Assembly (NCBI RefSeq): GCF_030519355.1
Contig: NZ_JAUMKC010000005.1
Coordinates: forward strand, 186,001-250,000
From: Mucilaginibacter sp. L3T2-6
GTDB lineage: Bacteria > Bacteroidota > Bacteroidia > Sphingobacteriales > Sphingobacteriaceae
DNA: 64,000 nt
Direction of reading: 5' to 3'
Shown here in pieces: positions 1 through 64,000 of this stretch. The notes beneath the pieces are model-generated. The model did no database searches, was not told the origin of the DNA, and was given only the letters and a program-made list of their open reading frames with translations. The position numbers and the translations under genes were made by a program. Each line of letters opens with the position of its first letter. Position 1 is the stretch's first letter.

Positions 1-543
1 GAGTATAAAAAAGCCCACAAGGATGTAATTATCATTAAATGCCAGCGCCATACCACCGAGCGCGATTTTCTTAAACAGGCGCTAACAGGCTTAGGCTTTA
101 CCCATAATATCTTCACCATCACCGGCCTGCTTAACGAGGTATTTACCCGCACGGCAAAGATGACAGCGCCGCTGTTTATCGTCGACGAGATAGAGAAGGT
201 TAAAAATGATGTGCTGTTTATGTTCATAGACTTTTACAACGAACTGCACAATAAGGCCGGTATCGTGCTGCTCGGCACGCCAAATCTTGCCACCCGGATA
301 TACAGGGGTGTAGAGAAAGGCAAGATATGCTACAACGAAATTTTGAGCCGCCTCGGCGGTAAGCTGCTGTCTATACCGGCCCCAACGCAAAAGGACGGTG
401 CCGCCGTAGTACGCGCCAATGGCATAGCCGAACAGTTAGCCATCAACACCATTGTTAACGACAGCCTTGAAGGGCAAAACCAGGTAGACCTCCGCCGCGT
501 GGAACGACTGGTGCATAAAACTAAGATCACCCAAAACGACTAA
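1..543 (+). CDS. MuB-like AAA ATPase, 5'-truncated by window edge
   Basis: The reading frame is open from base 1, so the N-terminus, including the Walker A region, lies outside the window; about 180 residues are visible. A Walker B-type segment (LFIVDEIEKV) is followed by a sensor-1-like strand (GIVLLGTPNL), the layout of AAA+ target-selection ATPases of transposable phages such as Mu B. In that family the protein binds DNA, selects targets and activates the MuA-type transposase. The position at the head of a block with DUF3164, GemA-like and Mu-type packaging genes supports this. The transposase would be expected just left of the window. It could instead be a generic AAA ATPase of the Tn7 TnsC type. 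Confidence 0.75.
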   Translation, partial: EYKKAHKDVIIIKCQRHTTERDFLKQALTGLGFTHNIFTITGLLNEVFTRTAKMTAPLFIVDEIEKVKNDVLFMFIDFYNELHNKAGIVLLGTPNLATRIYRGVEKGKICYNEILSRLGGKLLSIPAPTQKDGAAVVRANGIAEQLAINTIVNDSLEGQNQVDLRRVERLVHKTKITQND

Positions 544-547
544 AACT

Positions 548-958
548 ATGAGCCACGTTAAAGCCATCAAAACCATACAGCAGGTAACCCGTGCAAAGGT
601 AATGCAGCTGCTCGGCTGGAATGACCTGCAATACGGCGAGTTCCAGATGCAGCAGGCCGATGCCTACATCGCCCGTCAGATCGGCGACGATGTGTGGGGC
701 GTGCAGCAGCTAAAGGAAGCGCCTGCTTTTTGGGCATGGTGGCGCAATCACTGGCACCGGCGCGACGAGCAGTTCATCGGCGAGGTTAAGAACCTTACAC
801 AGCCCGAAATGGTGATGCTTTATGAGATAACCCACGATGCCGAGGCCATTGAATACACCCCGCATTTTGTGGTGATGCAGCATGCCTTTCAGCGCCAGGT
901 GATAGACGAGGTATGCAACGTGGCTAAGCAGAAAAAAGAAAGGAAAGTGAGTATATGA
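548..958 (+). CDS. Hypothetical phage early protein, 136 aa
   Basis: I do not recognise a family. The protein is tryptophan-rich in its middle (AFWAWWRNHWHRR) and basic at the C-terminus. It starts 4 bases after the MuB-like gene stops and its stop overlaps the next start by 4 bases (ATGA), so it is co-translated within the early operon. A role in the transposition or replication module is inferred from position only. Confidence 0.7.
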   Translation: MSHVKAIKTIQQVTRAKVMQLLGWNDLQYGEFQMQQADAYIARQIGDDVWGVQQLKEAPAFWAWWRNHWHRRDEQFIGEVKNLTQPEMVMLYEITHDAEAIEYTPHFVVMQHAFQRQVIDEVCNVAKQKKERKVSI

Positions 959-1245
959 CCGATATAGAAATTTTAACCACTGTAGAGCAGGAGACGGCCA
1001 TAGATCGCCTTGAAATGCTTAACCGTGCGCCGTATAACTGCCTTTTTGCCCGATACGTGGCCATAGCTATGATGAACGAGGAAGGTATTGAAAATAAGGT
1101 AATAGCCAAATGGTTTTGCATGCACCCCACCAATGTGCCGTATGCGCTAAAAACCATCAGCGGCCTGCTTGAAACCAATAAGCAATTTAAAAAAATGTAC
1201 ATCGCCTGCGGTGAAAGGCGGGTGCAAATGGAGGAACAAGTATGA
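955..1245 (+). CDS. DnaA domain IV-like small protein, signature-degenerate copy
   Basis: This 96-residue protein can be aligned by eye to its downstream neighbour: ARYVAI near residue 32, then YALKTISGLL and a conserved Phe-Lys toward the end, matching the helix-turn-helix domain IV of the replication initiator DnaA. At the place of the DnaA-box-reading signature RDHST it has MHPTN (residues 56-60), so specific DnaA-box recognition is probably lost or changed. It lacks the AAA+ domain completely. It overlaps both neighbours by 4 bases. I infer a tandem duplication followed by divergence; function unknown. Confidence 0.6.
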   Translation: MTDIEILTTVEQETAIDRLEMLNRAPYNCLFARYVAIAMMNEEGIENKVIAKWFCMHPTNVPYALKTISGLLETNKQFKKMYIACGERRVQMEEQV

Positions 1246-1628
1246 TTTTCTGTAACCATACCATATTCAATATCAAGTCGGTAAGCTGCATGTTTCCGCT
1301 GTATTTGCCGAAACGTGAGACATCCAACTACGATGAAATTATCAAACTCATTGGGGACACATTTGGCATTAGCGCTGCCAATATAAAAGGTAAATCAAGG
1401 CAGGAAGATATAGTAGACGCGCGGTATATCGCCATTTACTTCATTAAGCGTAACAACAGGAATATCAGCCTAAAACAATTGGGGGCCATATTCAGCAAAA
1501 GAGACCACAGTACGATGATTTATGCACTTGATAAGTTTAATAACCTGTACGCAACTGACAGGCACTTTAAACGCAAAGTGCAGCTGATTGAATCCAGGTT
1601 AAACCGTAAAGACTGCGAAAGAATATGA
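1242..1628 (+). CDS. Stand-alone DnaA domain IV-like DNA-binding protein
   Basis: Of 128 residues, the C-terminal 70 resemble DnaA domain IV: ARYIAIYFIKR, a helix with SLKQLGAIFSKRDHST (RDHST at residues 87-91), then YALDKF. In DnaA the RDHST stretch and neighbouring basic residues contact the DnaA box. The AAA+ domain, and so ATP binding, is missing. The first 50 residues show no family I recognise. Such a protein could bind host DnaA boxes to control replication, transcription or target choice; this is inference. ATGA overlaps join it to both neighbours. Confidence 0.75.
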   Translation: MIFCNHTIFNIKSVSCMFPLYLPKRETSNYDEIIKLIGDTFGISAANIKGKSRQEDIVDARYIAIYFIKRNNRNISLKQLGAIFSKRDHSTMIYALDKFNNLYATDRHFKRKVQLIESRLNRKDCERI

Positions 1629-1972
1629 CGATAAAATTAACCCCGCAGGAAGCCGCAGCGCTATATAAGTTATTTAACAAAGTAGTATTAATCAACCGGC
1701 CTCAAAGCTTTGACGAAAGATTGATAACTGCGCTGATGATAGCCATATACAAAAAGTTCCGCAACAAGTGGGAAGGTGAGCCGCGCAAAAAATACGGCGT
1801 GAAGCTGAACGATGCGGAAGCGCTTGCCTACCGCATATATTGGCGGGATAACGGCCTTTTTGATATGCCATACGAATGGAATATGGTGTTAAAACATTGC
1901 ACGCAGATAGAAGCTGAATTAACCGACCAAATAACTAACCAACATAATTTTTACAAATTTTTAAATGCATAA
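1625..1972 (+). CDS. Hypothetical phage early protein, 115 aa
   Basis: No recognised family. It is a predominantly helical-looking, mixed-charge protein with no signal peptide or membrane segment. It overlaps the upstream gene by 4 bases and the downstream gene by 8 bases, so it is part of the tightly packed early operon. Nothing in the sequence allows a functional call. Confidence 0.7.
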   Translation: MTIKLTPQEAAALYKLFNKVVLINRPQSFDERLITALMIAIYKKFRNKWEGEPRKKYGVKLNDAEALAYRIYWRDNGLFDMPYEWNMVLKHCTQIEAELTDQITNQHNFYKFLNA

Positions 1973-2612
1973 AATGACACTAACAGTAAAACAACAAAAA
2001 CCGGCTGACGGCAGTTGGAACGACGAGGCAGGGCGCACCATACCCTATGCCCGTATTAAACAATCAGAGCGTCTTAACGAACGCGAATTATCGGGTATAG
2101 CCAAACAGGCACTGAACCTTAACAAAGCGCTCACAGCCTTTAAAGAGCATGTGTTTGCCAAAGCCGAACAGATGTACGACGCCTTCATAGCCGAGAATGG
2201 CGGCAAAAAGCCGGGCAAAGGCAAAGGCGGCATTACCCTGTACAATTTCGACCGCAGCATCAAAGCCACCGTGTCGGTAAGTGAGCAGATACAGTTCGAC
2301 GACAACTATATCGACCTCGCCAAAGCAAAGCTGGACGAACTGCTGCAAGATGGCCTAAGCGCCGCCGCCGACTTTGTTAAACCCCTGGTGATGGATGCCT
2401 TTACCACCAGCGGCGGCAGACTCGACACCAAACGCGTTTTAGGCCTGCGCCGCTACGCCGACCGCATTAAAGACAGCCGTTACGCCGAGGCTATGGCCTT
2501 TATCGACAAAGCCATCCGCAAACCCAACAGCAAAGAATACTTCCAGGTGTGGATTAAGGACGACCGAGGCGAGTATGTGGATGTGCAACTGAATTTTTCA
2601 TCGATAAAATAA
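1965..2612 (+). CDS. DUF3164 family phage protein
   Basis: The 215 residues match my memory of DUF3164, a family nearly restricted to Mu-like prophages: an N-terminal SWNDEAGRTIP-type motif, a central FDRSIKATVSVSE strand region, and a C-terminal YFQVWIKDDRGEYVDVQLNF segment. The biochemical role is unknown; in Mu-like phages it sits in the early region between the transposition genes and GemA. ATG codons at 1965 and 1974 are both possible starts; the first overlaps the previous gene by 8 bases. Confidence 0.75.
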   Translation: MHKMTLTVKQQKPADGSWNDEAGRTIPYARIKQSERLNERELSGIAKQALNLNKALTAFKEHVFAKAEQMYDAFIAENGGKKPGKGKGGITLYNFDRSIKATVSVSEQIQFDDNYIDLAKAKLDELLQDGLSAAADFVKPLVMDAFTTSGGRLDTKRVLGLRRYADRIKDSRYAEAMAFIDKAIRKPNSKEYFQVWIKDDRGEYVDVQLNFSSIK

Positions 2613-2619
2613 TAAAGCA

Positions 2620-2859
2620 ATGTCAGAAACGAAGAGCGACATAGCCGTTTTAGAGCAAATGGTTACTCAAAATTTAGATATAAGGTCATCAACAAACCTT
2701 ATTGAGATGAAAACGCATAATGCTGGCGGATTGGTTACTATGGGTGTGGACAGACGAAGTTTTAACGACTTGATGAGATCAGCAACTATCGGACAAACAC
2801 ATTACTGTGTAATGTATATCATTAACAAAAAGCAGTTTGATTCAATTAAAAAATCCTAA
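2620..2859 (+). CDS. Hypothetical small phage protein, 79 aa
   Basis: A short ORF seven bases after the DUF3164 gene, starting with ATG. The sequence is less GC-rich than its neighbours. No membrane segment, signal peptide or known motif is seen. It is followed by a GC-rich inverted repeat. Confidence 0.55.
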   Translation: MSETKSDIAVLEQMVTQNLDIRSSTNLIEMKTHNAGGLVTMGVDRRSFNDLMRSATIGQTHYCVMYIINKKQFDSIKKS

Positions 2860-2900
2860 CCCGGCAGGAAGCCACGCCCGGTTCAAGGCCGGGGCGGGTT
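2858..2900 (+). terminator. GC-rich hairpin in early operon, possible attenuator
   Basis: An imperfect inverted repeat: outer arms AACCCG / CGGGTT and inner arms CGCCCGG / CCGGGGCG around a short TTCAA loop. No U-run follows, so it is not a classic intrinsic terminator; it may stabilise or attenuate the early mRNA before the gene at 2918. Confidence 0.35.
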
Positions 2901-2917
2901 CATAAAAAAATAGAAAA

Positions 2918-3307
2918 ATGTTTGCACAAATATACACCGGCTGCAAATGCGGCGAAACATGGCGGGTAGGTCACATACAGGATTGCGATATCTCACGCGA
3001 TAAAGTTTACACGGTATTGCAATGTAATGTATGCTTTGGAACCAACCTTAAACCAAAGGTTAGCGACGATGGTGTGCCTCATTATCATGCACTAACCGAA
3101 GAAGATATTTTTTGGGATATATACGCTGCTGATTTGGATGGCGACGACGACGATTGGGATAACCACAATTGGACTTGCTCAACCTGTGGCGGCGAGTTTT
3201 GGGACGGTGGCACCAGCTGCGATTGCGAAGATTGGGACGATGGCGATGTCATTACCCTGCGGCCTGATTTGGGCTATGATGAAGAGACCGACGATTTACC
3301 TTTTTAA
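2918..3307 (+). CDS. Acidic zinc-ribbon-like protein with SSB-like C-terminal tail
   Basis: The 129-residue protein has cysteine pairs near the N-terminus (CKC, later CNVC) and a second cluster near residue 88 (CSTCG, then CDC), consistent with two small zinc-binding sites. It is very acidic, with runs such as DGDDDDWD. It ends EETDDLPF, closely resembling the conserved C-terminal tip of bacterial single-stranded DNA-binding protein (DDIPF/DDLPF), which recruits SSB partners. It has no OB-fold that I can see. I infer a phage early protein that either engages the host SSB interactome or mimics DNA or SSB. No homologue is recognised. Confidence 0.65.
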   Translation: MFAQIYTGCKCGETWRVGHIQDCDISRDKVYTVLQCNVCFGTNLKPKVSDDGVPHYHALTEEDIFWDIYAADLDGDDDDWDNHNWTCSTCGGEFWDGGTSCDCEDWDDGDVITLRPDLGYDEETDDLPF

Positions 3308-3322
3308 AAACCCTTTAAAACC

Positions 3323-3937
3323 ATGCTAACACCCGAACTAAAAAACAAGCTATCCAAAATATACGAACTCGTAAAACGCGGCGCTACCGATGGCGAAAAG
3401 GCCGCAGCGCAAAAGGCGCTGGATAAGATGATAGCCAAATACGACCTGGATGCTACAGACTTTGACGAAGCCGCTAAAAAGACATACATCTTTAAATACG
3501 CAACTGATATGGATGTATGGCTGTTTATTTTATTGTTGCGGCGCATGGTAGACGATAATAGCGCACGCGACGCACTTTACAAAGATACATGGCGTGGTAA
3601 ACGCCTGGTTATAAAACTCACCTACGCCGATTGGGTGACGATGGACTGCGCGTACGGCTATTTTAAACCCCACATGAACCGGAAGTTTAAAAAGCTGTGC
3701 CTTGCCGAAGTTAAGAAGAAACGCAAAGCCAAAACCCGCAATGCCAGGCGAAAGGAACTGCAACACTTGTTTTTTGACAAGTACATCATCGCCAGCGACC
3801 TTGTAGATAAGCAGCATCTTATTTCAATTAACATGGATGAGTTATCGGATAAGGAAGTAGCCGACCTCATGCGGCTGCGCGGCATTGAAGGCGGCAGCTT
3901 CAACCGCCAAATGACCAACGGACTTTTACTAAACTGA
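3323..3937 (+). CDS. DUF2786 domain protein
   Basis: The first 45 residues (KLSKIYELVKRGAT..GEKAAAQKAL..MIAKYDLD) match the DUF2786 domain, a helical region in phage and bacterial proteins of unknown function. Residues 125-150 are highly basic (KKKRKAKTRNARRKE), suggesting nucleic-acid binding. The leader just upstream contains AACCCTTTAAAA, repeated upstream of the next gene. A role in phage DNA metabolism is plausible but unproven. Confidence 0.7.
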   Translation: MLTPELKNKLSKIYELVKRGATDGEKAAAQKALDKMIAKYDLDATDFDEAAKKTYIFKYATDMDVWLFILLLRRMVDDNSARDALYKDTWRGKRLVIKLTYADWVTMDCAYGYFKPHMNRKFKKLCLAEVKKKRKAKTRNARRKELQHLFFDKYIIASDLVDKQHLISINMDELSDKEVADLMRLRGIEGGSFNRQMTNGLLLN

Positions 3938-3965
3938 TTTTAAAAACCCTTTAAAAACTATTGAT

Positions 3966-4370
3966 ATGAGCGAAACAACACAGCAGATCAGCAAAACGCA
4001 GTTTTTACTGCGCCTTGCCAACCATTTGGCAAAATCAAAAAAGCCGGTGATATACGTTGCCGGTAAAGTGAGCGGACTTAAACCCGAAGATTACGAGGCC
4101 AAATTCAAAAAGGCCGAACAGCAGCTGGAAAGCCAGGGCTTTCACGTACTGAACCCCTGCGCCTTTATTTCTCCGGATTGCGACTGGAAATTCGCCATGC
4201 GCCTGGCGCTGACCCTGCTCAACATGGCCGACCACATTTACCTGCTGCCCGATTGGACAGATAGTCCCGGCGCACAGTGGGAATTTGAGCAATCCCTAAA
4301 ATTAGGGCTGAACGCAATTTTTGAGGCTGAAATAACTAAGCCGGTACCGGCGCATAAGTTTTTAGACTAA
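3966..4370 (+). CDS. DUF4406 protein (nucleoside deoxyribosyltransferase-like fold)
   Basis: The 134-residue sequence fits DUF4406: a beta strand and glycine motif (IYVAGKVSG), a helix with YEAKFKKAEQQLESQG, the HVLNPCAF segment, and YLLPDWTDSPGAQWE, which carries the Ser-x-Gly-x-x-x-Glu-type active-site pattern of nucleoside 2-deoxyribosyltransferase-like enzymes. Related phage proteins are thought to act on nucleotides or modified bases; the substrate here is unknown. It lies in the phage early operon, 28 bases after the DUF2786 gene. Confidence 0.7.
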   Translation: MSETTQQISKTQFLLRLANHLAKSKKPVIYVAGKVSGLKPEDYEAKFKKAEQQLESQGFHVLNPCAFISPDCDWKFAMRLALTLLNMADHIYLLPDWTDSPGAQWEFEQSLKLGLNAIFEAEITKPVPAHKFLD

Positions 4371-4385
4371 TCAAATTTCACCAAA

Positions 4386-4916
4386 ATGACTTTAGGATTT
4401 TCAACAAAAATAAACGGTAAGCCTAATTACTTCCCGGAAAAAATAATATCTGCTTTGCAGTTAGAAGGAGTTATATCTATTGAAAAGGCGTGCGAATTAT
4501 TACGGGATTATCCGCTGCTTGTTGATGAGCGTTTACGTTTTATTGATACTTACAGAACTGCTATTGAAAATTACAAGCCAAAGGGTCACACTATAAGACG
4601 CGATGAGCATAACCGCTGGCGAGCCGGAATGGATATTCACCCGGTAATAAATAACAGGACACGAAACCGCTTTCAATTTGCGCCTGTGATAAAGTGTGTA
4701 AGGGTTCAAGATTATAGAATAGGCTATTTTCCTGAAGAAAACTATCCCTGCCCTCTCAATAACATACATGTTTATATTGATGGAAATGTATTGAGTGATG
4801 CCGCCGTTAAGCAACTGGCCATAAATGACGGCTTTGATACAGTAGCTGATTTCTTCGCCTACTTCAATACCGACTTTACCGGCAAAATTATTCACTGGAC
4901 AGATTTAAAGTACTAA
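4386..4916 (+). CDS. Hypothetical phage protein, 176 aa
   Basis: No family recognised. The sequence is more AT-rich than its neighbours and uses codons unlike them, hinting at separate acquisition. The stop TAA directly abuts the ATG of the RecA-like ATPase gene. No signal peptide, membrane helix or catalytic motif is visible. Confidence 0.65.
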   Translation: MTLGFSTKINGKPNYFPEKIISALQLEGVISIEKACELLRDYPLLVDERLRFIDTYRTAIENYKPKGHTIRRDEHNRWRAGMDIHPVINNRTRNRFQFAPVIKCVRVQDYRIGYFPEENYPCPLNNIHVYIDGNVLSDAAVKQLAINDGFDTVADFFAYFNTDFTGKIIHWTDLKY

Positions 4917-5669
4917 ATGAAAACAATAGGCGCATATCAAATGCTGCAAAAAACCTACGACACCATAAACGTTGGTGGCGAATGGGGCGAGTGTATACCA
5001 GAAATACCGAAGGGCGTACACATCACCTTTTTAGGAGATACAGGCGAAGGTAAAACAGAGGGGGCAATGCAGTTTGTAAAGCAGCTTTGTTCGCAGGGGG
5101 TATCTGTCGACTGGGTAAGCTATGAGCAGAGTCACGGACTGGATTTGCAGAAGGCAGTACGGAGAAACAATATGATTGACGTTGCCGAATACTTTCAAAT
5201 ATCCGACCCGCACGCTGATAAGGACGACGACATTTCCTATTTCGATGACTTCAAAAATAAGGTGTTAGCCCGTAACAGTCCCGACTTCTACGTCATCGAC
5301 AGTACGCAGTTCAGCGAGTTCGACAAAAAGGACTTTGCCTTTCTGCTGACTAACAGGAAATGCAAAAAGAAGGGTTTTATATGGATAAGCCACAAAGAGC
5401 CGAGCGGCAAACTGCCTATGGGCATACTGGCGCAAACCATAGCAAGGCTGGGCCACATCACGCTGCTGGTAAAAAACTACATCGCCGAGCCAAAAAAGAA
5501 CAGGTTTGGCGGCAATAGAAAGTACGTGATTTACGAGGAACGCGCCCGTGTACTGGAGCCTAAATTTTTTGAGGAACGCGATAAGGAGCGGTTAAAGGCA
5601 AAAAACGCCCTTAGCGTGGTTAAAAACGAGGTTTCAGACGAAAAAAAAGCCGCGAATGATGGGGGGTAA
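4917..5669 (+). CDS. RecA/DnaB-like phage P-loop ATPase
   Basis: A 250-residue single-domain ATPase. Walker A is GDTGEGKT at residues 40-47 and a Walker B-like strand (FYVIDS) is at 124-129. The order of strands is that of RecA/RadA/DnaB-type ATPases. The C-terminal 40 residues are charged and probably disordered. In phages such proteins act in recombination or as helicase/loader components next to replication initiators, as here with the gene at 5787. Confidence 0.7.
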   Translation: MKTIGAYQMLQKTYDTINVGGEWGECIPEIPKGVHITFLGDTGEGKTEGAMQFVKQLCSQGVSVDWVSYEQSHGLDLQKAVRRNNMIDVAEYFQISDPHADKDDDISYFDDFKNKVLARNSPDFYVIDSTQFSEFDKKDFAFLLTNRKCKKKGFIWISHKEPSGKLPMGILAQTIARLGHITLLVKNYIAEPKKNRFGGNRKYVIYEERARVLEPKFFEERDKERLKAKNALSVVKNEVSDEKKAANDGG

Positions 5670-5786
5670 ATGCATTTACCCCCTGTGCTTCAAGGCTGAT
5701 TTTGTGCCAAAACAGCTATAAAAACGCGGTTTTTGCCCCGATTGAAAGCAGAAAAATCTTTTACCCCCTACATTAAAACAAACGAT

Positions 5787-6212
5787 ATGCAAAAATACAT
5801 ACTCACATCCCCCAGGTTCAAAGGCCAGGTAACCTTTGGGTACGACCACAACGGCGACATCGTTTTCTATAATAACGAGATAGCCGACGAGGTGGTAGTA
5901 AAGTGGATGAAGCGCTTTATACCCATCGATAAACACGAACTGGAGACATTCAAAACAAAGGTACAGGCCACCATCACCGAAGTACCCGAAGATTTAACCT
6001 TCGAAAGATTTTGGAATGCCTACGACAAAAAGCATAACCGCAAAAGAACCGAGCCGCTATATAATAAGCTAAGCGATGCCGAAAAGATGCAGGCCCTAAT
6101 GCGCATTAAACAATACCAGGAATACTGCTACTTAAAAAGCCGCGGCATAGCAGACCCGGAAAAATATATAAGAGAAAGATATTTTGAAACTGATTGGATG
6201 AAATTGAAATGA
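5787..6212 (+). CDS. Putative phage replication protein
   Basis: The preferred ATG at 5787 follows an A-rich leader; an in-frame TTG at 5733 is less likely. The C-terminal half has the pattern FERFWNAYDKKHNRKRTEPLYNKL.. then ALMRIKQYQEY and ends with KYIRERYFETDW, which resembles the C-terminal region of phage replication initiation proteins that have a FW-x-x-Y-x-K-K core. It lies next to a RecA-like ATPase. An alternative is a DNA-binding accessory protein with the same small domain. Confidence 0.55.
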   Translation: MQKYILTSPRFKGQVTFGYDHNGDIVFYNNEIADEVVVKWMKRFIPIDKHELETFKTKVQATITEVPEDLTFERFWNAYDKKHNRKRTEPLYNKLSDAEKMQALMRIKQYQEYCYLKSRGIADPEKYIRERYFETDWMKLK

Positions 6213-6415
6213 AACATAATAAAAAACCTTACGAGGCAAGGCAAAAGCTTAAAAGTATTAGATACTGGCAATCAGTTGTTAACGGCCTTAATCAGGCTAA
6301 AAGGCCAATTGCATACTATAAGAACAAGCTGAAATTCTACAACCAAGATGATATTGATTACTTAGAAGAGGTATCAAAAACAAGTCTTGTGAAATCTAAG
6401 AAGGAAAAAGTATGA
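6209..6415 (+). CDS. Small basic phage protein, 68 aa
   Basis: The ATG at 6209 overlaps the previous stop (ATGA), and the stop overlaps the next ATG by 4 bases, so the start is set by coupling and not by the in-frame upstream TTG. The protein is lysine-rich throughout (KKPYEARQKLKS at the start, KSKKEKV at the end) and probably binds nucleic acid or a protein partner. No family is recognised. Confidence 0.6.
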   Translation: MKHNKKPYEARQKLKSIRYWQSVVNGLNQAKRPIAYYKNKLKFYNQDDIDYLEEVSKTSLVKSKKEKV

Positions 6416-6810
6416 CCCCCAAACAGATTGGTATGGTTCGCGGCCTGTTGGCCAAGGCCGGGCTAACACAGCACAAAGAGGATATGGTGTATGATTACAC
6501 CAATGGCCGTACCGAGCATTTAAGCGAAATGACGCACGACGAAACCCAGGCGCTGGTAAAGTACCTGAATAGCTTTTTAGGGCAGACCGGCAACCCTGCC
6601 GAAAAGATGCGCCGGAAAATACTAAGCATGGCCCACGAAATGCACTGGGAACTGCCCGGCACCACCCGCGTGGATATGAAAAGGGTGAATAATTGGTGCA
6701 TCCGGTTTTCGGGGCAAAATAAGCCCTTAGACGCGTTTAAATATTCGGAGTTACCTGCGCTTGTCTCGCAGTTCGAAATTGTTTACAGGGATTTTTTAAA
6801 AGGAATTTAA
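6412..6810 (+). CDS. GemA-like regulatory protein (DUF1018)
   Basis: 132 residues with the layout of Mu GemA/DUF1018: an N-terminal KQIGMVRGLLAKAGL helix, an ELS/HLSEMT..ETQALVKYL segment, then RRKILSMAHEMHW and a C-terminal KPLDAFKYSELPALVSQFE that matches the typical GemA ending. In Mu, GemA modulates host gene expression and DNA supercoiling during early development. It closes the main early operon and is a strong marker for a transposable phage. Confidence 0.7.
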   Translation: MTPKQIGMVRGLLAKAGLTQHKEDMVYDYTNGRTEHLSEMTHDETQALVKYLNSFLGQTGNPAEKMRRKILSMAHEMHWELPGTTRVDMKRVNNWCIRFSGQNKPLDAFKYSELPALVSQFEIVYRDFLKGI

Positions 6811-6836
6811 AAGAGATTTTTTAATATTGTATCATT

Positions 6837-7196
6837 ATGATAGCCTATTCTGACAAACCTAACCCATTTGACCCCCAAAACTGCCGGGAAATCATCTACC
6901 ATATTCGAAAAATGATTTCAATGATGAATCACTACAACTACTCAAATGGCCAGTTAGTAATAATGATGCAAAAATCTTTAGAAAACATTCTTAAATATTG
7001 GATTGCTGGCTATGACGCTACTTTGCCGCCAGAAGGCGATATGAAGATTATGGGAGTGAATGTACTGCCAGGTTATGAGCCGCATGTAATTATATACTGC
7101 CCTATGAATGCAGGGTATAGAAATTCTCCGATAATAGCGCTTGAAAATATTGGTACACCTCAAATGAAAATAGTTCAACGTGTTAAACCTAATTAA
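6837..7196 (+). CDS. Hypothetical phage protein, 119 aa
   Basis: No family recognised. It is AT-rich relative to its neighbours. The N-terminal half looks helical with several methionines, and the C-terminal half is strand-like (HVIIYCPMNAGYRNSPIIAL). No signal peptide is visible. It lies 26 bases after the GemA-like gene on the same strand. Confidence 0.55.
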   Translation: MIAYSDKPNPFDPQNCREIIYHIRKMISMMNHYNYSNGQLVIMMQKSLENILKYWIAGYDATLPPEGDMKIMGVNVLPGYEPHVIIYCPMNAGYRNSPIIALENIGTPQMKIVQRVKPN

Positions 7197-7222
7197 TTTA
7201 CCTTCATTAAAAATCAAACCTT

Positions 7223-7747
7223 ATGAAATTACTTTTACTTCTATTCCTGCTGCCGGTTGTAACCTTTGCACAGGTTGGCACACGTGGTTATCTTGATGAG
7301 AAAAACGGATTTAAGGACATTCTTTTAGGCAGCGAAATAACTTCCATTAAGCATAAGATGGAAAATACAAGGGCAGATGGTAAGCCGGACAGGGACAGCT
7401 GTTATACCTACAGTGTTGAAGACACCAGTATGTTCCATATAGGCGATATTAAACTCAAAGCTATCGGCCTGTCTGTGTTTAGGAATAAGGTTGTAAGCAT
7501 TATTTTGATTTTCGATAAGTCGCAGAACCTGGACATGTTTACCACCCTGACCAAGGCCTATGGTGTGCCGATACAGGAAAATAAGTATATAAGGGTGTAT
7601 CAGTGGATTGGTAATAAAGTTGATCTGCAATTGAATACCAAAATACTGCAACCAACAGGCAACGCCGTTTTTACCTGCAAACCGTTGGATATAGAATTAG
7701 CCGAGTTCAGACAAAAGCAGGTCGCTAATACCGCTAAAGACTTGTAA
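7223..7747 (+). CDS. Exported hypothetical protein with signal peptide
   Basis: The first 17 residues (MKLLLLLFLLPVVTFAQ) form a clear Sec signal peptide with AQ at the likely cleavage point, typical of Bacteroidota secreted proteins. The mature 155 residues have no recognised domain. A secreted protein within the phage early/middle region is unusual and suggests a lysogenic-conversion (moron) gene or a role in the envelope. The next gene starts 1 base after its stop. Confidence 0.6.
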   Translation: MKLLLLLFLLPVVTFAQVGTRGYLDEKNGFKDILLGSEITSIKHKMENTRADGKPDRDSCYTYSVEDTSMFHIGDIKLKAIGLSVFRNKVVSIILIFDKSQNLDMFTTLTKAYGVPIQENKYIRVYQWIGNKVDLQLNTKILQPTGNAVFTCKPLDIELAEFRQKQVANTAKDL

Positions 7748-7748
7748 T

Positions 7749-8006
7749 ATGTATATCGACAGGACACTCTTAACCGATTATGGCTTTTATCATTGGAACG
7801 GATATCTGATTAAAGATATAGGACACGCACGTATGTTTTTAGGGTTCTATGCTGGTGTCGGTGATAAGATGAGCCTTTTACAATTCAAGGTTGATGACGA
7901 CACAGCAACGGAGATTCAATTCGGATTAAACCATCCTAACAATTTAACCCAGCTTAAAGCACTTTGGAAAGTATTATCAGGAAAGCCGCTGTCTAAAGTG
8001 CTTTAA
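7749..8006 (+). CDS. Hypothetical small protein, 85 aa
   Basis: A short ORF that begins immediately after the exported protein gene and is probably co-expressed with it. No motif, signal peptide or membrane helix is seen. After its stop comes a pyrimidine-rich dispersed repeat. Confidence 0.5.
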   Translation: MYIDRTLLTDYGFYHWNGYLIKDIGHARMFLGFYAGVGDKMSLLQFKVDDDTATEIQFGLNHPNNLTQLKALWKVLSGKPLSKVL

Positions 8007-8015
8007 AACCTTTCC

Positions 8016-8041
8016 GCTTTCGCCTTTTACCTTTCACCTTT
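8016..8041. repeat. Pyrimidine-rich dispersed repeat, copy 1
   Basis: The 19-base core CTTTCGCCTTTTACCTTTC (8017-8035) recurs exactly at 8569-8587. This copy is intergenic. Short repeats of this kind occur between genes in many Sphingobacteriaceae genomes (from memory). Confidence 0.6.
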
Positions 8042-8060
8042 CCCCCGTAATAAATCTCCT

Positions 8061-8093
8061 TTTGCAAACCCGCTTTGCCGCTTAGTATATTTG
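8061..8093 (+). promoter_or_regulatory. Bacteroidota-type promoter for the gene at 8110
   Basis: TTTG at 8061-8064, a 21-base spacer, and TATATTTG at 8086-8093 match the -33/-7 consensus TTTG and TAnnTTTG. The ATG follows 17 bases downstream. Confidence 0.65.
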
Positions 8094-8109
8094 GGAACCC
8101 GATTAATTT

Positions 8110-8421
8110 ATGCTGCGCGGTCAAAAAGCCTTAATGGCCATCGTTTCTAATGATTTAAACATGGCATCCGAAAAGCACCTGAAAGGCTGCTTTACGGATG
8201 ACCGCGATGATGCGCTTGCCTGCCGCTTCTTTTACTGGGGCCACCTGGAAGGCAAACGCTACGATATTTGCCTCACACAGCTAAGCAAAGAATTTTTTAT
8301 CAGCGAAACGGTGATCGGCCAGCGCCTGATGCAGCGGCAGGATTTTTTAAAGCAGCTGCGCCTGAAAAATACCACCCGTAAGGAATTGCAAAGGAAATAC
8401 CCGTTTTTTAGCTGGAACTGA
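8110..8421 (+). CDS. Putative helix-turn-helix protein, 103 aa
   Basis: A basic protein whose middle (ICLTQLSKEFFISETVIGQRLMQR) reads like a helix-turn-helix: LTQLSKEF as first helix, ISETVIGQRL as recognition helix. It has its own promoter at 8061-8093 and lies between the early block and the oppositely oriented packaging block. That position is typical of a middle/late activator such as Mu Mor or C, but I cannot show homology to those. Transcriptional regulator is therefore an inference. Confidence 0.55.
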   Translation: MLRGQKALMAIVSNDLNMASEKHLKGCFTDDRDDALACRFFYWGHLEGKRYDICLTQLSKEFFISETVIGQRLMQRQDFLKQLRLKNTTRKELQRKYPFFSWN

Positions 8422-8429
8422 TATATTTG
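8422..8429 (+). promoter_or_regulatory. -7 promoter element for the zinc-ribbon gene
   Basis: TATATTTG matches TAnnTTTG exactly and lies just after the stop of the HTH gene, 3 bases before the ATG at 8433. No convincing -33 box was found at the usual distance, and the mRNA would be nearly leaderless. Confidence 0.35.
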
Positions 8430-8432
8430 GGG

Positions 8433-8636
8433 ATGACAGAAATTGTTTATACCTGTCCGGAATGCGGCGGCAAGCTGCTGGCAGAAGTATTGCAACCCGA
8501 AAATATCACCGTTAAAAAATGCGCAGGGTGTACGGCAATCTATGAGGTAAACGATGCTTCGCTTTTGCCTTTCGCCTTTTACCTTTCGCCTAACTGGCCA
8601 CCTCGTCAAATTCCGTCTCAAACGGCATCGCAATAA
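8433..8636 (+). CDS. Small zinc-ribbon protein with repeat-derived C-terminus
   Basis: Starting at the ATG at 8433, the protein has a zinc-ribbon: CPECGG near the N-terminus and CAGC about 20 residues later. The last 20 or so residues (after NDASLLPFAFYLSP) are encoded by the pyrimidine-rich repeat and by sequence antisense to the convergent gene, which the ORF overlaps by 47 bases. The original stop was probably lost when the repeat arrived. Function unknown. Confidence 0.5.
   Translation: MTEIVYTCPECGGKLLAEVLQPENITVKKCAGCTAIYEVNDASLLPFAFYLSPNWPPRQIPSQTASQ
8560..8590. repeat. Pyrimidine-rich dispersed repeat, copy 2
   Basis: Second copy of the 19-base core at 8569-8587, here inside the 3' part of the zinc-ribbon ORF and at the end of the convergent packaging operon. 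Confidence 0.6.
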
Positions 8637-9021
8637 CGGTCAGCTTATCGTTACGCCTTTCCTGTGTTTGGCTTACCCGGCTTAGCTGCTCTACTTCGTC
8701 ATCCCAGTATGATTGCAGCTTGCTGTAAACCGATTCAACCGTATCTAAGCAGCTTAACGCAATATCAGCAGCATGGTCGCTGAAGTTGGACGATGTTCTG
8801 TCCATCGTTGTATTAAAGGCAATCCTGATGGTAATTACGGCCTTTACGCGCTGATCACCGTCCTGCGTGTCGCTGCATTTAACGTAAGCTATGGTGAACA
8901 GTGCGCAGGGGTATTGCACTGGCGGCATCTCCTGTTCCAGCTGCCCTAAATCCCAGGATACGTATTTGAGGTCGGCTACCTGCATCAGCAAGCCCCTTAT
9001 TTTTAAAAATAGCTTTTTCAT
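8590..9021 (-). CDS. Putative tail completion/terminator-type phage protein
   Basis: 143 residues, last gene of the minus-strand packaging block, overlapping the virion morphogenesis gene by 4 bases. The layout (short helix, strand-rich middle with FTIAYVKCSDTQDGDQRVKAVI, C-terminal strands) and position directly after a gpG/Phage_tail_S gene suggest a head-tail connector or tail terminator protein. I cannot assign a named family by reading, so the role is inferred from order. Confidence 0.5.
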   Translation of the reverse strand: MKKLFLKIRGLLMQVADLKYVSWDLGQLEQEMPPVQYPCALFTIAYVKCSDTQDGDQRVKAVITIRIAFNTTMDRTSSNFSDHAADIALSCLDTVESVYSKLQSYWDDEVEQLSRVSQTQERRNDKLTVIAMPFETEFDEVAS

Positions 9022-9551
9022 TTTTTAAACAGTGGTTTAATGCGTTGTATAAATCGTTTGCGTAACTCATAGCTGTAGCCCATAAACTGGCGGCGCGGCA
9101 TGGTGTAATCCATTTTGCGGGTGTGTTCGCGCACCTCCACCGTGCCGCTTTTGCTGCGTTTGCCGCGCTTGCTTACCTTGTATTTATTGCGGGTGTAAGC
9201 GCCCACACGCGCAATGGTGTTCACCGTTAGCCCCTCGTTATGGATGCGGGCGTACGGAACCTTACTGCTGCCTGCGCTCACGATCACTTTACCGGCTTCC
9301 GGCTCGTTGTAGCGTATGCTGGCGAACAGCAGGCCGTTTAAGTAAAGTATTTTATCCTTATTTCGCTTCTTTGCTGCCAGGTAGCTTTTGCTCAAAGGTT
9401 GCCACGGCACACCGTCATAGCTGCCGGAAAGGATGTTTTCTTTAAACAGCTCTACCGCAGTTTCGCCGATGATGGGCGGCACTTTGGTTTGTATCTCCAC
9501 CGGCAGCGCTGCAAAAAAACGGTGTATCTTATCTTTGTTGCTTAATGGCAT
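9018..9551 (-). CDS. Phage virion morphogenesis protein (Mu gpG / Phage_tail_S-like)
   Basis: 177 residues from the ATG at 9551. A frame open further upstream would add 40 residues encoded mostly by a dispersed repeat, so the shorter start is preferred. Family features: a helical N-terminus, the segment DGVPWQPLSKSYLAAKK, LYLNGLLFASIRY, a Y-A-R-I-H-N-E-G motif, and MPRRQFMGYS near the end, typical of the Phage_tail_S family. In Mu-like phages the product works in tail or head-tail completion. The 38-bp repeat ends 1 base upstream of the ATG. Confidence 0.75.
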   Translation of the reverse strand: MPLSNKDKIHRFFAALPVEIQTKVPPIIGETAVELFKENILSGSYDGVPWQPLSKSYLAAKKRNKDKILYLNGLLFASIRYNEPEAGKVIVSAGSSKVPYARIHNEGLTVNTIARVGAYTRNKYKVSKRGKRSKSGTVEVREHTRKMDYTMPRRQFMGYSYELRKRFIQRIKPLFKK

Positions 9552-9552
9552 C

Positions 9553-9590
9553 TTAGCCCCCTCTAAATCTCCCCCAGTAGGGGAGACTTT
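9553..9590. repeat. 38-bp dispersed repeat, copy 1 (upstream of gpG-like gene)
   Basis: Begins TTAGCCCCCTCTAAATC and ends GGGGAGACTTT with a CCCC..GGGG hairpin core. It is the same length as copies at 10966, 11158 and 50142. On the minus strand it reads KVSPTGGDLEGA in the frame of the following gene. Confidence 0.85.
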
Positions 9591-9722
9591 TAAAAAAAAT
9601 GTTTTATCTTTGTTATGTTTTAAAAGGTGGCGGCACTGTGAGCGCCTTCGGGATGATGGGGACAGGGCCACTTTTAAAATGCTTTTAAAATCCCAATAAA
9701 GCCGTGTCTTATGGTCGCGGCT

Positions 9723-12500
9723 TTATTTATTTCCCCCGTACACCAACAATCCCCGGCGCATCTGCCCGATACTGAACCTGTTCTCCGACAACGGGAACCA
9801 GGTATTTACCTGCGTTACATTATTCTTATCCACTTCGGCAATAACTACTATCGTCTCGTCGGTAAAATACTTGATGTACAGCAGCTGGTTCAGCGTGGAA
9901 GGATTGTACCTGTCGCCGCTCACCCAAACTTCATCCGGCTTTTGCAGGGCTTGCATCATGGCTTCCAGGTACGCCTCGCGGTACTGCTTTTTGCCGGTGG
10001 TGTGAAAGTCGAACACCTTTTTAGCCAGCTGCAAAGGCCGGTCGTTATAATCCTTCACGGTCGCCACGCCGTCTTTCACCTGTGCGTCGTAAAAGTCTGC
10101 TGCGGTGCCTTCGTATTTCGGCATGGCTTCGGTAGCGGCCTTTTTTGCCTGGCTGTAGCCGGGCAGGTCAAAGTCGGCGCTGCCCAGTTTGTTGAGCATC
10201 TTACTGGCTTTGCCCTCAAATTTGCGCAGGTACTGCTGGTTTGCGGTAAACACTTCGCCGGTGTCGGCGCGGTTAACGCCCCATCCCTGTGCGCTGTCGG
10301 TTTTGAACTCGGCGGTATCGAAATACGCATCGGCCTTTTCCTGCATTGCCTTCAGGTCGATGTCTTTCACCTCGTCCTTAGTGCGGGCCACCACGTAGCA
10401 CCGGCAGTTCCAGCCGTTTGGCGGGTACAGCTTTTTCCAGCGCGGGTCGTTTGCCGGTAGTATCAGTCCGTTGAGCGCAGCATGTGCAGGCCGTACGCGG
10501 TCGTCGCCAACGGTTTTGTATTCCCAGTACGGGAATAGCTGCACGTTTTTCATGAGCCTGGTATAGGTGGCTGACGCTTCGCCGGTAAAGTAGGCGGTAT
10601 TGTACTGCGTTTGCAGCTGCGCGCGGTTATACACCTTTGTTACCTCGCTGGCCTTTTTGTAGAACTCATCAAAGCTTTTGCTTTCGCGGTAAAGCTTATT
10701 CAATACCTGCGCCTCTTCCAGTGTTTTGGCACCGGCAAACCTGAACAGGTTCATTTCAAAGGCCGTCAGCAGCGCCGGGTCGTCCACCCCATAAGTAAAG
10801 CCCAAATCGGCCAGCTGCACCATTGGTTTACCTGTCCATCCGCCATGCAGGCCATCCAGCAGCACCTGCGCCGTAAATGCGAATACCGAAGCGTAGAAAT
10901 TGCTTTTGCCGCTGGCATCCCATACCGCGCGGATAAACGCATCGTTAGCCTTGTCCAAATCGGTTTTAGCCCCCTCTAAATCTCCCCCGGTTGGGGAGAC
11001 TTTTTCTGTTAGCTGTATAAATCGTGCATCCACAGCCGGGTTGCTACCACAGCATGCCGTCATCGTCGCCCCGGTCGCCTTCAGCGCCGGGGCTTTGTGA
11101 AAAAAACTTACAAAATCATCCACAAGTTTTGCCAGCTTGCCTTTGGGCTTTTTACCGTTAGCCCCCTCTAAATTTCCACCGGTTGGCGTGACTTTGTTGT
11201 TTTTGTCCGGTTTAGCACCGGGGGTAGGTGCGTTTTCTGCGGGGTTATTTGGCTGCCCCTGCGCCTGATTTTGTGCCTTTACAGCCAATAGAGCGGCTTT
11301 TTGGGCCTCGTAGTCGTCCGGTTTTTCAGCGCCATATTTTTTATAGAAGAAATCGTCGTCGATCGGGATGTCCAGATCGCTTACCATCGACTTATGCACC
11401 TGGTACGATTCTGTTTTAGATAGCTGATCTTCGTTAGCCTGTACGCTGAATAAACCGCCTTTGGTGTCGATGCCGTTCGCTTCCAGTATGCGGATAAACC
11501 GGCTATTCAAAATCTTCCGCACTTTGGTTATGAGCGATGCTTTGCGCTCGTCCTCTACCTCTTTATGCGTTTTGCTTTGGGCGTAGCCGCTCGTCGCGCT
11601 GCTGTCGGTCGATTCGGTGGCGTGCAGTATGGCTTTGCTGATCTCAGCGTTAAGGGCGTCCTTCAGCTTTTCCTGCATTGCGCCATCGGCATTGGCCCGG
11701 CTTTCCAGCAGTTCAATTTTACTGCCTGATGGATGCGTCACGCTGCTGCCAGGCCCCATGTTCTTTAGCTTGTTCTCGAATTGTGCCCGCTGCCCTTCGT
11801 CGAATCCGTCCCATTCCGCCGATACGATAGGCTGACCGAAGGTTTGCACGAACGCGGCCCAATCGCTAAAGTCGCCGTCCTTTAAAATGGCGTACTGCGC
11901 CACTGAAAGCAAACGGCCTAAGTCGGTAGGGTTTCCGGCTTCCAATACAAAGTATGGGTAAATCCCTTCGCGGATGTTGATGCCGGTATCTCCGTACAGT
12001 TCTGTGGTGATGATCCCCGTATTTGGGCGCATGTAGCGGCGGTCGCATTGAAACACGCTCATCGCCTTGTTGCCGCGAAAATCGGTAAAGAAATCGCATT
12101 CAACCATGCTGTAACCCCAATCCTCGGATTTGGCTATCTCGGTAAGCAGGTCGTCAAATCCGAGGCTGTCGATAATGTTTTTTACCGCGTCCACCTCGTT
12201 GCCGTCCTTATCCAGGAATACCCAGTTAGCATTTGTAACGGCATCGTACAGCTTGCCGGTAACAGCTATCACGTGACCGTCGAGCATCACATCTGCATAG
12301 AGGTCGTACAGCAGCACGCGGCGCGGTATCATGCTTTCGGCGGCACGATGGGCGGCACGCCATTTCTTTATGTCCTGGCTTTGCCGGTTAACAGGCCGGA
12401 CGTTAATATTTTGCAGTATGATGGGCTGCTGCGTTCCGTCTGCGGTTTTAGCCGCCAACGCCTGTCCAAAGCCGCCCACAGTAATTTTTTCAGTAGTCAT
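9723..12500 (-). CDS. Portal (DUF935) - MuF head morphogenesis fusion protein
   Basis: 925 residues from the ATG at 12500 (an upstream in-frame start would overlap the previous gene). Residues 1 to about 425 resemble DUF935 portal proteins (Mu gp29): IPRRVLLYDLYADVMLDGH and LGRLLSVAQYAILKDGDFSDW. Residues from about 515 on resemble phage head morphogenesis proteins (Mu gp30/SPP1 gp7): HAALNGLILPANDPRW and the cysteine motif PPNGWNCRCYV. These are normally two genes. The linker holds two in-frame copies of the 38-bp repeat (residues about 435-447 and 499-511). The portal forms the DNA entry ring; the MuF part is a minor head protein. A TATACCCCTATTGAT motif lies just upstream. Confidence 0.85.
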   Translation of the reverse strand: MTTEKITVGGFGQALAAKTADGTQQPIILQNINVRPVNRQSQDIKKWRAAHRAAESMIPRRVLLYDLYADVMLDGHVIAVTGKLYDAVTNANWVFLDKDGNEVDAVKNIIDSLGFDDLLTEIAKSEDWGYSMVECDFFTDFRGNKAMSVFQCDRRYMRPNTGIITTELYGDTGINIREGIYPYFVLEAGNPTDLGRLLSVAQYAILKDGDFSDWAAFVQTFGQPIVSAEWDGFDEGQRAQFENKLKNMGPGSSVTHPSGSKIELLESRANADGAMQEKLKDALNAEISKAILHATESTDSSATSGYAQSKTHKEVEDERKASLITKVRKILNSRFIRILEANGIDTKGGLFSVQANEDQLSKTESYQVHKSMVSDLDIPIDDDFFYKKYGAEKPDDYEAQKAALLAVKAQNQAQGQPNNPAENAPTPGAKPDKNNKVTPTGGNLEGANGKKPKGKLAKLVDDFVSFFHKAPALKATGATMTACCGSNPAVDARFIQLTEKVSPTGGDLEGAKTDLDKANDAFIRAVWDASGKSNFYASVFAFTAQVLLDGLHGGWTGKPMVQLADLGFTYGVDDPALLTAFEMNLFRFAGAKTLEEAQVLNKLYRESKSFDEFYKKASEVTKVYNRAQLQTQYNTAYFTGEASATYTRLMKNVQLFPYWEYKTVGDDRVRPAHAALNGLILPANDPRWKKLYPPNGWNCRCYVVARTKDEVKDIDLKAMQEKADAYFDTAEFKTDSAQGWGVNRADTGEVFTANQQYLRKFEGKASKMLNKLGSADFDLPGYSQAKKAATEAMPKYEGTAADFYDAQVKDGVATVKDYNDRPLQLAKKVFDFHTTGKKQYREAYLEAMMQALQKPDEVWVSGDRYNPSTLNQLLYIKYFTDETIVVIAEVDKNNVTQVNTWFPLSENRFSIGQMRRGLLVYGGNK
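10966..11003. repeat. 38-bp dispersed repeat, copy 2 (in frame in portal-MuF linker)
   Basis: Same 38-bp unit as at 9553, close to the consensus TTAGCCCCCTCTAAATC .. GGGGAGACTTT. On the coding strand it is translated KVSPTGGDLEGA without interrupting the frame. Confidence 0.9.
11158..11195. repeat. 38-bp dispersed repeat, diverged copy 3 (in frame)
   Basis: Same length and orientation as copy 2 but with several substitutions; translated KVTPTGGNLEGA. The core hairpin is weakened, which fits selection on the peptide or simple drift rather than on the palindrome. Confidence 0.85.
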
Positions 12501-12515
12501 ATCAATAGGGGTATA
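12501..12515 (-). promoter_or_regulatory. ACCCCTAT leader motif upstream of portal-MuF gene
   Basis: On the minus strand TATACCCCTATTGAT directly precedes the ATG. Close relatives precede the capsid (16221), tail tube (19498) and fibre (27609) genes. Confidence 0.45.
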
Positions 12516-12520
12516 TGTAA

Positions 12521-12943
12521 TTAACGATAGGTATCGCGCTTGCACTGGCTGCTGATCTCGATGGTGCCTGCCGGGTAATCCGTGTCGGTGACGGCACGCA
12601 GTTTCCAGCCGAGCGGCACATCAGTAGAGCCTTTTATAGCGGTGAGCGACTTAATAGCCTGCTGGTAACGTGACAGCGAATCCTCGTAATCGATGCCCGG
12701 ATTTGAGAGGCCGATAAAATGCCAAATCGCAATATCTTTCAGCCATATCAATAAAATGGGGTCGCGGTCGTCGCCGGTTTTGCCGAACAGATCATCTAAG
12801 TCGAACTTTACCAAAAGCTTTTCCACTTCTGATATTGCGCCGCTGATGGCTGTCGGGAGCAGCGTGTCGTCGCCGTTGCTGATCGCGTCTATCTTTTCCT
12901 GGTAAACGCGGGTGTTAAAATCTTCGGAGGTTAAAAATGCCAT
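12521..12943 (-). CDS. Mu gp36-like protein (DUF1320-type)
   Basis: 140 residues starting AFLTSEDFNTRVYQEKI, with the helical LPTAISGAISEVEKLL segment and a central ILLIWLKDIAIWHF helix. This is the pattern of the gp36/DUF1320 family found between terminase and head genes of Mu-like phages, thought to be a head-tail connector component. Its ATG overlaps the terminase stop by 1 base (TAATG). Confidence 0.65.
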   Translation of the reverse strand: MAFLTSEDFNTRVYQEKIDAISNGDDTLLPTAISGAISEVEKLLVKFDLDDLFGKTGDDRDPILLIWLKDIAIWHFIGLSNPGIDYEDSLSRYQQAIKSLTAIKGSTDVPLGWKLRAVTDTDYPAGTIEISSQCKRDTYR

Positions 12944-14484
12944 TATCTTCGTGTGCTACGGGTTTCGGGTTTACTTACTGTGGTATTGGTTGCGTCGGCC
13001 TGCGTGCCGTGCTGAATGATGTACACGCCCCCTTCAAGGCAGTCCGGGCCGTCCATTGTTTCGGCATCAGGTGCCACGCCGAGCATTTGCGCCGCCATCT
13101 TTTCCATGTGCGGGTTACTTTTCAGGCTTTCATCGAAAACCAAATTTCCCATGCGGTCGATAGGCTCTAACGTACCCTCGACGCGGAAGTACTTTTCCGG
13201 CTTTTTGCGGGTGTCGGGCATGATCGGCGGCAGCGTTTCGCGCCCACGCTCTTTGGCTGTTTGCTTGATAAGCGGGATAAACACCTGCTCGTAAAATGGG
13301 GCCTGCAAAGTGTTATTCTCGATGTAGATTTTCTTTGGCTGACCGCAGTTAGCCATCATATAATTATCAGCCTCGAACAGCCAGCCTATAAACGTGGAGT
13401 TGTTTACCTGGTCGAGCCAAACGCGGTAAACGTAATAGGTAAAATCTTTGATGCCGATAACGAGAACGCTTTTAAAGCTGGTGCCTTTTTTCTTTTTATC
13501 GCTGTTGGATGTGGCGGGGTCGGCGTATGCTAACACTATACGGCATGTTCTCGGATGCGGCGCTTTTCCGTAGGTGATCTGCGTAAACACATCGCCTGCA
13601 TCGTGCGGGTTGTTAAAGTATTCTTTTTGCCCCGATTCATAGCTGATAATGGAAAGGATGTAATCGATGTCTGCTTCACTGTTCTTTTCGGGCCAGGTGC
13701 TTTTACCGTTCTCATCCCGGATATTAACAATGTCCACATGCTTAGCCAGCGGCACCATTAGCGACACCGTGCATACCTTAGCTATCTTATTACCGCAAAC
13801 GATAATGCGGTAGTCGCCCGACACTGATACGGTAGGAATAAGCGATTCCTGAATCCATTTAAACTTATCGCGTACACGCTTTTCATTGCGGCACTCTTCG
13901 TCCGTATCGATGTCGTCTATCAGGATGCAGTCGACACGGTAATTTTCGTTCCTGGTACCACGCGGCGACTGACCGGCACCCAGCGCCCTGAAGCTTACGC
14001 CGTCGCGGGTTACGAACTCGCTGTCTGTCCAGCTGCCCGGTTTTTCCTGTATGCCGTAATAGTACTGTATGCGCTGGTTGTTTTGCAGGTTAAGGCGGTA
14101 AGGGGTGAGCAGGCGCACGGCGTTATCAAAGGAGTTGGACACCAGCAGGATGTTTTTTAATTCCTTTGGTACCAAAGCCAGGTACATTACCACCATCATG
14201 GTGATGGTTGATTTTGCCAGTTCACGCGCCCACATCAGCACCTCGAACCAGCGCTTGTTTTTGATGAGCCGGTTAATGGCCCGGCGATGGAAACGCGCCA
14301 GCCTGCATTTAGCATAGTTCGGGAACATTTCAGCCATCCACTTTTCGGGGTCGGCTTCCAGGTCTTTCAGGGCCTTTTGCTTGTCTTCCTCGGTATCATG
14401 GCGCACTACAACGGTATCGCGCATCAGTTCCTGTACGTATTTGTCCCAGTCGACGACCGCCTTTTTGTCTAACGCTGCGCTCAT
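12943..14484 (-). CDS. Phage terminase large subunit (Mu gp28-like)
   Basis: 513 residues. A deviant Walker A (WARELAKST, residues 85-93) and a Walker B (CILIDD, 186-191) followed by acidic residues form the packaging ATPase. The segment LAYADPATSNSDKKK near residue 322 has the first aspartate of the RNase H-like nuclease, and a later aspartate-rich segment (DGPDCLEGG) may complete it. The enzyme drives DNA into the prohead and cuts the host-flanked concatemer-like substrate, as known for Mu. It overlaps the small subunit gene by 4 bases. Confidence 0.85.
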   Translation of the reverse strand: MSAALDKKAVVDWDKYVQELMRDTVVVRHDTEEDKQKALKDLEADPEKWMAEMFPNYAKCRLARFHRRAINRLIKNKRWFEVLMWARELAKSTITMMVVMYLALVPKELKNILLVSNSFDNAVRLLTPYRLNLQNNQRIQYYYGIQEKPGSWTDSEFVTRDGVSFRALGAGQSPRGTRNENYRVDCILIDDIDTDEECRNEKRVRDKFKWIQESLIPTVSVSGDYRIIVCGNKIAKVCTVSLMVPLAKHVDIVNIRDENGKSTWPEKNSEADIDYILSIISYESGQKEYFNNPHDAGDVFTQITYGKAPHPRTCRIVLAYADPATSNSDKKKKGTSFKSVLVIGIKDFTYYVYRVWLDQVNNSTFIGWLFEADNYMMANCGQPKKIYIENNTLQAPFYEQVFIPLIKQTAKERGRETLPPIMPDTRKKPEKYFRVEGTLEPIDRMGNLVFDESLKSNPHMEKMAAQMLGVAPDAETMDGPDCLEGGVYIIQHGTQADATNTTVSKPETRSTRR

Positions 14485-14939
14485 CTTAAAAGGCTTTTAA
14501 TTAATGCGTCACAATATTTGGAAAGCAGCTGCGCATCTTGCAGGTTAACCTTACGGATAAAATCTAAAAGGATTTTAAGGGCTGCAATAATTTCGGGCAG
14601 CGCAGCTTTGGTTTCCAGTTCCTTAATGTCCTTTACCAGCTTCCGGCGCACATCGCCGAGTTTGGCATCAGCAAACCTGAAACCCGCAGGAAGACTTTTA
14701 ATGTACGCGTTGATCTCGTTCAACTCGTCGAGCATCATACCCATTTGTTCCTCACGGGTAAGGAGGAAGTTTTTTTGCAGCTTATCCCATCCGCCATCAA
14801 CCACCCATTTGCCGATTGTCTTTTCTGACACACCTGTTTTTTCGGCGATTTCCTTTTGTGTAAGGCGCTCCCTGGTGTACAATACCTGCGCATTGTAACG
14901 GTCTCTTTCCAGTTGTGCCTTTGTTTTTCTTTCAGCCAT
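14481..14939 (-). CDS. Terminase small subunit-like HTH protein (Mu gp27-like)
   Basis: 152 residues from the ATG at 14939. The N-terminal third has a helix-turn-helix (LTQKEIAEKTGVSEKTIGKW) followed by a tryptophan-containing helix and a long helical C-terminus, the usual form of small terminases that recognise DNA and load the large subunit. It is the first gene of the minus-strand packaging operon, transcribed away from the protease gene. Confidence 0.75.
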   Translation of the reverse strand: MAERKTKAQLERDRYNAQVLYTRERLTQKEIAEKTGVSEKTIGKWVVDGGWDKLQKNFLLTREEQMGMMLDELNEINAYIKSLPAGFRFADAKLGDVRRKLVKDIKELETKAALPEIIAALKILLDFIRKVNLQDAQLLSKYCDALIKSLLR

Positions 14940-15132
14940 ATTCAGCGGTTTTCTATCCAAAAGTGCATCCTTTAAAAGCCCTAAAAAAAAGCGATTTCCG
15001 GATGATTGCAGTAACTGTAATCTTTTAATACGGGCTGTGTAATCACGCCAAAAGCCGGTTTTTTTTGGCGGAAATAGCGCCTTTACTTTGAGGCCACAAA
15101 CAACACCAACGCATTAAAAAACACGGTAGCCC
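14940..15132. promoter_or_regulatory. Divergent control region between packaging and structural operons
   Basis: 193 bases between two divergent late operons. A perfect 8-bp inverted repeat CGCCAAAA / TTTTGGCG lies at 15046-15070, and a TTTACTTTG sequence just after it resembles a -7 element but is one base short. Both late operons are probably switched on from here; the inverted repeat is a candidate activator site. Confidence 0.5.
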
Positions 15133-16185
15133 ATGCTCAAAACAACAAAGCGATATGTGATTAATTCCAACGCGGTAAATAACTACGGCTACCGTGTTTT
15201 AAGCGAAGGCATAGACCAAAGCCAGTACAACAATAACCGCGTTATGCTGTGGCTGCACTACCGCCCCACCGGCGCACGTAAGGACGAGGTTTTAGCCCTG
15301 GGTTACATCGATGACATACAGATCGATAAGGACGGGGTAATGTCAGGACAGCCGTACTTTGATGACGGCGATACCTTTGCCAAAAGCGTGTACGACAAAT
15401 ACGAGAAGGGCATTTACAATATGTTCAGCCTTTGCGCACTGCCGATGGAAGTAAGCATGGAGCCGGAAGATATGCTGCAAGGCCAAACCGGCCCTACGAT
15501 CACCAAATCACTGTTAAAGGAGATCAGCGCCGTTGACATCGGTGGCAATCCTGACGCGTACGGCATAGAACTGTGCGACGAAGCTGGAAAGCTGATTAAG
15601 CTGGCCGATGGCAAATTCCCCTTTGAAATACCGACAAAACCAAAAAACGCAGATATGAAAATAACAAGCATTGCAATAGCGCCGCTATTGCCCCTTATCA
15701 AGCTTAGCGACGACCCTACCGAAAAGGAAGTGCAGCAAAAGCTTATCGAACTTATCCAGCTGGCAGACACCAATAACAAGGAACTGATTAAGCTAAAGGA
15801 TGAAAAGAAAATTTCTGACGACAAGGTGATCGAGTTGACAGCCGAGTTAAGCAAGGTTAGCGAAATAAAGCTGAAAGGATTGCACGATAGCGCGGTAACA
15901 GTTGACCGTAAGCTGACCGAAGAGCAGTGGAAAGCGGTGGTTAAGCTGTCCGACGGAAACGTAGAGAAGATTGAAGCCTACCTGGCTGCTATTCCTGCAA
16001 ACCCCACTATCCGCGAACTGCACGGAAAAAACACTTTGCAGTTATCAGATGAGGTAGCCGGTTTGATGAAGCTGTCCTACCAGGAACTCGACCAGCAAAA
16101 TAAGCTGGTGAAACTGAAAGACCTTGACATCAACGCCTTTAAAGCCAAGTACAAGGAACGTTTCGGAAAAGACTTTAAAGACTAA
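15133..16185 (+). CDS. Prohead protease/scaffold protein
   Basis: 350 residues. The first 165 resemble HK97/Mu-type prohead proteases: strands with RYVINSNAVNNYGYRV, VMLWLHYRPTG, and the GIYNMFSLCALP segment, which holds a serine as candidate nucleophile. Residues 200-245 are predicted coiled coil and the C-terminal part is helical and charged, like the scaffold region of Mu protein I. The product would shape the prohead, cleave capsid N-termini and degrade itself. It is immediately upstream of the capsid gene. Confidence 0.75.
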   Translation: MLKTTKRYVINSNAVNNYGYRVLSEGIDQSQYNNNRVMLWLHYRPTGARKDEVLALGYIDDIQIDKDGVMSGQPYFDDGDTFAKSVYDKYEKGIYNMFSLCALPMEVSMEPEDMLQGQTGPTITKSLLKEISAVDIGGNPDAYGIELCDEAGKLIKLADGKFPFEIPTKPKNADMKITSIAIAPLLPLIKLSDDPTEKEVQQKLIELIQLADTNNKELIKLKDEKKISDDKVIELTAELSKVSEIKLKGLHDSAVTVDRKLTEEQWKAVVKLSDGNVEKIEAYLAAIPANPTIRELHGKNTLQLSDEVAGLMKLSYQELDQQNKLVKLKDLDINAFKAKYKERFGKDFKD

Positions 16186-16220
16186 TCCTGACGGATTTAA
16201 AACCTCATGTAAAAGTTTAT

Positions 16221-16234
16221 AACCCCTATTAAAA
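16221..16234 (+). promoter_or_regulatory. AACCCCTATTAAAA leader motif upstream of capsid gene
   Basis: Identical 14-base string is found upstream of the tail tube gene at 19498-19511. Here it ends 14 bases before the ATG. Confidence 0.5.
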
Positions 16235-16248
16235 TAACAAAAAACGAG

Positions 16249-17358
16249 ATGAAAAACATCCATTTTAAACCACTTAATTTACTTTACAACATCCTGGTTG
16301 CAATAGTAATTTCATTCATTTTTAGCGTACAAATCACCTATACCGTTGGCGCTTCATTGCTATTAGGTGTAGCGCTTGGCTTTCGCAATAAAAACCAACT
16401 TTTAGGCATAGTCCGCACAGGGGTAGCTGTAGAAATTTGGGAATCTGATATAGAAGAGGCGATTTTTAAAGATAACTCTTTTATTAACCAATCTAAGGAC
16501 GTAAGCGGCGATGTATTAGGCGGCGCTGTAGTTCATCACCCGCAATCAGGCGGCCCCGGTAATGTGGTTAAAAACCGTTTAAGCGTTCCGGCTGATGTTC
16601 GCAAGCGTACTGATACGATTAATACCTACGCGCTGGATGAGTACACATCTGACCCGCTTTATATCCCCAACGCTGATACTGTACAGTTAAGCTATGATAA
16701 GCGTAACAGCGCGCTGGGTGAAGATAAATTAAAGCTTCAGCAGGAAGTTGCAGAAAACATGCTTTATAACTGGAGCAATGGCATGCCAGCAGGGCGCGTA
16801 TTGCGCACGCTTGGCGTTAAAGAAGATGGCACCGATGACCTTGTAGCGGCTACCGCACCAGGTGCAACCGGTCAGCGTAAAGCGACAAGGGTAACAGATT
16901 TGCAGATCGGACGGACTTTCCTTGCCAACGAAAACCGCTTTTTCTCTATGGGCATGAATGCCCTTGTCCCTTCTAACCTGCTGGCGCAGATGTTCCCGGC
17001 AAATAACCTGGTAACCACTACCGCAATGGCATCAGTGACCGAACAGGAACGCCGGAACGGATTAATGTACAAAGCGCAGGGATTTGACATCCGCGAGCGC
17101 AGTACCGTTCTTATTGTAGACGTTAACGGCAATATCAAAGCACCTGGCGCAGCTTCAGACCCTACTGATAGCGAAGGTATATTGTTATGGTGGGGCATGG
17201 CCGTAGAGCGTGCGCTTGGCGATATTAAATTCTTTGAGAAACTGGGCGACCCGCAATTTTATGGCGACATCTATTCTTTCCTTGTACGTATGGGCGGAAG
17301 CGCATGCCGTACCAACAAAGAAGGCATAATGGTTTTAGCGCCTGGTTTGACAGCATAA
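16249..17358 (+). CDS. Major capsid protein with hydrophobic N-terminal extension
   Basis: 369 residues. From about residue 55 it fits the HK97-fold capsid of Bacteroidota transposable phages: VEIWESDIEEAIFKDNSF, then VHHPQSGG, VRKRTDTINTYALDEY, and a C-terminal RMGGSACRTNKEGIMVL. The first 50 residues contain two strongly hydrophobic stretches (LLYNILVAIVISFIFSV and VGASLLLGVALGF). No later methionine gives a plausible start, so the extension appears real; it is probably a delta-domain equivalent removed by the upstream protease. A family with hydrophobic leaders exists in other Bacteroidota phages (from memory). Confidence 0.8.
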   Translation: MKNIHFKPLNLLYNILVAIVISFIFSVQITYTVGASLLLGVALGFRNKNQLLGIVRTGVAVEIWESDIEEAIFKDNSFINQSKDVSGDVLGGAVVHHPQSGGPGNVVKNRLSVPADVRKRTDTINTYALDEYTSDPLYIPNADTVQLSYDKRNSALGEDKLKLQQEVAENMLYNWSNGMPAGRVLRTLGVKEDGTDDLVAATAPGATGQRKATRVTDLQIGRTFLANENRFFSMGMNALVPSNLLAQMFPANNLVTTTAMASVTEQERRNGLMYKAQGFDIRERSTVLIVDVNGNIKAPGAASDPTDSEGILLWWGMAVERALGDIKFFEKLGDPQFYGDIYSFLVRMGGSACRTNKEGIMVLAPGLTA

Positions 17359-17435
17359 CCCCCGATAACCCCCTCAATCAACGATAGCAGCAACCGCACC
17401 CCGGCGCGCAGCCGGGGTGCAATACCGGAAACCCA

Positions 17436-17948
17436 ATGAAACTATTTGCAGAACGGCTTTTAAAAACATACGACTGGCACAGCGCCGAAAGCTTTTTCCA
17501 TAGCCTGGCACCCTCGTTTAAATACAATGTGCATATCGGCTTACTGATCGGCAGCGCAGTGTGGGTAGATGTAGATAAGGTGTTCGGACTGGATAATGTT
17601 GGATTTGTTGGACTGGTGGCCGTGTTCATTATGGAACTGGTTACCGGCATCAGCGCCGCTATCGTGAGAAAGGAAAGCATCAGCAGCGTGAAGCTGTCGC
17701 GCTTCGGGCTTAAGCTGGCCTGTTACCTGGTGCTGATCGGGGCCAGCTATGGCCTATCAAAAAGTTTCGAGGCCCATAAAAAAACAGTAGCCGCCTGGGC
17801 GTTCGACTGGCTCAACGTGTTCCTGATCGTGCAGATAGCACTGGAGAACATTATCAGCATTCTTGAAAACCTTGCCGTTATCAGCGGCAAGGATAAGACG
17901 GCATGGATAAACAAAATTCAAAACGTATTTAAATCAACAGAGGGATGA
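17436..17948 (+). CDS. Phage holin (holin 4 / PF05105-like)
   Basis: 170 residues with four likely membrane helices, including FVGLVAVFIMELVTGI and ACYLVLIGASYGL, the charged loop RKESISSVKLSRFGLK, and a C-terminal helix LENIISILENLAVISGK. This is the layout of the phage holin family seen in Firmicutes and Bacteroidota. It would permeabilise the inner membrane at lysis. Its stop overlaps the next gene by 4 bases. Confidence 0.8.
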   Translation: MKLFAERLLKTYDWHSAESFFHSLAPSFKYNVHIGLLIGSAVWVDVDKVFGLDNVGFVGLVAVFIMELVTGISAAIVRKESISSVKLSRFGLKLACYLVLIGASYGLSKSFEAHKKTVAAWAFDWLNVFLIVQIALENIISILENLAVISGKDKTAWINKIQNVFKSTEG

Positions 17949-18475
17949 GAAAAGCTGCATTGATTATTATCGGGTTGGCAGGTGCCGGATGCGGAAGTGT
18001 AAAGCATACCATCAATACCGATACCAGCGTAACACAGGTAACCCTGCGGAAAGCCGACAGCAGTTCTGTTACCGAAACAATTACAAAATTTTACAGCGAC
18101 AGCCTGCAAGGGCAGTCGTTCATACCGGCAGACAGCCTGACCAGCGATACAGCCGGGTACATAATACACGGCCAGTCTACAGGCCTGTCGTTCTTTGAAA
18201 CCCTTACGCCGTTAAAAACGGCAGGTGGCAAACTGGCCGGGTTCAAGGCCAGCTATACTGCCATCGCAAAGCCTAAAGCAATAACCAGCACCACACAGAC
18301 AGAGCAGGCCGATGTCCGCGAGACGATGCAAAAGGATTCCGCCGTAAAGGTGCAATCCGCCACTACAACAAAAGCAGGGCTTAGCGTACCCTGGTGGTGC
18401 TGGTTATTAGCCGGGTTAGCCACCGTTGGTGTGGCCTGGTATCTGTTTAAAAAGTATTCACCCATAAAACTATAA
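17945..18475 (+). CDS. Candidate unimolecular spanin (lipoprotein plus C-terminal TM)
   Basis: 176 residues. An N-terminal signal ends in a relaxed lipobox with Cys16 (LAGAGC), and a single membrane helix lies at residues about 149-168, followed by KKYSPIKL. An outer-membrane lipid anchor joined to an inner-membrane helix through a periplasmic stretch is the architecture of unimolecular spanins such as T1 gp11. It is translationally coupled to the holin. The lipobox has Gly at -3 instead of the usual Leu, so lipidation is not certain. Confidence 0.6.
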   Translation: MRKAALIIIGLAGAGCGSVKHTINTDTSVTQVTLRKADSSSVTETITKFYSDSLQGQSFIPADSLTSDTAGYIIHGQSTGLSFFETLTPLKTAGGKLAGFKASYTAIAKPKAITSTTQTEQADVRETMQKDSAVKVQSATTTKAGLSVPWWCWLLAGLATVGVAWYLFKKYSPIKL

Positions 18476-18481
18476 CACACA

Positions 18482-18919
18482 ATGAAAAAATTACTTTTCT
18501 TTTTTGGCATAGCCTTGTTTTCGTTCACGGCTGTAAATGCGCAGTCGGTAGTTAAGCCCCTCCAAAGCGATGTAACCGTTCACAAAGCCGGGCTGGACAC
18601 GGTAACTAATGCCGCCTCGGTATCGCAGGTATTGCAGATACCCGGAAACCCGGCCATCATCACCATACAGGCGGCAGTTACCAAACTGACCGGCTCGCCT
18701 GGCGGCTCCGTAAAGCTGTACGGCTCGGTAGATGGCGTCAGGTACGACTTTGCCACCACCTCGACAGATACGCTGGCGGTGGCGAACGTGGCAGGCGCAC
18801 AGGTCAAGACCTGGAAGCTTACGGGTAACGCCTTTCAGTATTACAAGGCCATCTATAAGAGTAACAACAGCAGCCAAACATCCACCGTCTCCAACGCCGC
18901 GTTGATTCGCGGCAAATAA
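18482..18919 (+). CDS. Exported hypothetical protein in phage late operon
   Basis: The first 20 residues (MKKLLFFFGIALFSFTAVNA) are a clear signal peptide ending NAQS. The mature part is strand-rich and Thr/Val/Ser-rich, with GGSVKLYGSVDGVRYDF, resembling small beta-sandwich surface proteins. No family recognised. Its place in the late operon, between spanin candidate and tail genes, suggests export during the lytic phase or a moron function. Confidence 0.6.
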   Translation: MKKLLFFFGIALFSFTAVNAQSVVKPLQSDVTVHKAGLDTVTNAASVSQVLQIPGNPAIITIQAAVTKLTGSPGGSVKLYGSVDGVRYDFATTSTDTLAVANVAGAQVKTWKLTGNAFQYYKAIYKSNNSSQTSTVSNAALIRGK

Positions 18920-18990
18920 CAGATAAAGCAGCAGCCTGACCTTATCACTACAATTTAACAAACTAAAAAACCTTTTAAAATACTTTTAAA

Positions 18991-19449
18991 ATGGAATTAA
19001 AAGAAAGAGCAAAAGAGATATTCGCCAATCACTCGGCGCATGATACGGTACACTTTACCAGCGATGGCCAGCCGTTTTTTAAGCACCATGATGCGTGGAA
19101 CCATTCGCATTCGCTGAAGGATAAAACCATCACCCGGATTGAAAAAGACGACATGGACAAAGCCACCAACAACCACGACGACAAAGCCGCAGCAGTCAGA
19201 AAGCTTGAGTTTGTAATTATAGGTGCTAAAACTATCTATAATAAATATCTACAAGCACTGCCAGCCAAAAAGGAAGAACTGGATAAAGCCATAGCTGCAG
19301 CCGGTGCCGAAGGTGCCGACGATAAAGCGAAAAAAGCCTCGGAAAAACTGCAAAAGGCGTATGATGAGACTGTCGCCAAATCAAACGAAGCGTTAACCAA
19401 GTTGCAAACACTCGAAGCCGAACTGGCAAAGCTGCAAGGCGCTGAATAA
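18991..19449 (+). CDS. Hypothetical phage protein with coiled coil
   Basis: 152 residues. The N-terminal part (HFTSDGQPFFKHHDAWNHS) is histidine-rich; the C-terminal half is a long alanine/lysine/glutamate helix, probably coiled coil (LEAELAKLQGAE at the end). Between capsid and tail tube genes such proteins may be head decoration or head-tail joining proteins, but the sequence does not settle this. Confidence 0.6.
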   Translation: MELKERAKEIFANHSAHDTVHFTSDGQPFFKHHDAWNHSHSLKDKTITRIEKDDMDKATNNHDDKAAAVRKLEFVIIGAKTIYNKYLQALPAKKEELDKAIAAAGAEGADDKAKKASEKLQKAYDETVAKSNEALTKLQTLEAELAKLQGAE

Positions 19450-19497
19450 ATACGGTAAGCCTCCACGCAATTCGTATTTGTCTTGAAATTAGTTTTT

Positions 19498-19511
19498 AAC
19501 CCCTATTAAAA
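19498..19511 (+). promoter_or_regulatory. AACCCCTATTAAAA leader motif upstream of tail tube gene
   Basis: Exact copy of the 14-base string at 16221-16234, ending 7 bases before the ATG at 19519. Confidence 0.5.
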
Positions 19512-19518
19512 ATACACA

Positions 19519-20292
19519 ATGTCAGAAAAAAGAACTTTCGGTATAAAGTCCGTTAAGCTGGGCGATATACCTGACGACGGCACGATGTCGACCGTGTTGG
19601 CACAGCTGGCACTAACCTATAAGGATAGCGCCAGCATAAAAGAAGCCGACCCCACCACTACCGACTTTTGGGCAGAGGAAGAGGACTTCCCTATAGAATC
19701 GATAAACGAGCAGGGCGATATTATGATCGCATGGTCGATAACCGATTTGACCGATGAAACACTGGAAACGCTGAAAGCGGGTACGGTAGTAGGCGGCGGA
19801 TGGGAAATGTCCCGCGTTATCGTGAATATCGAAAAAGCATTACAGATCATCAGCAAGCGCGATATACTGTTCGAAGTACCCCGCGCTAAGATAACCGCTG
19901 TAATCAATATCGATCTCGGTAAAGCAAAGATCGGCCTGGTGGACATTAAAGCCAAGGTACTGCTGCCAAAGAACCCTGTGGTAAGCCCGTTGGGCATCAA
20001 AACTTACACCGCCCCCGTAGTTGACGCAGGCGACGCGCAATCGGTAGCGGTGGCCGTTCACATTGCTACGCTTACCGGCACCGCAACGCCGTTCCGCGGC
20101 ACCGCAACTTACCAATGGACAGTAAAGAGCAAGCCAAACGGTGCCGATGCGCCGGTAATGGCAACGCCTGCCGCCCTGGTAAACAATGTTACCGGCTTAA
20201 CCACCGTTGGCGACTACGTGTTCACCCTCACCGCTACCGACAGCAACGGCTATTCGGCCAGCGATGATGTAACCATCACCATAACCGCGTAA
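19519..20292 (+). CDS. Major tail tube protein with C-terminal Ig-like domain
   Basis: 257 residues. Residues 1-160 are a strand-rich domain ending with RDILFEVPRAKITAVINIDLG, compatible with a siphovirus tail tube subunit. Residues about 167-257 form a separate Ig/PKD-like domain (VVDAGDAQSVAV, TYQWTVKSKPNG, GDYVFTLTATDSNG, DDVTITITA). Siphovirus tail tubes often carry such an Ig-like decoration exposed on the outside. Upstream of the tail assembly chaperone and tape measure, which supports the call. Confidence 0.7.
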   Translation: MSEKRTFGIKSVKLGDIPDDGTMSTVLAQLALTYKDSASIKEADPTTTDFWAEEEDFPIESINEQGDIMIAWSITDLTDETLETLKAGTVVGGGWEMSRVIVNIEKALQIISKRDILFEVPRAKITAVINIDLGKAKIGLVDIKAKVLLPKNPVVSPLGIKTYTAPVVDAGDAQSVAVAVHIATLTGTATPFRGTATYQWTVKSKPNGADAPVMATPAALVNNVTGLTTVGDYVFTLTATDSNGYSASDDVTITITA

Positions 20293-20296
20293 GGCT

Positions 20297-20764
20297 GTGA
20301 AAAACATCGAACTTAACGCAGCTGAAAGGCTGCTGGACAGAGGAATAAAGGTGCCGGTAACGGCGCCTTTATTATTCCGGCTGTTTGGTAAACGCAAAAT
20401 AAACGTGGTGGTGCGCATGCCATACCTCGGCACGCTGTACCGCATCAGCGCCCTGTTTTTAAGCATGGGCATCAGCGATGACCGGCTAAAGGATATGACC
20501 GGCGAAAACATACACAACCTGTTTGCGAAGCACGGTAAGACGCTGACGAAGATCGTCGCACAGGCGCTGCTTAACGGCTGGCTTACCGGCTGGCTTTTTG
20601 CCCGGCCCGTTGCAGCCTGGCTTTACTGGAGGCTGAATAACGTACAGCTGCTAACCTTAGCCGACACGCTGGTGTCGCTTACCGGCAGCGACGCTTTTAC
20701 CAATACTATCAGGTTGGTGCGGATGATGAAGAGGACAGCGCCCAATCAGAGCCAAACAGCTTAG
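20297..20764 (+). CDS. Tail assembly chaperone, 0-frame product
   Basis: 155 residues from a GTG start 4 bases after the tail tube stop. It lies where siphoviruses encode tail assembly chaperones, directly upstream of the tape measure gene. It is basic with a helical core (ALLNGWLTGWLFARPVAAWL). In frame -1 the DNA is open from 20641 to 20982, so a longer frameshift product is likely, as with lambda gpG/gpGT. Confidence 0.65.
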   Translation: MKNIELNAAERLLDRGIKVPVTAPLLFRLFGKRKINVVVRMPYLGTLYRISALFLSMGISDDRLKDMTGENIHNLFAKHGKTLTKIVAQALLNGWLTGWLFARPVAAWLYWRLNNVQLLTLADTLVSLTGSDAFTNTIRLVRMMKRTAPNQSQTA

Positions 20765-20982
20765 GGGAGTTAACATGCCTCGGCATGAATAGCCCCTGGG
20801 GAATCGAGATAAATATTTTAAAGGAATTGCACTGGACGCGCCACTACCTGCTGTGGCGCATACCGTGGCCGCACGTGCAGCTGATGCTGGCGGATGCGCC
20901 CCGGTTTAAAACAGGGAAAACAGAGCCGAAAGGCAGGGAACTGGAAAGCCTGGAAGATTTTGAGGACTTTTTGAAACTGTAA
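20641..20982 (+). CDS. -1 frame extension of tail assembly chaperone (programmed frameshift)
   Basis: The frame is open from just after a TAA at 20638-20640. A -1 slip on TTTT at 20695-20698 (Phe TTT re-pairs on TTT) would join residue 134 of the 0-frame protein to YQYYQVGADDEEDSAQSE.. and yield about 228 residues. The extension continues LGMNSPWGIEINILKELHW and ends about 2 bases before the tape measure ATG. An independent start at ATG 20785 (65 aa) is the alternative. No classic X-XXY-YYZ heptamer is present, so the slip site is a proposal. Confidence 0.6.
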   Translation, partial: RTAANLSRHAGVAYRQRRFYQYYQVGADDEEDSAQSEPNSLGELTCLGMNSPWGIEINILKELHWTRHYLLWRIPWPHVQLMLADAPRFKTGKTEPKGRELESLEDFEDFLKL

Positions 20983-20984
20983 CA

Positions 20985-23900
20985 ATGGACGAGGAATTAG
21001 GCCCGATTAGTATAGAGTTTGTTATCAATAACAACCTGCTGAAAGCCGACGCTGCACAGGCCGAAGCCACTTTGCAGGGCGTTACCTCGCGCGTGGAAGC
21101 CGGTGCCACCAGTGCAGCCGCTGCTATTCAAAAACTCGTAAACAAAGGCGGGTTTTCTGACAGCGCCGCCGAGGTGCAGGCTTACGCAGATTCGCTGCAA
21201 GCTGCTGGAGACACCGGGCGCGTAGCTTTGAGCGGTACAGATGAACTGATACGCGCCTTAAATGCCGATTTGGAAGCCGGGGTAATTACCGCTGCGCAGT
21301 TTCAAACAGAAGTTGAAGCCATCGCCGCCGCTGAAACTTATTGGGCCGAACAAACAGCCGTTACCAATGCTGAACAGGTAGAGCAGTTGGGACTGCTTGA
21401 AGAATTGAAAGTAACGTTAACACAGTTGCAGGCGCTGAAACTTACTGCACAATCACCGCAGGACTTAAAGCGAATAAATCTTGCCATACAGGAAACCGAA
21501 GCCGAGGTGACCAAATTCTCAAACCTCGGAAAAAAAGGCTTTGATGAGTTTGGCAATAAGGTAAAGCAAAGCGCCGGTTTTGTCAATACAGCGTGGGGTG
21601 GATTAAGGAAGCTTGCGCAAATACTGCCTGGCATTGGCATTGCTGGTATTATTGCTTTTGCCACCGGCCCGGTTATCGAATGGTTGTCGGCATTATTTAA
21701 AGGACGCGATGCACTTAACCAGGTTAAGCAAAATTTACAGGCGCTAATTGATGTACAGAAACAAGCAGCAGAAATAGCCGGGAGCGGCCTTGCCAGTCTC
21801 AAATTATACTACAAAGCTGCAACAGATGTAAATTCTGCTATGGCTGACAGAATAGCCGCCGCGAACGAACTTAAAAAGCTTTACCCTGACGAGTTTGCAA
21901 ACGTCTCCGAATTGGAGATAGCAAACGGTAAACTTGCTGGTAGTTACGATATGGTTACCAAAAGCATACTGGCGCAGGCACAGGCGCAGGCATCGCTTAA
22001 AAAAATAACGGAGCTAACCAGCCAAATACAGGAAATAAATTTTCAGCAAGATCAGCGCCGCGCTAAGCTGATCGACGATATAAACTCGGCAAAGCGGCGC
22101 GGGAATATTCCATCCGGCACCGGTTCGCAATCATCCATATCTGGTGGGGGCGCATCTGTGATAAGTTCAGTTATAACACTTCAAGATCAAGTTACAGGGC
22201 TTAGTGAGTATGCCACAAAAGACATAAAAGCTTTAGAGGAACAAAAAGAAGTTTACCAAAAACAGGTTGACTACCTGCTAAATGCAGCCGGTGGTGCTGC
22301 CAAAATTGCGCAGCAATTGCTTAATGGCAATAAGCTGATTTCAGACCCTTTAAAGCAATTTGATGATATAATTAAGAACGCGAACGGCCCCGCTGTTTTA
22401 GAAGTTCTTAAAAAATCACTACAGGCTAAACTGGATGCGCTTGCACCAAACGATGCACAAATAAAGATTTACCAGGATAAAATACGCAAGGTAGAGGAAT
22501 TGTTAAAAGCCTATTCCCCTAAAACGACAGATGGCAAATCTGCTGAAAACGCTGCCGCTGAAGCTTTAAAAAGGCAACAAAATTTGCTACAGCAGATATT
22601 TGATGTAAATGATAGCTACAGGCGTAAGGAACTGACTGCCGACCAAATGGCGATACAGGCAGTCGTTGATAAATATGACCAACTACGCGCAAAGATTACG
22701 GAATTTAATGCCAATCCTAAGAACGTTAATAAAATCGGCGATAGCATCCTCACCCGTATAGATGCCGCTGAAAACTCGGCTGTAGATACGCAGGAGGTTC
22801 GTAATCAAAACAAGCATATCGCCGAGGATATAGAGGTTAAAAAGAAAATGTATGCCGACTATGAGGCTTATAAGGCTAAAGTAGGCAGCGATTCTGCAAA
22901 TATGGAGTATGCAGACTTGTTGAAGTCGGGAAAAGACTTTGGCGATTATTTGAATACTATTTATCAAAGTGCTGATAAACTTTACCATAGCTATGCAAGC
23001 GATGTGAGCGGCGCAGCCCAGGAACGCCGCGACCTGGTGCAAAAGCAGATCGACCAAAACCGGGAAGCGCAGAAAAAGGCGCTGCAAAACTTGCTGGAAG
23101 ATACAGCAACCTATGAAGAGCAGCGGCAGGCGATCTTAGAAACCGGCGCTGATGCTGAAAAGAAACTGCTGGATGCCGGGCAAAACGAACGCGCCGCACA
23201 GGTAAGGAAAAATACGCAGGATGAACTGACCGCGCTGGATGAGGCACAGGTTAAAAAGCTGGATGCTTACAAGGAACTTTTTAGCGGTGTTTATACGCTT
23301 ACCCAGTCGCAAACACGCCGGGATATAGCGGCTATCCAAACTTATATTGATACCGCATTGAAAGCCGGTAAAATAACAAAAGAGGCGTACGACAAGATAA
23401 ACCATGAACTAAAAAATGCAACGAATTTAGCTGATAGCGACCTTCCGGAAAAGTTTATTGAGGTGGGCAGCGCCTTGCAGCAATGGGGCAGTGAGCTGTC
23501 GTATTTTGATGATACGCTCGGCCATGTGCTGGGAACGCTGGGAAGCGTAGTATCGGGCATCGGCAGCATAAAGGGCAATCTGAATACCCTGGGCAGCGAC
23601 AGCGCCACCAGTCTTTCAAAATTAAGCGCCGGGTTAGGGATCGTCGGCACGGCCATAGGCGTGGTGACTACCGTTGTGGGTTTATTCAGCAACGCCAAAC
23701 AAAAGGCCGAGCAGGAACAATATAACCTCGATCTGCAAATAAAAGCCATTGAGGCGGTAAACAAGGGGCTGCAACGTCAATTAGAGTTGACTAAGCAGAT
23801 TTACGGCCCGGAACGGGTTAGCGGCTACCTGAAGGCGCTGGCCGATATAGCCGCTGCGCAGGAAAAGGCCTTTAATACTTTATCCGGCAAAATACAGCTG

Positions 23901-24815
23901 ACCGGCGACAAGCTGACCGACGAGGCCATCGGCAAATACAACAGCGGTCAGGATATATCGAATTTTTGGAAAGAGGCCATCGAGAACGGCGAGAAAACCG
24001 GCAAGGTATTTACGCTGGCCGGTAAGTCGCTGGAAGACTTGCAAAAGCTGATGGACAGCGGTAAACTGGATGCCAGCACCCAGGCGATAATACAAAGCCT
24101 GATCGACTTACAGCAGCAGGCCATCGACACGCAAAACGCGATTAAATCGGAATTTACCGGCAGCACGTTCGACGACCTGGTATCGGGTATCAAAGATTTG
24201 CTTTTCAATGTAAACGCCACCGCGCAGGATTGGGGCAACGACTTTACTAAAATCATTCATAACTCCGTAGAAAAAGGCTTTGAAACGCAGTTCATCGAAA
24301 AGCAGATGCAGGCCTTTTACGATGATTTGGCGAAGTACACGCAGGCCGATGGCGGCATATTATCGAAAGACAGCATCGCCAAGCTGCAAGCCGAATACGA
24401 CAAGATAAAAGGCGACCTGCAAACCGAATTGCAGCAGGTGCAGCAGGCTACAGGCATTACTTTGTCGCCCATTGATAACACCGGTAGCACAACCAGCAGT
24501 CCTTCGGCAATATCCGGGCAAATATCCGGCATCACCGAAACGCAGGCTAACGCGCTGGAAGGTATCGGGCGCGGCATGCAGCTGTCGCTGGTAAAAAGCA
24601 ATGAACTGCTGGAGGCTGGCGTAGCCAACCAGGAAGCGCAGCTGGCTGAAATGAAAAAGCAGACGCTGCTGCAAATGCAGATCGCCGCAAACACCAAACG
24701 CACAGCGGATAATACCGACGTGCTGCCGACTATGGCCAGCAGCTTAACCAGCATCGACAAGAACACAAAAGACACCAGCGGCAACATTTTACGCGCTGCC
24801 GGTATAACCAAATAA
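20985..24815 (+). CDS. Tail tape measure protein
   Basis: 1276 residues, the longest gene of the prophage. Long alanine- and glutamine-rich helical/coiled-coil stretches alternate with hydrophobic segments (ILPGIGIAGIIAFATGPVI near residue 220, and LGIVGTAIGVVTTVVGLF in the C-terminal third), which is characteristic of tape measure proteins that set tail length and help DNA pass the membrane. By the usual rule of about 1.5 angstrom per residue, the tail would be roughly 190 nm. It follows the chaperone and precedes tail-tip genes. Confidence 0.9.
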   Translation: MDEELGPISIEFVINNNLLKADAAQAEATLQGVTSRVEAGATSAAAAIQKLVNKGGFSDSAAEVQAYADSLQAAGDTGRVALSGTDELIRALNADLEAGVITAAQFQTEVEAIAAAETYWAEQTAVTNAEQVEQLGLLEELKVTLTQLQALKLTAQSPQDLKRINLAIQETEAEVTKFSNLGKKGFDEFGNKVKQSAGFVNTAWGGLRKLAQILPGIGIAGIIAFATGPVIEWLSALFKGRDALNQVKQNLQALIDVQKQAAEIAGSGLASLKLYYKAATDVNSAMADRIAAANELKKLYPDEFANVSELEIANGKLAGSYDMVTKSILAQAQAQASLKKITELTSQIQEINFQQDQRRAKLIDDINSAKRRGNIPSGTGSQSSISGGGASVISSVITLQDQVTGLSEYATKDIKALEEQKEVYQKQVDYLLNAAGGAAKIAQQLLNGNKLISDPLKQFDDIIKNANGPAVLEVLKKSLQAKLDALAPNDAQIKIYQDKIRKVEELLKAYSPKTTDGKSAENAAAEALKRQQNLLQQIFDVNDSYRRKELTADQMAIQAVVDKYDQLRAKITEFNANPKNVNKIGDSILTRIDAAENSAVDTQEVRNQNKHIAEDIEVKKKMYADYEAYKAKVGSDSANMEYADLLKSGKDFGDYLNTIYQSADKLYHSYASDVSGAAQERRDLVQKQIDQNREAQKKALQNLLEDTATYEEQRQAILETGADAEKKLLDAGQNERAAQVRKNTQDELTALDEAQVKKLDAYKELFSGVYTLTQSQTRRDIAAIQTYIDTALKAGKITKEAYDKINHELKNATNLADSDLPEKFIEVGSALQQWGSELSYFDDTLGHVLGTLGSVVSGIGSIKGNLNTLGSDSATSLSKLSAGLGIVGTAIGVVTTVVGLFSNAKQKAEQEQYNLDLQIKAIEAVNKGLQRQLELTKQIYGPERVSGYLKALADIAAAQEKAFNTLSGKIQLTGDKLTDEAIGKYNSGQDISNFWKEAIENGEKTGKVFTLAGKSLEDLQKLMDSGKLDASTQAIIQSLIDLQQQAIDTQNAIKSEFTGSTFDDLVSGIKDLLFNVNATAQDWGNDFTKIIHNSVEKGFETQFIEKQMQAFYDDLAKYTQADGGILSKDSIAKLQAEYDKIKGDLQTELQQVQQATGITLSPIDNTGSTTSSPSAISGQISGITETQANALEGIGRGMQLSLVKSNELLEAGVANQEAQLAEMKKQTLLQMQIAANTKRTADNTDVLPTMASSLTSIDKNTKDTSGNILRAAGITK

Positions 24816-24817
24816 CC

Positions 24818-25285
24818 ATGAGCCAGGCAACCATAAACGGAAACGAAATTTTTACCACCTATGGCCTAACCATTATGGCAGGCATGGAAACGTTTTTGGC
24901 CTACCCGAAACGTAAGGACAGCGTGAGCCACGATTGGCCGGAAGAGGAAGGCATAGACATCGACCTTTCGGAACCGCATTTTGAGGCCCGCGAGTTTACG
25001 CTGAAGGTGCTGCTGATGGGTGCCGACCGCGCCGACTTTAAAACCAAATACTATGGCCTTTTTGCCGAGTTGAGCAGCGCCAATAACATGGAGTTGTACT
25101 TTACTGACATCGACCAAACGTTCACGGTATATTTTAAGACGCAGCAGAATGTAAGCAAGGTAAAACGCAGGTTAGACACCCAAAACGTGGGCGTAACCTT
25201 CGACCTGGTATTCGGCGAAAGCGACCCGAACGATAATATAGATGTGTTCATAGTTACTGACCTGGACGAATTTATTATCGCATGA
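24818..25285 (+). CDS. Distal tail protein-like component
   Basis: 155 residues, strand-rich, 2 bases after the tape measure gene and overlapping the next gene by 4 bases. The features SEPHFEAREFTLKVLLMG and MELYFTDIDQTFTVYF suggest a small beta-barrel tail-tip protein. In siphoviruses the first gene after the tape measure encodes the distal tail hub, so this is inferred from order as well as fold-like pattern. Confidence 0.6.
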   Translation: MSQATINGNEIFTTYGLTIMAGMETFLAYPKRKDSVSHDWPEEEGIDIDLSEPHFEAREFTLKVLLMGADRADFKTKYYGLFAELSSANNMELYFTDIDQTFTVYFKTQQNVSKVKRRLDTQNVGVTFDLVFGESDPNDNIDVFIVTDLDEFIIA

Positions 25286-26679
25286 GCCAGCAGATCACCA
25301 TATACAGGTACAATAACAACATCATTGTTGCGGTAGTTGACCCGGACGACCGCAGCGCCCAGGACATCGGTATTATGCGCGGTGATACCGTTACGCTTAC
25401 GTTTACCAGCTATGAGTTCTTTGATTTCAAGATCGGCGATTACTGCACTATATACGGCAATAAATACCGGCTTAACCGCGATGCAGTGTGGTCAAGAAAT
25501 TGGAAGCGCAGCTATAGCTATACGCTGACACTGGAAGGCCAGTATTTTCAGCTGGTTAGGGCGCAGTACCTGACCCTGAATGCCAATAACAATTTTACGG
25601 AAGGCAAATTTACACTGCGCGCCAAACCTGCTGATTTTTTGGATTTGGTGGTAAGGAACATGAACCGCGTTTTTCCGTCAGAGAACTGGCAGGCCGGTTT
25701 TGTGATAGATGCCGATTTTCAGCAATTGGACTTTGCCGGTGAGACCTGTTTACAGGCGCTCACCAAAATAGCCGAGGCCTTCGGTACCGAGTTTTTGATC
25801 AGCGGAAACAAGATCAGTCTGATAACCTTACAACCAGCCACTGGCGTAGTGCTGGAATATGGCAAAGGCAAAGCGCTGTACAATGTCACCAAAAACAACC
25901 AGGATAACTACACCGGCATAATTACCCGCCTGTACGCCTATGGCAGCAGCAAGAATTTGGGCGACAACTACCGAAGCGGCGCGCCGAGCCTGCGCATGGC
26001 CGACAGCCTGTACATTGAGCGCAGCATAGCGGCTTATGGCGTGTACGAAGGCACCATCTATTTTGATGGCAGCAACGGCACGCAGGAGATATACCCGCAC
26101 CGCACCGGCGTAGTGAGCGCCGTTAGCGCCAATGATACGTTTATCGATTCGGCTATCGACTTTGATGTAAACACCCAGCTGATACCCGGCGTGACCGCAA
26201 AGCTAACCTTTAACACTGGCCTGCTTGCCGGAACGATTTTCGAGATACACAGCTTTGACAACGCAACAAAAACGTTTGTCATCAACCCGAACACCAGCAG
26301 CCAAACCATTACGCTGCCAAACGACGACCTGCGACCGGCTGTAGGCGACACCTATGTACTTACCGACATTATTATGCCTTTAAGCTACGTTACCGCCGCC
26401 GAAGCCGAATTGAAGCTGGCCGCGCAAAAGTACCTGGCTGCAAGGCCCGGCCCGGTATTTACCGTGGCCTGTAACCCGCGTTACTTTAAAGCCAACAACC
26501 CGCCGCTGCAATTGGGCGGCAGCCTGGTGCTTTTAATGGCCGATGCCAATATCAATCGCCCTATCAGGCTGATGGGTTATAACCGCAGCCTGCGTAATCC
26601 TTATTTGTTCAACTCGCTCACGCTGGCCGACACGGTAGTGCCGCAGGTGCCTGCTGTAAAGCTTTTAAATAGTATTTAA
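25282..26679 (+). CDS. Tail tip / tail-associated hub protein
   Basis: 465 residues. The layout is that of baseplate-hub/Tal-type proteins: strand-rich N-terminus with FKIGDYCTIYGNKYRLN, a segment ETCLQALTKIAEAFGTEFL and a later insertion with ..NDTFIDSAIDFDVNTQL.. before a C-terminal FTVACNPRYFKANNPPLQLGG. These proteins form the tail tip that contacts fibres and the cell surface. No peptidase motif is visible. Confidence 0.65.
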   Translation: MSQQITIYRYNNNIIVAVVDPDDRSAQDIGIMRGDTVTLTFTSYEFFDFKIGDYCTIYGNKYRLNRDAVWSRNWKRSYSYTLTLEGQYFQLVRAQYLTLNANNNFTEGKFTLRAKPADFLDLVVRNMNRVFPSENWQAGFVIDADFQQLDFAGETCLQALTKIAEAFGTEFLISGNKISLITLQPATGVVLEYGKGKALYNVTKNNQDNYTGIITRLYAYGSSKNLGDNYRSGAPSLRMADSLYIERSIAAYGVYEGTIYFDGSNGTQEIYPHRTGVVSAVSANDTFIDSAIDFDVNTQLIPGVTAKLTFNTGLLAGTIFEIHSFDNATKTFVINPNTSSQTITLPNDDLRPAVGDTYVLTDIIMPLSYVTAAEAELKLAAQKYLAARPGPVFTVACNPRYFKANNPPLQLGGSLVLLMADANINRPIRLMGYNRSLRNPYLFNSLTLADTVVPQVPAVKLLNSI

Positions 26680-26680
26680 A

Positions 26681-27601
26681 ATGGTTAAAAAACGCATCAA
26701 CCAATTACCCGTTTTAGGCCGCGAACCGGCAGCTGGCGACCTTGTACATGTATGGGACGGACAGTTAGGAAAAAGCACGCAGGTTGATGTAACTGACCTG
26801 CCGGGCGGTGGCGGTGGTGGCGGCGGCTCATACGTGGCCGTGTCTGCCGTATTTATGGTAACCACCGGATTTGCCGGGCTTAGCTACGATGCAGGAACCG
26901 GCGCTACCACCATTAAGGACGAACGACTGCTGAATAAAACGGATTACCCGGTAAGTACCGACCAGTTCGGTGGGGGCGACTTTCATTTGTCGGCGTTGAC
27001 CTATAACCCTGTTGACCCTGACGACGATACAAAAGGCAGCGTGGTGATTGCAGGGTTCCAGCTGGATGACGCAGCACACATCACGATCATTGTGAACGGC
27101 TCACGCGATGCGTCCGGCGACAGTGAATATAACCAGCTGCTGGCGGATGTGGCGCTGCTGAAGCTGGTTTGCGCGCCGTTGCTAACTACCGCGCTCGGCG
27201 CAAACGGCGGCAGGGTATGGTGGACAGGCGCTCTTGCCGACATACCAGCCGGATGGGCGCGCGACACAGATTGGCAGGGCGTAGTGCCAGTAGCCCTCGA
27301 CCCTGACGACGACGACTTTAAAACAATGGGCGCTGCTGCGGGAAGTAAAACGCACACTAACACGCTGGAAGAAATGGTTCCGCATACGCATGATGTGGAT
27401 ATTCCGAGCCGTGATTTTGCAAACGCCGCTGATAACGGCCCCGACCTGACATCTGACCCGGCTATCATTGGAACTCACCGGACATTTACAAGTAATCCGA
27501 CAGGCGGATATGACCCCGGCACAGGAAAAGTGGCGAAGCCTTACAGCATCATGAACCCCTACAAAGTAGGCTGCTGGATAAAATTTATTGGAATAGTTTA
27601 A
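26681..27601 (+). CDS. Tail fibre/collar-like protein with polyglycine linker
   Basis: 306 residues. An N-terminal KKRINQLPVLGREPAAGDLVHVWDG head is separated by a run of eight glycines from the rest. The C-terminal part has PHTHDVDIPSRDF and ends MNPYKVGCWIKFIGIV, both typical of phage tail-collar and fibre tip domains, with histidines that may bind metal. It sits between the tail tip and the large fibre gene. Confidence 0.65.
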   Translation: MVKKRINQLPVLGREPAAGDLVHVWDGQLGKSTQVDVTDLPGGGGGGGGSYVAVSAVFMVTTGFAGLSYDAGTGATTIKDERLLNKTDYPVSTDQFGGGDFHLSALTYNPVDPDDDTKGSVVIAGFQLDDAAHITIIVNGSRDASGDSEYNQLLADVALLKLVCAPLLTTALGANGGRVWWTGALADIPAGWARDTDWQGVVPVALDPDDDDFKTMGAAAGSKTHTNTLEEMVPHTHDVDIPSRDFANAADNGPDLTSDPAIIGTHRTFTSNPTGGYDPGTGKVAKPYSIMNPYKVGCWIKFIGIV

Positions 27602-27608
27602 AATTAAT

Positions 27609-27620
27609 ACCCCTATAAAA
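27609..27620 (+). promoter_or_regulatory. ACCCCTATAAAA leader motif upstream of fibre gene
   Basis: Variant of the late-gene leader motif seen at 12501, 16221 and 19498, 1 base before the ATG at 27622. Confidence 0.4.
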
Positions 27621-27621
27621 A

Positions 27622-30120
27622 ATGAAACGATTAATTAATTTGATTTTACTGTGCTGCCTCACGATAACGGCATTTGCACAGCAGAAAGCGCCGGTCGACA
27701 GGTCGATAGCTAACCAGGTAGTCGCCGATCGGCAGCTATTAGCGCGTTATTTTTTTAATATACCGCGCGGTGATGCGCCTGGTTTTCCTTCGGATGTTCC
27801 CGATAGTTTAAAGAACGGCGCACTGTATAACAGAACAGGCAGCACAGCGCCGGGCCTTTATCGTTACAGTACATCATGCAGCTGCTGGACGTTGGTATCA
27901 CCGCCACAGGGCGCAATTGCTTATGTTGACAGTTTGTTTAATCAATTATTTCACGGCAATAATGACTATTACGGCGTAAATAATTTTCACGCGCCTACTT
28001 ACATAGTTGGATCTACACTCGGAATACAACCGGGGGCAAATTTGGGATTTTTATCTTCATTATCAACGACACATGGACATTGGCAATGGACATCAAGTGA
28101 CATTTCACCAAATACAAGTAGTTTAGAGGCAACATTTTGGAATACATCTGGTACACCGCTTAGCGGGCTAAAATTTTTGCCGGATAATAATGGTAGTATA
28201 AAAGATTATGCGGGTATACGATTTGCAAAAATCACTGATTTAGATGCTGATAGTGCTTATAACGCAAGTACTTACATTAAAGTATCGCAAATAAACGTTC
28301 CGAACGGTGTTGCCCCTTTGGACGGTGGTGGTAAAGTACCGCTCGCTAATCTTCCGGCGAATATTTTAATTTATAAAGGGCAATGGAACCCAAACACTAA
28401 TACGCCAACACTTGCGGACGGAGTTGGAACATCCGGGTGGGTGTATGAGGCTTCGGCTGACGGTAATATAAATTTAGGCAGCGGAACGCTTAGATTTTTA
28501 CAGGGAGACTTCGTTATTTACAATGGCACTGCATGGCAACTTTCGGCTGGTACTAACAGAGTAACTTCTGTTAATGGACAACAAGGCATAGTGGCGTTGA
28601 ACACAGATAACATTTCGGAAGGGACTACTAATTTATATTTTACGAACAGTAGGGCGCAGGCTGCTATAACCGCGGGTGCAGGGATTACAAAATCTGTCGG
28701 AACCTTATCAAATAACTTAAGCACTGGTATAGCATCAAGCAATCAAAATATCATAGGCAGCACGTTAGCGTCAGGAAGTTTAACATTGTCTACTACTTCA
28801 AATGCTACAAAAGGAAAAATATTCTTTGGAGCCAATTCGATTTTTAATGAGGCAACTACACACATGGGTATAGGGTTAGGGTCAGGTTCAGAACTAACTA
28901 TATTAGACGGTTCTTTAGCTACAGTAAATACCCAAATACAAGCTACTCAAACATCTGGTACATCTGCCGTTATTGCCGGGGTTGCGGATGGAGTCATAAA
29001 TCCTCGTATAGGCCTTATAGCTGATTTACCACACAATCTTGTAGGTATAACTTCAACTTACTCTACTGGTGGACACCCGAACTTTATAATAGCCAACAGC
29101 AATGGCGAGGGAATAAGGATGACAAATGCGTTAAGCTGGGGTATAGGCACTAAAAATCCAAACGCTAAACTTGAAATTACGAATTTAACCGAGCAGTTAC
29201 GATTAGGTTCTGATAGTACTCATTTTGTTAAATTTTCAGTAGGCAGTTTGGGTAACTTAACACTTACGCCCATTGGCGGCAGTCTGAATCTTGTCGGAAC
29301 AATGAATGTTTCAACCTTAACAGCTTCTAAGCCAGTATTCACGGACGGAAGTAAAAATTTAACATCTACAGGGCCTGGCCCATCGACTTCATTTATAAAA
29401 GCTGACGGAAGTTTTGATGCGACAAGCTACGTACCTACAATAAGAACAATATCAACAGGTTATGGATTAAATGGAGGCGGTAATCTTTCAAGCAATCTGA
29501 CACTGACAGCAGATACAACTAAATTAGTAAGCCAAAGTAGATTAGCTACTAACTTAGGTGGCTACTTACCTGTTAATAACCCATCGGCATTAGGATTGCT
29601 AAAAGTTACAAGTACCACAGGTGATAATTTTAGACCGGGTTATGATGGAAGCAATTATCTGTCAGTATCTACAAATAACGTAGGATATACTTTGATTCGT
29701 CCTGTAGGAACTTCACCAGTTTTAGCCCTGGGCTCTTCTACCAGTGATATAATTATCGTTCCTACACTCGACGCGACAGTATATAATAATCAGGTAGCAA
29801 GTACAGCATATGTTTATTACGCATTAAAAAAAATAATAAATACTGCGACAGATGCTGATTATGGTATAACTGGCTCGTCTGTAAATTTATCTCAGTTCAT
29901 AGAATTTCCAGCTATAACTGCTAACAGAAATATAACTATGCCGTCGACATCTGTATGGACAGGAGTAACTATTAGTTTGTGGAATAAAAACAGTTCAGGG
30001 TTCAGTTGGCTTTTTACTGGAGCTACAGTAAAAGACAAAACAGGTGCGACAGTAACGACGCTGCCTAATTCTACTATTTATCAGCTTATATATAACGGCT
30101 CTAATTGGATAGTTCAATAG
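27622..30120 (+). CDS. Large tail fibre-like protein with N-terminal signal peptide
   Basis: 832 residues. The first 20 (MKRLINLILLCCLTITAFAQ) form a signal peptide, odd for a virion protein. The body is rich in Gly, Ser, Thr and Asn with repeated beta segments: GGGKVPLANLPANILIYKG, TNLYFTNSRAQAAI (a phage-fibre motif), and GYGLNGGGNLSSNLTLT, which resembles phage fibre repeats. The codons are clearly more AT-rich than in the tail genes upstream, which suggests recent transfer. It ends with a carbohydrate-binding-like strand region (NGSNWIVQ). Probably receptor binding; export is unexplained. Confidence 0.7.
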   Translation: MKRLINLILLCCLTITAFAQQKAPVDRSIANQVVADRQLLARYFFNIPRGDAPGFPSDVPDSLKNGALYNRTGSTAPGLYRYSTSCSCWTLVSPPQGAIAYVDSLFNQLFHGNNDYYGVNNFHAPTYIVGSTLGIQPGANLGFLSSLSTTHGHWQWTSSDISPNTSSLEATFWNTSGTPLSGLKFLPDNNGSIKDYAGIRFAKITDLDADSAYNASTYIKVSQINVPNGVAPLDGGGKVPLANLPANILIYKGQWNPNTNTPTLADGVGTSGWVYEASADGNINLGSGTLRFLQGDFVIYNGTAWQLSAGTNRVTSVNGQQGIVALNTDNISEGTTNLYFTNSRAQAAITAGAGITKSVGTLSNNLSTGIASSNQNIIGSTLASGSLTLSTTSNATKGKIFFGANSIFNEATTHMGIGLGSGSELTILDGSLATVNTQIQATQTSGTSAVIAGVADGVINPRIGLIADLPHNLVGITSTYSTGGHPNFIIANSNGEGIRMTNALSWGIGTKNPNAKLEITNLTEQLRLGSDSTHFVKFSVGSLGNLTLTPIGGSLNLVGTMNVSTLTASKPVFTDGSKNLTSTGPGPSTSFIKADGSFDATSYVPTIRTISTGYGLNGGGNLSSNLTLTADTTKLVSQSRLATNLGGYLPVNNPSALGLLKVTSTTGDNFRPGYDGSNYLSVSTNNVGYTLIRPVGTSPVLALGSSTSDIIIVPTLDATVYNNQVASTAYVYYALKKIINTATDADYGITGSSVNLSQFIEFPAITANRNITMPSTSVWTGVTISLWNKNSSGFSWLFTGATVKDKTGATVTTLPNSTIYQLIYNGSNWIVQ

Positions 30121-30121
30121 C

Positions 30122-30433
30122 ATGAAACAACTCATTATAACAGCAATGCTGGTAATAGTTACCGGCTTCGCATTTGGTCAAAAATCAGTTAACAAAAAGG
30201 AAGTAAAGGTTGACAGTACATGGAAGCATGTGACGTCGTCTACAAATAAATATTTATTAGTCGAAACGACTTTATATAAGCCGAAATACTTGATAGTAAC
30301 TGGAGTACAGCCAACCCCAACCATGGAAATATCAGTAGCTGACAGCACTGGTACATACACAGTTAAATTCAAAAAATCAGCTGTTAAATTTATTAATGAC
30401 AGCACGTTCACTTTTAAAATACCAAAACAATGA
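30122..30433 (+). CDS. Small exported protein, 103 aa
   Basis: MKQLIITAMLVIVTGFAFGQ is a signal peptide. The mature 83 residues are lysine- and threonine-rich and strand-like. The gene starts 1 base after the fibre stop and overlaps the next gene by 4 bases, so the two exported proteins are made together. No family recognised; AT-rich like the fibre gene. Confidence 0.6.
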   Translation: MKQLIITAMLVIVTGFAFGQKSVNKKEVKVDSTWKHVTSSTNKYLLVETTLYKPKYLIVTGVQPTPTMEISVADSTGTYTVKFKKSAVKFINDSTFTFKIPKQ

Positions 30434-30726
30434 AATATATTATTTTAATTGCTCTTACCCTGACAGTCTCGGTATGTTTCGCCCAAGAATCAGTTAAAAA
30501 AGACACCGTAAAAAAACAGCCGGTAAAGTTACATTATGAATATTTTGTAAAGGTTCCTGCCAACATCTATTACCAAGTTGTTAATACCGTCCACAGTTAC
30601 CGGGACATTTTGATTTATGACCCAAACACCGACAGCAACAGTAAGTTAAACAACCAGGCCGCTATTGATAAGGCTATGGTTCAGTTGCGGGCGCTACCTG
30701 TGGATAGTGCGGTTGTTAAAAAATAA
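30430..30726 (+). CDS. Small exported protein, 98 aa
   Basis: MKYIILIALTLTVSVCFAQ is a signal peptide followed by a lysine-rich mature part (SVKKDTVKKQPVKLHYEY). No known domain. It is coupled by ATGA overlap to the preceding exported protein and precedes the lysis genes, so a role in envelope disruption is conceivable but unsupported by motif. Confidence 0.55.
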   Translation: MKYIILIALTLTVSVCFAQESVKKDTVKKQPVKLHYEYFVKVPANIYYQVVNTVHSYRDILIYDPNTDSNSKLNNQAAIDKAMVQLRALPVDSAVVKK

Positions 30727-30733
30727 GGCAACT

Positions 30734-30874
30734 ATGAAAGCGCAAAAACTAACGCCTAACCAGGCGAAAATAATCGAGGAAATTAACCGGCTTATTGTCC
30801 TAAATGACAAAAAGCCAAAACGCAAAGCGGCCCTATATGCAGCGAGTGAAAACTTTTTAAAGCAAGTAAAATGA
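30734..30874 (+). CDS. Very small basic protein, 46 aa
   Basis: Start chosen at ATG 30734, 7 bases after the previous stop; the longer upstream frame overlaps the coding gene before it. The sequence is helical and lysine-rich (KKPKRKAAL). Its stop overlaps the ATG of the 2-TM protein gene (ATGA). Function unknown. Confidence 0.5.
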   Translation: MKAQKLTPNQAKIIEEINRLIVLNDKKPKRKAALYAASENFLKQVK

Positions 30875-31104
30875 AACTATTAGATTTTATTCACAACACA
30901 AAAGCGCAGGCGGCCCTGGCTATTTTAATTGTAGTTGGCGGCGCTTTAATGGTCATTTTTGGCCATTTGAAAGAAGCCACTGAAACTAAGATATTAGATA
31001 TAATATACTTGGTTCCGGCGTATTACTTTATATCCAGCAAGTCGAGCAATGACAAGGATAAAACGATTGCTAACCTTAGTCAGCCAACCCAATCAACCAA
31101 TTAA
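30871..31104 (+). CDS. Two-helix membrane protein, second holin candidate
   Basis: 77 residues with two hydrophobic segments, AALAILIVVGGALMVIFG and IIYLVPAYYFI, and a charged, hydrophilic C-terminus. It lies 1 base upstream of the endolysin gene, the classic holin position. The holin-family gene at 17436 is a separate candidate, so this may be an antiholin, pinholin or accessory membrane protein. Confidence 0.55.
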   Translation: MKLLDFIHNTKAQAALAILIVVGGALMVIFGHLKEATETKILDIIYLVPAYYFISSKSSNDKDKTIANLSQPTQSTN

Positions 31105-31105
31105 C

Positions 31106-31690
31106 ATGGCAGACTTTCAAATCGCTTACAAAAGAACCGTCCTTGGCATCGAGGGCGGATATGACCCAGGCACCAATGAGGCCGAAACATACCGGGGCAT
31201 AGACAGGAGCCAAAACCAGCATTGGCCGGGTTGGGCTGTAATTGATGCAGTAAAGGCCGGTAACCGCAGCTTAACGTTAGCGCAGTTAAACACTGTTTTA
31301 AACGGCAACAACCAGTTACAGGCAAACGTTCAGGCATTCTATAAAACAAATTATTGGGATGTGTTAAGCCCAGGAAGCTTGCTCGGTCTCGACCCAGTAA
31401 TGAGCCAGGTAAAGGCAAACGCGCTATTTGACTGTTCGGTTAACCCTTGCATCATCGGCGTGGTAAAAGCCGCGCAGATCGCCTGCAATGTGGTTAAACC
31501 TAAAGCTTTGATAGTTGACGGCAAGTACGGCGCTAAAACGTTGGCCTGCATCAATTCAACTAATGATAAAGAGTTTGATTTAGCTTTCGCAGCAGTTAGG
31601 CAGGCTAATTACTACGAGCGTGTTCGCTTAACGCCACATGACGCAGATTGGCTGGCCAGCTGGTTGTACAGGAGCCAGCGACAGACATAA
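31106..31690 (+). CDS. GH108-type N-acetylmuramidase endolysin
   Basis: 194 residues from the ATG at 31106. The N-terminal motif GIEGGYDPGTNEAETYRGID carries the catalytic glutamate (E16) of glycosyl hydrolase family 108, followed by a WPGW segment and a C-terminal region with IVDGKYGAKTLACIN, like the PG_binding_3 domain that normally follows GH108. It cleaves peptidoglycan at lysis. No signal peptide, so release depends on the holin. It is the last gene before the terminator. Confidence 0.85.
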   Translation: MADFQIAYKRTVLGIEGGYDPGTNEAETYRGIDRSQNQHWPGWAVIDAVKAGNRSLTLAQLNTVLNGNNQLQANVQAFYKTNYWDVLSPGSLLGLDPVMSQVKANALFDCSVNPCIIGVVKAAQIACNVVKPKALIVDGKYGAKTLACINSTNDKEFDLAFAAVRQANYYERVRLTPHDADWLASWLYRSQRQT

Positions 31691-31704
31691 CATCTAAAGC
31701 AAAA

Positions 31705-31736
31705 AGAAAGCCCTTTAAATAGATTTTTAAAGGGCT
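31705..31736 (+). terminator. Rho-independent terminator of phage late operon
   Basis: Perfect 13-bp stem AAAGCCCTTTAAA / TTTAAAGGGCTTT with a 6-base loop, then TTTT-rich sequence. It lies 15 bases after the endolysin stop. Confidence 0.85.
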
Positions 31737-31779
31737 TTTAAAATTTCAACCGGCGATAAAAAAGGAACAAATCGTTTTA

Positions 31780-31787
31780 TATTTTTG
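31780..31787 (+). promoter_or_regulatory. -7 element near prophage right end
   Basis: TATTTTTG matches TAnnTTTG and lies 6 bases before the ATG at 31794. No -33 TTTG at the right distance. Confidence 0.35.
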
Positions 31788-31793
31788 GTACAA

Positions 31794-32012
31794 ATGGATT
31801 TTGCGATCTTAAATCAGCCTAAGCTAAATAAAATTGATGAAATAAAATGTATAGTTGACAATAAAAAACCGTCGTTTCCAGCCTTTATTGATGTGGTCGC
31901 CGACAAAACTCTAGTTTGTGATAATGATAAAGTTGCTAATCTGAGGGCTAGAAAGGACAATATGGGCATCCGGTACATGTTGGTGACAACACCAACAAGC
32001 GCGGGTAGTTGA
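31794..32012 (+). CDS. Small ORF at prophage right end, 72 aa
   Basis: The ATG at 31794 is preferred over a TTG 9 bases earlier. The product has no recognised motif. Two exact 13-base repeats lie inside and at the end of the ORF, and a perfect hairpin (31979-31996) is near its 3' end, so the region may be non-coding right-end DNA. Reality of the gene is uncertain. Confidence 0.35.
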   Translation: MDFAILNQPKLNKIDEIKCIVDNKKPSFPAFIDVVADKTLVCDNDKVANLRARKDNMGIRYMLVTTPTSAGS

Positions 32013-32018
32013 CAATAA
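31852..32018. repeat. Direct repeats TAGTTGACAATAA, candidate transposase sites at prophage right end
   Basis: TAGTTGACAATAA occurs at 31852-31864 and 32006-32018, in the same orientation and 154 bp apart, in the short gap between the late terminator and the first host gene. Transposable phages carry repeated transposase-binding sites at their ends. A hairpin GTTGGTG-ACAA-CACCAAC lies between them at 31979-31996. Confidence 0.45.
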
Positions 32019-32032
32019 TAGCTAAAAAACAA

Positions 32033-32737
32033 TTAGTCATTAACCGCTGCAGGGAACCTTAAAAGCAGCTGCGGATCCGGGATATTTTTTTGGTAAATAG
32101 CCTTTTCGGAAAATTTGCAAACGCCAGGATAATCGCCCCGCTTGCCTTGCATATCAAACATCAGTTGAAAATGCAGATGCGGCGGCCAATGACCATTTTC
32201 CTCCATATTTCCAAGCGTGGCAATTTGCTCGTTGTGATTGATGGGCTTGCCGATATACAACCCGTCAAGGCTTTTTAAACTTAAATGCCCGTACAGGCTG
32301 TATAGTGTTAACCCATCAAGGTTGTGTTCAAGAATAATAGCAGGGCCATAATCGCCAAAGTTATTGTTATTCTGAAAACTGTGAACTTTACCGGCCAGCG
32401 GCGAATAAACAGGTGTGCCGGCTGCGCTCCAGATATCCACGCCTAAATGCAGGCGGCGGGGCTCATCTTCCGTGTCAAAATGTTTGCTGCGGGCATAAAT
32501 GGTTCGGTGCTCCATATAACCGCCTATACCGTACTTGCAATTATTATCGCTAAGTTTTTGGGTTATCCACCTGTCAAACTTCGTTGTATCCGAAAAAGTA
32601 TCCGGATTGAGCTCCTTATTGGCAGCGGTAAAATCAAAATGGTACAGCTTATCAGCATAGGGGTTAAAATCAACTACCTTACCAATAATTTCAGGATGGG
32701 ATTCAAGATAAATCGCCAACCGCGCAGCTGCATCCAT
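32033..32737 (-). CDS. M23 family metallopeptidase
   Basis: 234 residues. LytM-type zinc site: HLGVD (H97, D101), LYGHLS (H151) and HLHF (H187, H189). M23 enzymes cut peptide cross-links in peptidoglycan. No signal peptide or membrane anchor is visible, which is unusual; it may act inside, be exported otherwise, or the annotated start may miss a leader. The gene lies 2 bases after the rbfA stop on the same strand, and the prophage ends just past its stop. Confidence 0.8.
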   Translation of the reverse strand: MDAAARLAIYLESHPEIIGKVVDFNPYADKLYHFDFTAANKELNPDTFSDTTKFDRWITQKLSDNNCKYGIGGYMEHRTIYARSKHFDTEDEPRRLHLGVDIWSAAGTPVYSPLAGKVHSFQNNNNFGDYGPAIILEHNLDGLTLYSLYGHLSLKSLDGLYIGKPINHNEQIATLGNMEENGHWPPHLHFQLMFDMQGKRGDYPGVCKFSEKAIYQKNIPDPQLLLRFPAAVND

Positions 32738-32739
32738 AG

Positions 32740-33105
32740 CTATTCGGGTTGACGGTCTTCTTTACTTATCTTATCGAAGATCTTATCCATGCGCTCCACA
32801 TATTCATTGGTGTCATCTACAAAAAATTCCAGCTGGGGGATAATCCTCACCTGGTCTTTTATGCGTGCACCCAATTTATAACGGATTTCGGAAGCATGCA
32901 TCTTTACAGTTTGCAGGGCGGCCTGGGTGTTGGTATTATTAAAAAAGCTTAAAAATACGCGGGCGATAGCCAGGTCAGGTGTTACCCTTACCTTGGTTAT
33001 GGTAACAAGGGTATTTGGCAAATAGTTCATCCCTTCGCGCTGAAATATAGCGGCGAGGTCCTGTTGTATTACTCCTGCAAATTTTTGCTGACGTTTTGAT
33101 TCCAT
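32740..33105 (-). CDS. rbfA: Ribosome-binding factor A
   Basis: 121 residues from the ATG at 33105. RbfA features: SKRQQKFAGVIQQDLAAIF, LVTITKVRVTPDLAIARVFLS, and LGARIKDQVRIIPQLEFFVDD with the closing YVERMDKIF. RbfA helps mature the 30S subunit and is needed for 16S rRNA processing and cold growth. It is probably in one transcript with the M23 gene downstream. Confidence 0.9.
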   Translation of the reverse strand: MESKRQQKFAGVIQQDLAAIFQREGMNYLPNTLVTITKVRVTPDLAIARVFLSFFNNTNTQAALQTVKMHASEIRYKLGARIKDQVRIIPQLEFFVDDTNEYVERMDKIFDKISKEDRQPE

Positions 33106-33190
33106 GTTTTTTGGCTGAAAAGTGTGGCCGGATGCCAATCACCTGTAAAATATATTATATCGCAAACCGCATTCAACTAATCTCTAATCC

Positions 33191-33550
33191 CTACCTGCAC
33201 ATATCCTGCGGAATCTCCTTTGTTATTTTTATCAATTTTTTCACCACCAGGGTGCTGTCGTATTCAGAGCCGAGGCCTTCCTTGTCTGAATGTATTTTCA
33301 TGCCCTCTACTTCAACATAAACGGGCTCATAAGGTTTTTCGAAATTTAACTGCGAGTATTTTAATTCCAATTGTTTAGAGCTGTCGGTAACCCAGAATTC
33401 ACGGCCATTGTCGCAGTCTTTAAATGATTTTACCTCGGGGCCAAAGCTGTATATGCCTTTAAAAACTACCGTATGGTCTTTATTCCCGGAGTTGTTACAT
33501 GAGCAGGCAACCGTTATTACCAGCAATATCAAATATTTAATCCCCCTCAA
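33191..33550 (-). CDS. Predicted lipoprotein, 119 aa
   Basis: A short hydrophobic leader ends in VACSCN, a lipoprotein-type cleavage site. The mature part has a single domain with PEVKSFKDCDNGREFWVTD and ends PQDMC. No known family, although small lipoproteins of this form that handle copper or oxidative stress exist. The apparent start is TTG at 33550; no ATG is available. It sits between the permease and rbfA genes. Confidence 0.65.
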   Translation of the reverse strand: MRGIKYLILLVITVACSCNNSGNKDHTVVFKGIYSFGPEVKSFKDCDNGREFWVTDSSKQLELKYSQLNFEKPYEPVYVEVEGMKIHSDKEGLGSEYDSTLVVKKLIKITKEIPQDMCR

Positions 33551-33566
33551 AATGCTATCAATAAGT

Positions 33567-34793
33567 TTACAAATCCTGTTTTATGTCGTCGAGCCCCTTA
33601 ATGCTCAAACGCGCGCTTATGCCAGACGCTATAACGGATATTATACCTACCGTTAAAAACACCAGTATAAAATCGCGAAACTTAAGGGCTACCGGATAAG
33701 CATCAATAATGGCCGTTTGCGCGCCCATCTTAACCAGCCCAAAACGTTGCTGCAATATACAAAATATCAACCCTAAAAAAATACCGGCTATACAGCCTAT
33801 CACTGATATCATCATCCCCTCAAAAAAGAAAATCCCCTGTATCAATCTCCGGTTTGCTCCAAGGCTGGTTAAAATAGCTATGTCTTTGCGTTTGTCCATA
33901 ACCAGCATGGTTAACGAACCGATGATATTAAATATTGCGATAATAAGCACAAATACCAGTATCATAAAAATAAACCAGCGTTCATAGTTAAGCGTTTTAT
34001 ACAGCTCTGTATTTTGCTGGCTGCGGTTTTTAACAATAAAATCCTTACCGGCTTTTTGCTGTACCTCGTCCTGCATGGCTGATATATCCACGCCCTTATT
34101 AAAGTTAAGTTCGAGCGAGGTAACATTTACCGGTTCGTTCAGCAAATCCCGGGCAAAATCAATCGGGGTTATCACCATGTCGTCAAACTCCTGTCCCAGG
34201 GTAAAAACCCCTGAAGGGGTTATGGCGCGCACATTAAATTCGTTTAAGGGATTAACCGCATTGCCGGCGTTGCGGTTGGGCGAATAAATTTCGATAGGTG
34301 TAAACTGATCCCGCACGCTTACGCCCAAACTATTTTGTACCGCAGACCCGATCACAGCAAAGTTGTTGCCGTCCTTTTTTAACGTAAAAGTTCCCGATTG
34401 GCAAATGCTGTCCATTCCGCCACGTTTCATAAACTGCGCACTTACGCCTTTAATTTCGCCGATGAAGGGCCGGTTGTCGTATTTTATCAATACTTTTTCC
34501 TGCAGTACTTCTATAAAGGAGAACACCTTCGGGTCTTTCCTTAACGCGTTAAAATAGGCCGTATTCGGGTTAAATGATTTGCCAAGCTTAGGCTCGATTT
34601 TCAGTTCCGCCGTAAAATTGCTGTACAGCGACAGGATCACTTCCTCAAAGCCGTTAAAAACCGACAGGATAATAATCAGCGCCGCACTGCCTATCAATAC
34701 CCCCACCATAGAAATGCCTGAAATAATATTGATAGCGTGCATTTTTTTGCGCGAAAACAAATATCGTTTGGCTATGTAAATGGAAGTATTCAA
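33567..34793 (-). CDS. LolC/LolE-type ABC transporter permease
   Basis: 408 residues, MacB/FtsX superfamily. An N-terminal AKRYLFSRKKMHAINIISGIS segment leads into a first membrane helix, then a large periplasmic domain (residues 50-270), then three helices near the C-terminus including FMILVFVLIIAIFNIIGSL. This is the arrangement of LolC/E, which extract lipoproteins from the inner membrane with the LolD ATPase. LolD is not adjacent. The start is TTG (34793); no upstream ATG exists before an in-frame stop. Confidence 0.85.
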   Translation of the reverse strand: MNTSIYIAKRYLFSRKKMHAINIISGISMVGVLIGSAALIIILSVFNGFEEVILSLYSNFTAELKIEPKLGKSFNPNTAYFNALRKDPKVFSFIEVLQEKVLIKYDNRPFIGEIKGVSAQFMKRGGMDSICQSGTFTLKKDGNNFAVIGSAVQNSLGVSVRDQFTPIEIYSPNRNAGNAVNPLNEFNVRAITPSGVFTLGQEFDDMVITPIDFARDLLNEPVNVTSLELNFNKGVDISAMQDEVQQKAGKDFIVKNRSQQNTELYKTLNYERWFIFMILVFVLIIAIFNIIGSLTMLVMDKRKDIAILTSLGANRRLIQGIFFFEGMMISVIGCIAGIFLGLIFCILQQRFGLVKMGAQTAIIDAYPVALKFRDFILVFLTVGIISVIASGISARLSIKGLDDIKQDL

Positions 34794-34950
34794 TTGGCAA
34801 ATTAGCGATTTAGTGAATTAGTGATCAGGAAGACACTTACTCACGGCTTAAAGGTAACGGCTTTTTGATGAAGTTTGATATGAATAGGCGATTAGTGGTT
34901 AAACTCTTTACAACTTCTTTAACCAATGCAACATCTGCAACCTCTACAAA

Positions 34951-35589
34951 TTAATTAAGAAACGGATTAGTCACCTTCTCATACCCAATAGTTGTATCCG
35001 GCCCATGACCGGGGTAAACCACGCAATCATCAGGCAATAAAAGTAATTTCTGTTCGATATTGTTTATCAGCTGGGTAAAATTGCCGCCAGGCAGGTCGCT
35101 GCGGCCAATGCTCCCGCGGAAGAGCACATCGCCCCCTATCAGCAGGTTGCCGGTTTTATCGTAAAAGCACAAATGCGCCGGCGAATGACCCGGGGCAAAA
35201 ATTAAATGCAACGTGGTGTTACCGAATGTTACGGTACCGGTTTCCGGTAAGTATTCATCAGGCAGCGGCGATAATTCATAACGGATGCCCATCGACGGCG
35301 CGTAGGCGGCTACGGCTTCCAGCAAAGGCAGCTCACCTTCATGAAATTTGGGTTTCAGGCCATATTGGTCGAAGATGAATTTGTTGCCCAGCACATGGTC
35401 GATATGGCAATGGGTGTTAAGCAGCAACACCGGCTTTAAGTTATTTGCTTTGATGAAATTTACCACCGCATTTTGCTCGGCGCCGGTTTCCATGCCGGGA
35501 TCAATGATGGCGCACTCGCCGGTTTCATCGTATAATATATAGGTGTTTTCCTGGTAAGGATTATTTTCGAAAGAATGAACTTGAGCCAT
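34951..35589 (-). CDS. Metallo-beta-lactamase-fold hydrolase, glyoxalase II-like
   Basis: 212 residues. The metal motif THCHIDH (H60, H62, D64, H65), GHSPAHLCF and the GGDVLFRGSIGRSDL segment identify an MBL-fold hydrolase of the glyoxalase II group, short form. The usual role is thioester hydrolysis; YcbL-type members of this length act on S-lactoylglutathione or related thiols. The substrate here is not known. Monocistronic. Confidence 0.8.
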   Translation of the reverse strand: MAQVHSFENNPYQENTYILYDETGECAIIDPGMETGAEQNAVVNFIKANNLKPVLLLNTHCHIDHVLGNKFIFDQYGLKPKFHEGELPLLEAVAAYAPSMGIRYELSPLPDEYLPETGTVTFGNTTLHLIFAPGHSPAHLCFYDKTGNLLIGGDVLFRGSIGRSDLPGGNFTQLINNIEQKLLLLPDDCVVYPGHGPDTTIGYEKVTNPFLN

Positions 35590-35655
35590 AGGTAACGGAT
35601 TCCGAATGTGCGGATATGCAAATGTGCGGATTTTTGGGCGAAGAGGGTGAACGAT

Positions 35656-36180
35656 TTATATATCGAAGCTGGTAGCCAGTATGCCAGATGTTATTTTGCC
35701 GGGTCGTTCATAAACAATATCATATTTACCTGAAGCATTCAGCGCAAACATAACCACCATTTTACTGGAGGGGTCGATAACAAAATATTCCTTAACGCCG
35801 GCTTCCTCGTAAAGCGATTTCTTTTTTACCGTATCGTGGATGTGATTGCCTGAAAGGATTTCAAATATAATATCCGGCGCGCCATGAACGCCATCTTCAT
35901 AGATTAGACTTCGGTTTTTCTCCATTATTACCATGATATCAGGTTGAACGACCGATTGGAGTTCCGTAAGATAAAGGTCAGTTGGAGCTTCCAGAATTAT
36001 GCCTTTTTTCGTTTCTTCTAAATAAACAAAAAGCCTTGAGGATAGCTTTACCGATAAAAATTGGTGACTGGTATTAGGTGCAGGCGTCATGATAAGTTGA
36101 TTATACAGCACCTCGCACCTGGTTCCTTCAGGCAAGCTCCGATAGATATCAATGGCCGTTGCAGGGATTGTGGTATGCAT
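35656..36180 (-). CDS. Uma2 family PD-(D/E)xK protein
   Basis: 174 residues from ATG 36180 (GTG lies one codon before). Uma2 pattern: SLPEGTRCEVLYNQLIM, then VVQPDIMVI, PDIIFEILSG and the closing YEEAGVKEYFVIDP, a restriction-endonuclease-like fold with candidate Asp and Glu residues. Uma2 genes are abundant in cyanobacteria and Bacteroidota; function is unknown, and association with transposons has been suggested. Confidence 0.8.
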   Translation of the reverse strand: MHTTIPATAIDIYRSLPEGTRCEVLYNQLIMTPAPNTSHQFLSVKLSSRLFVYLEETKKGIILEAPTDLYLTELQSVVQPDIMVIMEKNRSLIYEDGVHGAPDIIFEILSGNHIHDTVKKKSLYEEAGVKEYFVIDPSSKMVVMFALNASGKYDIVYERPGKITSGILATSFDI

Positions 36181-36351
36181 CACTGGTACTTTTATGCTAA
36201 TTTACGCAAATTATAATGTTTCAGGATGAATTTTGTTTGATTTACTCCCCGCTGAATCTCTCCGGCCCGGCTGCAGAGACACTCGCCAATTTAGTAAGAC
36301 ATTCTTTTTGCCTTTTGGCTTTACTGACTTTTCGGTCTTTCCCGACTCCCC

Positions 36352-37287
36352 TCATATATCCATCACCTCTTTCTTTTTCTTGCTTTTCATCCGTTTAGGC
36401 AAAAAATCCAGTATTTCATTTTTTAGCGCCTCGATCATTCTTCGCTTCAAAAAATTGCGCTGGGTAACAATGCTTACTTCGCGGGCTGGCTCCGGCGACT
36501 TAAAGTAACGCACCTTATCCAATTGCTTGTCGGTAAGGTCGGCTAAGGCAAGCTCAGGCAGGATGGTAGCGCCGTCGTTTTGGTCTACCATGCGCTTCAG
36601 GGTTTCTACGCTGCCGGTGTTGTATTCAAAATGCTTAAATCCCTGGGTAGATTTACGCCGCTGGCAGATGTTCAGCACCTGCTCGCGCATGCAATGGCCT
36701 TCGTTCAATATCCATATCTCCTCCATGTCGATATCATCCGGAGCAATGTTTTTCTTTTTTGAAAGCTTGCTGTTTTTAGAAACATACGCCACAAAGTTTT
36801 CATAAAAAACAGGCAGTTCGGTAAGCGTACTTTCGCGCAGCGGAGTGGAAAGTATGCCGCAATCAATTACGCCGAGTTTAAGCTGCGAGACTATCTGCTC
36901 GGTTGTCAGCTCCCATACCACCAGCTTTACCTGTGGGTATTTTGCAATAAAGCCATGCAATATTTTCGGCAGGATATACGGAGCGATAGTAGGGATAATG
37001 CCAACCTTCAGCTCGCCGGATAGCTCTTTCTGCCTGTCAGTAATAATTTCTCTGATCTTCTCACTCTCAGACAACAATACACGTGCCTGCGCTATAATTT
37101 CGGTACCGATCTCGGTTGGCGTTACCGGCTGTTTGCTGCGGTCGAATATTTTAACGCCGAGGGTATCTTCCAGCTTTTGCACCTGCATGCTCAACGTAGG
37201 CTGGGTAACAAAACATTTATCGGCTGCGGCCACAAAGCTGCGGTAGGTGTCAACGGCTACTATATATTCAAGCTGGGTAATGGTCAT
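36352..37287 (-). CDS. oxyR: OxyR hydrogen-peroxide sensor, LysR family
   Basis: 311 residues. N-terminal winged HTH (FVTQPTLSMQVQKLE), then effector domain with the redox cysteine pair Cys198 and Cys207 (GHCMREQVLNIC), equivalent in spacing to E. coli C199/C208. Peroxide oxidises the pair to a disulphide, which reshapes the DNA contact and activates antioxidant genes. Divergent from the catalase gene, with an OxyR-type site between them. Confidence 0.9.
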   Translation of the reverse strand: MTITQLEYIVAVDTYRSFVAAADKCFVTQPTLSMQVQKLEDTLGVKIFDRSKQPVTPTEIGTEIIAQARVLLSESEKIREIITDRQKELSGELKVGIIPTIAPYILPKILHGFIAKYPQVKLVVWELTTEQIVSQLKLGVIDCGILSTPLRESTLTELPVFYENFVAYVSKNSKLSKKKNIAPDDIDMEEIWILNEGHCMREQVLNICQRRKSTQGFKHFEYNTGSVETLKRMVDQNDGATILPELALADLTDKQLDKVRYFKSPEPAREVSIVTQRNFLKRRMIEALKNEILDFLPKRMKSKKKKEVMDI

Positions 37288-37387
37288 CGGATGGATATGC
37301 TTATCTGAAGGAAACCTAAAATTAAATGCACCCGGTTTGCAGCTCCTTTCTGACTTCCGGTCTTTACTGGTTTTTTTCGAACTATAA

Positions 37388-37412
37388 ATAGATTCCCTCT
37401 ATCCAAATATAG
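37388..37412 (+). promoter_or_regulatory. Putative OxyR operator between oxyR and catalase
   Basis: ATAG at 37388, N7, CTAT at 37399, N6, ATAG at 37409. This matches the ATAG-N7-CTAT-N7-ATAG pattern of OxyR boxes except for one base in the second spacer; the fourth tetramer is not in phase. Confidence 0.6.
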
Positions 37413-37473
37413 TATTTATTGATTTTTTCTATTGAATTATTATCATGAAGTTTGAATATTAAATCGCACTGCC

Positions 37474-38973
37474 ATGGAACTGAACAAAAAGAAACTAACC
37501 ACAGCATCAGGCATTCCTTACGCCGAAAACGAAAACTCGATGACTGTTGGCCCGCGTGGCCCTATATTATTGCAAGACTTTATCCTGCACGAAAAAATGG
37601 CGCATTTTAACCGCGAACGTATACCAGAACGCGTAGTGCATGCCAAAGGCTCGGGCGCTTACGGAACGTTTACGGTGATGCGCGACATCCGCAAATATAC
37701 CCGCGCGAAGCTTTTTGAAAGAGTGGGTAAGCAAACTAAAGTATTTGTGCGTTTTTCCACCGTAGGCGGCGAGAAGGGCTCGGCAGATACTGAACGCGAC
37801 CCACGCGGCTTTGCCGTTAAATTTTACACCGAGGAAGGAAACTGGGACCTGGTAGGCAACAATACCCCGGTGTTTTTTGTGAAGGATCCTAAAAAATTCA
37901 GCGACTTTATTCACACCCAAAAACGCGACCCATACACCAATTGCAAAAGCGCAACCATGATGTGGGACTTCTGGTCGTTAAACCCCGAAAGCCTGCACCA
38001 GGTAATGATTGTGATGAGCGACCGCGGTACGCCTTACGGATACCGCCACATGCACGGATTCGGCAGCCATACCTTTTCGATGATAAACGACAAGAATGAG
38101 CGTGTTTGGGTGAAATTCCACTTTAAAACCAGGCAGGGTATTAAAAACTTTACCGACGCCGAAGCAGGTGAGATGCGCGGCAAGAACCCCGACTTTGCCC
38201 AGCACGACCTCCTCACCAATATCGATGCCGGCAACTTTCCAAGCTGGGACATGAAAATACAGGTGATGACCGGCGAGGAAGCGAAGACCTATCGCTGGAA
38301 TCCGTTTGACCTTACTAAAGTATGGCCGCATAGCGACTTTCCGCTGATAGACGTTGGCATACTGGAATTGAACAAAAACCCGGACAACTATTTTGCGCAT
38401 GTTGAGCAATCTGCTTTTGCCCCTGCACATGTGGTTGACGGCATTGGTTACTCCCCGGATAAGATGCTGCAGGGGCGGCTGCTTTCCTACCCTGATGCAC
38501 ACCGCCACCGTTTAGGCGGCAATTATGAGCAGATCCCGGTTAACCGTTGTCCCTTCGCCGTAAATAATTATGAGCGGGATGGCTTTATGCGTGTGGATGG
38601 CAACGGCGGTTCAGCCCCTAACTATTTCCCGAACAGTTTTGACGATATCGCCGCCGATGCTGCTTACAAAGAACCGGCATGGGACTTAGGTACAGGCGTG
38701 GCCGACTGGTACGACCGCAATGCCGAAGGCGAAAATGACCATTACACGCAACCCGGCAACCTATACCGCCTGATGGACGACCAGGCCAAACGTGACCTGA
38801 TCGACAATATTGTTAATTCCATGAGCGGTATTGAAGGGCCTAAAAAAGACCTCATCATCAACCGGCAGCTTTGTCACTGGTTCAGGGCTGATATTGGCCT
38901 CGGTATGGCTATTGCCAAAGGCCTGCAGCTGGATATGGATGCCGCCATGAGCTCGATGGCAGCGCACATGTGA
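37474..38973 (+). CDS. katA: Monofunctional heme catalase
   Basis: 499 residues, the size of small-subunit clade 3 catalases. Catalytic His56 ([12 protein letters not shown]), Asn129 ([10 protein letters not shown]) and heme-ligand Tyr339 in the [14 protein letters not shown] motif are present. It breaks down hydrogen peroxide to water and oxygen. Divergent OxyR gene and the operator in between indicate peroxide induction. No signal peptide, so cytoplasmic. Confidence 0.95.
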
Positions 38974-38990
38974 GATTAGTTTATAGCCAA

Positions 38991-39007
38991 TAGACCATGG
39001 ACCATAG
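38991..39007. repeat. CCATGGTC-type palindromic repeat
   Basis: TAGACCATGGACCATAG just after the katA gene belongs to the same family as the array at 39046 and 47604. Confidence 0.5.
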
Positions 39008-39010
39008 TAA

Positions 39011-39038
39011 AAGCCGGACCCAGCAATGAATCCGGCTT
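39011..39038 (+). terminator. Bidirectional terminator between katA and glmS
   Basis: 8-bp stem AAGCCGGA / TCCGGCTT with a 12-base loop between convergent genes, flanked by A/T-rich sequence on both sides. Confidence 0.7.
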
Positions 39039-39045
39039 AATTCTT

Positions 39046-39090
39046 CACTATGGACTATGGTCTATGGACTATGGACTATCGTCTATGGAC
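39046..39090. repeat. GGACTAT heptamer repeat array (short)
   Basis: About six degenerate units such as ACTATGG and GTCTATG lie between the terminator and the glmS stop. The same unit forms the large array at 47604-47850. Confidence 0.75.
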
Positions 39091-39095
39091 CTATT

Positions 39096-40931
39096 CTACT
39101 CCACCGTTACCGATTTTGCCAGGTTACGTGGCTGATCGACGTTGCAGCCGCGCATTACGGCTATATGGTAGGCAAGCAGCTGTAAAGGTATGGTTGCCAG
39201 CAGGGGCACAAACGCCTCGCCGGTTTGCGGTATTTCAATTACGTAATCCGCCATGCTCCTCACTTCGGTATCGCCTTCGGTTACAATGGCAATTACATGG
39301 CCTTTGCGGGCTTTTACTTCCTGTATATTGCTCACTACTTTTCCGTACGACGAATCTTTGGTTGCGATGAATACCACCGGCATATCGTTATCGATCAACG
39401 CGATAGGGCCGTGCTTCATTTCTGCTGCGGGATAGCCTTCGGCGTGTATGTATGATATTTCCTTCAGCTTCAAAGCCCCCTCCAATGCAACCGGGAACGA
39501 GCTGCCACGGCCTAAGAACAGGCAGTTGGCCGAATCTTTAAACTCAAAGGCGATTTCTTTGATATGATCGTTCAGCTTTAAACACTGCTCAACCAGTTCA
39601 GGTATTTCGTCAAGCTCGGTTAAGTATTCCACCAGCTTGCTTTCGGTGATCTTGCCCCTTTGCTGTGCGATGTAGAATGCCATCAGCGTAAGCACGGTAA
39701 CCTGTGCAGTAAATGCTTTGGTTGATGCCACGCCAATTTCCGGTCCTGCGTGGGTATAAACACCGGCATGCGTAGTGCGCGGTATGGAAGCGCCTACCAC
39801 GTTGCAGATACCGAAAATAGTAGCGCCTTTTTCTTTGGCTAATTCTATAGCGGCCATGGTATCGGCGGTCTCGCCTGATTGCGAAATGGCAATTACCAGG
39901 TCCTTCTCTGTAATGATCGGGTTGCGGTAACGGAATTCAGAAGCGTACTCAACTTCTACAGGTACGCGGGCATACTCTTCAATCAGGTATTCGCCTACCA
40001 GGCCGGCATGCCATGAGGTACCGCAGGCAACTATAATTATCCTGTCGATATTTTTTAGCTTCTCGGTATATTCTTTTAATCCGCCTAACTGCACGATGCC
40101 TTTATCCGGGTAGATACGGCCACGCATACAATCGCGTATGGAACGGGGCTGCTCGTATATTTCCTTGATCATAAAGTGGTCGAAACCGCCTTTTTCAAGG
40201 GCGTCCAGCTTCAGGTCGAGCTCCTGGATATAGGGGGTTTGTACCGTATTGTCGATGTTCTTGATCAGCAGGTCTTCACGGCGCAGGTAAGCAATTTCGT
40301 TATCGTTCAGGTAAATTACGTTCTTGGTATACTCCACTATCGGCGTAGCGTCCGAAGCCACAAAGTATTCGCCTTTGCCCACGCCAATTACCATCGGGCT
40401 GCCTTTACGTGCTGCAATCAGCAGGTCGGGCTCATCAGCGCTCATAATAACAATAGCATAAGCGCCAACCACCCTGTTTAATGCCACGCGTACCGCTTCG
40501 CGCAAATCAAGGCCGGTCACTTCAATTATTTCCTCAATTAAGTGGATCAGCACTTCGGTATCCGTATCGCTGTTAAAGGTATGGCCTTTGCTCAGCAGGG
40601 TTTGCTTTATGGTACCGTAGTTTTCAATAATACCGTTGTGGATGATCGTCAGCTTGCTGTCGCCTGATGTATGGGGATGCGAGTTCCTGTCGCTAGGCGC
40701 GCCGTGTGTAGCCCAGCGGGTATGGCCCATACCAACAGTGCCGGTAACATCGCTTTCTCCTACAAAATCTTCCAGCTCGCTAACTTTGCCGGCTTTTTTA
40801 TATATTTTTAAATCATGGTTCAACAGCGAAACACCTGCGCTGTCGTATCCCCGGTACTCCAGCCTGTGGAGCCCTTTTATTACGATGGGATATGCTTCCC
40901 TAAAACCAATATAACCTACAATTCCGCACAT
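39096..40931 (-). CDS. glmS: Glutamine--fructose-6-phosphate aminotransferase (isomerizing)
   Basis: 611 residues. The N-terminal Cys2 nucleophile (MCGIVGYIG) and GHTRWATHG begin the glutaminase domain; SIS domains follow from about residue 290 (GTSWHAGL, SQSGETADT, GRGSSFP), and the C-terminus NLAKSVTVE is canonical. It makes glucosamine-6-phosphate for peptidoglycan and LPS. A TAnnTTTG element lies upstream. Confidence 0.97.
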   Translation of the reverse strand: MCGIVGYIGFREAYPIVIKGLHRLEYRGYDSAGVSLLNHDLKIYKKAGKVSELEDFVGESDVTGTVGMGHTRWATHGAPSDRNSHPHTSGDSKLTIIHNGIIENYGTIKQTLLSKGHTFNSDTDTEVLIHLIEEIIEVTGLDLREAVRVALNRVVGAYAIVIMSADEPDLLIAARKGSPMVIGVGKGEYFVASDATPIVEYTKNVIYLNDNEIAYLRREDLLIKNIDNTVQTPYIQELDLKLDALEKGGFDHFMIKEIYEQPRSIRDCMRGRIYPDKGIVQLGGLKEYTEKLKNIDRIIIVACGTSWHAGLVGEYLIEEYARVPVEVEYASEFRYRNPIITEKDLVIAISQSGETADTMAAIELAKEKGATIFGICNVVGASIPRTTHAGVYTHAGPEIGVASTKAFTAQVTVLTLMAFYIAQQRGKITESKLVEYLTELDEIPELVEQCLKLNDHIKEIAFEFKDSANCLFLGRGSSFPVALEGALKLKEISYIHAEGYPAAEMKHGPIALIDNDMPVVFIATKDSSYGKVVSNIQEVKARKGHVIAIVTEGDTEVRSMADYVIEIPQTGEAFVPLLATIPLQLLAYHIAVMRGCNVDQPRNLAKSVTVE

Positions 40932-40962
40932 AAATAGATAGTTTAGTAAAATGTTTTCGGCG

Positions 40963-40970
40963 CAAAAATA
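40963..40970 (-). promoter_or_regulatory. -7 promoter element of glmS
   Basis: On the minus strand TATTTTTG, 31 bases before the ATG of glmS. The -33 box is not clear. Confidence 0.45.
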
Positions 40971-41097
40971 AAAAGATTAACCGTTAATGGGTTAAATTTA
41001 AGCCGCCTTTATGATATTAAATTATTTTAAAAAGTTTATTAACTTATTGGTTTTTAGAGGCTAATGGTTAGTTATTACAGATTGGCATTAAATATTA

Positions 41098-41135
41098 AAG
41101 CCTGAAAAACATATCGTAATATATTTTCCAGGCTT
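41098..41135 (-). terminator. Terminator of the DUF4270/GT5 operon
   Basis: Stem AAGCCTG / CAGGCTT, extended by A/T pairs, read on the minus strand it is followed by TTTAATATTT. It lies 50 bases beyond the DUF4270 stop. Confidence 0.65.
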
Positions 41136-41185
41136 GTTCTTTTCCGGTTGGTATTAAATAATCACTGATCAGCCAATCGCCAACG

Positions 41186-42580
41186 CTACTTGGCTATCTT
41201 GGTATAAATGATGTTTAACTTTATACGTGTGGCCGACGACTTATCGGTACCGGTGGCTACCGTACGCGCGGCAATTGACGGTGTCGGGGTAATCTCGACG
41301 CTTGTTTTGTTCAGGGTGTCAACCGGGGCAATGTACGTGCCGTAATCAACCGACTTTTTAAGCAGCAGATCTTGTATGTAAGCCGTAATTATAAAATGAT
41401 AGCTGTTTGTTTTAGAGCTGTAAAATCCGCCGAAAACACCTGCACCCAGGGCCCTCGGATCGCTTACCGAACCATCCTGCACAAAAATGCGCTGTTTGGC
41501 AATATCCAGCTGGTACATGGTTAAACGCGGCAAAGCCCGGTACGGAATGGCAGAGCCGGGGCTTGGCGTAATTACCAGCTCGGCACGGTTCAGCACAATG
41601 TCGCTGTCTCTTTTCAACAGGTCGTTGCGTACGTTGGCCAGTACGTTAGGGAACCTAATCTTCGTCCGTAAGCCCGAAAGCCCCTGCAAATAGATCATGT
41701 TGCGCGAGGTAGTGGTATTGGCCAGCTCCTCGTTAATGGTTGTTGAGTAGGTATGCGTAATAGAGGCAGCAACCTTGGTTACCGGCAGTTTTATGGTAGT
41801 GGTATCGATAGATCCGTTATTGGCGATTTTGCAGAAAACAGCCAGTGTATCGGCATTTGAAAGCATGAAGATACCGCCTGCGCCAACTGTCTGTGCCTTA
41901 TCAAGCGTTAAATACAAACCTTTAAATGCGCTTTGAAATAAGCTGTTTGATGCCAGTGTTGAGCTGCTTGCATTAAAAAAGTTCTGTATGATAAAGTTTT
42001 TGTCGACCGGTATCCGCAATTGTGCCGGAACTTTTATAAGCGAATCGGGCTTGCCTTTAATGATGTTGTTGATCTGTATCGAATCGTGCGTACGGGCTTT
42101 AAATGTAATTGAGCCCAGCAGGTTTGAATTTACCTGCCACTGCTTGCTCTGGTAGTAACCGCTGTTCTCGCTAAAAAGTTCCTTAAGCTGGTAAAGGTTT
42201 GCCTTGTAGGCCGATGTAATTGAATCGCCATAAAAACCATCCACAAACTTCATGATCAGCCTTGCCGAATCGATGCTGATGGTACCCGAAGGCAGCTTGT
42301 AGCCGCTGGTTGACGGCAGGGTTACGCTAAGCGCCAGGTTTGATTCTGTTTCGCCGAAAACCGGGTCGTGAAAGTAAGCCAGCGGCGCTTTGGTGATGCC
42401 CGAGGTAACCAGCGAGTCGTCTTTAACAGTATTTACAATTATGGTAGAGGTATCCACCAGCACGCCATTGATCTGGTTTGATGCATCAACGCCCAGCCCT
42501 ATGGTATCCTGATTTTTACAACTGCTTAAAATAAAAAGACTTATTAACAGGGTCAATAAGTCTAAACGGAAAAATTTCAT
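41186..42580 (-). CDS. DUF4270 family lipoprotein
   Basis: 464 residues from ATG 42580. Signal and lipobox: LISLFILSSCKNQD. DUF4270 is a Bacteroidota family of extracellular or outer-membrane lipoproteins about 450 residues long with a beta-rich body. The segment NQINGVLVDTSTIIVNTVKDDSLVTS at the mature N-terminus is typical. Function unknown. It follows the GT5 gene with a spacing of 15 bases and is likely co-transcribed. Confidence 0.85.
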   Translation of the reverse strand: MKFFRLDLLTLLISLFILSSCKNQDTIGLGVDASNQINGVLVDTSTIIVNTVKDDSLVTSGITKAPLAYFHDPVFGETESNLALSVTLPSTSGYKLPSGTISIDSARLIMKFVDGFYGDSITSAYKANLYQLKELFSENSGYYQSKQWQVNSNLLGSITFKARTHDSIQINNIIKGKPDSLIKVPAQLRIPVDKNFIIQNFFNASSSTLASNSLFQSAFKGLYLTLDKAQTVGAGGIFMLSNADTLAVFCKIANNGSIDTTTIKLPVTKVAASITHTYSTTINEELANTTTSRNMIYLQGLSGLRTKIRFPNVLANVRNDLLKRDSDIVLNRAELVITPSPGSAIPYRALPRLTMYQLDIAKQRIFVQDGSVSDPRALGAGVFGGFYSSKTNSYHFIITAYIQDLLLKKSVDYGTYIAPVDTLNKTSVEITPTPSIAARTVATGTDKSSATRIKLNIIYTKIAK

Positions 42581-42595
42581 ATATAATCGCAAAGC

Positions 42596-43420
42596 TTATA
42601 CAACATGTGCCAATTCTTCACTGGCAATTTCGTCGTAAAAATTGTAATAATTTTCGAAATCCAGCGTCGATTCGAAATCTAAAACGGATTTATGGCTGTT
42701 TTTAACATTATTTAACACATCTTCGTCGATATCCTCATCGCCCAGAACAATAGCGTCGCTATATTGAATTGCGCCTGCGTACAGGGCCGAATTGTCGCCC
42801 GGCTTGTACACCTCGGTGTGGCTTTCGCTCATATCGCCCATCACGGCTTTTTGAGCAAAGTCGGCATCCATCTGTCCTTTAAAGTCGTTTTTGTAAATCG
42901 AGTAAACAACCTTTGAGTTTTTAAACGTAGGGTCGTCTTTGTAGGTGGTTTTTAAGTATGCAGGCACCAGTGCGCTCATCCAGCCGTGGCAATGGATCAC
43001 ATCAGGGGCCCAGCCTAATTTCTTAACAGTTTCAAGCGCGCCCTTGCAAAAGAAGATCATGCGCTCATCGTTATCGGCGTAAAACTTGCCGTCTTTGTCG
43101 GTAAATACATGCTTGCGCTGAAAATACTCCTCGTTATCTAAAAAGTAAACCTGCATGCGTGCGGCCGGAATCGAGGCTACTTTAATAATCAGCGGATTAT
43201 CATTATCGTTTATGATAATATTCATCCCTGATAAACGTATCACTTCATGCAACCTGTTCCTGCGCTCGTTAATGTTGCCGAAACGGGGCATAAGGATACG
43301 GATTTCGTAACCTTTGTCCTGCATTGCCTGCGGAAGCTGGCGTGTAATTTCAGCAATTTTTGAGATTTCGAGGAACGGAGACATTTCGTGAGTTATAAAC
43401 AAAAGCTTAGATTTACCCAT
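42596..43420 (-). CDS. Glycogen/starch synthase N-terminal (GT5) domain protein
   Basis: 274 residues from ATG 43420 (a GTG lies one codon before). It has the GT5 N-terminal Rossmann domain: LLFITHEMSPFLEISKIAEI, RILMPRFG, VYFLDNEEYF and PDVIHCHGWMSALVP. The C-terminal ADP-glucose-binding domain of full glycogen synthases (about 470 residues) is missing. This short form next to panC and DUF4270 is common in Bacteroidota (from memory), so it is a stable gene, perhaps not a synthase in the usual sense. Confidence 0.8.
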   Translation of the reverse strand: MGKSKLLFITHEMSPFLEISKIAEITRQLPQAMQDKGYEIRILMPRFGNINERRNRLHEVIRLSGMNIIINDNDNPLIIKVASIPAARMQVYFLDNEEYFQRKHVFTDKDGKFYADNDERMIFFCKGALETVKKLGWAPDVIHCHGWMSALVPAYLKTTYKDDPTFKNSKVVYSIYKNDFKGQMDADFAQKAVMGDMSESHTEVYKPGDNSALYAGAIQYSDAIVLGDEDIDEDVLNNVKNSHKSVLDFESTLDFENYYNFYDEIASEELAHVV

Positions 43421-43518
43421 CACTATATCAGTATTAAATTTATAAAGAAGAACAAAAAAATTGAGTTTGCAAATATAAGCATTATTATATAAAATGGCAA
43501 CCGCTTATGCAAGTTAGT

Positions 43519-43550
43519 TTTGGTAAATAAAAATCAATTGCTCACCTTTG
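43519..43550 (+). promoter_or_regulatory. Promoter of panC
   Basis: TTTG at 43519-43522, 20-base spacer, CACCTTTG at 43543-43550 (one mismatch to TAnnTTTG). Confidence 0.55.
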
Positions 43551-43572
43551 CCGGATTTTTAATAACTGGGTA

Positions 43573-44415
43573 TTGAAAACATTTACAACCAAACAGCCCG
43601 TACATCAATATCTCCTTCAGCTTAAGGCAACGGGCAAAAGTATTGGTTTTGTGGCCACTATGGGCGCGCTGCACCAGGGGCACCTCTCGCTCATCCAACT
43701 GGCTAAACAGCAGAATGATATTGTTGTTTGCAGCATTTTTGTAAACCCCACCCAGTTTAACGACCCCAAAGACCTGGAGAAATACCCCCGCACACTGGAT
43801 GCCGACAGCCGTTTGCTTGAAGGCGCAGGATGCGATGTTTTGTTTGCGCCCGGGGTAAACCAGATGTATGATGATAATGAACAATGGCATTTAAACATCG
43901 GCGAAACCGAGCACCTGCTGGAAGGCGAGTTTCGCCCGGGGCATTACCAGGGCGTTACGCAGGTAGTGTATAAGCTGTTCAATATCATTCCTGCCGGCAG
44001 GGCTTACTTCGGCCAGAAGGATTACCAGCAGTTTTTAATCATCAGCAAAATGGTGCAGATGCTGAAGCTGCCCGTTGAACTGGTGATGTGCCCCATTATG
44101 CGCGAACCCGGCGGACTGGCCATGAGCTCGCGCAACGTACATCTTTCCGCAGACGACCGGCAGCATGCTTTGGTACTATCAGGAACGCTGAACCACATTA
44201 AAGATAAATTTACCCCCGATAATATTGCCGCTTTAAAGCAGGAAGCCGCCCAACTGATTAATGCCGAACCCGGCGTAGCGCTGGAATACTTTGAAATTGC
44301 CGACGGCGAAACGCTGCATGAAGCTACCCCTCAAAGCAAAACCATTGTAGCCCTGGTAGCCGCAAAAGTGGGTAACACCAGGCTGATTGATAATGTGGTT
44401 TTGGCGGGTGGTTGA
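43573..44415 (+). CDS. panC: Pantoate--beta-alanine ligase
   Basis: 280 residues with a TTG start (43573). ATP-binding HIGH-type motif TMGALHQGHLSLI (His34, His37), FVNPTQFN, GPGH-like FRPGHYQGV and the closing MSSRNVHLS segment are all present. It joins pantoate and beta-alanine to pantothenate for CoA synthesis. In many Bacteroidota panD follows; here the next gene is the KAP NTPase behind repeats, so the island may have separated panC from its partner. Confidence 0.95.
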   Translation: MKTFTTKQPVHQYLLQLKATGKSIGFVATMGALHQGHLSLIQLAKQQNDIVVCSIFVNPTQFNDPKDLEKYPRTLDADSRLLEGAGCDVLFAPGVNQMYDDNEQWHLNIGETEHLLEGEFRPGHYQGVTQVVYKLFNIIPAGRAYFGQKDYQQFLIISKMVQMLKLPVELVMCPIMREPGGLAMSSRNVHLSADDRQHALVLSGTLNHIKDKFTPDNIAALKQEAAQLINAEPGVALEYFEIADGETLHEATPQSKTIVALVAAKVGNTRLIDNVVLAGG

Positions 44416-44452
44416 ATGGGGAGTGGTTGAGTTGGCTAATAAATTAGCTGTT

Positions 44453-44567
44453 TGTTCCGTTCGCTGATTGTTCGAAACATTCCGTACAAGGTGAAACAGC
44501 AATGGGTACTTCGCTAAACGTGTTTCAGGTTGTTTCAGTGTGTTCGGCACAGGGAGAGAACGGAACA
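44453..44567. repeat. 115-bp TIR repeat, copy 1
   Basis: Begins TGTTCCGTTC and ends GAACGGAACA (perfect 10-bp terminal inverted repeats). An inner inverted pair TGAAACA / TGTTTCA is present. It differs from copy 2 at three positions. Confidence 0.9.
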
Positions 44568-44675
44568 GGATTAAATAGCCGGGACTGTTTTACCGTTTGT
44601 ATTGATTTCAATTTAATACTGTAAAGACCTGACCTCCCGCCCGAAATAGTTTCTCAATATAATTCCTGTATTGTT

Positions 44676-44790
44676 TGTTCCGTTCGCTGATTGTTCGAAA
44701 CATTGCGGACAAGGTGAAACAGCAATGGGTACTTCGCTAAACGTGTTTCAGGTTGTTTCAGCGTGTTCGGCACAGGGAGAGAACGGAACA
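44676..44790. repeat. 115-bp TIR repeat, copy 2
   Basis: Same length, ends and orientation as copy 1. It lies about 75 bases before the start of the KAP NTPase gene. Confidence 0.9.
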
Positions 44791-44863
44791 AGATTATGGC
44801 CGTTTTTGACTGTTTGCTTATATTAGACAGTTAATTGTTATATTAGATACCTAAACCGAGCAA

Positions 44864-46303
44864 ATGGAGCACATTGATATATCAGATCAACTTGAGCTTT
44901 TCAAAGAGCACATTGAAAATAGCAAAAACTTAAGAATAATTGTATCGGGGCCATTTGGAAGTGGCAAAACATACTTTCTGGACAAGTTTTTCGATAATAA
45001 TACGGCATATAATTTAATTAAGCTATATCCTGTTAACTACTCAGTTGCAAGCAATGAGGATATTTTTCAGCTGATTAAATTCGACGTTTTATTTGAGCTA
45101 CTGTGTAATCCTGGGGTTGAATTCAACAAAGAATATTTTGATAATTTTTTAACCGGTCAGCTGTTTGTTCAACAAAATGCATTTGACATAATAAAGCCGT
45201 TGATTGAAAAAATTCCTAAAATTGGAAAAGCTACAGCAACGGCTGCTGATACCTTGATTAAGTTTAGTGAAAAATATGAAGAATTTCATAAAGATGTACA
45301 AGTTGACGATTTTAAAAAAGCTACAGATTTTATAAAAAAAATAAAAAATGCTATAGCTTCGGTCGAAGAAGACTCAATCACAGAATTAATTAGAGCATCT
45401 ATACAATCCTTATCCGTAGAAAATAAAGAGACAGTTTTATTAATTGACGACCTTGACCGTATAGACCCGGAACACATTTTTAGGATTTTAAATGTTTTTT
45501 CATCTCATTTTGACAGCCATACAAACGGGAATAAATTCTTTTTCGACAAAATCATCCTGGTTTGCGACGTTGAAAACATCAGGACAATCTTTCATAACCG
45601 ATATGGTTCAAATATTGACTTTTCCGGATATATTGATAAGTTTTATTCGAGAAACATTTTCAGGTTCAATAATAATTTGAACATAGAGCAATTCATAGAA
45701 CGGAGTATTCAATTAATTGATGGAAATGATGTTTTTAACCATGCATTAGGCATACGTGAAGGCTCAAGTCAATACTTTTTTTTAGTTTGTATTTTAAAGG
45801 ATTTGCTAGCTCGCCATTATATCAACTTGCGAAAGCTACGCGGACTGGAAAAAATGCCGTTTGCCAAAGTAAATAGTATAAGTGCATCTTTACCCGGAGG
45901 AAACCGCCTTTCCAGAACCGAACATCCAATCATTGTAATTATCGAGTTATTAATAGACATTCTGGGGAGCAAAAAAGTATTATTAGAAGCCGTAAACGAT
46001 TTGCAAAACTTTAATGCGTCTGTTGAATCACAATCTAAGATATTCGCGGGCTTAATGCTCCCACTTTTAGGCATAAAGGAAAACAGGTTAGATTCCGGCC
46101 AGATATGTAGTTTTTTTAATCCCGAAAAAAACAAGCCTTTTAAGTATAGATTATGGGAAACTCGAGATAAAGTATTTTATGCAGATTTTAACCTGCAAGA
46201 TCACGGTTATGAACCAAGCCTGGATTTTGATACACATCAAATCAACGTATTAAATCTTTTTTTACAATTGATACAGCAACTTGATAAATATAAAGTGATT
46301 TAA
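44864..46303 (+). CDS. KAP family P-loop NTPase
   Basis: 479 residues. Walker A GPFGSGKT at 29-36 and Walker B LLIDDLDR at 192-199; the DDLDR hallmark identifies KAP NTPases. No membrane insertion of the classic KAP type is obvious. A central charged helical region (residues 120-170) follows the first domain part. KAP NTPases are often found in anti-phage defence loci and in plasmids; by itself this gene has no visible effector. It is AT-rich compared with its neighbours and bracketed by repeat copies, which suggests transfer. Confidence 0.8.
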   Translation: MEHIDISDQLELFKEHIENSKNLRIIVSGPFGSGKTYFLDKFFDNNTAYNLIKLYPVNYSVASNEDIFQLIKFDVLFELLCNPGVEFNKEYFDNFLTGQLFVQQNAFDIIKPLIEKIPKIGKATATAADTLIKFSEKYEEFHKDVQVDDFKKATDFIKKIKNAIASVEEDSITELIRASIQSLSVENKETVLLIDDLDRIDPEHIFRILNVFSSHFDSHTNGNKFFFDKIILVCDVENIRTIFHNRYGSNIDFSGYIDKFYSRNIFRFNNNLNIEQFIERSIQLIDGNDVFNHALGIREGSSQYFFLVCILKDLLARHYINLRKLRGLEKMPFAKVNSISASLPGGNRLSRTEHPIIVIIELLIDILGSKKVLLEAVNDLQNFNASVESQSKIFAGLMLPLLGIKENRLDSGQICSFFNPEKNKPFKYRLWETRDKVFYADFNLQDHGYEPSLDFDTHQINVLNLFLQLIQQLDKYKVI

Positions 46304-46374
46304 TTGCTGTTTATCGGTATCAGTATTAGATATACTAAGCCATCACCCATGATGAGACTGTAACCGTAGATATT

Positions 46375-46489
46375 TGTTCCGTTCGCTAATTGTGCGAAAC
46401 ATTCCGAACAGGGTGAAACAGCAATGGGTATTTCGCTAAAGTTGTTTCAGGTTGTTTCAGTGTGTCCGGCACAACAAGAGAACGGAACA
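46375..46489. repeat. 115-bp TIR repeat, copy 3
   Basis: Same length and terminal inverted repeats as copies 1 and 2, about a dozen substitutions. It lies between the KAP gene and the 3' end of the Toprim-like gene, 27 bases from its stop. Confidence 0.9.
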
Positions 46490-46515
46490 AGAGGCATCGT
46501 CTTAATCCTTTGTCA

Positions 46516-47577
46516 TCAAAATGGCGGTTCGGTGGGATAGCTGCCCTTTGGCGGGATGATGTAGTGTTTGGTTTCTTTCAGCACATCGGCAATGTCCAGC
46601 CCGTTAACCTTATCAAATGCGCTGGCTTTCTTTTCCAGCAGCGATGATACGCTGATCTGCATGCCCGGAAATTCCTTTTTAATGGCATCTGCTTTAATCT
46701 TCCAAAAATCATAAGCATTTACATCCGGAAACAGCATTACACTGCGCTTTTTAAGTATGCTTAACCTTTGCGGCGTAAGGTTGCTTAATCCGCCGGTTGC
46801 CAGCCACAAATAGTCGGGGCAGTAGTGCGATGCAATGATGGCAGTTTTCTCGCTTTCAACCACCGCCACCGATTTACCGGGGAACTGCGCCAGCAGGTGC
46901 TCACCGAAAAGGCATTGCTTCAATACAAAGTTTCTGGGCGGCAGCTGGGCAAGCTTAAATACATCAGTGGCCTTGTGTACGCAAAATAAACCTTCGCATT
47001 GGCATAGTTTACTCCTTTCCTTCAGCAGCAGGCTGTGCATCCAGGTTACATGGTTGTAGGGCTCTTTTACCCTTTTGCCGGTAACAGCATCATACAGCAT
47101 TACCTTGCCGGTACGTACCAGGTTGCGTGTATCGATATACCAGAAAACGGTTGCGCCGTCCCAATGGTCTGATGTGCCGATGCAATACATCTGCTTTAGC
47201 CGCTGACTTTCGTCGTACCCGAACTTTTTGTACAGGTAAGCGGTAAAGTTATCGGGGTCGCTTTCAATAGTGCGGGCAAGCCAGCGGGGGTCAATGGTAC
47301 AGCGTTCATCGGGTATGGGCGGGGGTGGTGCAGGCCTGTTTTTAAATGTTGAAATAAATGCCCTGCTGTTATTGCTGCCGTGCTGCATAAAATAGTCTTT
47401 TGGTTTATAGTGATAGCCGCAGTTAAGCTCCCGGTCGCAGCGGCCAACGTCTTCGTGCAGGTATTCGCCGGTTTCGGTATCAATATAACGGGTAAAAGTT
47501 TTGTTGCGGTGCTGGCACTCCGGGCATTTAAAACGGCTGTGCGGCCCGCTGTAGGGTTGTAGTGTGTAACGGTACAT
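46516..47577 (-). CDS. DUF6371-type zinc-finger/Toprim-like replication protein
   Basis: 353 residues. An N-terminal zinc finger (Cys18, Cys21, Cys47, Cys53) is followed by a basic and proline-rich linker (residues 80-90). The C-terminal half has VVESEKTAI (240-248) and LFPDVNAYD (282-290), which resemble the conserved Glu and Asp motifs of the Toprim domain in DnaG-type primases. This fits the DUF6371 family found with RepA-like helicases in Bacteroidota mobile elements. The helicase gene lies upstream on the same strand. Confidence 0.75.
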   Translation of the reverse strand: MYRYTLQPYSGPHSRFKCPECQHRNKTFTRYIDTETGEYLHEDVGRCDRELNCGYHYKPKDYFMQHGSNNSRAFISTFKNRPAPPPPIPDERCTIDPRWLARTIESDPDNFTAYLYKKFGYDESQRLKQMYCIGTSDHWDGATVFWYIDTRNLVRTGKVMLYDAVTGKRVKEPYNHVTWMHSLLLKERSKLCQCEGLFCVHKATDVFKLAQLPPRNFVLKQCLFGEHLLAQFPGKSVAVVESEKTAIIASHYCPDYLWLATGGLSNLTPQRLSILKKRSVMLFPDVNAYDFWKIKADAIKKEFPGMQISVSSLLEKKASAFDKVNGLDIADVLKETKHYIIPPKGSYPTEPPF

Positions 47578-47603
47578 GGGGGTGTGGGTTTGGTAGTTAG
47601 TCT

Positions 47604-47830
<227 letters not shown>

Positions 47831-47850
<20 letters not shown>

Positions 47851-48904
47851 ATTTTAACAGCCGGTTTACTTTACTGAACGATATGCCCAGTTGGTAGCCT
47901 ATCTGGCGCAGGGTGAGTCCTTGTTTGCGCAGTTCGGCTGCATCGGCGGCTAACTGATTGCGTTCGTTATCGTCCTTTGCGCGCAGGTGTTCGTTTTCGC
48001 TGCTGTAACCTTTAAAGGCATAATGTAAAAAGTTATCAGGCTTATGCAGGTCGAACACGCATACATTTTTATCGCCATAAACCTGTTCGGTATTGCGTTG
48101 CTTTATTTGTTTAATGTAGCGGGTATCGGGGCTGTTGTTGCTGTCGCCAATGGCAAACGAGCTGTCGCAAAAGTTCATCAGCATTTTACTTCCCTGCAAA
48201 TCATTACTGGTAATAGGCCTGCTTTTATCGCGCTTGGGGGTATGGGCCAGCGCCAGTATGCTCAGGTTATATTTATTTTTTAACGATTTTAGCTGCTTCA
48301 TTAATGGCAGGGCGTCTCTTGCCTGCTCGGTTTCGCTGCGCATGTAGGTAATGTTATCAATTATCAGTATGCGGGTATCATATTGTATAATGGCCTCTTC
48401 CAATGCCCGGTACAGGTAAACCTCCAGTTCGTTTTCGTTATAGCTGGCGGATGGGTCGGGGTTGAGGTCGGCACGGTAAAAGTGCTCTTCAAAACGGTAA
48501 TGCTTTTGCCAGTCGTGCGTGTAGCGGGCTTCCAGCTGCTTGTCATTCAGCTCAAAATCGCAGTAAAGCACCGGCTGTTTGTCGCCCTCGTAGGTAAACG
48601 GTTCAATGCTGGTGCCTGTACTGATGCTGTTACCGATTTGAATAGCCAGTACCGATTTACCCAGGTTACTGTCAGCAAATAAAATACAAAGCTCGCCTTC
48701 GTACCAAAACTTGCCGAAAAGCATTTGAGGGACCGGCCGGCTGGCGGCCTCTTCAATACAGTTATTAAATGTGCGGATACGCAGCATGCCATCGGTGCGG
48801 GGTTGCTGCATCTGGGTTTCAAGGCGGCTGCACTCTGCTTTAAGCTCCTCGGGGGCTACCATCAGCTTTCGCCAGTCGTAGGGTTGTTCGTTTAAGTTTT
48901 CCAT
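47831..48904 (-). CDS. RepA-like hexameric helicase / AAA ATPase
   Basis: 357 residues. Walker A ADSNLGKS (77-84), Walker B ILIIDN (179-184), and the ALAHTPKR segment place it with RepA/DnaB-like RecA-fold helicases that serve mobile-element replication. A C-terminal helix-turn-helix (LTLRQIGYQLGISFSKVNRLL) may bind DNA. The extreme C-terminus is encoded by the heptamer repeat array. Partner: the Toprim-like protein downstream. No recombinase or mobilisation gene is present nearby. Confidence 0.8.
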
Positions 48905-48925
48905 TTATTTTTTATTAAGATTTTT

Positions 48926-48975
48926 GCTTGTTTCATCCTGTTTCAGGTTGTCCGGAACGCAAAGCGAACGGAACA
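48926..48975. repeat. TIR repeat, internally deleted copy 4
   Basis: About 50 bases that match the 3' half of the 115-bp unit: TGTTTCA twice, GTCCGGAACGC, then GAACGGAACA. It lies just upstream of the helicase gene. Confidence 0.7.
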
Positions 48976-49105
48976 AGGCAGCGCGGGGAGCACTGTAAAT
49001 TTGATACCAGGAAATAAAGGGTTACCGGTTAATTACCCGTAGCCTATCAGACCTTACAAATGTAAAGAAATATCTGTAATAAAAAAGAAATGTATGTATT
49101 TTTTT
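48976..49105. other. Spacer between deleted repeat copies
   Basis: 130 bases of AT-rich sequence with no ORF of note. Together with copies 4 and 5 it makes up the non-coding upstream region of the helicase gene and could hold its promoter or an origin; I see no iterons. Confidence 0.4.
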
Positions 49106-49152
49106 TGTTCCGTTCTCTTTTTGTCCGGCACAAGGTGAAACAAGGCGGAACA
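49106..49152. repeat. TIR repeat, internally deleted copy 5
   Basis: About 47 bases starting TGTTCCGTTC and ending GGCGGAACA, with the inner TGAAACA. It marks the right edge of the island, 15 bases before the stop of the next host gene. Confidence 0.7.
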
Positions 49153-49167
49153 AAACGGGCTAAACTA

Positions 49168-50094
49168 TCAACTATACGCCGCCAGCTTTTCGCCCATAAC
49201 CTCGCTGATCTTGCGGTACGATTCAAACGTCCAGCCGGCTACGTGAGGGGTGAGCAGCACTTTGCCGCAGTGAATTAATTCATCAAACCACTCCTGTTCG
49301 GCAAGCGCCGGGAATTTCTCTACTTCAAGCACATCCAGAGCGGCCCCTAATATTTTGCCTTGCTTAATGGCGTTCAGCACCGCCCTCACCTGTGCAGTTT
49401 TTCCGCGTGAAGTGTTGATGAAGAACACCGGCTTTTTAAAATGAAAGAGGTATTCCTCGCTTACCAGCGCTTCGGTTTCTTTGGTGAGCGGCACATGCAG
49501 GCTTAACACATCGCTGTGCTTTACTATCTCCTCCATGCTTACCTCGCGGGCATAAGCATCGCTGAAACCGGTTTTATATTTATCGTAGGCAATAACATTT
49601 ACCTCAAACCCCGAAAGCTTTTTAGCGAAGCTGCGGCCCATAAAACCATAACCAATTATGCCAACGGTTTTGCCTTTCAGCTCGTAACCACGGTTGGCTT
49701 CGCGCTGCCAGCTGCCGGAGCGGATCTGCCGGTCGGCGGCGTTAAAATTGTTCATTAACGAAAGCAGCATGCCAACAGCATGTTCGCCCACAGCGTCCAT
49801 ATTGCCTTCGGGAGCATTGATCAGGGCGATGTTCTTCTCGGCGGCATAGGCTTCGTCAATATTATCCATACCTGCGCCTGCACGGCAAACAAAACGCAGA
49901 TTAGCGGCAGCGTCAATCACCTTCCTGTCGACGTTAAATTTGGAGCGGATGACCAAACCGGCATAATCGCCGATAATTTCTAAAGCTTCAGCAGCGGTTA
50001 TGGTAGGCCGGTAATCGCACACGTAGCCTTTGGCTTCGGCCATTTCAATAAATACGGGGTGTATATCGTCGGCAATGAGGATGTTGTTTTTCAA
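49168..50094 (-). CDS. D-isomer 2-hydroxyacid dehydrogenase (phosphoglycerate dehydrogenase-like)
   Basis: 308 residues with a TTG start. Rossmann NAD site GIIGYGFMGRSF, catalytic Arg in NTSRGKTAQV, Glu in the DVLEVEKF segment and His in LLTPHVAGWT. It lacks the C-terminal ACT domain of long SerA, so it is a type 3-like short enzyme. It may make 3-phosphohydroxypyruvate for serine synthesis or act on another 2-hydroxyacid. Confidence 0.8.
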   Translation of the reverse strand: MKNNILIADDIHPVFIEMAEAKGYVCDYRPTITAAEALEIIGDYAGLVIRSKFNVDRKVIDAAANLRFVCRAGAGMDNIDEAYAAEKNIALINAPEGNMDAVGEHAVGMLLSLMNNFNAADRQIRSGSWQREANRGYELKGKTVGIIGYGFMGRSFAKKLSGFEVNVIAYDKYKTGFSDAYAREVSMEEIVKHSDVLSLHVPLTKETEALVSEEYLFHFKKPVFFINTSRGKTAQVRAVLNAIKQGKILGAALDVLEVEKFPALAEQEWFDELIHCGKVLLTPHVAGWTFESYRKISEVMGEKLAAYS

Positions 50095-50460
50095 ATGAGT
50101 ATTTTTAAAGGGGCAAATTTATTAATAATTATTACAGGACATTAGCCCCCTCTAAATCTTCCCCGGTTGGGGAGACTTTAGCTTAGGGATATATTAAGCC
50201 CTTCCTTCCGGGGAGGGTTTGGGTGGGGCTAAAACCAGCATATTTATATTTTTTAGACAGCTTCGGAAGAGATTAAAGGGATGGATTTTGCGCAATTTTC
50301 TGACTATCTGCAAAAAAGCAAAGCTAAATTGGTTGCCAAACCATAGGCAAGCTGCTTAACCATTAGATCACTAAACGCCGAAATATACTATTTTAAAACA
50401 GCCGCGTTAATAGTACTGTTATAGTTACCGAAGGTTAAACCTTCCAGATATTCGATCAAG
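50095..50460. other. 366-bp intergenic region with one dispersed repeat
   Basis: Apart from the 50142-50230 repeat I see no gene. The part after 50240 shows no promoter that I trust. Confidence 0.5.
50142..50230. repeat. 38-bp dispersed repeat, intergenic full-length copy 4
   Basis: The 38-bp unit at 50142-50179 is followed by a second, inverted arm ending GGTTTGGGTGGGGCT at 50230. The full element is about 89 bp with AGCCCC / GGGGCT ends. The three phage copies keep only the left arm. Confidence 0.8.
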
Positions 50461-51018
50461 ATGAGATTAAGAAGATTACGTTCCGGTGTGAAGATACAGG
50501 CCAGCAGGCTGTCGGAACAGGGATTCAGGCAGATATTCGACCGCATTAACCAACTCAGTATAAAAAACGGCGTTGATAAATTAGGCCTCGATAAGTTTAT
50601 AGAGCAATGCGCATACCTGGCGGCAGGCTCCGGGGCCATATCCGGCACGGGCGGCGTGGTCACCATGATTGTTGGCGTCCCGCTTGACTTTGTGAACCTG
50701 ATCACCCAGCAGTTCCGCGTTACCATGGCCATAATGTATGCGGCACGCGGGCATTACCAGGTAAACTTTGAGGAATTTATGCAGTTTATTGCCACCTCGC
50801 TAAAGGTTGAGGCAGGCGTTACGCTTACCAAAAGCATGCTGGAGCGCGTTGCCGAAAAGCTGCTGATGATACTGGGCACGCGCACCGCCGAGCGGCTTAT
50901 ACCCATAGTAGGTGCGGCAATAGGCGGCGCTGCCAATTATATGTTCATCAAACGCATGGCGCAATCGGTTAAAGAGATGGAGAATTTTATTGAACCGGTG
51001 GTGGTAGAGGTTTCTTAA
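50461..51018 (+). CDS. EcsC-like membrane-associated protein
   Basis: 185 residues. A glycine-rich hydrophobic region (LAAGSGAISGTGGVVTMIVGVPLDFVNLI) and a second one (LIPIVGAAIGGAANYMFI) match the EcsC family, in which the aspartate in the PLDF motif is conserved. Function is unknown. It overlaps the convergent rsmA stop by 4 bases. Confidence 0.55.
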   Translation: MRLRRLRSGVKIQASRLSEQGFRQIFDRINQLSIKNGVDKLGLDKFIEQCAYLAAGSGAISGTGGVVTMIVGVPLDFVNLITQQFRVTMAIMYAARGHYQVNFEEFMQFIATSLKVEAGVTLTKSMLERVAEKLLMILGTRTAERLIPIVGAAIGGAANYMFIKRMAQSVKEMENFIEPVVVEVS

Positions 51019-51803
51019 GCTATCTGCCTGCTTTCCGCAATCTTGTTCGTCAGGTTCACAAAATCAGCAACACTCAGCCTTTCGGCTCTCAGATCGAGCA
51101 GGGGCTCATCAGCCATTTTCTCTTTATTGATCAATGAGGACACCGCATTGCGAAGGGTTTTGCGCCGCTGGTTAAACCCGGCCTTTACCACCTGCCAGAA
51201 AAGCTTTTCGTCGCATCCGAGCGTTTTCACATCATTTCTGGTCAGCCTGATCACTGCCGATAACACCTTTGGCGGCGGGTTAAATACGCCCGCTTTAACG
51301 GTAAACAGGTACTCAACCTTATAATAAGCCTGCAAAAACACGCTCAGTATGCCATACTCCTTGCTGCCGGGCTTTGCATTGCAGCGTTCGGCTACTTCTT
51401 TCTGAAACATGCCGACCACCTCAACCACCTGCTGCCGGTTATCGAGCACTTTAAATAATATCTGGGAGGATATGTTGTACGGGAAGTTCCCGATAATACC
51501 CATCGGCCCGCTAAAATGGGCTGCGAAATCCAGTTCTAAAAAGTCGGCGTTAATCAGGCGCTCACCCAGCAACGGGTATTTCTTTTGAAGATACTCGTAA
51601 GATTCGGTGTCGATATCGATCAGCGAAACCTCTAAATCTTTCTTTTGCAGCAAAAAATCAGACAAGATGCCCATCCCGGGGCCTACTTCCAATACCTGGC
51701 TGTAGCCCAGCGCCGGCCGCAGACTGTCTACAATTTTTGCAGCTATGTTTTTATCAGTAAGAAAATGCTGACCGAGATGTTTTTTTGCTCTTACCAATGA
51801 CAT
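51015..51803 (-). CDS. rsmA: 16S rRNA (adenine1518-N6/adenine1519-N6)-dimethyltransferase
   Basis: 262 residues. LGQHFLTDKNIA, SAM-binding LEVGPGMGILS and catalytic NFPYNISSQIL are canonical for RsmA/KsgA. It dimethylates two adenines near the 3' end of 16S rRNA during 30S maturation. A TCAAATATTTGA palindrome lies 7 bases upstream of the start (51810-51821). Confidence 0.95.
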   Translation of the reverse strand: MSLVRAKKHLGQHFLTDKNIAAKIVDSLRPALGYSQVLEVGPGMGILSDFLLQKKDLEVSLIDIDTESYEYLQKKYPLLGERLINADFLELDFAAHFSGPMGIIGNFPYNISSQILFKVLDNRQQVVEVVGMFQKEVAERCNAKPGSKEYGILSVFLQAYYKVEYLFTVKAGVFNPPPKVLSAVIRLTRNDVKTLGCDEKLFWQVVKAGFNQRRKTLRNAVSSLINKEKMADEPLLDLRAERLSVADFVNLTNKIAESRQIA

Positions 51804-52014
51804 TATTACTCAAATATTTGAGCAAATTAAGGCATATTTGTGCTTTAATAAGAAAGTTATCTTTTAATTTGCGGTGTTGAAGCAGAAGGCGCAAAGCAAA
51901 AAGCTGAAAGCAAAACAATAGATTAAGCAAAATATCCGCCGTAAAAATCAAAGAAATCACCCCAATCAATCGGTGAAATCATTTTCAAATCGGTGTTATC
52001 ACATATAAAATAAT

Positions 52015-53076
52015 ATGGGCGAGAAAATAAAAATAGGTATCAGCATAGGCGATGTAAACGGGATAGGTCTTGAAATTATAATTAAAGCCCTGGCTGATAG
52101 CCGCATTTACGATTATTGCACCCCTGTTGTTTATGGCCATACCAAGGTGGCATCGTTTTACCGCCGTACAACTACTATTGAAGATCTTAATTTTTTTGTG
52201 ATCAACAGTCCGGCCGACACCCGGAAAGAACACCGCAAGCCCAATATGATTAATTGCTGGGACGAGGATGTAAAGATTGAGCCCGGCGTGGCGAACAGCG
52301 AGGTGGGTAAATATGCCTTTAAATCCTTAGAGCGTGCTACGGCAGATTTAATTGCAGGCCATATTGACGCACTGGTTACGGCCCCCATTAATAAAGATAC
52401 CATTCAAAGCGAGCAGTTTAATTTCCCCGGTCATACCGAATATTTGCAGGAACGCTGCGGCGCCGCCGACTCATTGATGTTTTTGGTGAGCGACACGCTG
52501 AAAGTAGGCGTTGTAACGGGGCATATCCCACTGGCAAAGGTTGCTGAAAGCATTACCATCCCCAAAATTGTGGCCAAACTTAAGCTGATGGATGCCAGTT
52601 TAAAAACCGATTTTTGGATACGCAAGCCCAAGATTGCCGTGCTTGGCCTTAACCCCCATGCCGGAGACAATGGTTTAATAGGAACCGAAGAACAAACGAT
52701 AATTACGCCTGCCATTGAGGAAGCCCGGAACAATAACATTCTGGCTTTCGGCCCTTATGCCGCCGATGGCTTTTTTGCCAATGGTACCTACCTTCAGTTC
52801 GACGCAGTGTTGGCCATGTACCACGATCAGGGACTTATACCATTCAAGCATATCGCGTTTGAATCGGGCGTTAATTTTACCGCAGGGTTAAACTTTGTAC
52901 GCACCTCGCCAGACCATGGCACTGCTTATGATATAGCCGGAAAAAACCAGGCATCAGAAGTCTCTTTCCGCGAGGCTATGTTTACCGCCATGCACATTGT
53001 AAAACGCCGCCGCGAAGGTCTTGAGCTGCAGGAAAACCCGCTGGCATTTACCAAGCTAAGCCGCGACAGGGACTAA
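52015..53076 (+). CDS. pdxA: 4-hydroxythreonine-4-phosphate dehydrogenase
   Basis: 353 residues. GDVNGIGLEIIIKAL, TAPINKDTI, FPGHTEYL, NPHAGDNGLIGTEE and MYHDQGLIPFKHIAF are the family motifs, including zinc-binding histidines. It acts in the DXP-dependent vitamin B6 pathway. It diverges from rsmA and ends before a good terminator. Confidence 0.95.
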   Translation: MGEKIKIGISIGDVNGIGLEIIIKALADSRIYDYCTPVVYGHTKVASFYRRTTTIEDLNFFVINSPADTRKEHRKPNMINCWDEDVKIEPGVANSEVGKYAFKSLERATADLIAGHIDALVTAPINKDTIQSEQFNFPGHTEYLQERCGAADSLMFLVSDTLKVGVVTGHIPLAKVAESITIPKIVAKLKLMDASLKTDFWIRKPKIAVLGLNPHAGDNGLIGTEEQTIITPAIEEARNNNILAFGPYAADGFFANGTYLQFDAVLAMYHDQGLIPFKHIAFESGVNFTAGLNFVRTSPDHGTAYDIAGKNQASEVSFREAMFTAMHIVKRRREGLELQENPLAFTKLSRDRD

Positions 53077-53151
53077 TAGCTCATTACGCCAATTAATATT
53101 ACAAATATCCGCAGGCCGGTCAGGTTTGTGTTAACTGCCGGTTTAAGTTAT

Positions 53152-53187
53152 AAAAGCCAGGGATCCGCTAAGATTTCTGGCTTTTTT
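53152..53187 (+). terminator. Terminator of pdxA
   Basis: Stem AAAAGCCAG / CTGGCTTTT with a 16-base loop and a T-run. Confidence 0.8.
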
Positions 53188-53251
53188 GTTTCATCCGGTT
53201 TTCCCGGCAATAGGTGAAAATCACTTTCCCGAAAAAAAATTAAGGTTAGTA

Positions 53252-53281
53252 TTGTTTCGTACGAAAAATTTCCTACGTTTG
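53252..53281 (+). promoter_or_regulatory. BlaI-type operator within promoter of blaI-blaR1
   Basis: The perfect 12-bp palindrome TTTCGTACGAAA (53255-53266) lies between a TTG -33-like box and TACGTTTG (53274-53281), a match to TAnnTTTG. BlaI dimers bind such dyads; the position would block RNA polymerase. Confidence 0.7.
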
Positions 53282-53285
53282 TATT

Positions 53286-53687
53286 ATGAATTCAGAACAG
53301 GAAAAAAACAGCCGCAAATTCGATCCGACAAAATCAGAGCTGGAGATATTGCAGGTGCTTTGGGAATACGGCCCGTCTACAGTGCGCTTTGTGAATGATA
53401 AGCTGAATGAGCAAAAGGACGTGAATTACACCTCTACTTTAAAGCTGATGCAGATTATGGTGGATAAGGAGATACTTAAGCGTGATGAAAGCCAGATGAA
53501 ACATGTTTATCACGTGATTGAGGACGAGCAAAAAACCAAAAATCACCTGCTGAATAAGTTTGTAGAGTCGATGTATAAAGGCTCATCAGGCAATTTGGTG
53601 ATGCAGATCCTGGGCAACAACACCCCGTCGAAAGAGGACCTGCGGGCCATAAAGGAATTATTAAACAAGCTGGATAAAGACCAGTAG
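53286..53687 (+). CDS. BlaI/MecI/CopY family repressor
   Basis: 133 residues, winged helix: KSELEILQVLWEYGPSTVR, NYTSTLKLMQIMVDKEIL, then a dimerisation helix. Members repress their own operon until cleaved by the partner M56 protease. The partner gene follows 22 bases later. The start ATG 53286 is 4 bases after the -7 box. Confidence 0.9.
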   Translation: MNSEQEKNSRKFDPTKSELEILQVLWEYGPSTVRFVNDKLNEQKDVNYTSTLKLMQIMVDKEILKRDESQMKHVYHVIEDEQKTKNHLLNKFVESMYKGSSGNLVMQILGNNTPSKEDLRAIKELLNKLDKDQ

Positions 53688-53709
53688 AAAACTCATAAAT
53701 AAACCAAAG

Positions 53710-55644
53710 ATGGAACTAACAGCAACAGGCGGCATATCAGGCGGTCAGCTCATAAAAGCGTTAGGCAACACATTAATGCATTCGTTATGGCAGGGCGTAT
53801 TGCTGGCTATAGCCGCGGGCTTAATCATCAGCCTTACGCGAAAACAAACGGCAGCACTCAGGTATAACCTGTTGCTTACAGCCCTGCTGTTATTTACCGG
53901 TGGGGTTATCATTACCTTTTTATGGCAGCTGCAACCGGCATCCGGCGCGCACGAGGTAACAAACATAACTGCGGCATCGCCTGCTCTTAACGGCGCAGCT
54001 AATGCGCAACCGGTGATTGTATATAATGAAGCAAAACCTGTTTTAACAGCTATGTTGCTGACGTATTTTAACCGGTATTGCAATATGATTGTAATGGTTT
54101 GGTTTTTAATTATTTGTATTAAAAGCATTAAACTGGCGGCCGGTGTGTACGAAGTTTACCAGTTAAGGCGTATTAAAATTACCCCCGTAAGCAAGTATTG
54201 GGAAGATAAATTAGCGCAGCTATCCGCGCAGCTTAAAATAAAACAAGTTATTGATATTGCAGAGTCTGGCATGGCGAAAGTGCCGATGGTGATTGGCCAC
54301 CTTAAGCCTTTGATCCTTATCCCGGTGGGCTTTATTAACGCCCTTACTACGGATGAAGTAGAGGCGATACTGGCGCACGAACTGGCCCATATCCGCCGCC
54401 GCGATTACCTGGTAAATCTGCTGCAAAGCTTTATGGAGATCGTATTCTTTTTCAACCCGGCCGTTTTGTGGATCTCTGAACTGATTAAAGCCGAACGCGA
54501 AAACTGCTGCGACGACATAGCGATAGCCTGCACCAATAGCAAATACGGCTACATACAGGCGCTGTTAAGCTGCCAGGAATATCAGCCTTCCCCCGGCCTC
54601 GGTATGGCTATGGCCGGACAAAAAAGCAACCTGCTCGACAGGGTGAAACGAATAGTAAACAATAACAACCAATCATTAAACATCATGGAAAAAACACTGC
54701 TTACCATAGGTTTGGTAGCTGCCGGTATATGTACAGTTGCATTTTCATCGGCAAAAAAAGAGATTAAGGCTGATCCTATCCACCAAATCGCCGCTAAAAA
54801 GCTAACCAGACCGGCCGTTATAGCCGCCGCTCAACCGATGCTATCAAAAACCGCGGTCAGGGCCGCCCTTTCTGCCGGCAAAAATGCTGTGAATGTATCC
54901 GCTGCCAGCCAGGCGCAACCGGCAGCCGGATTAAACCCATATACACAGCCAAAAGAAGCAGAAGCGCCTGCCGATACCGTAAGAGGCGGGACTTACCTGT
55001 ACAAACCGTCGGATTTTGTTGATGGTACTACGATGAAGGTTATGGCAAGCAAGGACGGCAAAAAACAAACGGCTTACCTTTTTAAACGGGATGGCATTTT
55101 ATACCAGTTTTTTATGAAAGGAACCCATGCCACGGCCGTATACGTTAATGGCGAACAAAAACCGGTGAGCCAGTATCAGTCTAAAATTGATGAATTAATA
55201 GAAGAGTATGACGATATTGCCGCAGCGCCTGTACCCCCGGTTCCGCCGGTAAATGCAATGGAAGCCTTGCAGCCGCCAAAACCTGCGAAAATGGTTCCGC
55301 CAGTGTTGGCAATGCAGCCGCCTGCACCCTTAAAGCCAATGACGGCCGCTTTGGCTATGGCAAAACCAATGCCTCCGATGAAACCGATGCCGCCAATGGC
55401 AATGATAGCTCCAATGAAACCGCTGCCACCGGTTAAAATGGACACCATGTTTACCATAATTACCCAATCGCTTATAAAACAGGGCGTAATTAAAGACAAA
55501 AACGATTATGACTTAGACATCAATAACAAGTATCTGTCGGTTGACGGGGTTAAGCAACCGGAAGAATTACACAAGCAGGTGCTTGATAAGCTAAAGATAA
55601 AGCCGGGCGATAAAGTGAACTGGCATTTCAGCAAGCATGAGTAA
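53710..55644 (+). CDS. BlaR1-type M56 family membrane metallopeptidase
   Basis: 644 residues. Four membrane helices in the first 340 residues, zinc motif HELAH (223-227) and ENCCDDIA as further ligand region. The C-terminal periplasmic part is not a penicillin-binding sensor; it holds a proline/methionine-rich stretch (residues about 510-575, PPMKPMPPM and similar) that may bind metal or protein. In Bacteroidota such pairs respond to signals other than beta-lactams as well; the trigger is unknown. Confidence 0.85.
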   Translation: MELTATGGISGGQLIKALGNTLMHSLWQGVLLAIAAGLIISLTRKQTAALRYNLLLTALLLFTGGVIITFLWQLQPASGAHEVTNITAASPALNGAANAQPVIVYNEAKPVLTAMLLTYFNRYCNMIVMVWFLIICIKSIKLAAGVYEVYQLRRIKITPVSKYWEDKLAQLSAQLKIKQVIDIAESGMAKVPMVIGHLKPLILIPVGFINALTTDEVEAILAHELAHIRRRDYLVNLLQSFMEIVFFFNPAVLWISELIKAERENCCDDIAIACTNSKYGYIQALLSCQEYQPSPGLGMAMAGQKSNLLDRVKRIVNNNNQSLNIMEKTLLTIGLVAAGICTVAFSSAKKEIKADPIHQIAAKKLTRPAVIAAAQPMLSKTAVRAALSAGKNAVNVSAASQAQPAAGLNPYTQPKEAEAPADTVRGGTYLYKPSDFVDGTTMKVMASKDGKKQTAYLFKRDGILYQFFMKGTHATAVYVNGEQKPVSQYQSKIDELIEEYDDIAAAPVPPVPPVNAMEALQPPKPAKMVPPVLAMQPPAPLKPMTAALAMAKPMPPMKPMPPMAMIAPMKPLPPVKMDTMFTIITQSLIKQGVIKDKNDYDLDINNKYLSVDGVKQPEELHKQVLDKLKIKPGDKVNWHFSKHE

Positions 55645-55671
55645 AATAACGTCAAAATAAAAGCATCCACG

Positions 55672-55702
55672 GGGCCGGGCAATTAAGCCTGGCCTTTGTT
55701 TT
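55672..55702 (+). terminator. Terminator of blaI-blaR1 operon
   Basis: Stem GGCCGGGC / GCCTGGCC (one mismatch) with a 6-base loop, followed by TTTGTTTT. Confidence 0.7.
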
Positions 55703-55901
55703 AACAGATTAAATCCGTTGCGTCACGGTATCGCTCTTATACAACAGTTGATAGCGGGGCTACTGCCGCAGCAGCAACCAGAGATACGGCCGCCTGCGTT
55801 CCATAATTTTCCGTATTTTGGGCCGTTTTAGGAAAGCTGTCTTCCGGATTCTCCGTCTTTCGGACTTTACGGGCTTGCGGGCTTTTCGGACTTCTTCAAA
55901 C

Positions 55902-57119
55902 ATGAATCCATACCAACAAAAAAAACGCTGGAAATATTTGTTACTGGTCTTCGCGGTAGTTATTGCCAGCGGCTCCCTGCTTTATACCAGCCACCTGGCA
56001 CGTAACATTGCACGGTCTGAGCGGACACGCGCAGAGGTATGGGCGCTGAGCATGAAGCAGCTTTTACAGTCGGATGATGACGATTTTTTAAGCTATACTT
56101 ATGCTGTTCGGGATAGCCTGAGCGTACCGGCCATTGTTACCAACAGTAAGGGCGAGGTTCAGTTTACCCGTGGACTCGACCCAACTAAAACCCATATTAA
56201 GCTGGAGGCCGAAACCAACAAGGCAAAAACATACGACCCTGAATACTTTAAACGCGAGCTGGCGTATATGAAAGAACAGCATTCGCCAATAAAATATAAA
56301 GTTTACGGAGAGCAGTGGCTGGTTTATTATAAAGACTCGGCCTTGCTTACACAGCTTAAATTCTTCCCGTATATACAGCTTTCGGTGATCGCCATCTTTT
56401 TGCTGATGGCTTATACGGCATTCAGCTCCTCGCGCAAATCGGAGCAGAACCAGGTTTGGGTAGGCCTGGCCAAGGAAACCGCCCACCAGCTTGGCACGCC
56501 AATATCATCGTTAATGGCATGGATCGAACTGATGAAGGAAAAATTCAACGCTACCGACGATGCCCTTATTGCCGAGATGGAGAACGATGTAAAACGCCTC
56601 GAAATAGTAGCCGACCGCTTCTCGAAAATAGGCTCGACGCCTAAATTGGAGGAGCACAAGGTTTACGAGGTAGTAAAGGATTTTGTGGATTATTTTAAAG
56701 TGCGGGTAAGCAAAAACATCAGCTTTGAGCTTAGCGGCAACCCCCATTTACAGGCCGGCCTTAATGTGCCGTTGTTTGATTGGGTACTTGAGAATCTGTT
56801 AAAAAACGCGGTAAACGCCATTGAAGGCAAGGGAAGCATTAAGGTTGATGTTTCGGGCAATAAGATAAAAAAACAGGTTTTTATTGATGTAACCGACACA
56901 GGCAAGGGCATCCCGCGCTCCAAGTTCGATACGGTTTTTCAGCCGGGTTATACCACACGCAAGCGGGGCTGGGGCCTGGGCCTCTCGTTAACCAAAAGAA
57001 TGATAGAGAGCTACCACGGCGGGCAGATATTTGTAAAGGATTCGGAGGTTGGGAAAGGCACAACATTTAGGATTATCTTAAAAAATATACGACATGATAA
57101 ACAGACCAAACGCCGATGA
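55902..57119 (+). CDS. Membrane sensor histidine kinase
   Basis: 405 residues from ATG 55902; the frame is open further upstream but lacks a good start. Membrane helices at residues 12-32 and 155-174 flank a periplasmic region; His194 in KETAHQLGTP is the phosphoacceptor. N-box ENLLKNAVNAIEG, DTGKGIP and GLGLSLTKRM complete the kinase. No response regulator is adjacent, so it is an orphan. It overlaps the DinB gene by 26 bases. Confidence 0.85.
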   Translation: MNPYQQKKRWKYLLLVFAVVIASGSLLYTSHLARNIARSERTRAEVWALSMKQLLQSDDDDFLSYTYAVRDSLSVPAIVTNSKGEVQFTRGLDPTKTHIKLEAETNKAKTYDPEYFKRELAYMKEQHSPIKYKVYGEQWLVYYKDSALLTQLKFFPYIQLSVIAIFLLMAYTAFSSSRKSEQNQVWVGLAKETAHQLGTPISSLMAWIELMKEKFNATDDALIAEMENDVKRLEIVADRFSKIGSTPKLEEHKVYEVVKDFVDYFKVRVSKNISFELSGNPHLQAGLNVPLFDWVLENLLKNAVNAIEGKGSIKVDVSGNKIKKQVFIDVTDTGKGIPRSKFDTVFQPGYTTRKRGWGLGLSLTKRMIESYHGGQIFVKDSEVGKGTTFRIILKNIRHDKQTKRR

Positions 57120-57606
57120 GTACTCGGAGTATGCAGCACGCTACATTAGCCTGGTAGGCAGCGGGCAGATAGTGGACATTCTTGAACAACAAAAAGAAGA
57201 AAGCTACAGGCTATTTACGGGTATAGGCGAGGAAAAATCGAAATATGCCTATGCCGAAGGTAAATGGACGATTAAACAGATGATTGGCCACATGGCAGAT
57301 ACCGAGCGGATATTTGCTTACCGTGCGCTTGTTTTTTCGCATGAGTCTGTTACTCTTCCGGGGTTCGACCAGGACGTTTACATGCAAAAGGCCACTTTTA
57401 ACGACCGGCCGCTTGAAGATTTGGTAAATGAATTTAAAACAGTACGCGAGGCCAGCATTTACCTGTTTAAGTGGATGACCGATGAACAATCCAAACAGAA
57501 AGGAATCGCCAGCGGGAGCCCGTTTTCACCGAGAGCTTATGCTTACATGATAGCCGGTCATGAGCTGTATCATTGGAATGTGCTTAAGGAACGGTATGGG
57601 ATATAG
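57094..57606 (+). CDS. DinB family protein
   Basis: 170 residues, four-helix DinB_2 fold: WTIKQMIGHMADTERIFAYRAL and a C-terminal AGHELYHWNVLKERY supply the metal-binding histidines. Such proteins are linked to thiol transfer or stress responses; here the partner is unknown. It overlaps the kinase gene and is probably co-translated with it. Confidence 0.8.
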   Translation: MINRPNADEYSEYAARYISLVGSGQIVDILEQQKEESYRLFTGIGEEKSKYAYAEGKWTIKQMIGHMADTERIFAYRALVFSHESVTLPGFDQDVYMQKATFNDRPLEDLVNEFKTVREASIYLFKWMTDEQSKQKGIASGSPFSPRAYAYMIAGHELYHWNVLKERYGI

Positions 57607-57610
57607 CTTT

Positions 57611-57757
57611 TTGAGTTGATTGAGTTGGATTAAGTTATCACGGAGAGCGGGATCGCCTTAGCCGGTAACAGCGAAACGTTTCAGACGCCCCGCTGCTACA
57701 CTTAAATCATTCGTTGGGTTTACTTTAACTTAATCAACCTAATCCAACTTAATCAAC
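57611..57757. repeat. Inverted-repeat element between convergent genes
   Basis: Left arm 57611-57636 and right arm 57727-57757 share a 17 of 18 inverted match (TTGATTGAGTTGGATTA and its complement), with about 90 bases between. The element fills the gap between the DinB and DUF6249 genes and contains no ORF. Confidence 0.6.
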
Positions 57758-57766
57758 CGCTACAAA

Positions 57767-58159
57767 TTACTCTTCCAGTTTATTCCCGCCATTTTTATCC
57801 GACTCTTTCTTTTCCATCAGGAAAGAAACGAACAGGCCTGCGCCGCCAAATATGGCTATCAGGGCAAAGTAGATGGCAACATTGCCGTCGTTATCGAAGT
57901 CGTTAGCCATGTGCTTGAATACTGTATGGTCTAACAAGTAGGAGAAGAACAGTCCAGCGCCTGCACCTATCAATAAAAGGCCCCATTTTAACGTTTGAAA
58001 AGGCGCCGATTGCGGCTTATACCGGCGTGGGTCCATTCCGCGCTCGATCATCGCCATTCTTTCTCTTTTGGCCAAATAAACTATGCCAAAAATCATTGCA
58101 AAAAGGGCGGTTGGAATTATTATGCCTGCCATTACCCCAAGTTCTCCGGTTCTGTCCAT
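57767..58159 (-). CDS. DUF6249-like membrane protein
   Basis: 130 residues with three likely membrane helices (IIIPTALFAMIFGIVYL, WGLLLIGAGAGLFFSYLL, YFALIAIFGGAGLFVSFLM) and the loop RMAMIERGMDPRRYKP, typical of DUF6249. Function unknown; the family is common in Bacteroidota. Confidence 0.7.
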   Translation of the reverse strand: MDRTGELGVMAGIIIPTALFAMIFGIVYLAKRERMAMIERGMDPRRYKPQSAPFQTLKWGLLLIGAGAGLFFSYLLDHTVFKHMANDFDNDGNVAIYFALIAIFGGAGLFVSFLMEKKESDKNGGNKLEE

Positions 58160-58373
58160 GATGTTTTATGTTTTAAGTTAATAAAGTGCTTATTTATTTC
58201 ACCGTCCATCGGTGTATTTGTAGGTTATGACCACATTTTTTTTGAGGAGGTTACAGTTAATTTGAAAAAAGTTGTAATAGTTGTAATCGTTGCAGTGATC
58301 CGGTTGCCTGCAACGGTTGTATAGTTTTGGATATTGTAGTTATTGTGCTGATTAAGAATCTTTTACAACGACT

Positions 58374-58398
58374 AGCCGGTAACGGCAAACAGCCGGCT
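58374..58398. other. Hairpin TAGCCGG..CCGGCTA
   Basis: 7-bp stem with an 11-base loop just upstream of the -33 box at 58410. A related TAGCCGGTAAC string is in the 57611 element. Confidence 0.45.
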
Positions 58399-58409
58399 AA
58401 AGGGTAAGA

Positions 58410-58440
58410 TTTGGCCTTAATGAAAAAATTCCTACCTTTG
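58410..58440 (+). promoter_or_regulatory. Promoter of O-methyltransferase gene
   Basis: TTTG at 58410-58413, a 19-base spacer and TACCTTTG at 58433-58440: a full match to the Bacteroidota consensus, 5 bases before the ATG. Confidence 0.85.
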
Positions 58441-58445
58441 CCGCC

Positions 58446-59084
58446 ATGGAAATTTTGGATGCTACACTCCAAACGTACCTGGATGCCCACTGTGAACCCG
58501 AGCCCGAAGCGCTTCAGTTCATCAACCGGGAAACCTACTTAAAGGTGCTGCGGCCGCATATGCTGTCGGGGCATTACCAGGGGCGGGTGCTTAGTTTCCT
58601 CAGCAAGATGGTGCAGCCCAAGCACATCCTGGAGGTGGGCACCTTTACCGGTTATGCCACCATCTGCCTGGCCGAAGGCTTAACCGAAGACGGCGAAATC
58701 CATACCATAGAAGTGAACCGCGAGCTGGAAGAGATGCTCAATTCACATTTTAAGCTAACAAGTGTTGGCAAAAAAATAAAACAGCATTTTGGCGATGCTA
58801 CAGCTATAATTCCGGTTTTACCGGTTGATAGCTGGGATTTGGTGTTTATTGATGCTGATAAAAAGAATAATTATACCTATTTTCAACTCGTAATAGATAA
58901 AGTAAGACCAGGAGGTTTAATAATAATTGACAACGTGTTGTGGAAAGGCAAGGTGTATGGCGACGAAAAAGATGCCGACACGGAGCTTATCCGGCAACTA
59001 AATGACCAAATTTCCGTAGACAGCCGCGTAGAAAAAATGATTTTGCCCGTGCGTGATGGATTGCTGGTCATCAGAAAAAAGTAG
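58446..59084 (+). CDS. SAM-dependent O-methyltransferase
   Basis: 212 residues, class of catechol/caffeoyl-CoA methyltransferases. SAM motif LEVGTFTGYATICLA, acidic HTIEVNREL, metal-binding FIDADKKNNY and IIIDNVLWKGKVY. Cation-dependent methyl transfer to a small catechol-like substrate is likely; substrate unknown. It lies 3 bases before the glucosaminidase gene. Confidence 0.85.
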   Translation: MEILDATLQTYLDAHCEPEPEALQFINRETYLKVLRPHMLSGHYQGRVLSFLSKMVQPKHILEVGTFTGYATICLAEGLTEDGEIHTIEVNRELEEMLNSHFKLTSVGKKIKQHFGDATAIIPVLPVDSWDLVFIDADKKNNYTYFQLVIDKVRPGGLIIIDNVLWKGKVYGDEKDADTELIRQLNDQISVDSRVEKMILPVRDGLLVIRKK

Positions 59085-59087
59085 ATT

Positions 59088-59639
59088 ATGAAAAAACTCG
59101 TACTAATTACAGCGTTGCTGGGCACAGCATTAATGGCTGCTGCACAAAAGAACACCCCAAAATCATACGTAGAACAGCATAAGGATGATGCGATCCGCAT
59201 TATGCACCAAACCGGTGTGCCTGCAAGCATAGTATTGGGTGTGGCTATGCATGAGTCGGGTTGCGGTAACAGCAAGCTGGCGCAAAAACTGAATAACCAG
59301 TTTGGCGTTAAAGGCGGCGGCGGAGCTGTTTACTACGATAAACACAACAAGCCTGTAAAAACCAAATACAAACGTTATGAGTCCGTACTGGAGTCGTTCC
59401 AGGATTTTGCCCGCATCATGACAGAGCGCAGCGAATTCCGCGGCCTTGCAGATAAGTTCAGCCATTTTGATTACATGGGCTGGGCAAAAGGCATCCAGAA
59501 ACGCGGCTATTGCAGCAGCCATACCTGGGCATCGCAGGTAATGGGTATCATCAAAAAATATCAGCTTTATAATTTCGATGAAAATCCGGCCACTGCCGAA
59601 AACGAGCCAAACCAGGCCGAGATTGCACAAAATCGTTAA
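59088..59639 (+). CDS. Exported glucosaminidase-domain protein
   Basis: 183 residues. Signal peptide MKKLVLITALLGTALMAAAQ, then a single FlgJ/LytG-type glucosaminidase domain with Glu56 in GVAMHESGCGNSKLA and FGVKGG. It probably hydrolyses the glycan strands of peptidoglycan in the periplasm. A paralogue follows 101 bases downstream. Confidence 0.85.
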   Translation: MKKLVLITALLGTALMAAAQKNTPKSYVEQHKDDAIRIMHQTGVPASIVLGVAMHESGCGNSKLAQKLNNQFGVKGGGGAVYYDKHNKPVKTKYKRYESVLESFQDFARIMTERSEFRGLADKFSHFDYMGWAKGIQKRGYCSSHTWASQVMGIIKKYQLYNFDENPATAENEPNQAEIAQNR

Positions 59640-59740
59640 AAATCAGCATAAAGCGAAACCTGCTTATCTACAATTGCGTTATAAGTCACTAATTGCAGCC
59701 GGGGCAAACCGGGCTGGTTGATATTGATTTATTATTGAAG

Positions 59741-60571
59741 ATGAGGAAGATCATATACGTATGGATGGGGTTGCTTTTGATAACGGCATGCTCGGCACGC
59801 AAAGGGGCAACCAAAGATAAAATTGCGCGAAAGAATAACCGCAGCATTCAGCAATTGCGCGGCGATGCGGCCAACTACACCCCCATAACTTCGTTACAGT
59901 ATATTGAACGCTATAAGGACATTGCCATAAAGGAAATGAACCTGTATGGCATACCTGCAAGCATAACCCTTGCCCAGGGCCTGTTTGAAAGCGGCAGCGG
60001 CAATGGCGACCTGGCCCGTTATGCCAATAATCATTTCGGCATAAAAACGTCGCCAGCATGGACGGGCAAAGTGTATTATAAAGACGATGATAACCACAAC
60101 GACAGCTTCCGCGTTTACGACAGGCCGGAAGATTCGTTCCGCGACCATTCCCTTTTCCTCCAAAAGAAAAATTACGCACACCTTTTCGAGCTTGATAAAA
60201 ATGATTACAAAGGCTGGGCCTACGGATTAAAAAAAGGCGGTTATGCCACTAACCCCAAATATCCGCAGCTGCTGATCGGCATTATTGAAAAATATAACCT
60301 CGACAGGTTTGACAGCCCGGAAGGCAGCGAGGTAGCCAAAATAAAACGTGTAGACAAAGTATTTACTACGATAGATAAAAAGGAAGATAAAGCAATAAAC
60401 GATTCAATACAAAACCCGCCTGTCGCTGCAAAATTTTATACCATTAAGCGCGGCGACACTTTGTACAATATTTCCAAACGCTTTAATGTTGATATTGACA
60501 GCCTGAAAGCGATGAACAACCTTGACGGCAATAATATTAAGATAGGGCAAAAGATAATGCTGACGAAATAG
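59741..60571 (+). CDS. Glucosaminidase-LysM lipoprotein
   Basis: 276 residues from ATG 59741. Signal with lipobox LLITACS (Cys17), glucosaminidase domain with Glu83 in AQGLFESGSGNGDLA and NHFGIKT, and a C-terminal LysM domain (residues about 231-275, YTIKRGDTLYNISKRFNV). Compared with the upstream paralogue it gained a lipid anchor and LysM. Cell-wall remodelling, probably at the outer membrane. Confidence 0.9.
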   Translation: MRKIIYVWMGLLLITACSARKGATKDKIARKNNRSIQQLRGDAANYTPITSLQYIERYKDIAIKEMNLYGIPASITLAQGLFESGSGNGDLARYANNHFGIKTSPAWTGKVYYKDDDNHNDSFRVYDRPEDSFRDHSLFLQKKNYAHLFELDKNDYKGWAYGLKKGGYATNPKYPQLLIGIIEKYNLDRFDSPEGSEVAKIKRVDKVFTTIDKKEDKAINDSIQNPPVAAKFYTIKRGDTLYNISKRFNVDIDSLKAMNNLDGNNIKIGQKIMLTK

Positions 60572-60596
60572 CGTAATATTAATACACTTTTTGGCC

Positions 60597-61877
60597 TTAC
60601 ACCGCCTGTAAAGGATGCTCCTGATCCTTTAAGATCATATCCTGTTCCTTCTTCAGTTTCTCCCGGCGCAGGTAACGCCAGTGCAGGCCGCCTATTGCTA
60701 AAGCAGCAACTCCCTCGAACAATAAGGTATCGGATGCGCCGATAAAGTGCGACACAAAGCCTACGAGTAAACCGCCCAGTGGCTGCATACCAAAAAAGGC
60801 CATGGCATAAAAGCTGATGACCCGGCCGCGCATATCGGGCGCTACGGTAGTTTGTATCAGCGTATTGCTTACCGTAATCTGCGACATCATGCCAAAACCG
60901 GCTATGGTTGCAAAAGCCAGGGCCAGCCCATAATGATGCTCGTGAGAGAATAATATAAGCCCTGCACCAAATACCAGCGTGTTGATAAACAGGATTTTTT
61001 TAAGATTTGCGCCAGCCTTTTGCGATGCCAGGAATATGGCGCCCAAAAAGGCACCCAACCCTATAAAACTGTCGATAACGCCAAATGTAGAGGCTGTTCC
61101 GTTAAAAACGTCTTTGGCATAATAGGCTATCAGTGTGTTAAACGGTAAAACCATCAGGCTGATCAAGCCGAGCATCATTAATATAAATGCGATCGACGGC
61201 GTACGTTTGAGATAAGATAAGCCTTCTTTCAATTCGCCGAATACGTTTTTGGGATGTTCTTTCCGTTGATAGGCGGGCAGCTTCATCATGAGCAATGAGC
61301 AAATTACCGCCACAAAGCTTAATGCGTTAAACAAAAAGCAAACGCCATCGCCCAGGGCTTCCAGCACCAGTCCCGCCAATGCGGGCCCCACAATACGCGA
61401 AAGGTTTACCATCGATGAATTTAGAGCCAGCGCATTCGGCAGATCGTTCTTATCGTTCACCATCTCATAAACCAGCGCCTGCCGTGCCGGCACATCGAAA
61501 GCATTGATTATACCGAGCATAACGCTTAAGCCTAATATCTCCCAGACCTGGTAATGATTGAACAATATCAGTATCGCCAGCAACCCTGCCTGTACCAGCG
61601 AGGCGATCTGTGTAATGAGCAACACCTTATAGCGGTTGTACCTGTCGGACACTACGCCGCCAATAAGCGAAAATAAAAAAGAGGGGAATAAACTTGCAAA
61701 GAGTGTTACCCCGAGCATCAGGGTAGAATGTGTTAAAGAATAAATCACCCAGCTTACTGCCGTCTTCTGCATCCAGGTACCGATAAGCGATACAGATTGC
61801 CCGGCAAAATATAACCTGTAATTGCGGCTTTTAAAGGCAGCGAATGTTCTGAATGATTTAATAGTTTGTGTTGTCAT
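60597..61877 (-). CDS. MFS exporter (MFS_3 / EntS-like)
   Basis: 426 residues, 12 helices. FRTFAAFKSRNYRLYFAGQSVSLIGTWMQ at the start and GGVVSDRYNRYKVLLI are typical of the EntS/MFS_3 branch. Substrate unknown; members export siderophores or drugs. The MarR regulator gene lies upstream on the same strand with an 83-base gap. Confidence 0.85.
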   Translation of the reverse strand: MTTQTIKSFRTFAAFKSRNYRLYFAGQSVSLIGTWMQKTAVSWVIYSLTHSTLMLGVTLFASLFPSFLFSLIGGVVSDRYNRYKVLLITQIASLVQAGLLAILILFNHYQVWEILGLSVMLGIINAFDVPARQALVYEMVNDKNDLPNALALNSSMVNLSRIVGPALAGLVLEALGDGVCFLFNALSFVAVICSLLMMKLPAYQRKEHPKNVFGELKEGLSYLKRTPSIAFILMMLGLISLMVLPFNTLIAYYAKDVFNGTASTFGVIDSFIGLGAFLGAIFLASQKAGANLKKILFINTLVFGAGLILFSHEHHYGLALAFATIAGFGMMSQITVSNTLIQTTVAPDMRGRVISFYAMAFFGMQPLGGLLVGFVSHFIGASDTLLFEGVAALAIGGLHWRYLRREKLKKEQDMILKDQEHPLQAV

Positions 61878-61960
61878 TTATTCCTTCCCTCGTATCGTTT
61901 CATTAAAAAGAACCGTAGGTTCAATATGATTGGAGCGCCTGATGTAAATCTGCATTTGTA

Positions 61961-62395
61961 TCAAGCCGCAATAATCTTACCTAATGGCGCCAGCATTTTT
62001 CTTAATAAATCCTGCTCTTCCGGCGTACATGCCCTGGTTATAGCGTTTGCCAGCCACTCATCACGCTCATGCCTGAACTGCAGCAATGTTTGTTCACCAA
62101 GTTCCGACAGCGATATATTTACTTTCCGGCCGTCCGTCTCTGAAGCTGTGCGGGTAACGTACCCTAATTCAGACAAATGGTTTAACACCTGTGACATGGA
62201 TTGGTTGGTGATCATCTCGTTAGCGGCCAGTTCGCTCGGCAGCATGGCCTTGTTTTGATAAAGCTGCGACATGGTCGACCGCTCTGTCAGCGAAAGTTGC
62301 CGCCCGGTAGGCGATTCCTTGCGGAGCTTTTTTACCAGCCGCGTGATAGCACTCCGGAGATCTGAAGCCAATTGAATGTCAATACCGGTTTCCAT
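61961..62395 (-). CDS. MarR family transcriptional regulator
   Basis: 144 residues. Winged HTH: LSLTERSTMSQLY, ELAANEMITNQSMSQVLNHL, wing VTRTASETDGRKVNISL. Likely controls itself and the MFS exporter downstream, the classic MarR-exporter pair. Ligand unknown. Confidence 0.85.
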   Translation of the reverse strand: METGIDIQLASDLRSAITRLVKKLRKESPTGRQLSLTERSTMSQLYQNKAMLPSELAANEMITNQSMSQVLNHLSELGYVTRTASETDGRKVNISLSELGEQTLLQFRHERDEWLANAITRACTPEEQDLLRKMLAPLGKIIAA

Positions 62396-62637
62396 ATTTA
62401 TTAAGTTAAACTAATAAGTTTACCTTACAAATATCGTTAACTTGATAAACATGACCGTCATTCAATTGTAAGTGTTTCGCCGGACTAACGGCCCCAGTAA
62501 TCCCGCCCTGTTTAGAGTGCCTGTTTAAACAAACCGGTAGGCTGCCGCTTATTTTCAGTCGCAAAATTTTCCTAATTTCCCGCTGTATTAATTTGCGCAT
62601 CTTTACGTTAAATATGCTGCAGATTTTGCGCTGAAAT

Positions 62638-64000
62638 ATGAACGCTACCGATAATTATCAGCTCTTAATTGATAAGATAAACATCTTTATCCGGAAATAT
62701 TATTTCAATAATTTTCTGCGCGGACTGATATTTTTGGGTGCGGGCTTATTCTCGGCTTACGTGGTTATTACCGTCAGCGAGTATTTCGGCAATTTCAATA
62801 CGCTTTTCCGTACACTGCTCTTTTACCTGTTTATCCTGCTCAACCTTAGTTTGGTCATCTGGCTGATCATGCCTCCGCTGCTGGCCTGGATGAAGCTGGG
62901 CAAATCGTTAACCCATGACGAAGCTGCCGAAATTATAGGCAGGCATTTTAGCGATGTGCATGATAAATTGTTAAACACATTGCAGCTAAAAAAACAGGCC
63001 GGGCAGGATGCGCGCCATGCCGCGTTGATAGAGGCAAGCATCAACCAGAAAATTGAGGCATTGAAGCCGGTGAGTTTTCCATCGGCCATAAACATCCGGG
63101 AGAACCGCAAATATTTAAAATGGCTGCTGCTGCCTGCAGGGGTGATCTGCATTATAGCCTTTGCAGCCCCGTCGATATTAACAGAAAGCACCAAAAGGCT
63201 TATCCGCCATAACGAATATTTTGCACCGGTTGCGCCTTTTAATTTCGTTGTACAAAATAAAACCTTGTCGGCCGTGCAGGGCGATGATCTGAAGCTCGAC
63301 CTTAAATTGACGGGCGATAAACTCCCCGCAGATGTTTACGTAGAAGCAGGCAGTAATTCATTTAAGCTGGATAAAGAGAACCTTACCCGCTTTCACTACC
63401 TGTTTACTAACCTGCAGCAGAATACCACTTTCAGGCTGACAGCCAATGGTTTTACGTCTCAGCCTTACGAGATAAAGGTCAACCTGCGCCCGGCCCTGCT
63501 GCATTTTGACGTGGCGCTCAATTATCCTGCTTACCTGCACAAAAAGAATGAGACCGTAAAAAATGCAGGAGACCTTACCATTCCCGCCGGTACAGTGGTC
63601 ACCTGGCAACTGCATACGCAGAACGCCTCGTCGCTGATATTCAGCATGAACGGTAGCGGCGGAAGCGTTAGCCCTCAGCAGCCAGACCTCTTTGAACACA
63701 GAGAGCGCATCGTAAAAAACAGCGTTTACAAAATAACCCCGCTTAACGGGAATGTTAACCATGCCGACTCGGCTAACTACCGGGTAAATGTTATTGCTGA
63801 CGAAATGCCTGCCATCACTGTGGAGGAAAAGCAGGACTCGGTGAGTATGAAGACGCTCTATTTTAACGGGCGAATACAGGACGATCATGGTTTTTCATCG
63901 CTTAACTTTCATTATGTGGTGGGCCCGCCGGGAGATAAAACCAATGTTAAAAGTTATAGCAAACCCGTTAAAGCTGAGTTGAATGCGCCACAATCGGACT
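62638..64000 (+). CDS. DUF4175-like large membrane protein, truncated by window edge
   Basis: Starts at ATG 62638 and is open to the end of the window (about 454 residues seen). Two or three membrane helices in the first 180 residues (FLRGLIFLGAGLFSAYVV, LFYLFILLNLSLVIWLIM, WLLLPAGVICIIAF) are followed by a large extracytoplasmic beta-rich part. This fits the DUF4175 family of Bacteroidota, usually about 1,100 residues. Function unknown. Confidence 0.7.
   Translation, partial: MNATDNYQLLIDKINIFIRKYYFNNFLRGLIFLGAGLFSAYVVITVSEYFGNFNTLFRTLLFYLFILLNLSLVIWLIMPPLLAWMKLGKSLTHDEAAEIIGRHFSDVHDKLLNTLQLKKQAGQDARHAALIEASINQKIEALKPVSFPSAINIRENRKYLKWLLLPAGVICIIAFAAPSILTESTKRLIRHNEYFAPVAPFNFVVQNKTLSAVQGDDLKLDLKLTGDKLPADVYVEAGSNSFKLDKENLTRFHYLFTNLQQNTTFRLTANGFTSQPYEIKVNLRPALLHFDVALNYPAYLHKKNETVKNAGDLTIPAGTVVTWQLHTQNASSLIFSMNGSGGSVSPQQPDLFEHRERIVKNSVYKITPLNGNVNHADSANYRVNVIADEMPAITVEEKQDSVSMKTLYFNGRIQDDHGFSSLNFHYVVGPPGDKTNVKSYSKPVKAELNAPQSD

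Follow-up and report, generated by a model that had tools for sequence, protein, structure and literature searches.

In-frame repeats in a Mucilaginibacter prophage share a sequence family with the ends of a DUF559 nuclease insert in leuS

The 36-bp repeats that interrupt phage head genes in Mucilaginibacter sp. L3T2-6 are probably the ends of a nuclease-linked palindromic element, present as solo copies, a reading to which we assign a probability of about 0.6. In the host leuS gene, which lies on a different contig, two inverted copies of the repeat bracket an in-frame insert encoding a DUF559 nuclease; the prophage repeats are of the same sequence family as the ends of this leuS element. Across the genus, the number of repeats in a genome is associated with the presence of the nuclease. 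The multiplication of short palindromic repeats in bacteria is a long-standing question; our findings suggest that nucleases of the leuS-insert type help spread one class of them. On our best reading, the closest description of the system is a REP-like repeat with a Vsr/EDxHD-type nuclease partner in place of the RAYT transposase.

The stretch of DNA analysed here (the window, 64,000 nucleotides) does contain a dispersed repeat, as the original prediction had it. Of its four copies, two are part of the portal-MuF reading frame, one abuts the start of the next gene, and one is intergenic (Table 1). They were first delimited at 9553-9591, 10966-11004, 11158-11196 and 50142-50180, and the last three are 95, 82 and 90% identical to the first, in that order. 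All four copies are on the + strand, with the 9-12.5 kb genes on the - strand. A search of the window with 19 bases of the unit, allowing up to 3 mismatches, returned these four copies and no other; the same search of 100 dinucleotide shuffles of the window gave 0.01 matches on average. A hairpin is predicted in three of the four copies; copy 3 is the most decayed, and no hairpin is predicted for its - strand. No tRNA and no Rfam family was detected in the window, which was the span covered by the Rfam run. The intergenic copy is present as described, but it is one arm of a two-arm A-B pair and not a single unit. The pair (approximately 50144-50230) has a predicted fold of -54.2 kcal/mol (z -4.7) and sits in a MITE-like repeat of ~160 bp that occurs at eight places in the genome, the left end of the window copy being degenerate.

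Table 1. Repeats and repeat-bearing phage genes in the window
Feature	Position	Strand	Remarks
gpG-like gene (Phage_tail_S)	9018..9551	-	ATG is the complement of 9549-9551, abutted by copy 1
36-bp repeat type A, copy 1	9555..9590	+	intergenic, 3 bases before the gpG-like start codon
Portal-MuF gene	9723..12545	-	Portal_Mu, Phage_Mu_F and C-terminal PBECR2 domains; the first two flank copies 2 and 3
36-bp repeat type A, copy 2	10968..11003	+	in frame (antisense) in portal-MuF as KVSPTGGDLEGA; not in 3 homologues
36-bp repeat type A, copy 3	11160..11195	+	in frame in portal-MuF as KVTPTGGNLEGA; not in 3 homologues
36-bp repeat type A, copy 4	50144..50179	+	first arm of intergenic two-arm unit
Related repeat type B, inverted	50198..50230	-	second arm of two-arm unit
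Right terminal inverted repeat	50250..50264	+	of ~160-bp MITE-like unit with the A-B pair

The proposed reading KV(S/T)PTGG(D/N)LEGA is borne out for two copies, which lie in frame in the 940-aa portal-MuF open reading frame; copy 1, between the MuF stop and the gpG-like ATG, would be translated only if an upstream GTG were the start. It had been suggested that related phage genes be compared, since the same linker peptide in homologous phages of unrelated hosts would point to ancestral phage sequence. The opposite is seen in the three relatives aligned (L187, L306 and L307; one Mucilaginibacter, two Porphyromonas phages): the peptides are missing from all three portal-MuF homologues, and copies 2 and 3 are thus insertions. 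By tblastn, matches were obtained in 294 phage records, two of these phages being among those aligned, and a search of viral contigs for related loci yielded one weak relative. PADLOC gave no match for two nucleases and MuF.

The conserved unit, derived from 98 distinct copies, is 36 bp (12 codons) long rather than 38 bp, and consists of a GCC..CC foot plus a hairpin. Each orientation of the consensus leaves one frame free of stops, read as APSKSPPVGETL or AKVSPTGGDLEGA. The common frame and peptide that first drew attention to these copies are real, but they do not speak for the peptide, because the repeat DNA itself leaves one open frame per orientation. Selection on the peptide is rejected on the strength of this property together with the alignment described above.

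The repeat is a dispersed palindromic element, with 20 places in its own genome (up to 2 mismatches). Four of these are in frame inside genes (two in MuF, two in leuS), two abut a start codon, two overlap an open frame at its end only, and the remaining 12 have no open frame of at least 60 aa through them. Of 30 copies sampled from other genomes of the genus, one per genome, 0/30 lay in an open frame extending to 60 aa in both directions. The 18-mer pattern used for the own-genome and genus counts has an uninformative reversed-pattern control, because the 18-mer is nearly its own mirror image; for a 20-mer pattern that is not mirror-like, reading it backwards gave matches in 3/100 genomes. The ten leuS-nuclease genomes have from 10 to 82 matches each.

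The nuclease domain of the leuS insert matches PF04480 at 102.7 bits (curated cut-off 20.6). Its fold matches those of the EDxHD homing endonuclease I-Bth0305I (3r3p; profile match E=6e-7) and of Vsr (1vsr), and the conserved residues are intact: H38, D46, H63, D70, R73 and N89 are identical in 60/60 domains, some of them belonging to the motif by which the domains were picked. The leuS insert appears to differ from these relatives: no intein domain is listed by Pfam for the leuS product, its reading frame runs on continuously, and dispersed repeats lie at the bounds of the insert. At the 15 leuS-nuclease loci compared (L009, L031-L044), the 3' junction repeat reads (K/Q)VSP(T/A)GGDLEGA in all 15, and the 5' repeat is of type A in 11, type B in three and neither in one; a near-identical B sequence forms the 5' end of the element in L040 (from the DNA) and in L036 and L041 (judged by peptide). 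The median pN/pS of the nuclease is 0.18, and that of LeuRS is 0.146 over the aligned sequences. Nuclease and LeuRS distances, also from aligned sequences, correlate with a rho of 0.31 (Mantel p 0.065), and the nuclease may have reached its present distribution by vertical descent or by horizontal homing. A predicted LeuRS structure with the insert has a pLDDT of 39.8, too low to place the insert on the enzyme. Inserts of a nuclease with repeats, likewise in frame, are found in hisF, hisH, a helicase gene, metH and hsdR. A fourth PF04480 match in the L3T2-6 genome (L030, 22 bits) lies in a 1576-aa frame near which the leuS-type repeat was not found.

The state of leuS could be typed in 91 of 100 Mucilaginibacter genomes, and repeat number follows it. 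The median number of leuS-type repeats is 43.5 in the 10 genomes with the nuclease in leuS, 15 in the 11 with only a leuS-type repeat there, and 4 in the 49 in which the site is empty. One-sided P values, computed ignoring kinship as are the others given here, are 7e-6 for nuclease against empty, 0.0015 for repeat-only against empty, and 0.012 for nuclease against repeat-only; when each nuclease genome is set against its nearest empty relative, 8/9 comparisons agree with the association. A second repeat family (MCM-type) is likewise associated with a second nuclease, found in a mutase gene (MCM), and the two pairs discriminate: the leuS-type repeat tracks the leuS nuclease (P=2.7e-5) and not the MCM nuclease (P=0.36), and the MCM-type repeat tracks the MCM nuclease (P=1.5e-6) and not leuS-only genomes (P=0.40). 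Further, the flanks of free-standing DUF559 genes are rich in recurring 14-mers (24/39, against 23/170 for control open reading frames; P=1.8e-11). Several observations run counter to this picture, however. The MCM-type repeat reaches P=0.047 against the leuS nuclease when genomes with both nucleases are kept; eighteen genomes without a leuS nuclease have at least 20 leuS-type repeats, and a leuS remnant is present in only some of them; the repeats beside the two free-standing DUF559 genes of the L3T2-6 genome are local and not dispersed, with 3 and 8 places that all lie close to the gene; eight own-genome copies ride inside a MITE; and the nuclease genomes are richer in Y1_Tnp genes (median 6 versus 3).

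If the solo repeats do derive from such an element, its complete form would be two inverted repeats around a single DUF559 gene for a ~120-aa Vsr/EDxHD-type nuclease. The in-frame insert in leuS would be the complete copy here, with solo repeats and nuclease-less A-B pairs dispersed mostly between genes. The nuclease may cut at or near the repeat, and repair or strand exchange could then copy repeats to new sites; neither target-site duplication nor excision was found. Insertions in genes would persist if the frame were kept, which is possible because the unit is 36 bp with a single open frame per orientation, and the MuF copies and the leuS element could be such survivors. We advance only tentatively, at rather less than even odds, the broader proposal that a phylum-wide class of short palindromic repeats in Bacteroidota is moved by DUF559 nucleases as its dedicated enzymes. 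The element would then be a homing-type nuclease, bracketed by hairpins, that lives, thanks to its unit length and stop-free frames, in frame and unspliced in LeuRS, MetH, HisF, the mutase, the helicase and HsdR, and sheds solo repeats into the genome and prophages.

The order of events could also be the reverse, with the repeats spreading by some other route and DUF559 homing genes landing in repeat pairs, thus following the repeats and not moving them. The homing-endonuclease lineage of DUF559 fits this sequence, as do leuS sites that have repeats but no nuclease (G047 has both arms), the resemblance of the A-B pairs to an unoccupied form of A-nuclease-B, and the different repeat types at the same leuS site. 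We nonetheless regard it as rather unlikely. In G066 the site looks like a nuclease loss, a scar beside a nuclease-bearing sister in the LeuRS tree, and repeat number falls from nuclease to remnant to empty sites, as would follow from a nuclease that raises copy number; neither observation is decisive. REP elements of the usual kind, mobilised by a RAYT (a Y1_Tnp HUH transposase), offer a known precedent for short hairpins with an asymmetric foot that occur in inverted pairs and mainly between genes, and for a lone enzyme gene with its own type of repeat on either side, as in REPtrons; their hairpins are of 20-40 nt and numerous, a description that the 36-bp unit fits; some tnpA_REP genes carry frame-keeping REP insertions, according to the available part of one report (PMC6006769). 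Y1_Tnp is present in 91/100 genomes of the genus, and its number correlates weakly with that of the repeats (rho 0.27 for the leuS-type, 0.35 for the MCM-type). We tested a RAYT origin and consider it improbable. With as many as 3 mismatches allowed, no copy of the three repeats lies in the 10 Y1_Tnp loci examined (6 from the L3T2-6 genome and 4 from others, 2.0 to 3.4 kb each); G023, with 36 repeats, lacks any Y1_Tnp match; and the effect of leuS persists after allowing for Y1_Tnp (permutation p 5e-5). The GTAG foot of REPs is also missing: GTAG/CTAC lies at the foot side in only 4/98 copies, and toward the 3' part instead in 31/98. Unlike REPtrons, the element here has a Vsr/EDxHD-type nuclease in place of an HUH transposase, its enzyme gene itself sits in frame in housekeeping genes, and the repeats are its terminal inverted repeats.

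The likeness to Rickettsia palindromic elements (RPEs) that was first proposed holds in part. RPEs are in-frame palindromic inserts in unrelated genes with related peptides, and the repeat here shares this in portal-MuF (two copies) and in leuS (two copies in the L3T2-6 genome, and in-frame remnants elsewhere in the genus). A MITE of this kind that tolerates coding regions and has no dedicated enzyme is nevertheless a very doubtful account. RPEs are ~150 bp long with nearly half in genes, in so far as the part of the source at hand describes them (PMC10969869), whereas the present repeat is 36 bp, is mostly intergenic in the samples (with 4/20 own-genome places in genes), and has a cognate nuclease. 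That the repeats encode an ancestral phage linker retained for protein function, as two near-identical peptides in one linker might suggest, is scarcely credible: the three homologues lack them, members of the same DNA family are found in leuS and in intergenic DNA, and the shared peptide is explained by there being one open frame per orientation.

The preferred reading, of solo repeats derived from a nuclease-linked element, bears on how such repeats multiply. For GTAG REPs, RAYTs have been put forward as the answer, and for CGTC REPs there is none in the portion of the literature available to us; for CGTC-tagged REPs including RPE-4 and RPE-6, the accessible part of one source describes a dedicated transposase as not known (PMC3733652). 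Like these, the present repeats form a class of palindromic repeats not assigned to a transposase, but CGTC/GACG lies at the foot side in 4/98 copies only. If the nuclease reading is true, the same logic may provide the missing enzyme for other transposase-less palindromic repeats. The genus supplies natural replicates, in that nuclease, repeats only and empty site are all seen at one position in an essential gene, and it has two repeat-nuclease pairs that discriminate; the question thereby becomes accessible to a direct bench test. The leuS insert also illustrates a route by which a selfish nuclease could persist, within the reading frame of an enzyme that the cell cannot lose. On a practical note, a linker peptide of the kind SPTGGDLEGA or LSFGEDLGEA in a Bacteroidota protein is reason to suspect a repeat insertion.

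We found no counterpart to a mobile element of a homing-type nuclease with bracketing hairpin repeats, and PMC searches, whose scope took in few subscription papers, revealed no link between DUF559 and palindromic repeats. In Legionella pneumophila, DUF559 occurs in a repeated transposase segment with three occurrences, a proposed recombination hotspot (PMC12308824); this segment differs from the element here in being larger and in having a transposase, and the part of that source available mentions no palindromic repeat. A phage collection searched with the leuS nuclease yielded two records with partial matches at about 40% identity.

The window holds four copies of a palindromic unit, against 0.01 expected in shuffled sequence (see the table). 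Comparison of 98 distinct copies from the loci examined fixes the length of the unit at 36 bp and its structure as AGCCCCCTCTAAATCTCCCC-loop-GGGGAGACTTT, with a variable loop. Thirty-six bases make 12 codons, and the consensus has a single stop-free frame in each orientation; the identical frame and peptide of the copies follow from these two properties. The original observation of a repeat lying in one frame and encoding one peptide in the phage head genes is thus borne out, but it is what DNA insertion and survival of the frame must yield. There is nothing unusual about the prophage copies as members of the repeat family.

Coordinates of the features in the window and at one locus elsewhere in the genome
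Feature	Position	Observation
36-bp repeat, two copies		In frame in the portal-MuF gene
36-bp repeat, one copy		Adjoining the start of the gpG-like gene
36-bp repeat, one copy	window 50144	Intergenic; one of the eight nested A-B units, left end degenerate
Portal-MuF C-terminus	window 9723-10100	PBECR2 nuclease-like domain (PF18810, 60 bits)
Heptamer-type tandem-repeat runs	window 39021-39088 and 47621-47850	ACTATGG/TCTATCG, both orientations
Another dispersed repeat family	window 44448-49153	Some copies inverted (TTGTTTCAGG...GAACGGAACAA); piece length 32-125 bp
Free-standing DUF559 gene (L028)	C22:120910-122931	Embedded in a long two-arm palindromic repeat (8 places)

The two portal-MuF copies sit between the Portal_Mu and Phage_Mu_F domains. 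Had the peptide been an ancestral phage linker, homologous phages should carry it; all three homologous single-ORF proteins aligned have gaps at those positions and lack both peptides. They are L187, in a second genome of the genus (G116, 42% identical), and the Porphyromonas phage proteins L306 and L307 (37% identical). This comparison indicates that the repeats were inserted, as had been proposed. In four further relatives of the genus (L188-L191), portal and MuF are two separate ORFs.

A genome-wide count, suggested at the outset, found the repeat at 20 places (≤2 mismatches). Four copies are in frame inside genes (two in MuF, two in leuS); two adjoin start codons (L002, L006), two overlap an open frame at its end alone (L014, L017), and at the other 12 no open frame of ≥60 aa passes through. 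Eight copies are two-arm units in which the repeat (type A) is followed by a related, inverted one (type B), and these are nested in a ~160-bp MITE-like repeat with ends GAAACTGTCTAAAAA / TTTTTAGACAGCTTC (8 places); part of the copy number is therefore owed to the latter.

The leuS copies identify a partner. On contig C41, one open frame of leuS holds two inverted copies 525 bp apart, with a DUF559 (PF04480) nuclease domain between them (Pfam E=1.3e-29). Across the genus, the same leuS position is empty (12-13 residues), or carries the complete insert or intermediate ones. The 3' repeat peptide, (K/Q)VSP(T/A)GGDLEGA, is present in 15/15 leuS-nuclease loci compared (L009, L031-L044), although several of these are identical in sequence to loci of the genus genomes and add no evidence to them. 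The 5' end is an A repeat in 11 of the 15, a B repeat in three (from DNA for L040, from the peptide only for L036 and L041) and neither in one. It is this B repeat that forms the second arm in the window's intergenic unit, so the A-B pair there looks like the element minus its nuclease.

Residues common to 60 nuclease domains are R11, T15, E18, L21, W22, R35-H38, D46, F47, E57, D59, G60, H63, D70, R73 and N89; because the motif by which the domains were picked requires E..W near 18-22, a basic pair followed by Q within 35-37 and, at 57-60, a stretch of the kind E-x-D/E/N-G, independent conservation is limited to T15, H38, D46, H63, D70, R73 and N89. The median pN/pS among leuS nucleases is 0.18 (36 pairs), near the 0.146 of LeuRS (codon-aligned), with synonymous sites near saturation in the LeuRS comparison (median pS 0.75). 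An AlphaFold model of the nuclease (pLDDT 85) matches 3hrl, a Neisseria endonuclease-like protein, and 3r3p, the catalytic domain of the homing endonuclease I-Bth0305I, better than it matches Vsr; a profile search also reached 3r3p, at 6e-7.

In-frame insertion of this nuclease in host genes is general, beyond leuS. PF04480 occurs in 87/100 genus genomes, many of the listed matches being free-standing genes. The 30 best-scoring genus loci, a set chosen by score that omits some second matches per genome and gives no frequency estimate, are by sequence all in frame with one of five host genes: methylmalonyl-CoA mutase (14), hisF (8, N-terminal fusions), a DEXH helicase (4), leuS (3) and hisH (1, N-terminal). 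Pfam confirms one example each of the mutase (with MeaB domain), helicase, His_biosynth and glutamine amidotransferase. In the phylum, PF04480 is found in 222/395 genomes; of 30 loci examined, 18 passed the motif filter, and among these metH accounts for five, inserted at its cobalamin-binding region, and hsdR for three (one locus of each Pfam-checked); two further loci (Chitinophagaceae, Parafilimonas) have DUF559 at two other metH places. Peptides such as LTPALSKGEG / LSFGEDLGEA or SPLPLGEDLGEG flank the inserts examined; in leuS, the mutase, the helicase and hisF, the four for which DNA was examined, they are translated palindromic repeats. The repeat of the mutase nuclease (MCM type, GCCTCACCTAAATCCTCTCC...) shares with the leuS type the scaffold GCC..CTAAAT-hairpin-ACTTT.

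Repeat and nuclease are also associated in number. The leuS-type repeat has a median of 43.5 in the 10 genomes with the leuS nuclease, against 5.5 in the 90 others, which include nine untyped at the site (P=2.7e-5); the MCM-type repeat has a median of 10 in the at least 23 genomes with the MCM nuclease among the matches listed (14 identified from sequence and 9 deduced from frame length) and 2 in the other 77 (P=1.5e-6). Across the 100 genomes the leuS-type repeat is not significantly associated with the MCM nuclease (P=0.36); the MCM-type repeat gives P=0.047 with the leuS nuclease, and P=0.40 when genomes holding both are excluded from the positive set. The leuS site was classed by motif in 91/100 genomes (the tenth nuclease genome, G038, from separate matches), with these leuS-type medians: nuclease (10 genomes), 43.5; leuS-type repeat only (11, including the weak cases G064 and G073), 15; MCM-type repeat only (8), 5.5; other short insert (12), 11; another 143-residue insert (1), 47; empty (49), 4. 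These statistics ignore kinship. A LeuRS tree of 29 rows, however, places the nuclease rows in several different clades, so the pattern is not peculiar to one of them, and nuclease genomes exceed in repeat number their nearest empty relative by LeuRS similarity, a neighbour that some of them have in common, in 8/9 cases (exception G033). Flanks were scored as repetitive when >10% of 300 bp was covered by 14-mers recurring in the same stretch: this held for 24/39 free-standing DUF559 genes and for 23/170 control ORFs of similar length from the same stretches (P=1.8e-11), the genes being those scorable on both sides among the first 40 listed stretches with frames of ~120-240 aa, after exclusion of three close to contig ends, one interrupted by a stop and one from our own genome.

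Against the association, 18 genomes without the leuS nuclease have at least 20 leuS-type repeats; of these, G021, G050 and G089 retain a repeat in leuS and G064 and G066 show a fainter trace of one, but the site is empty in others, among them G020 and G042. There is also a weak correlation between the number of Y1_Tnp genes (RAYT-type transposase) and that of repeats (rho 0.27 and 0.35), and the Y1_Tnp median is higher in nuclease genomes, 6 versus 3, though the three repeats were found at 0/10 Y1_Tnp loci examined. At our genome's other two DUF559 genes the flanking repeats are local (3/3 and 8/8 places, ≤3 mismatches), a striking physical association without dispersal; the two-arm repeat of L028 has no match elsewhere in that genome at ≤3 mismatches.

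A repeat or an unoccupied pair could offer the Vsr-like nuclease palindromic or hairpin DNA to cleave; an occupied copy serving as repair template would carry the nuclease along (homing), single repeats or A-B pairs would remain where repair was incomplete, and genic copies that break the frame would be lost, leaving those in frame. The weakest step of this mechanism is solo insertion of 36 bp at a non-homologous site such as MuF, which homing by itself does not explain. At leuS, a series that comprises the complete element, a pair of arms lacking the nuclease (G047), half-arms fused together (G050) and a scar (G066, adjoining a nuclease-bearing sister in the LeuRS tree) fits gain and loss at a single site. 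The family is unusual in having a nuclease as its partner and in residing in central genes. REPtrons follow a similar logic of repeat and partner enzyme, the enzyme here being different; since mobilisation by the nuclease is something we infer, we regard the element as a REPtron-like variant, not as categorically new.

The same leuS position shows further variation. In L038 the repeat peptide recurs four times in tandem and in frame after the nuclease, beginning with a longer variant. The G057 gene (L258) has a different in-frame insert of ~143 residues, without a Pfam match, that appears nuclease-like by eye. Seven genomes (G083, G026, G063, G056, G067, G082, G029) have short in-frame inserts centred on SQES.. 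or NQES.., e.g. KSQESRDKNQEG, perhaps a translated simple repeat.
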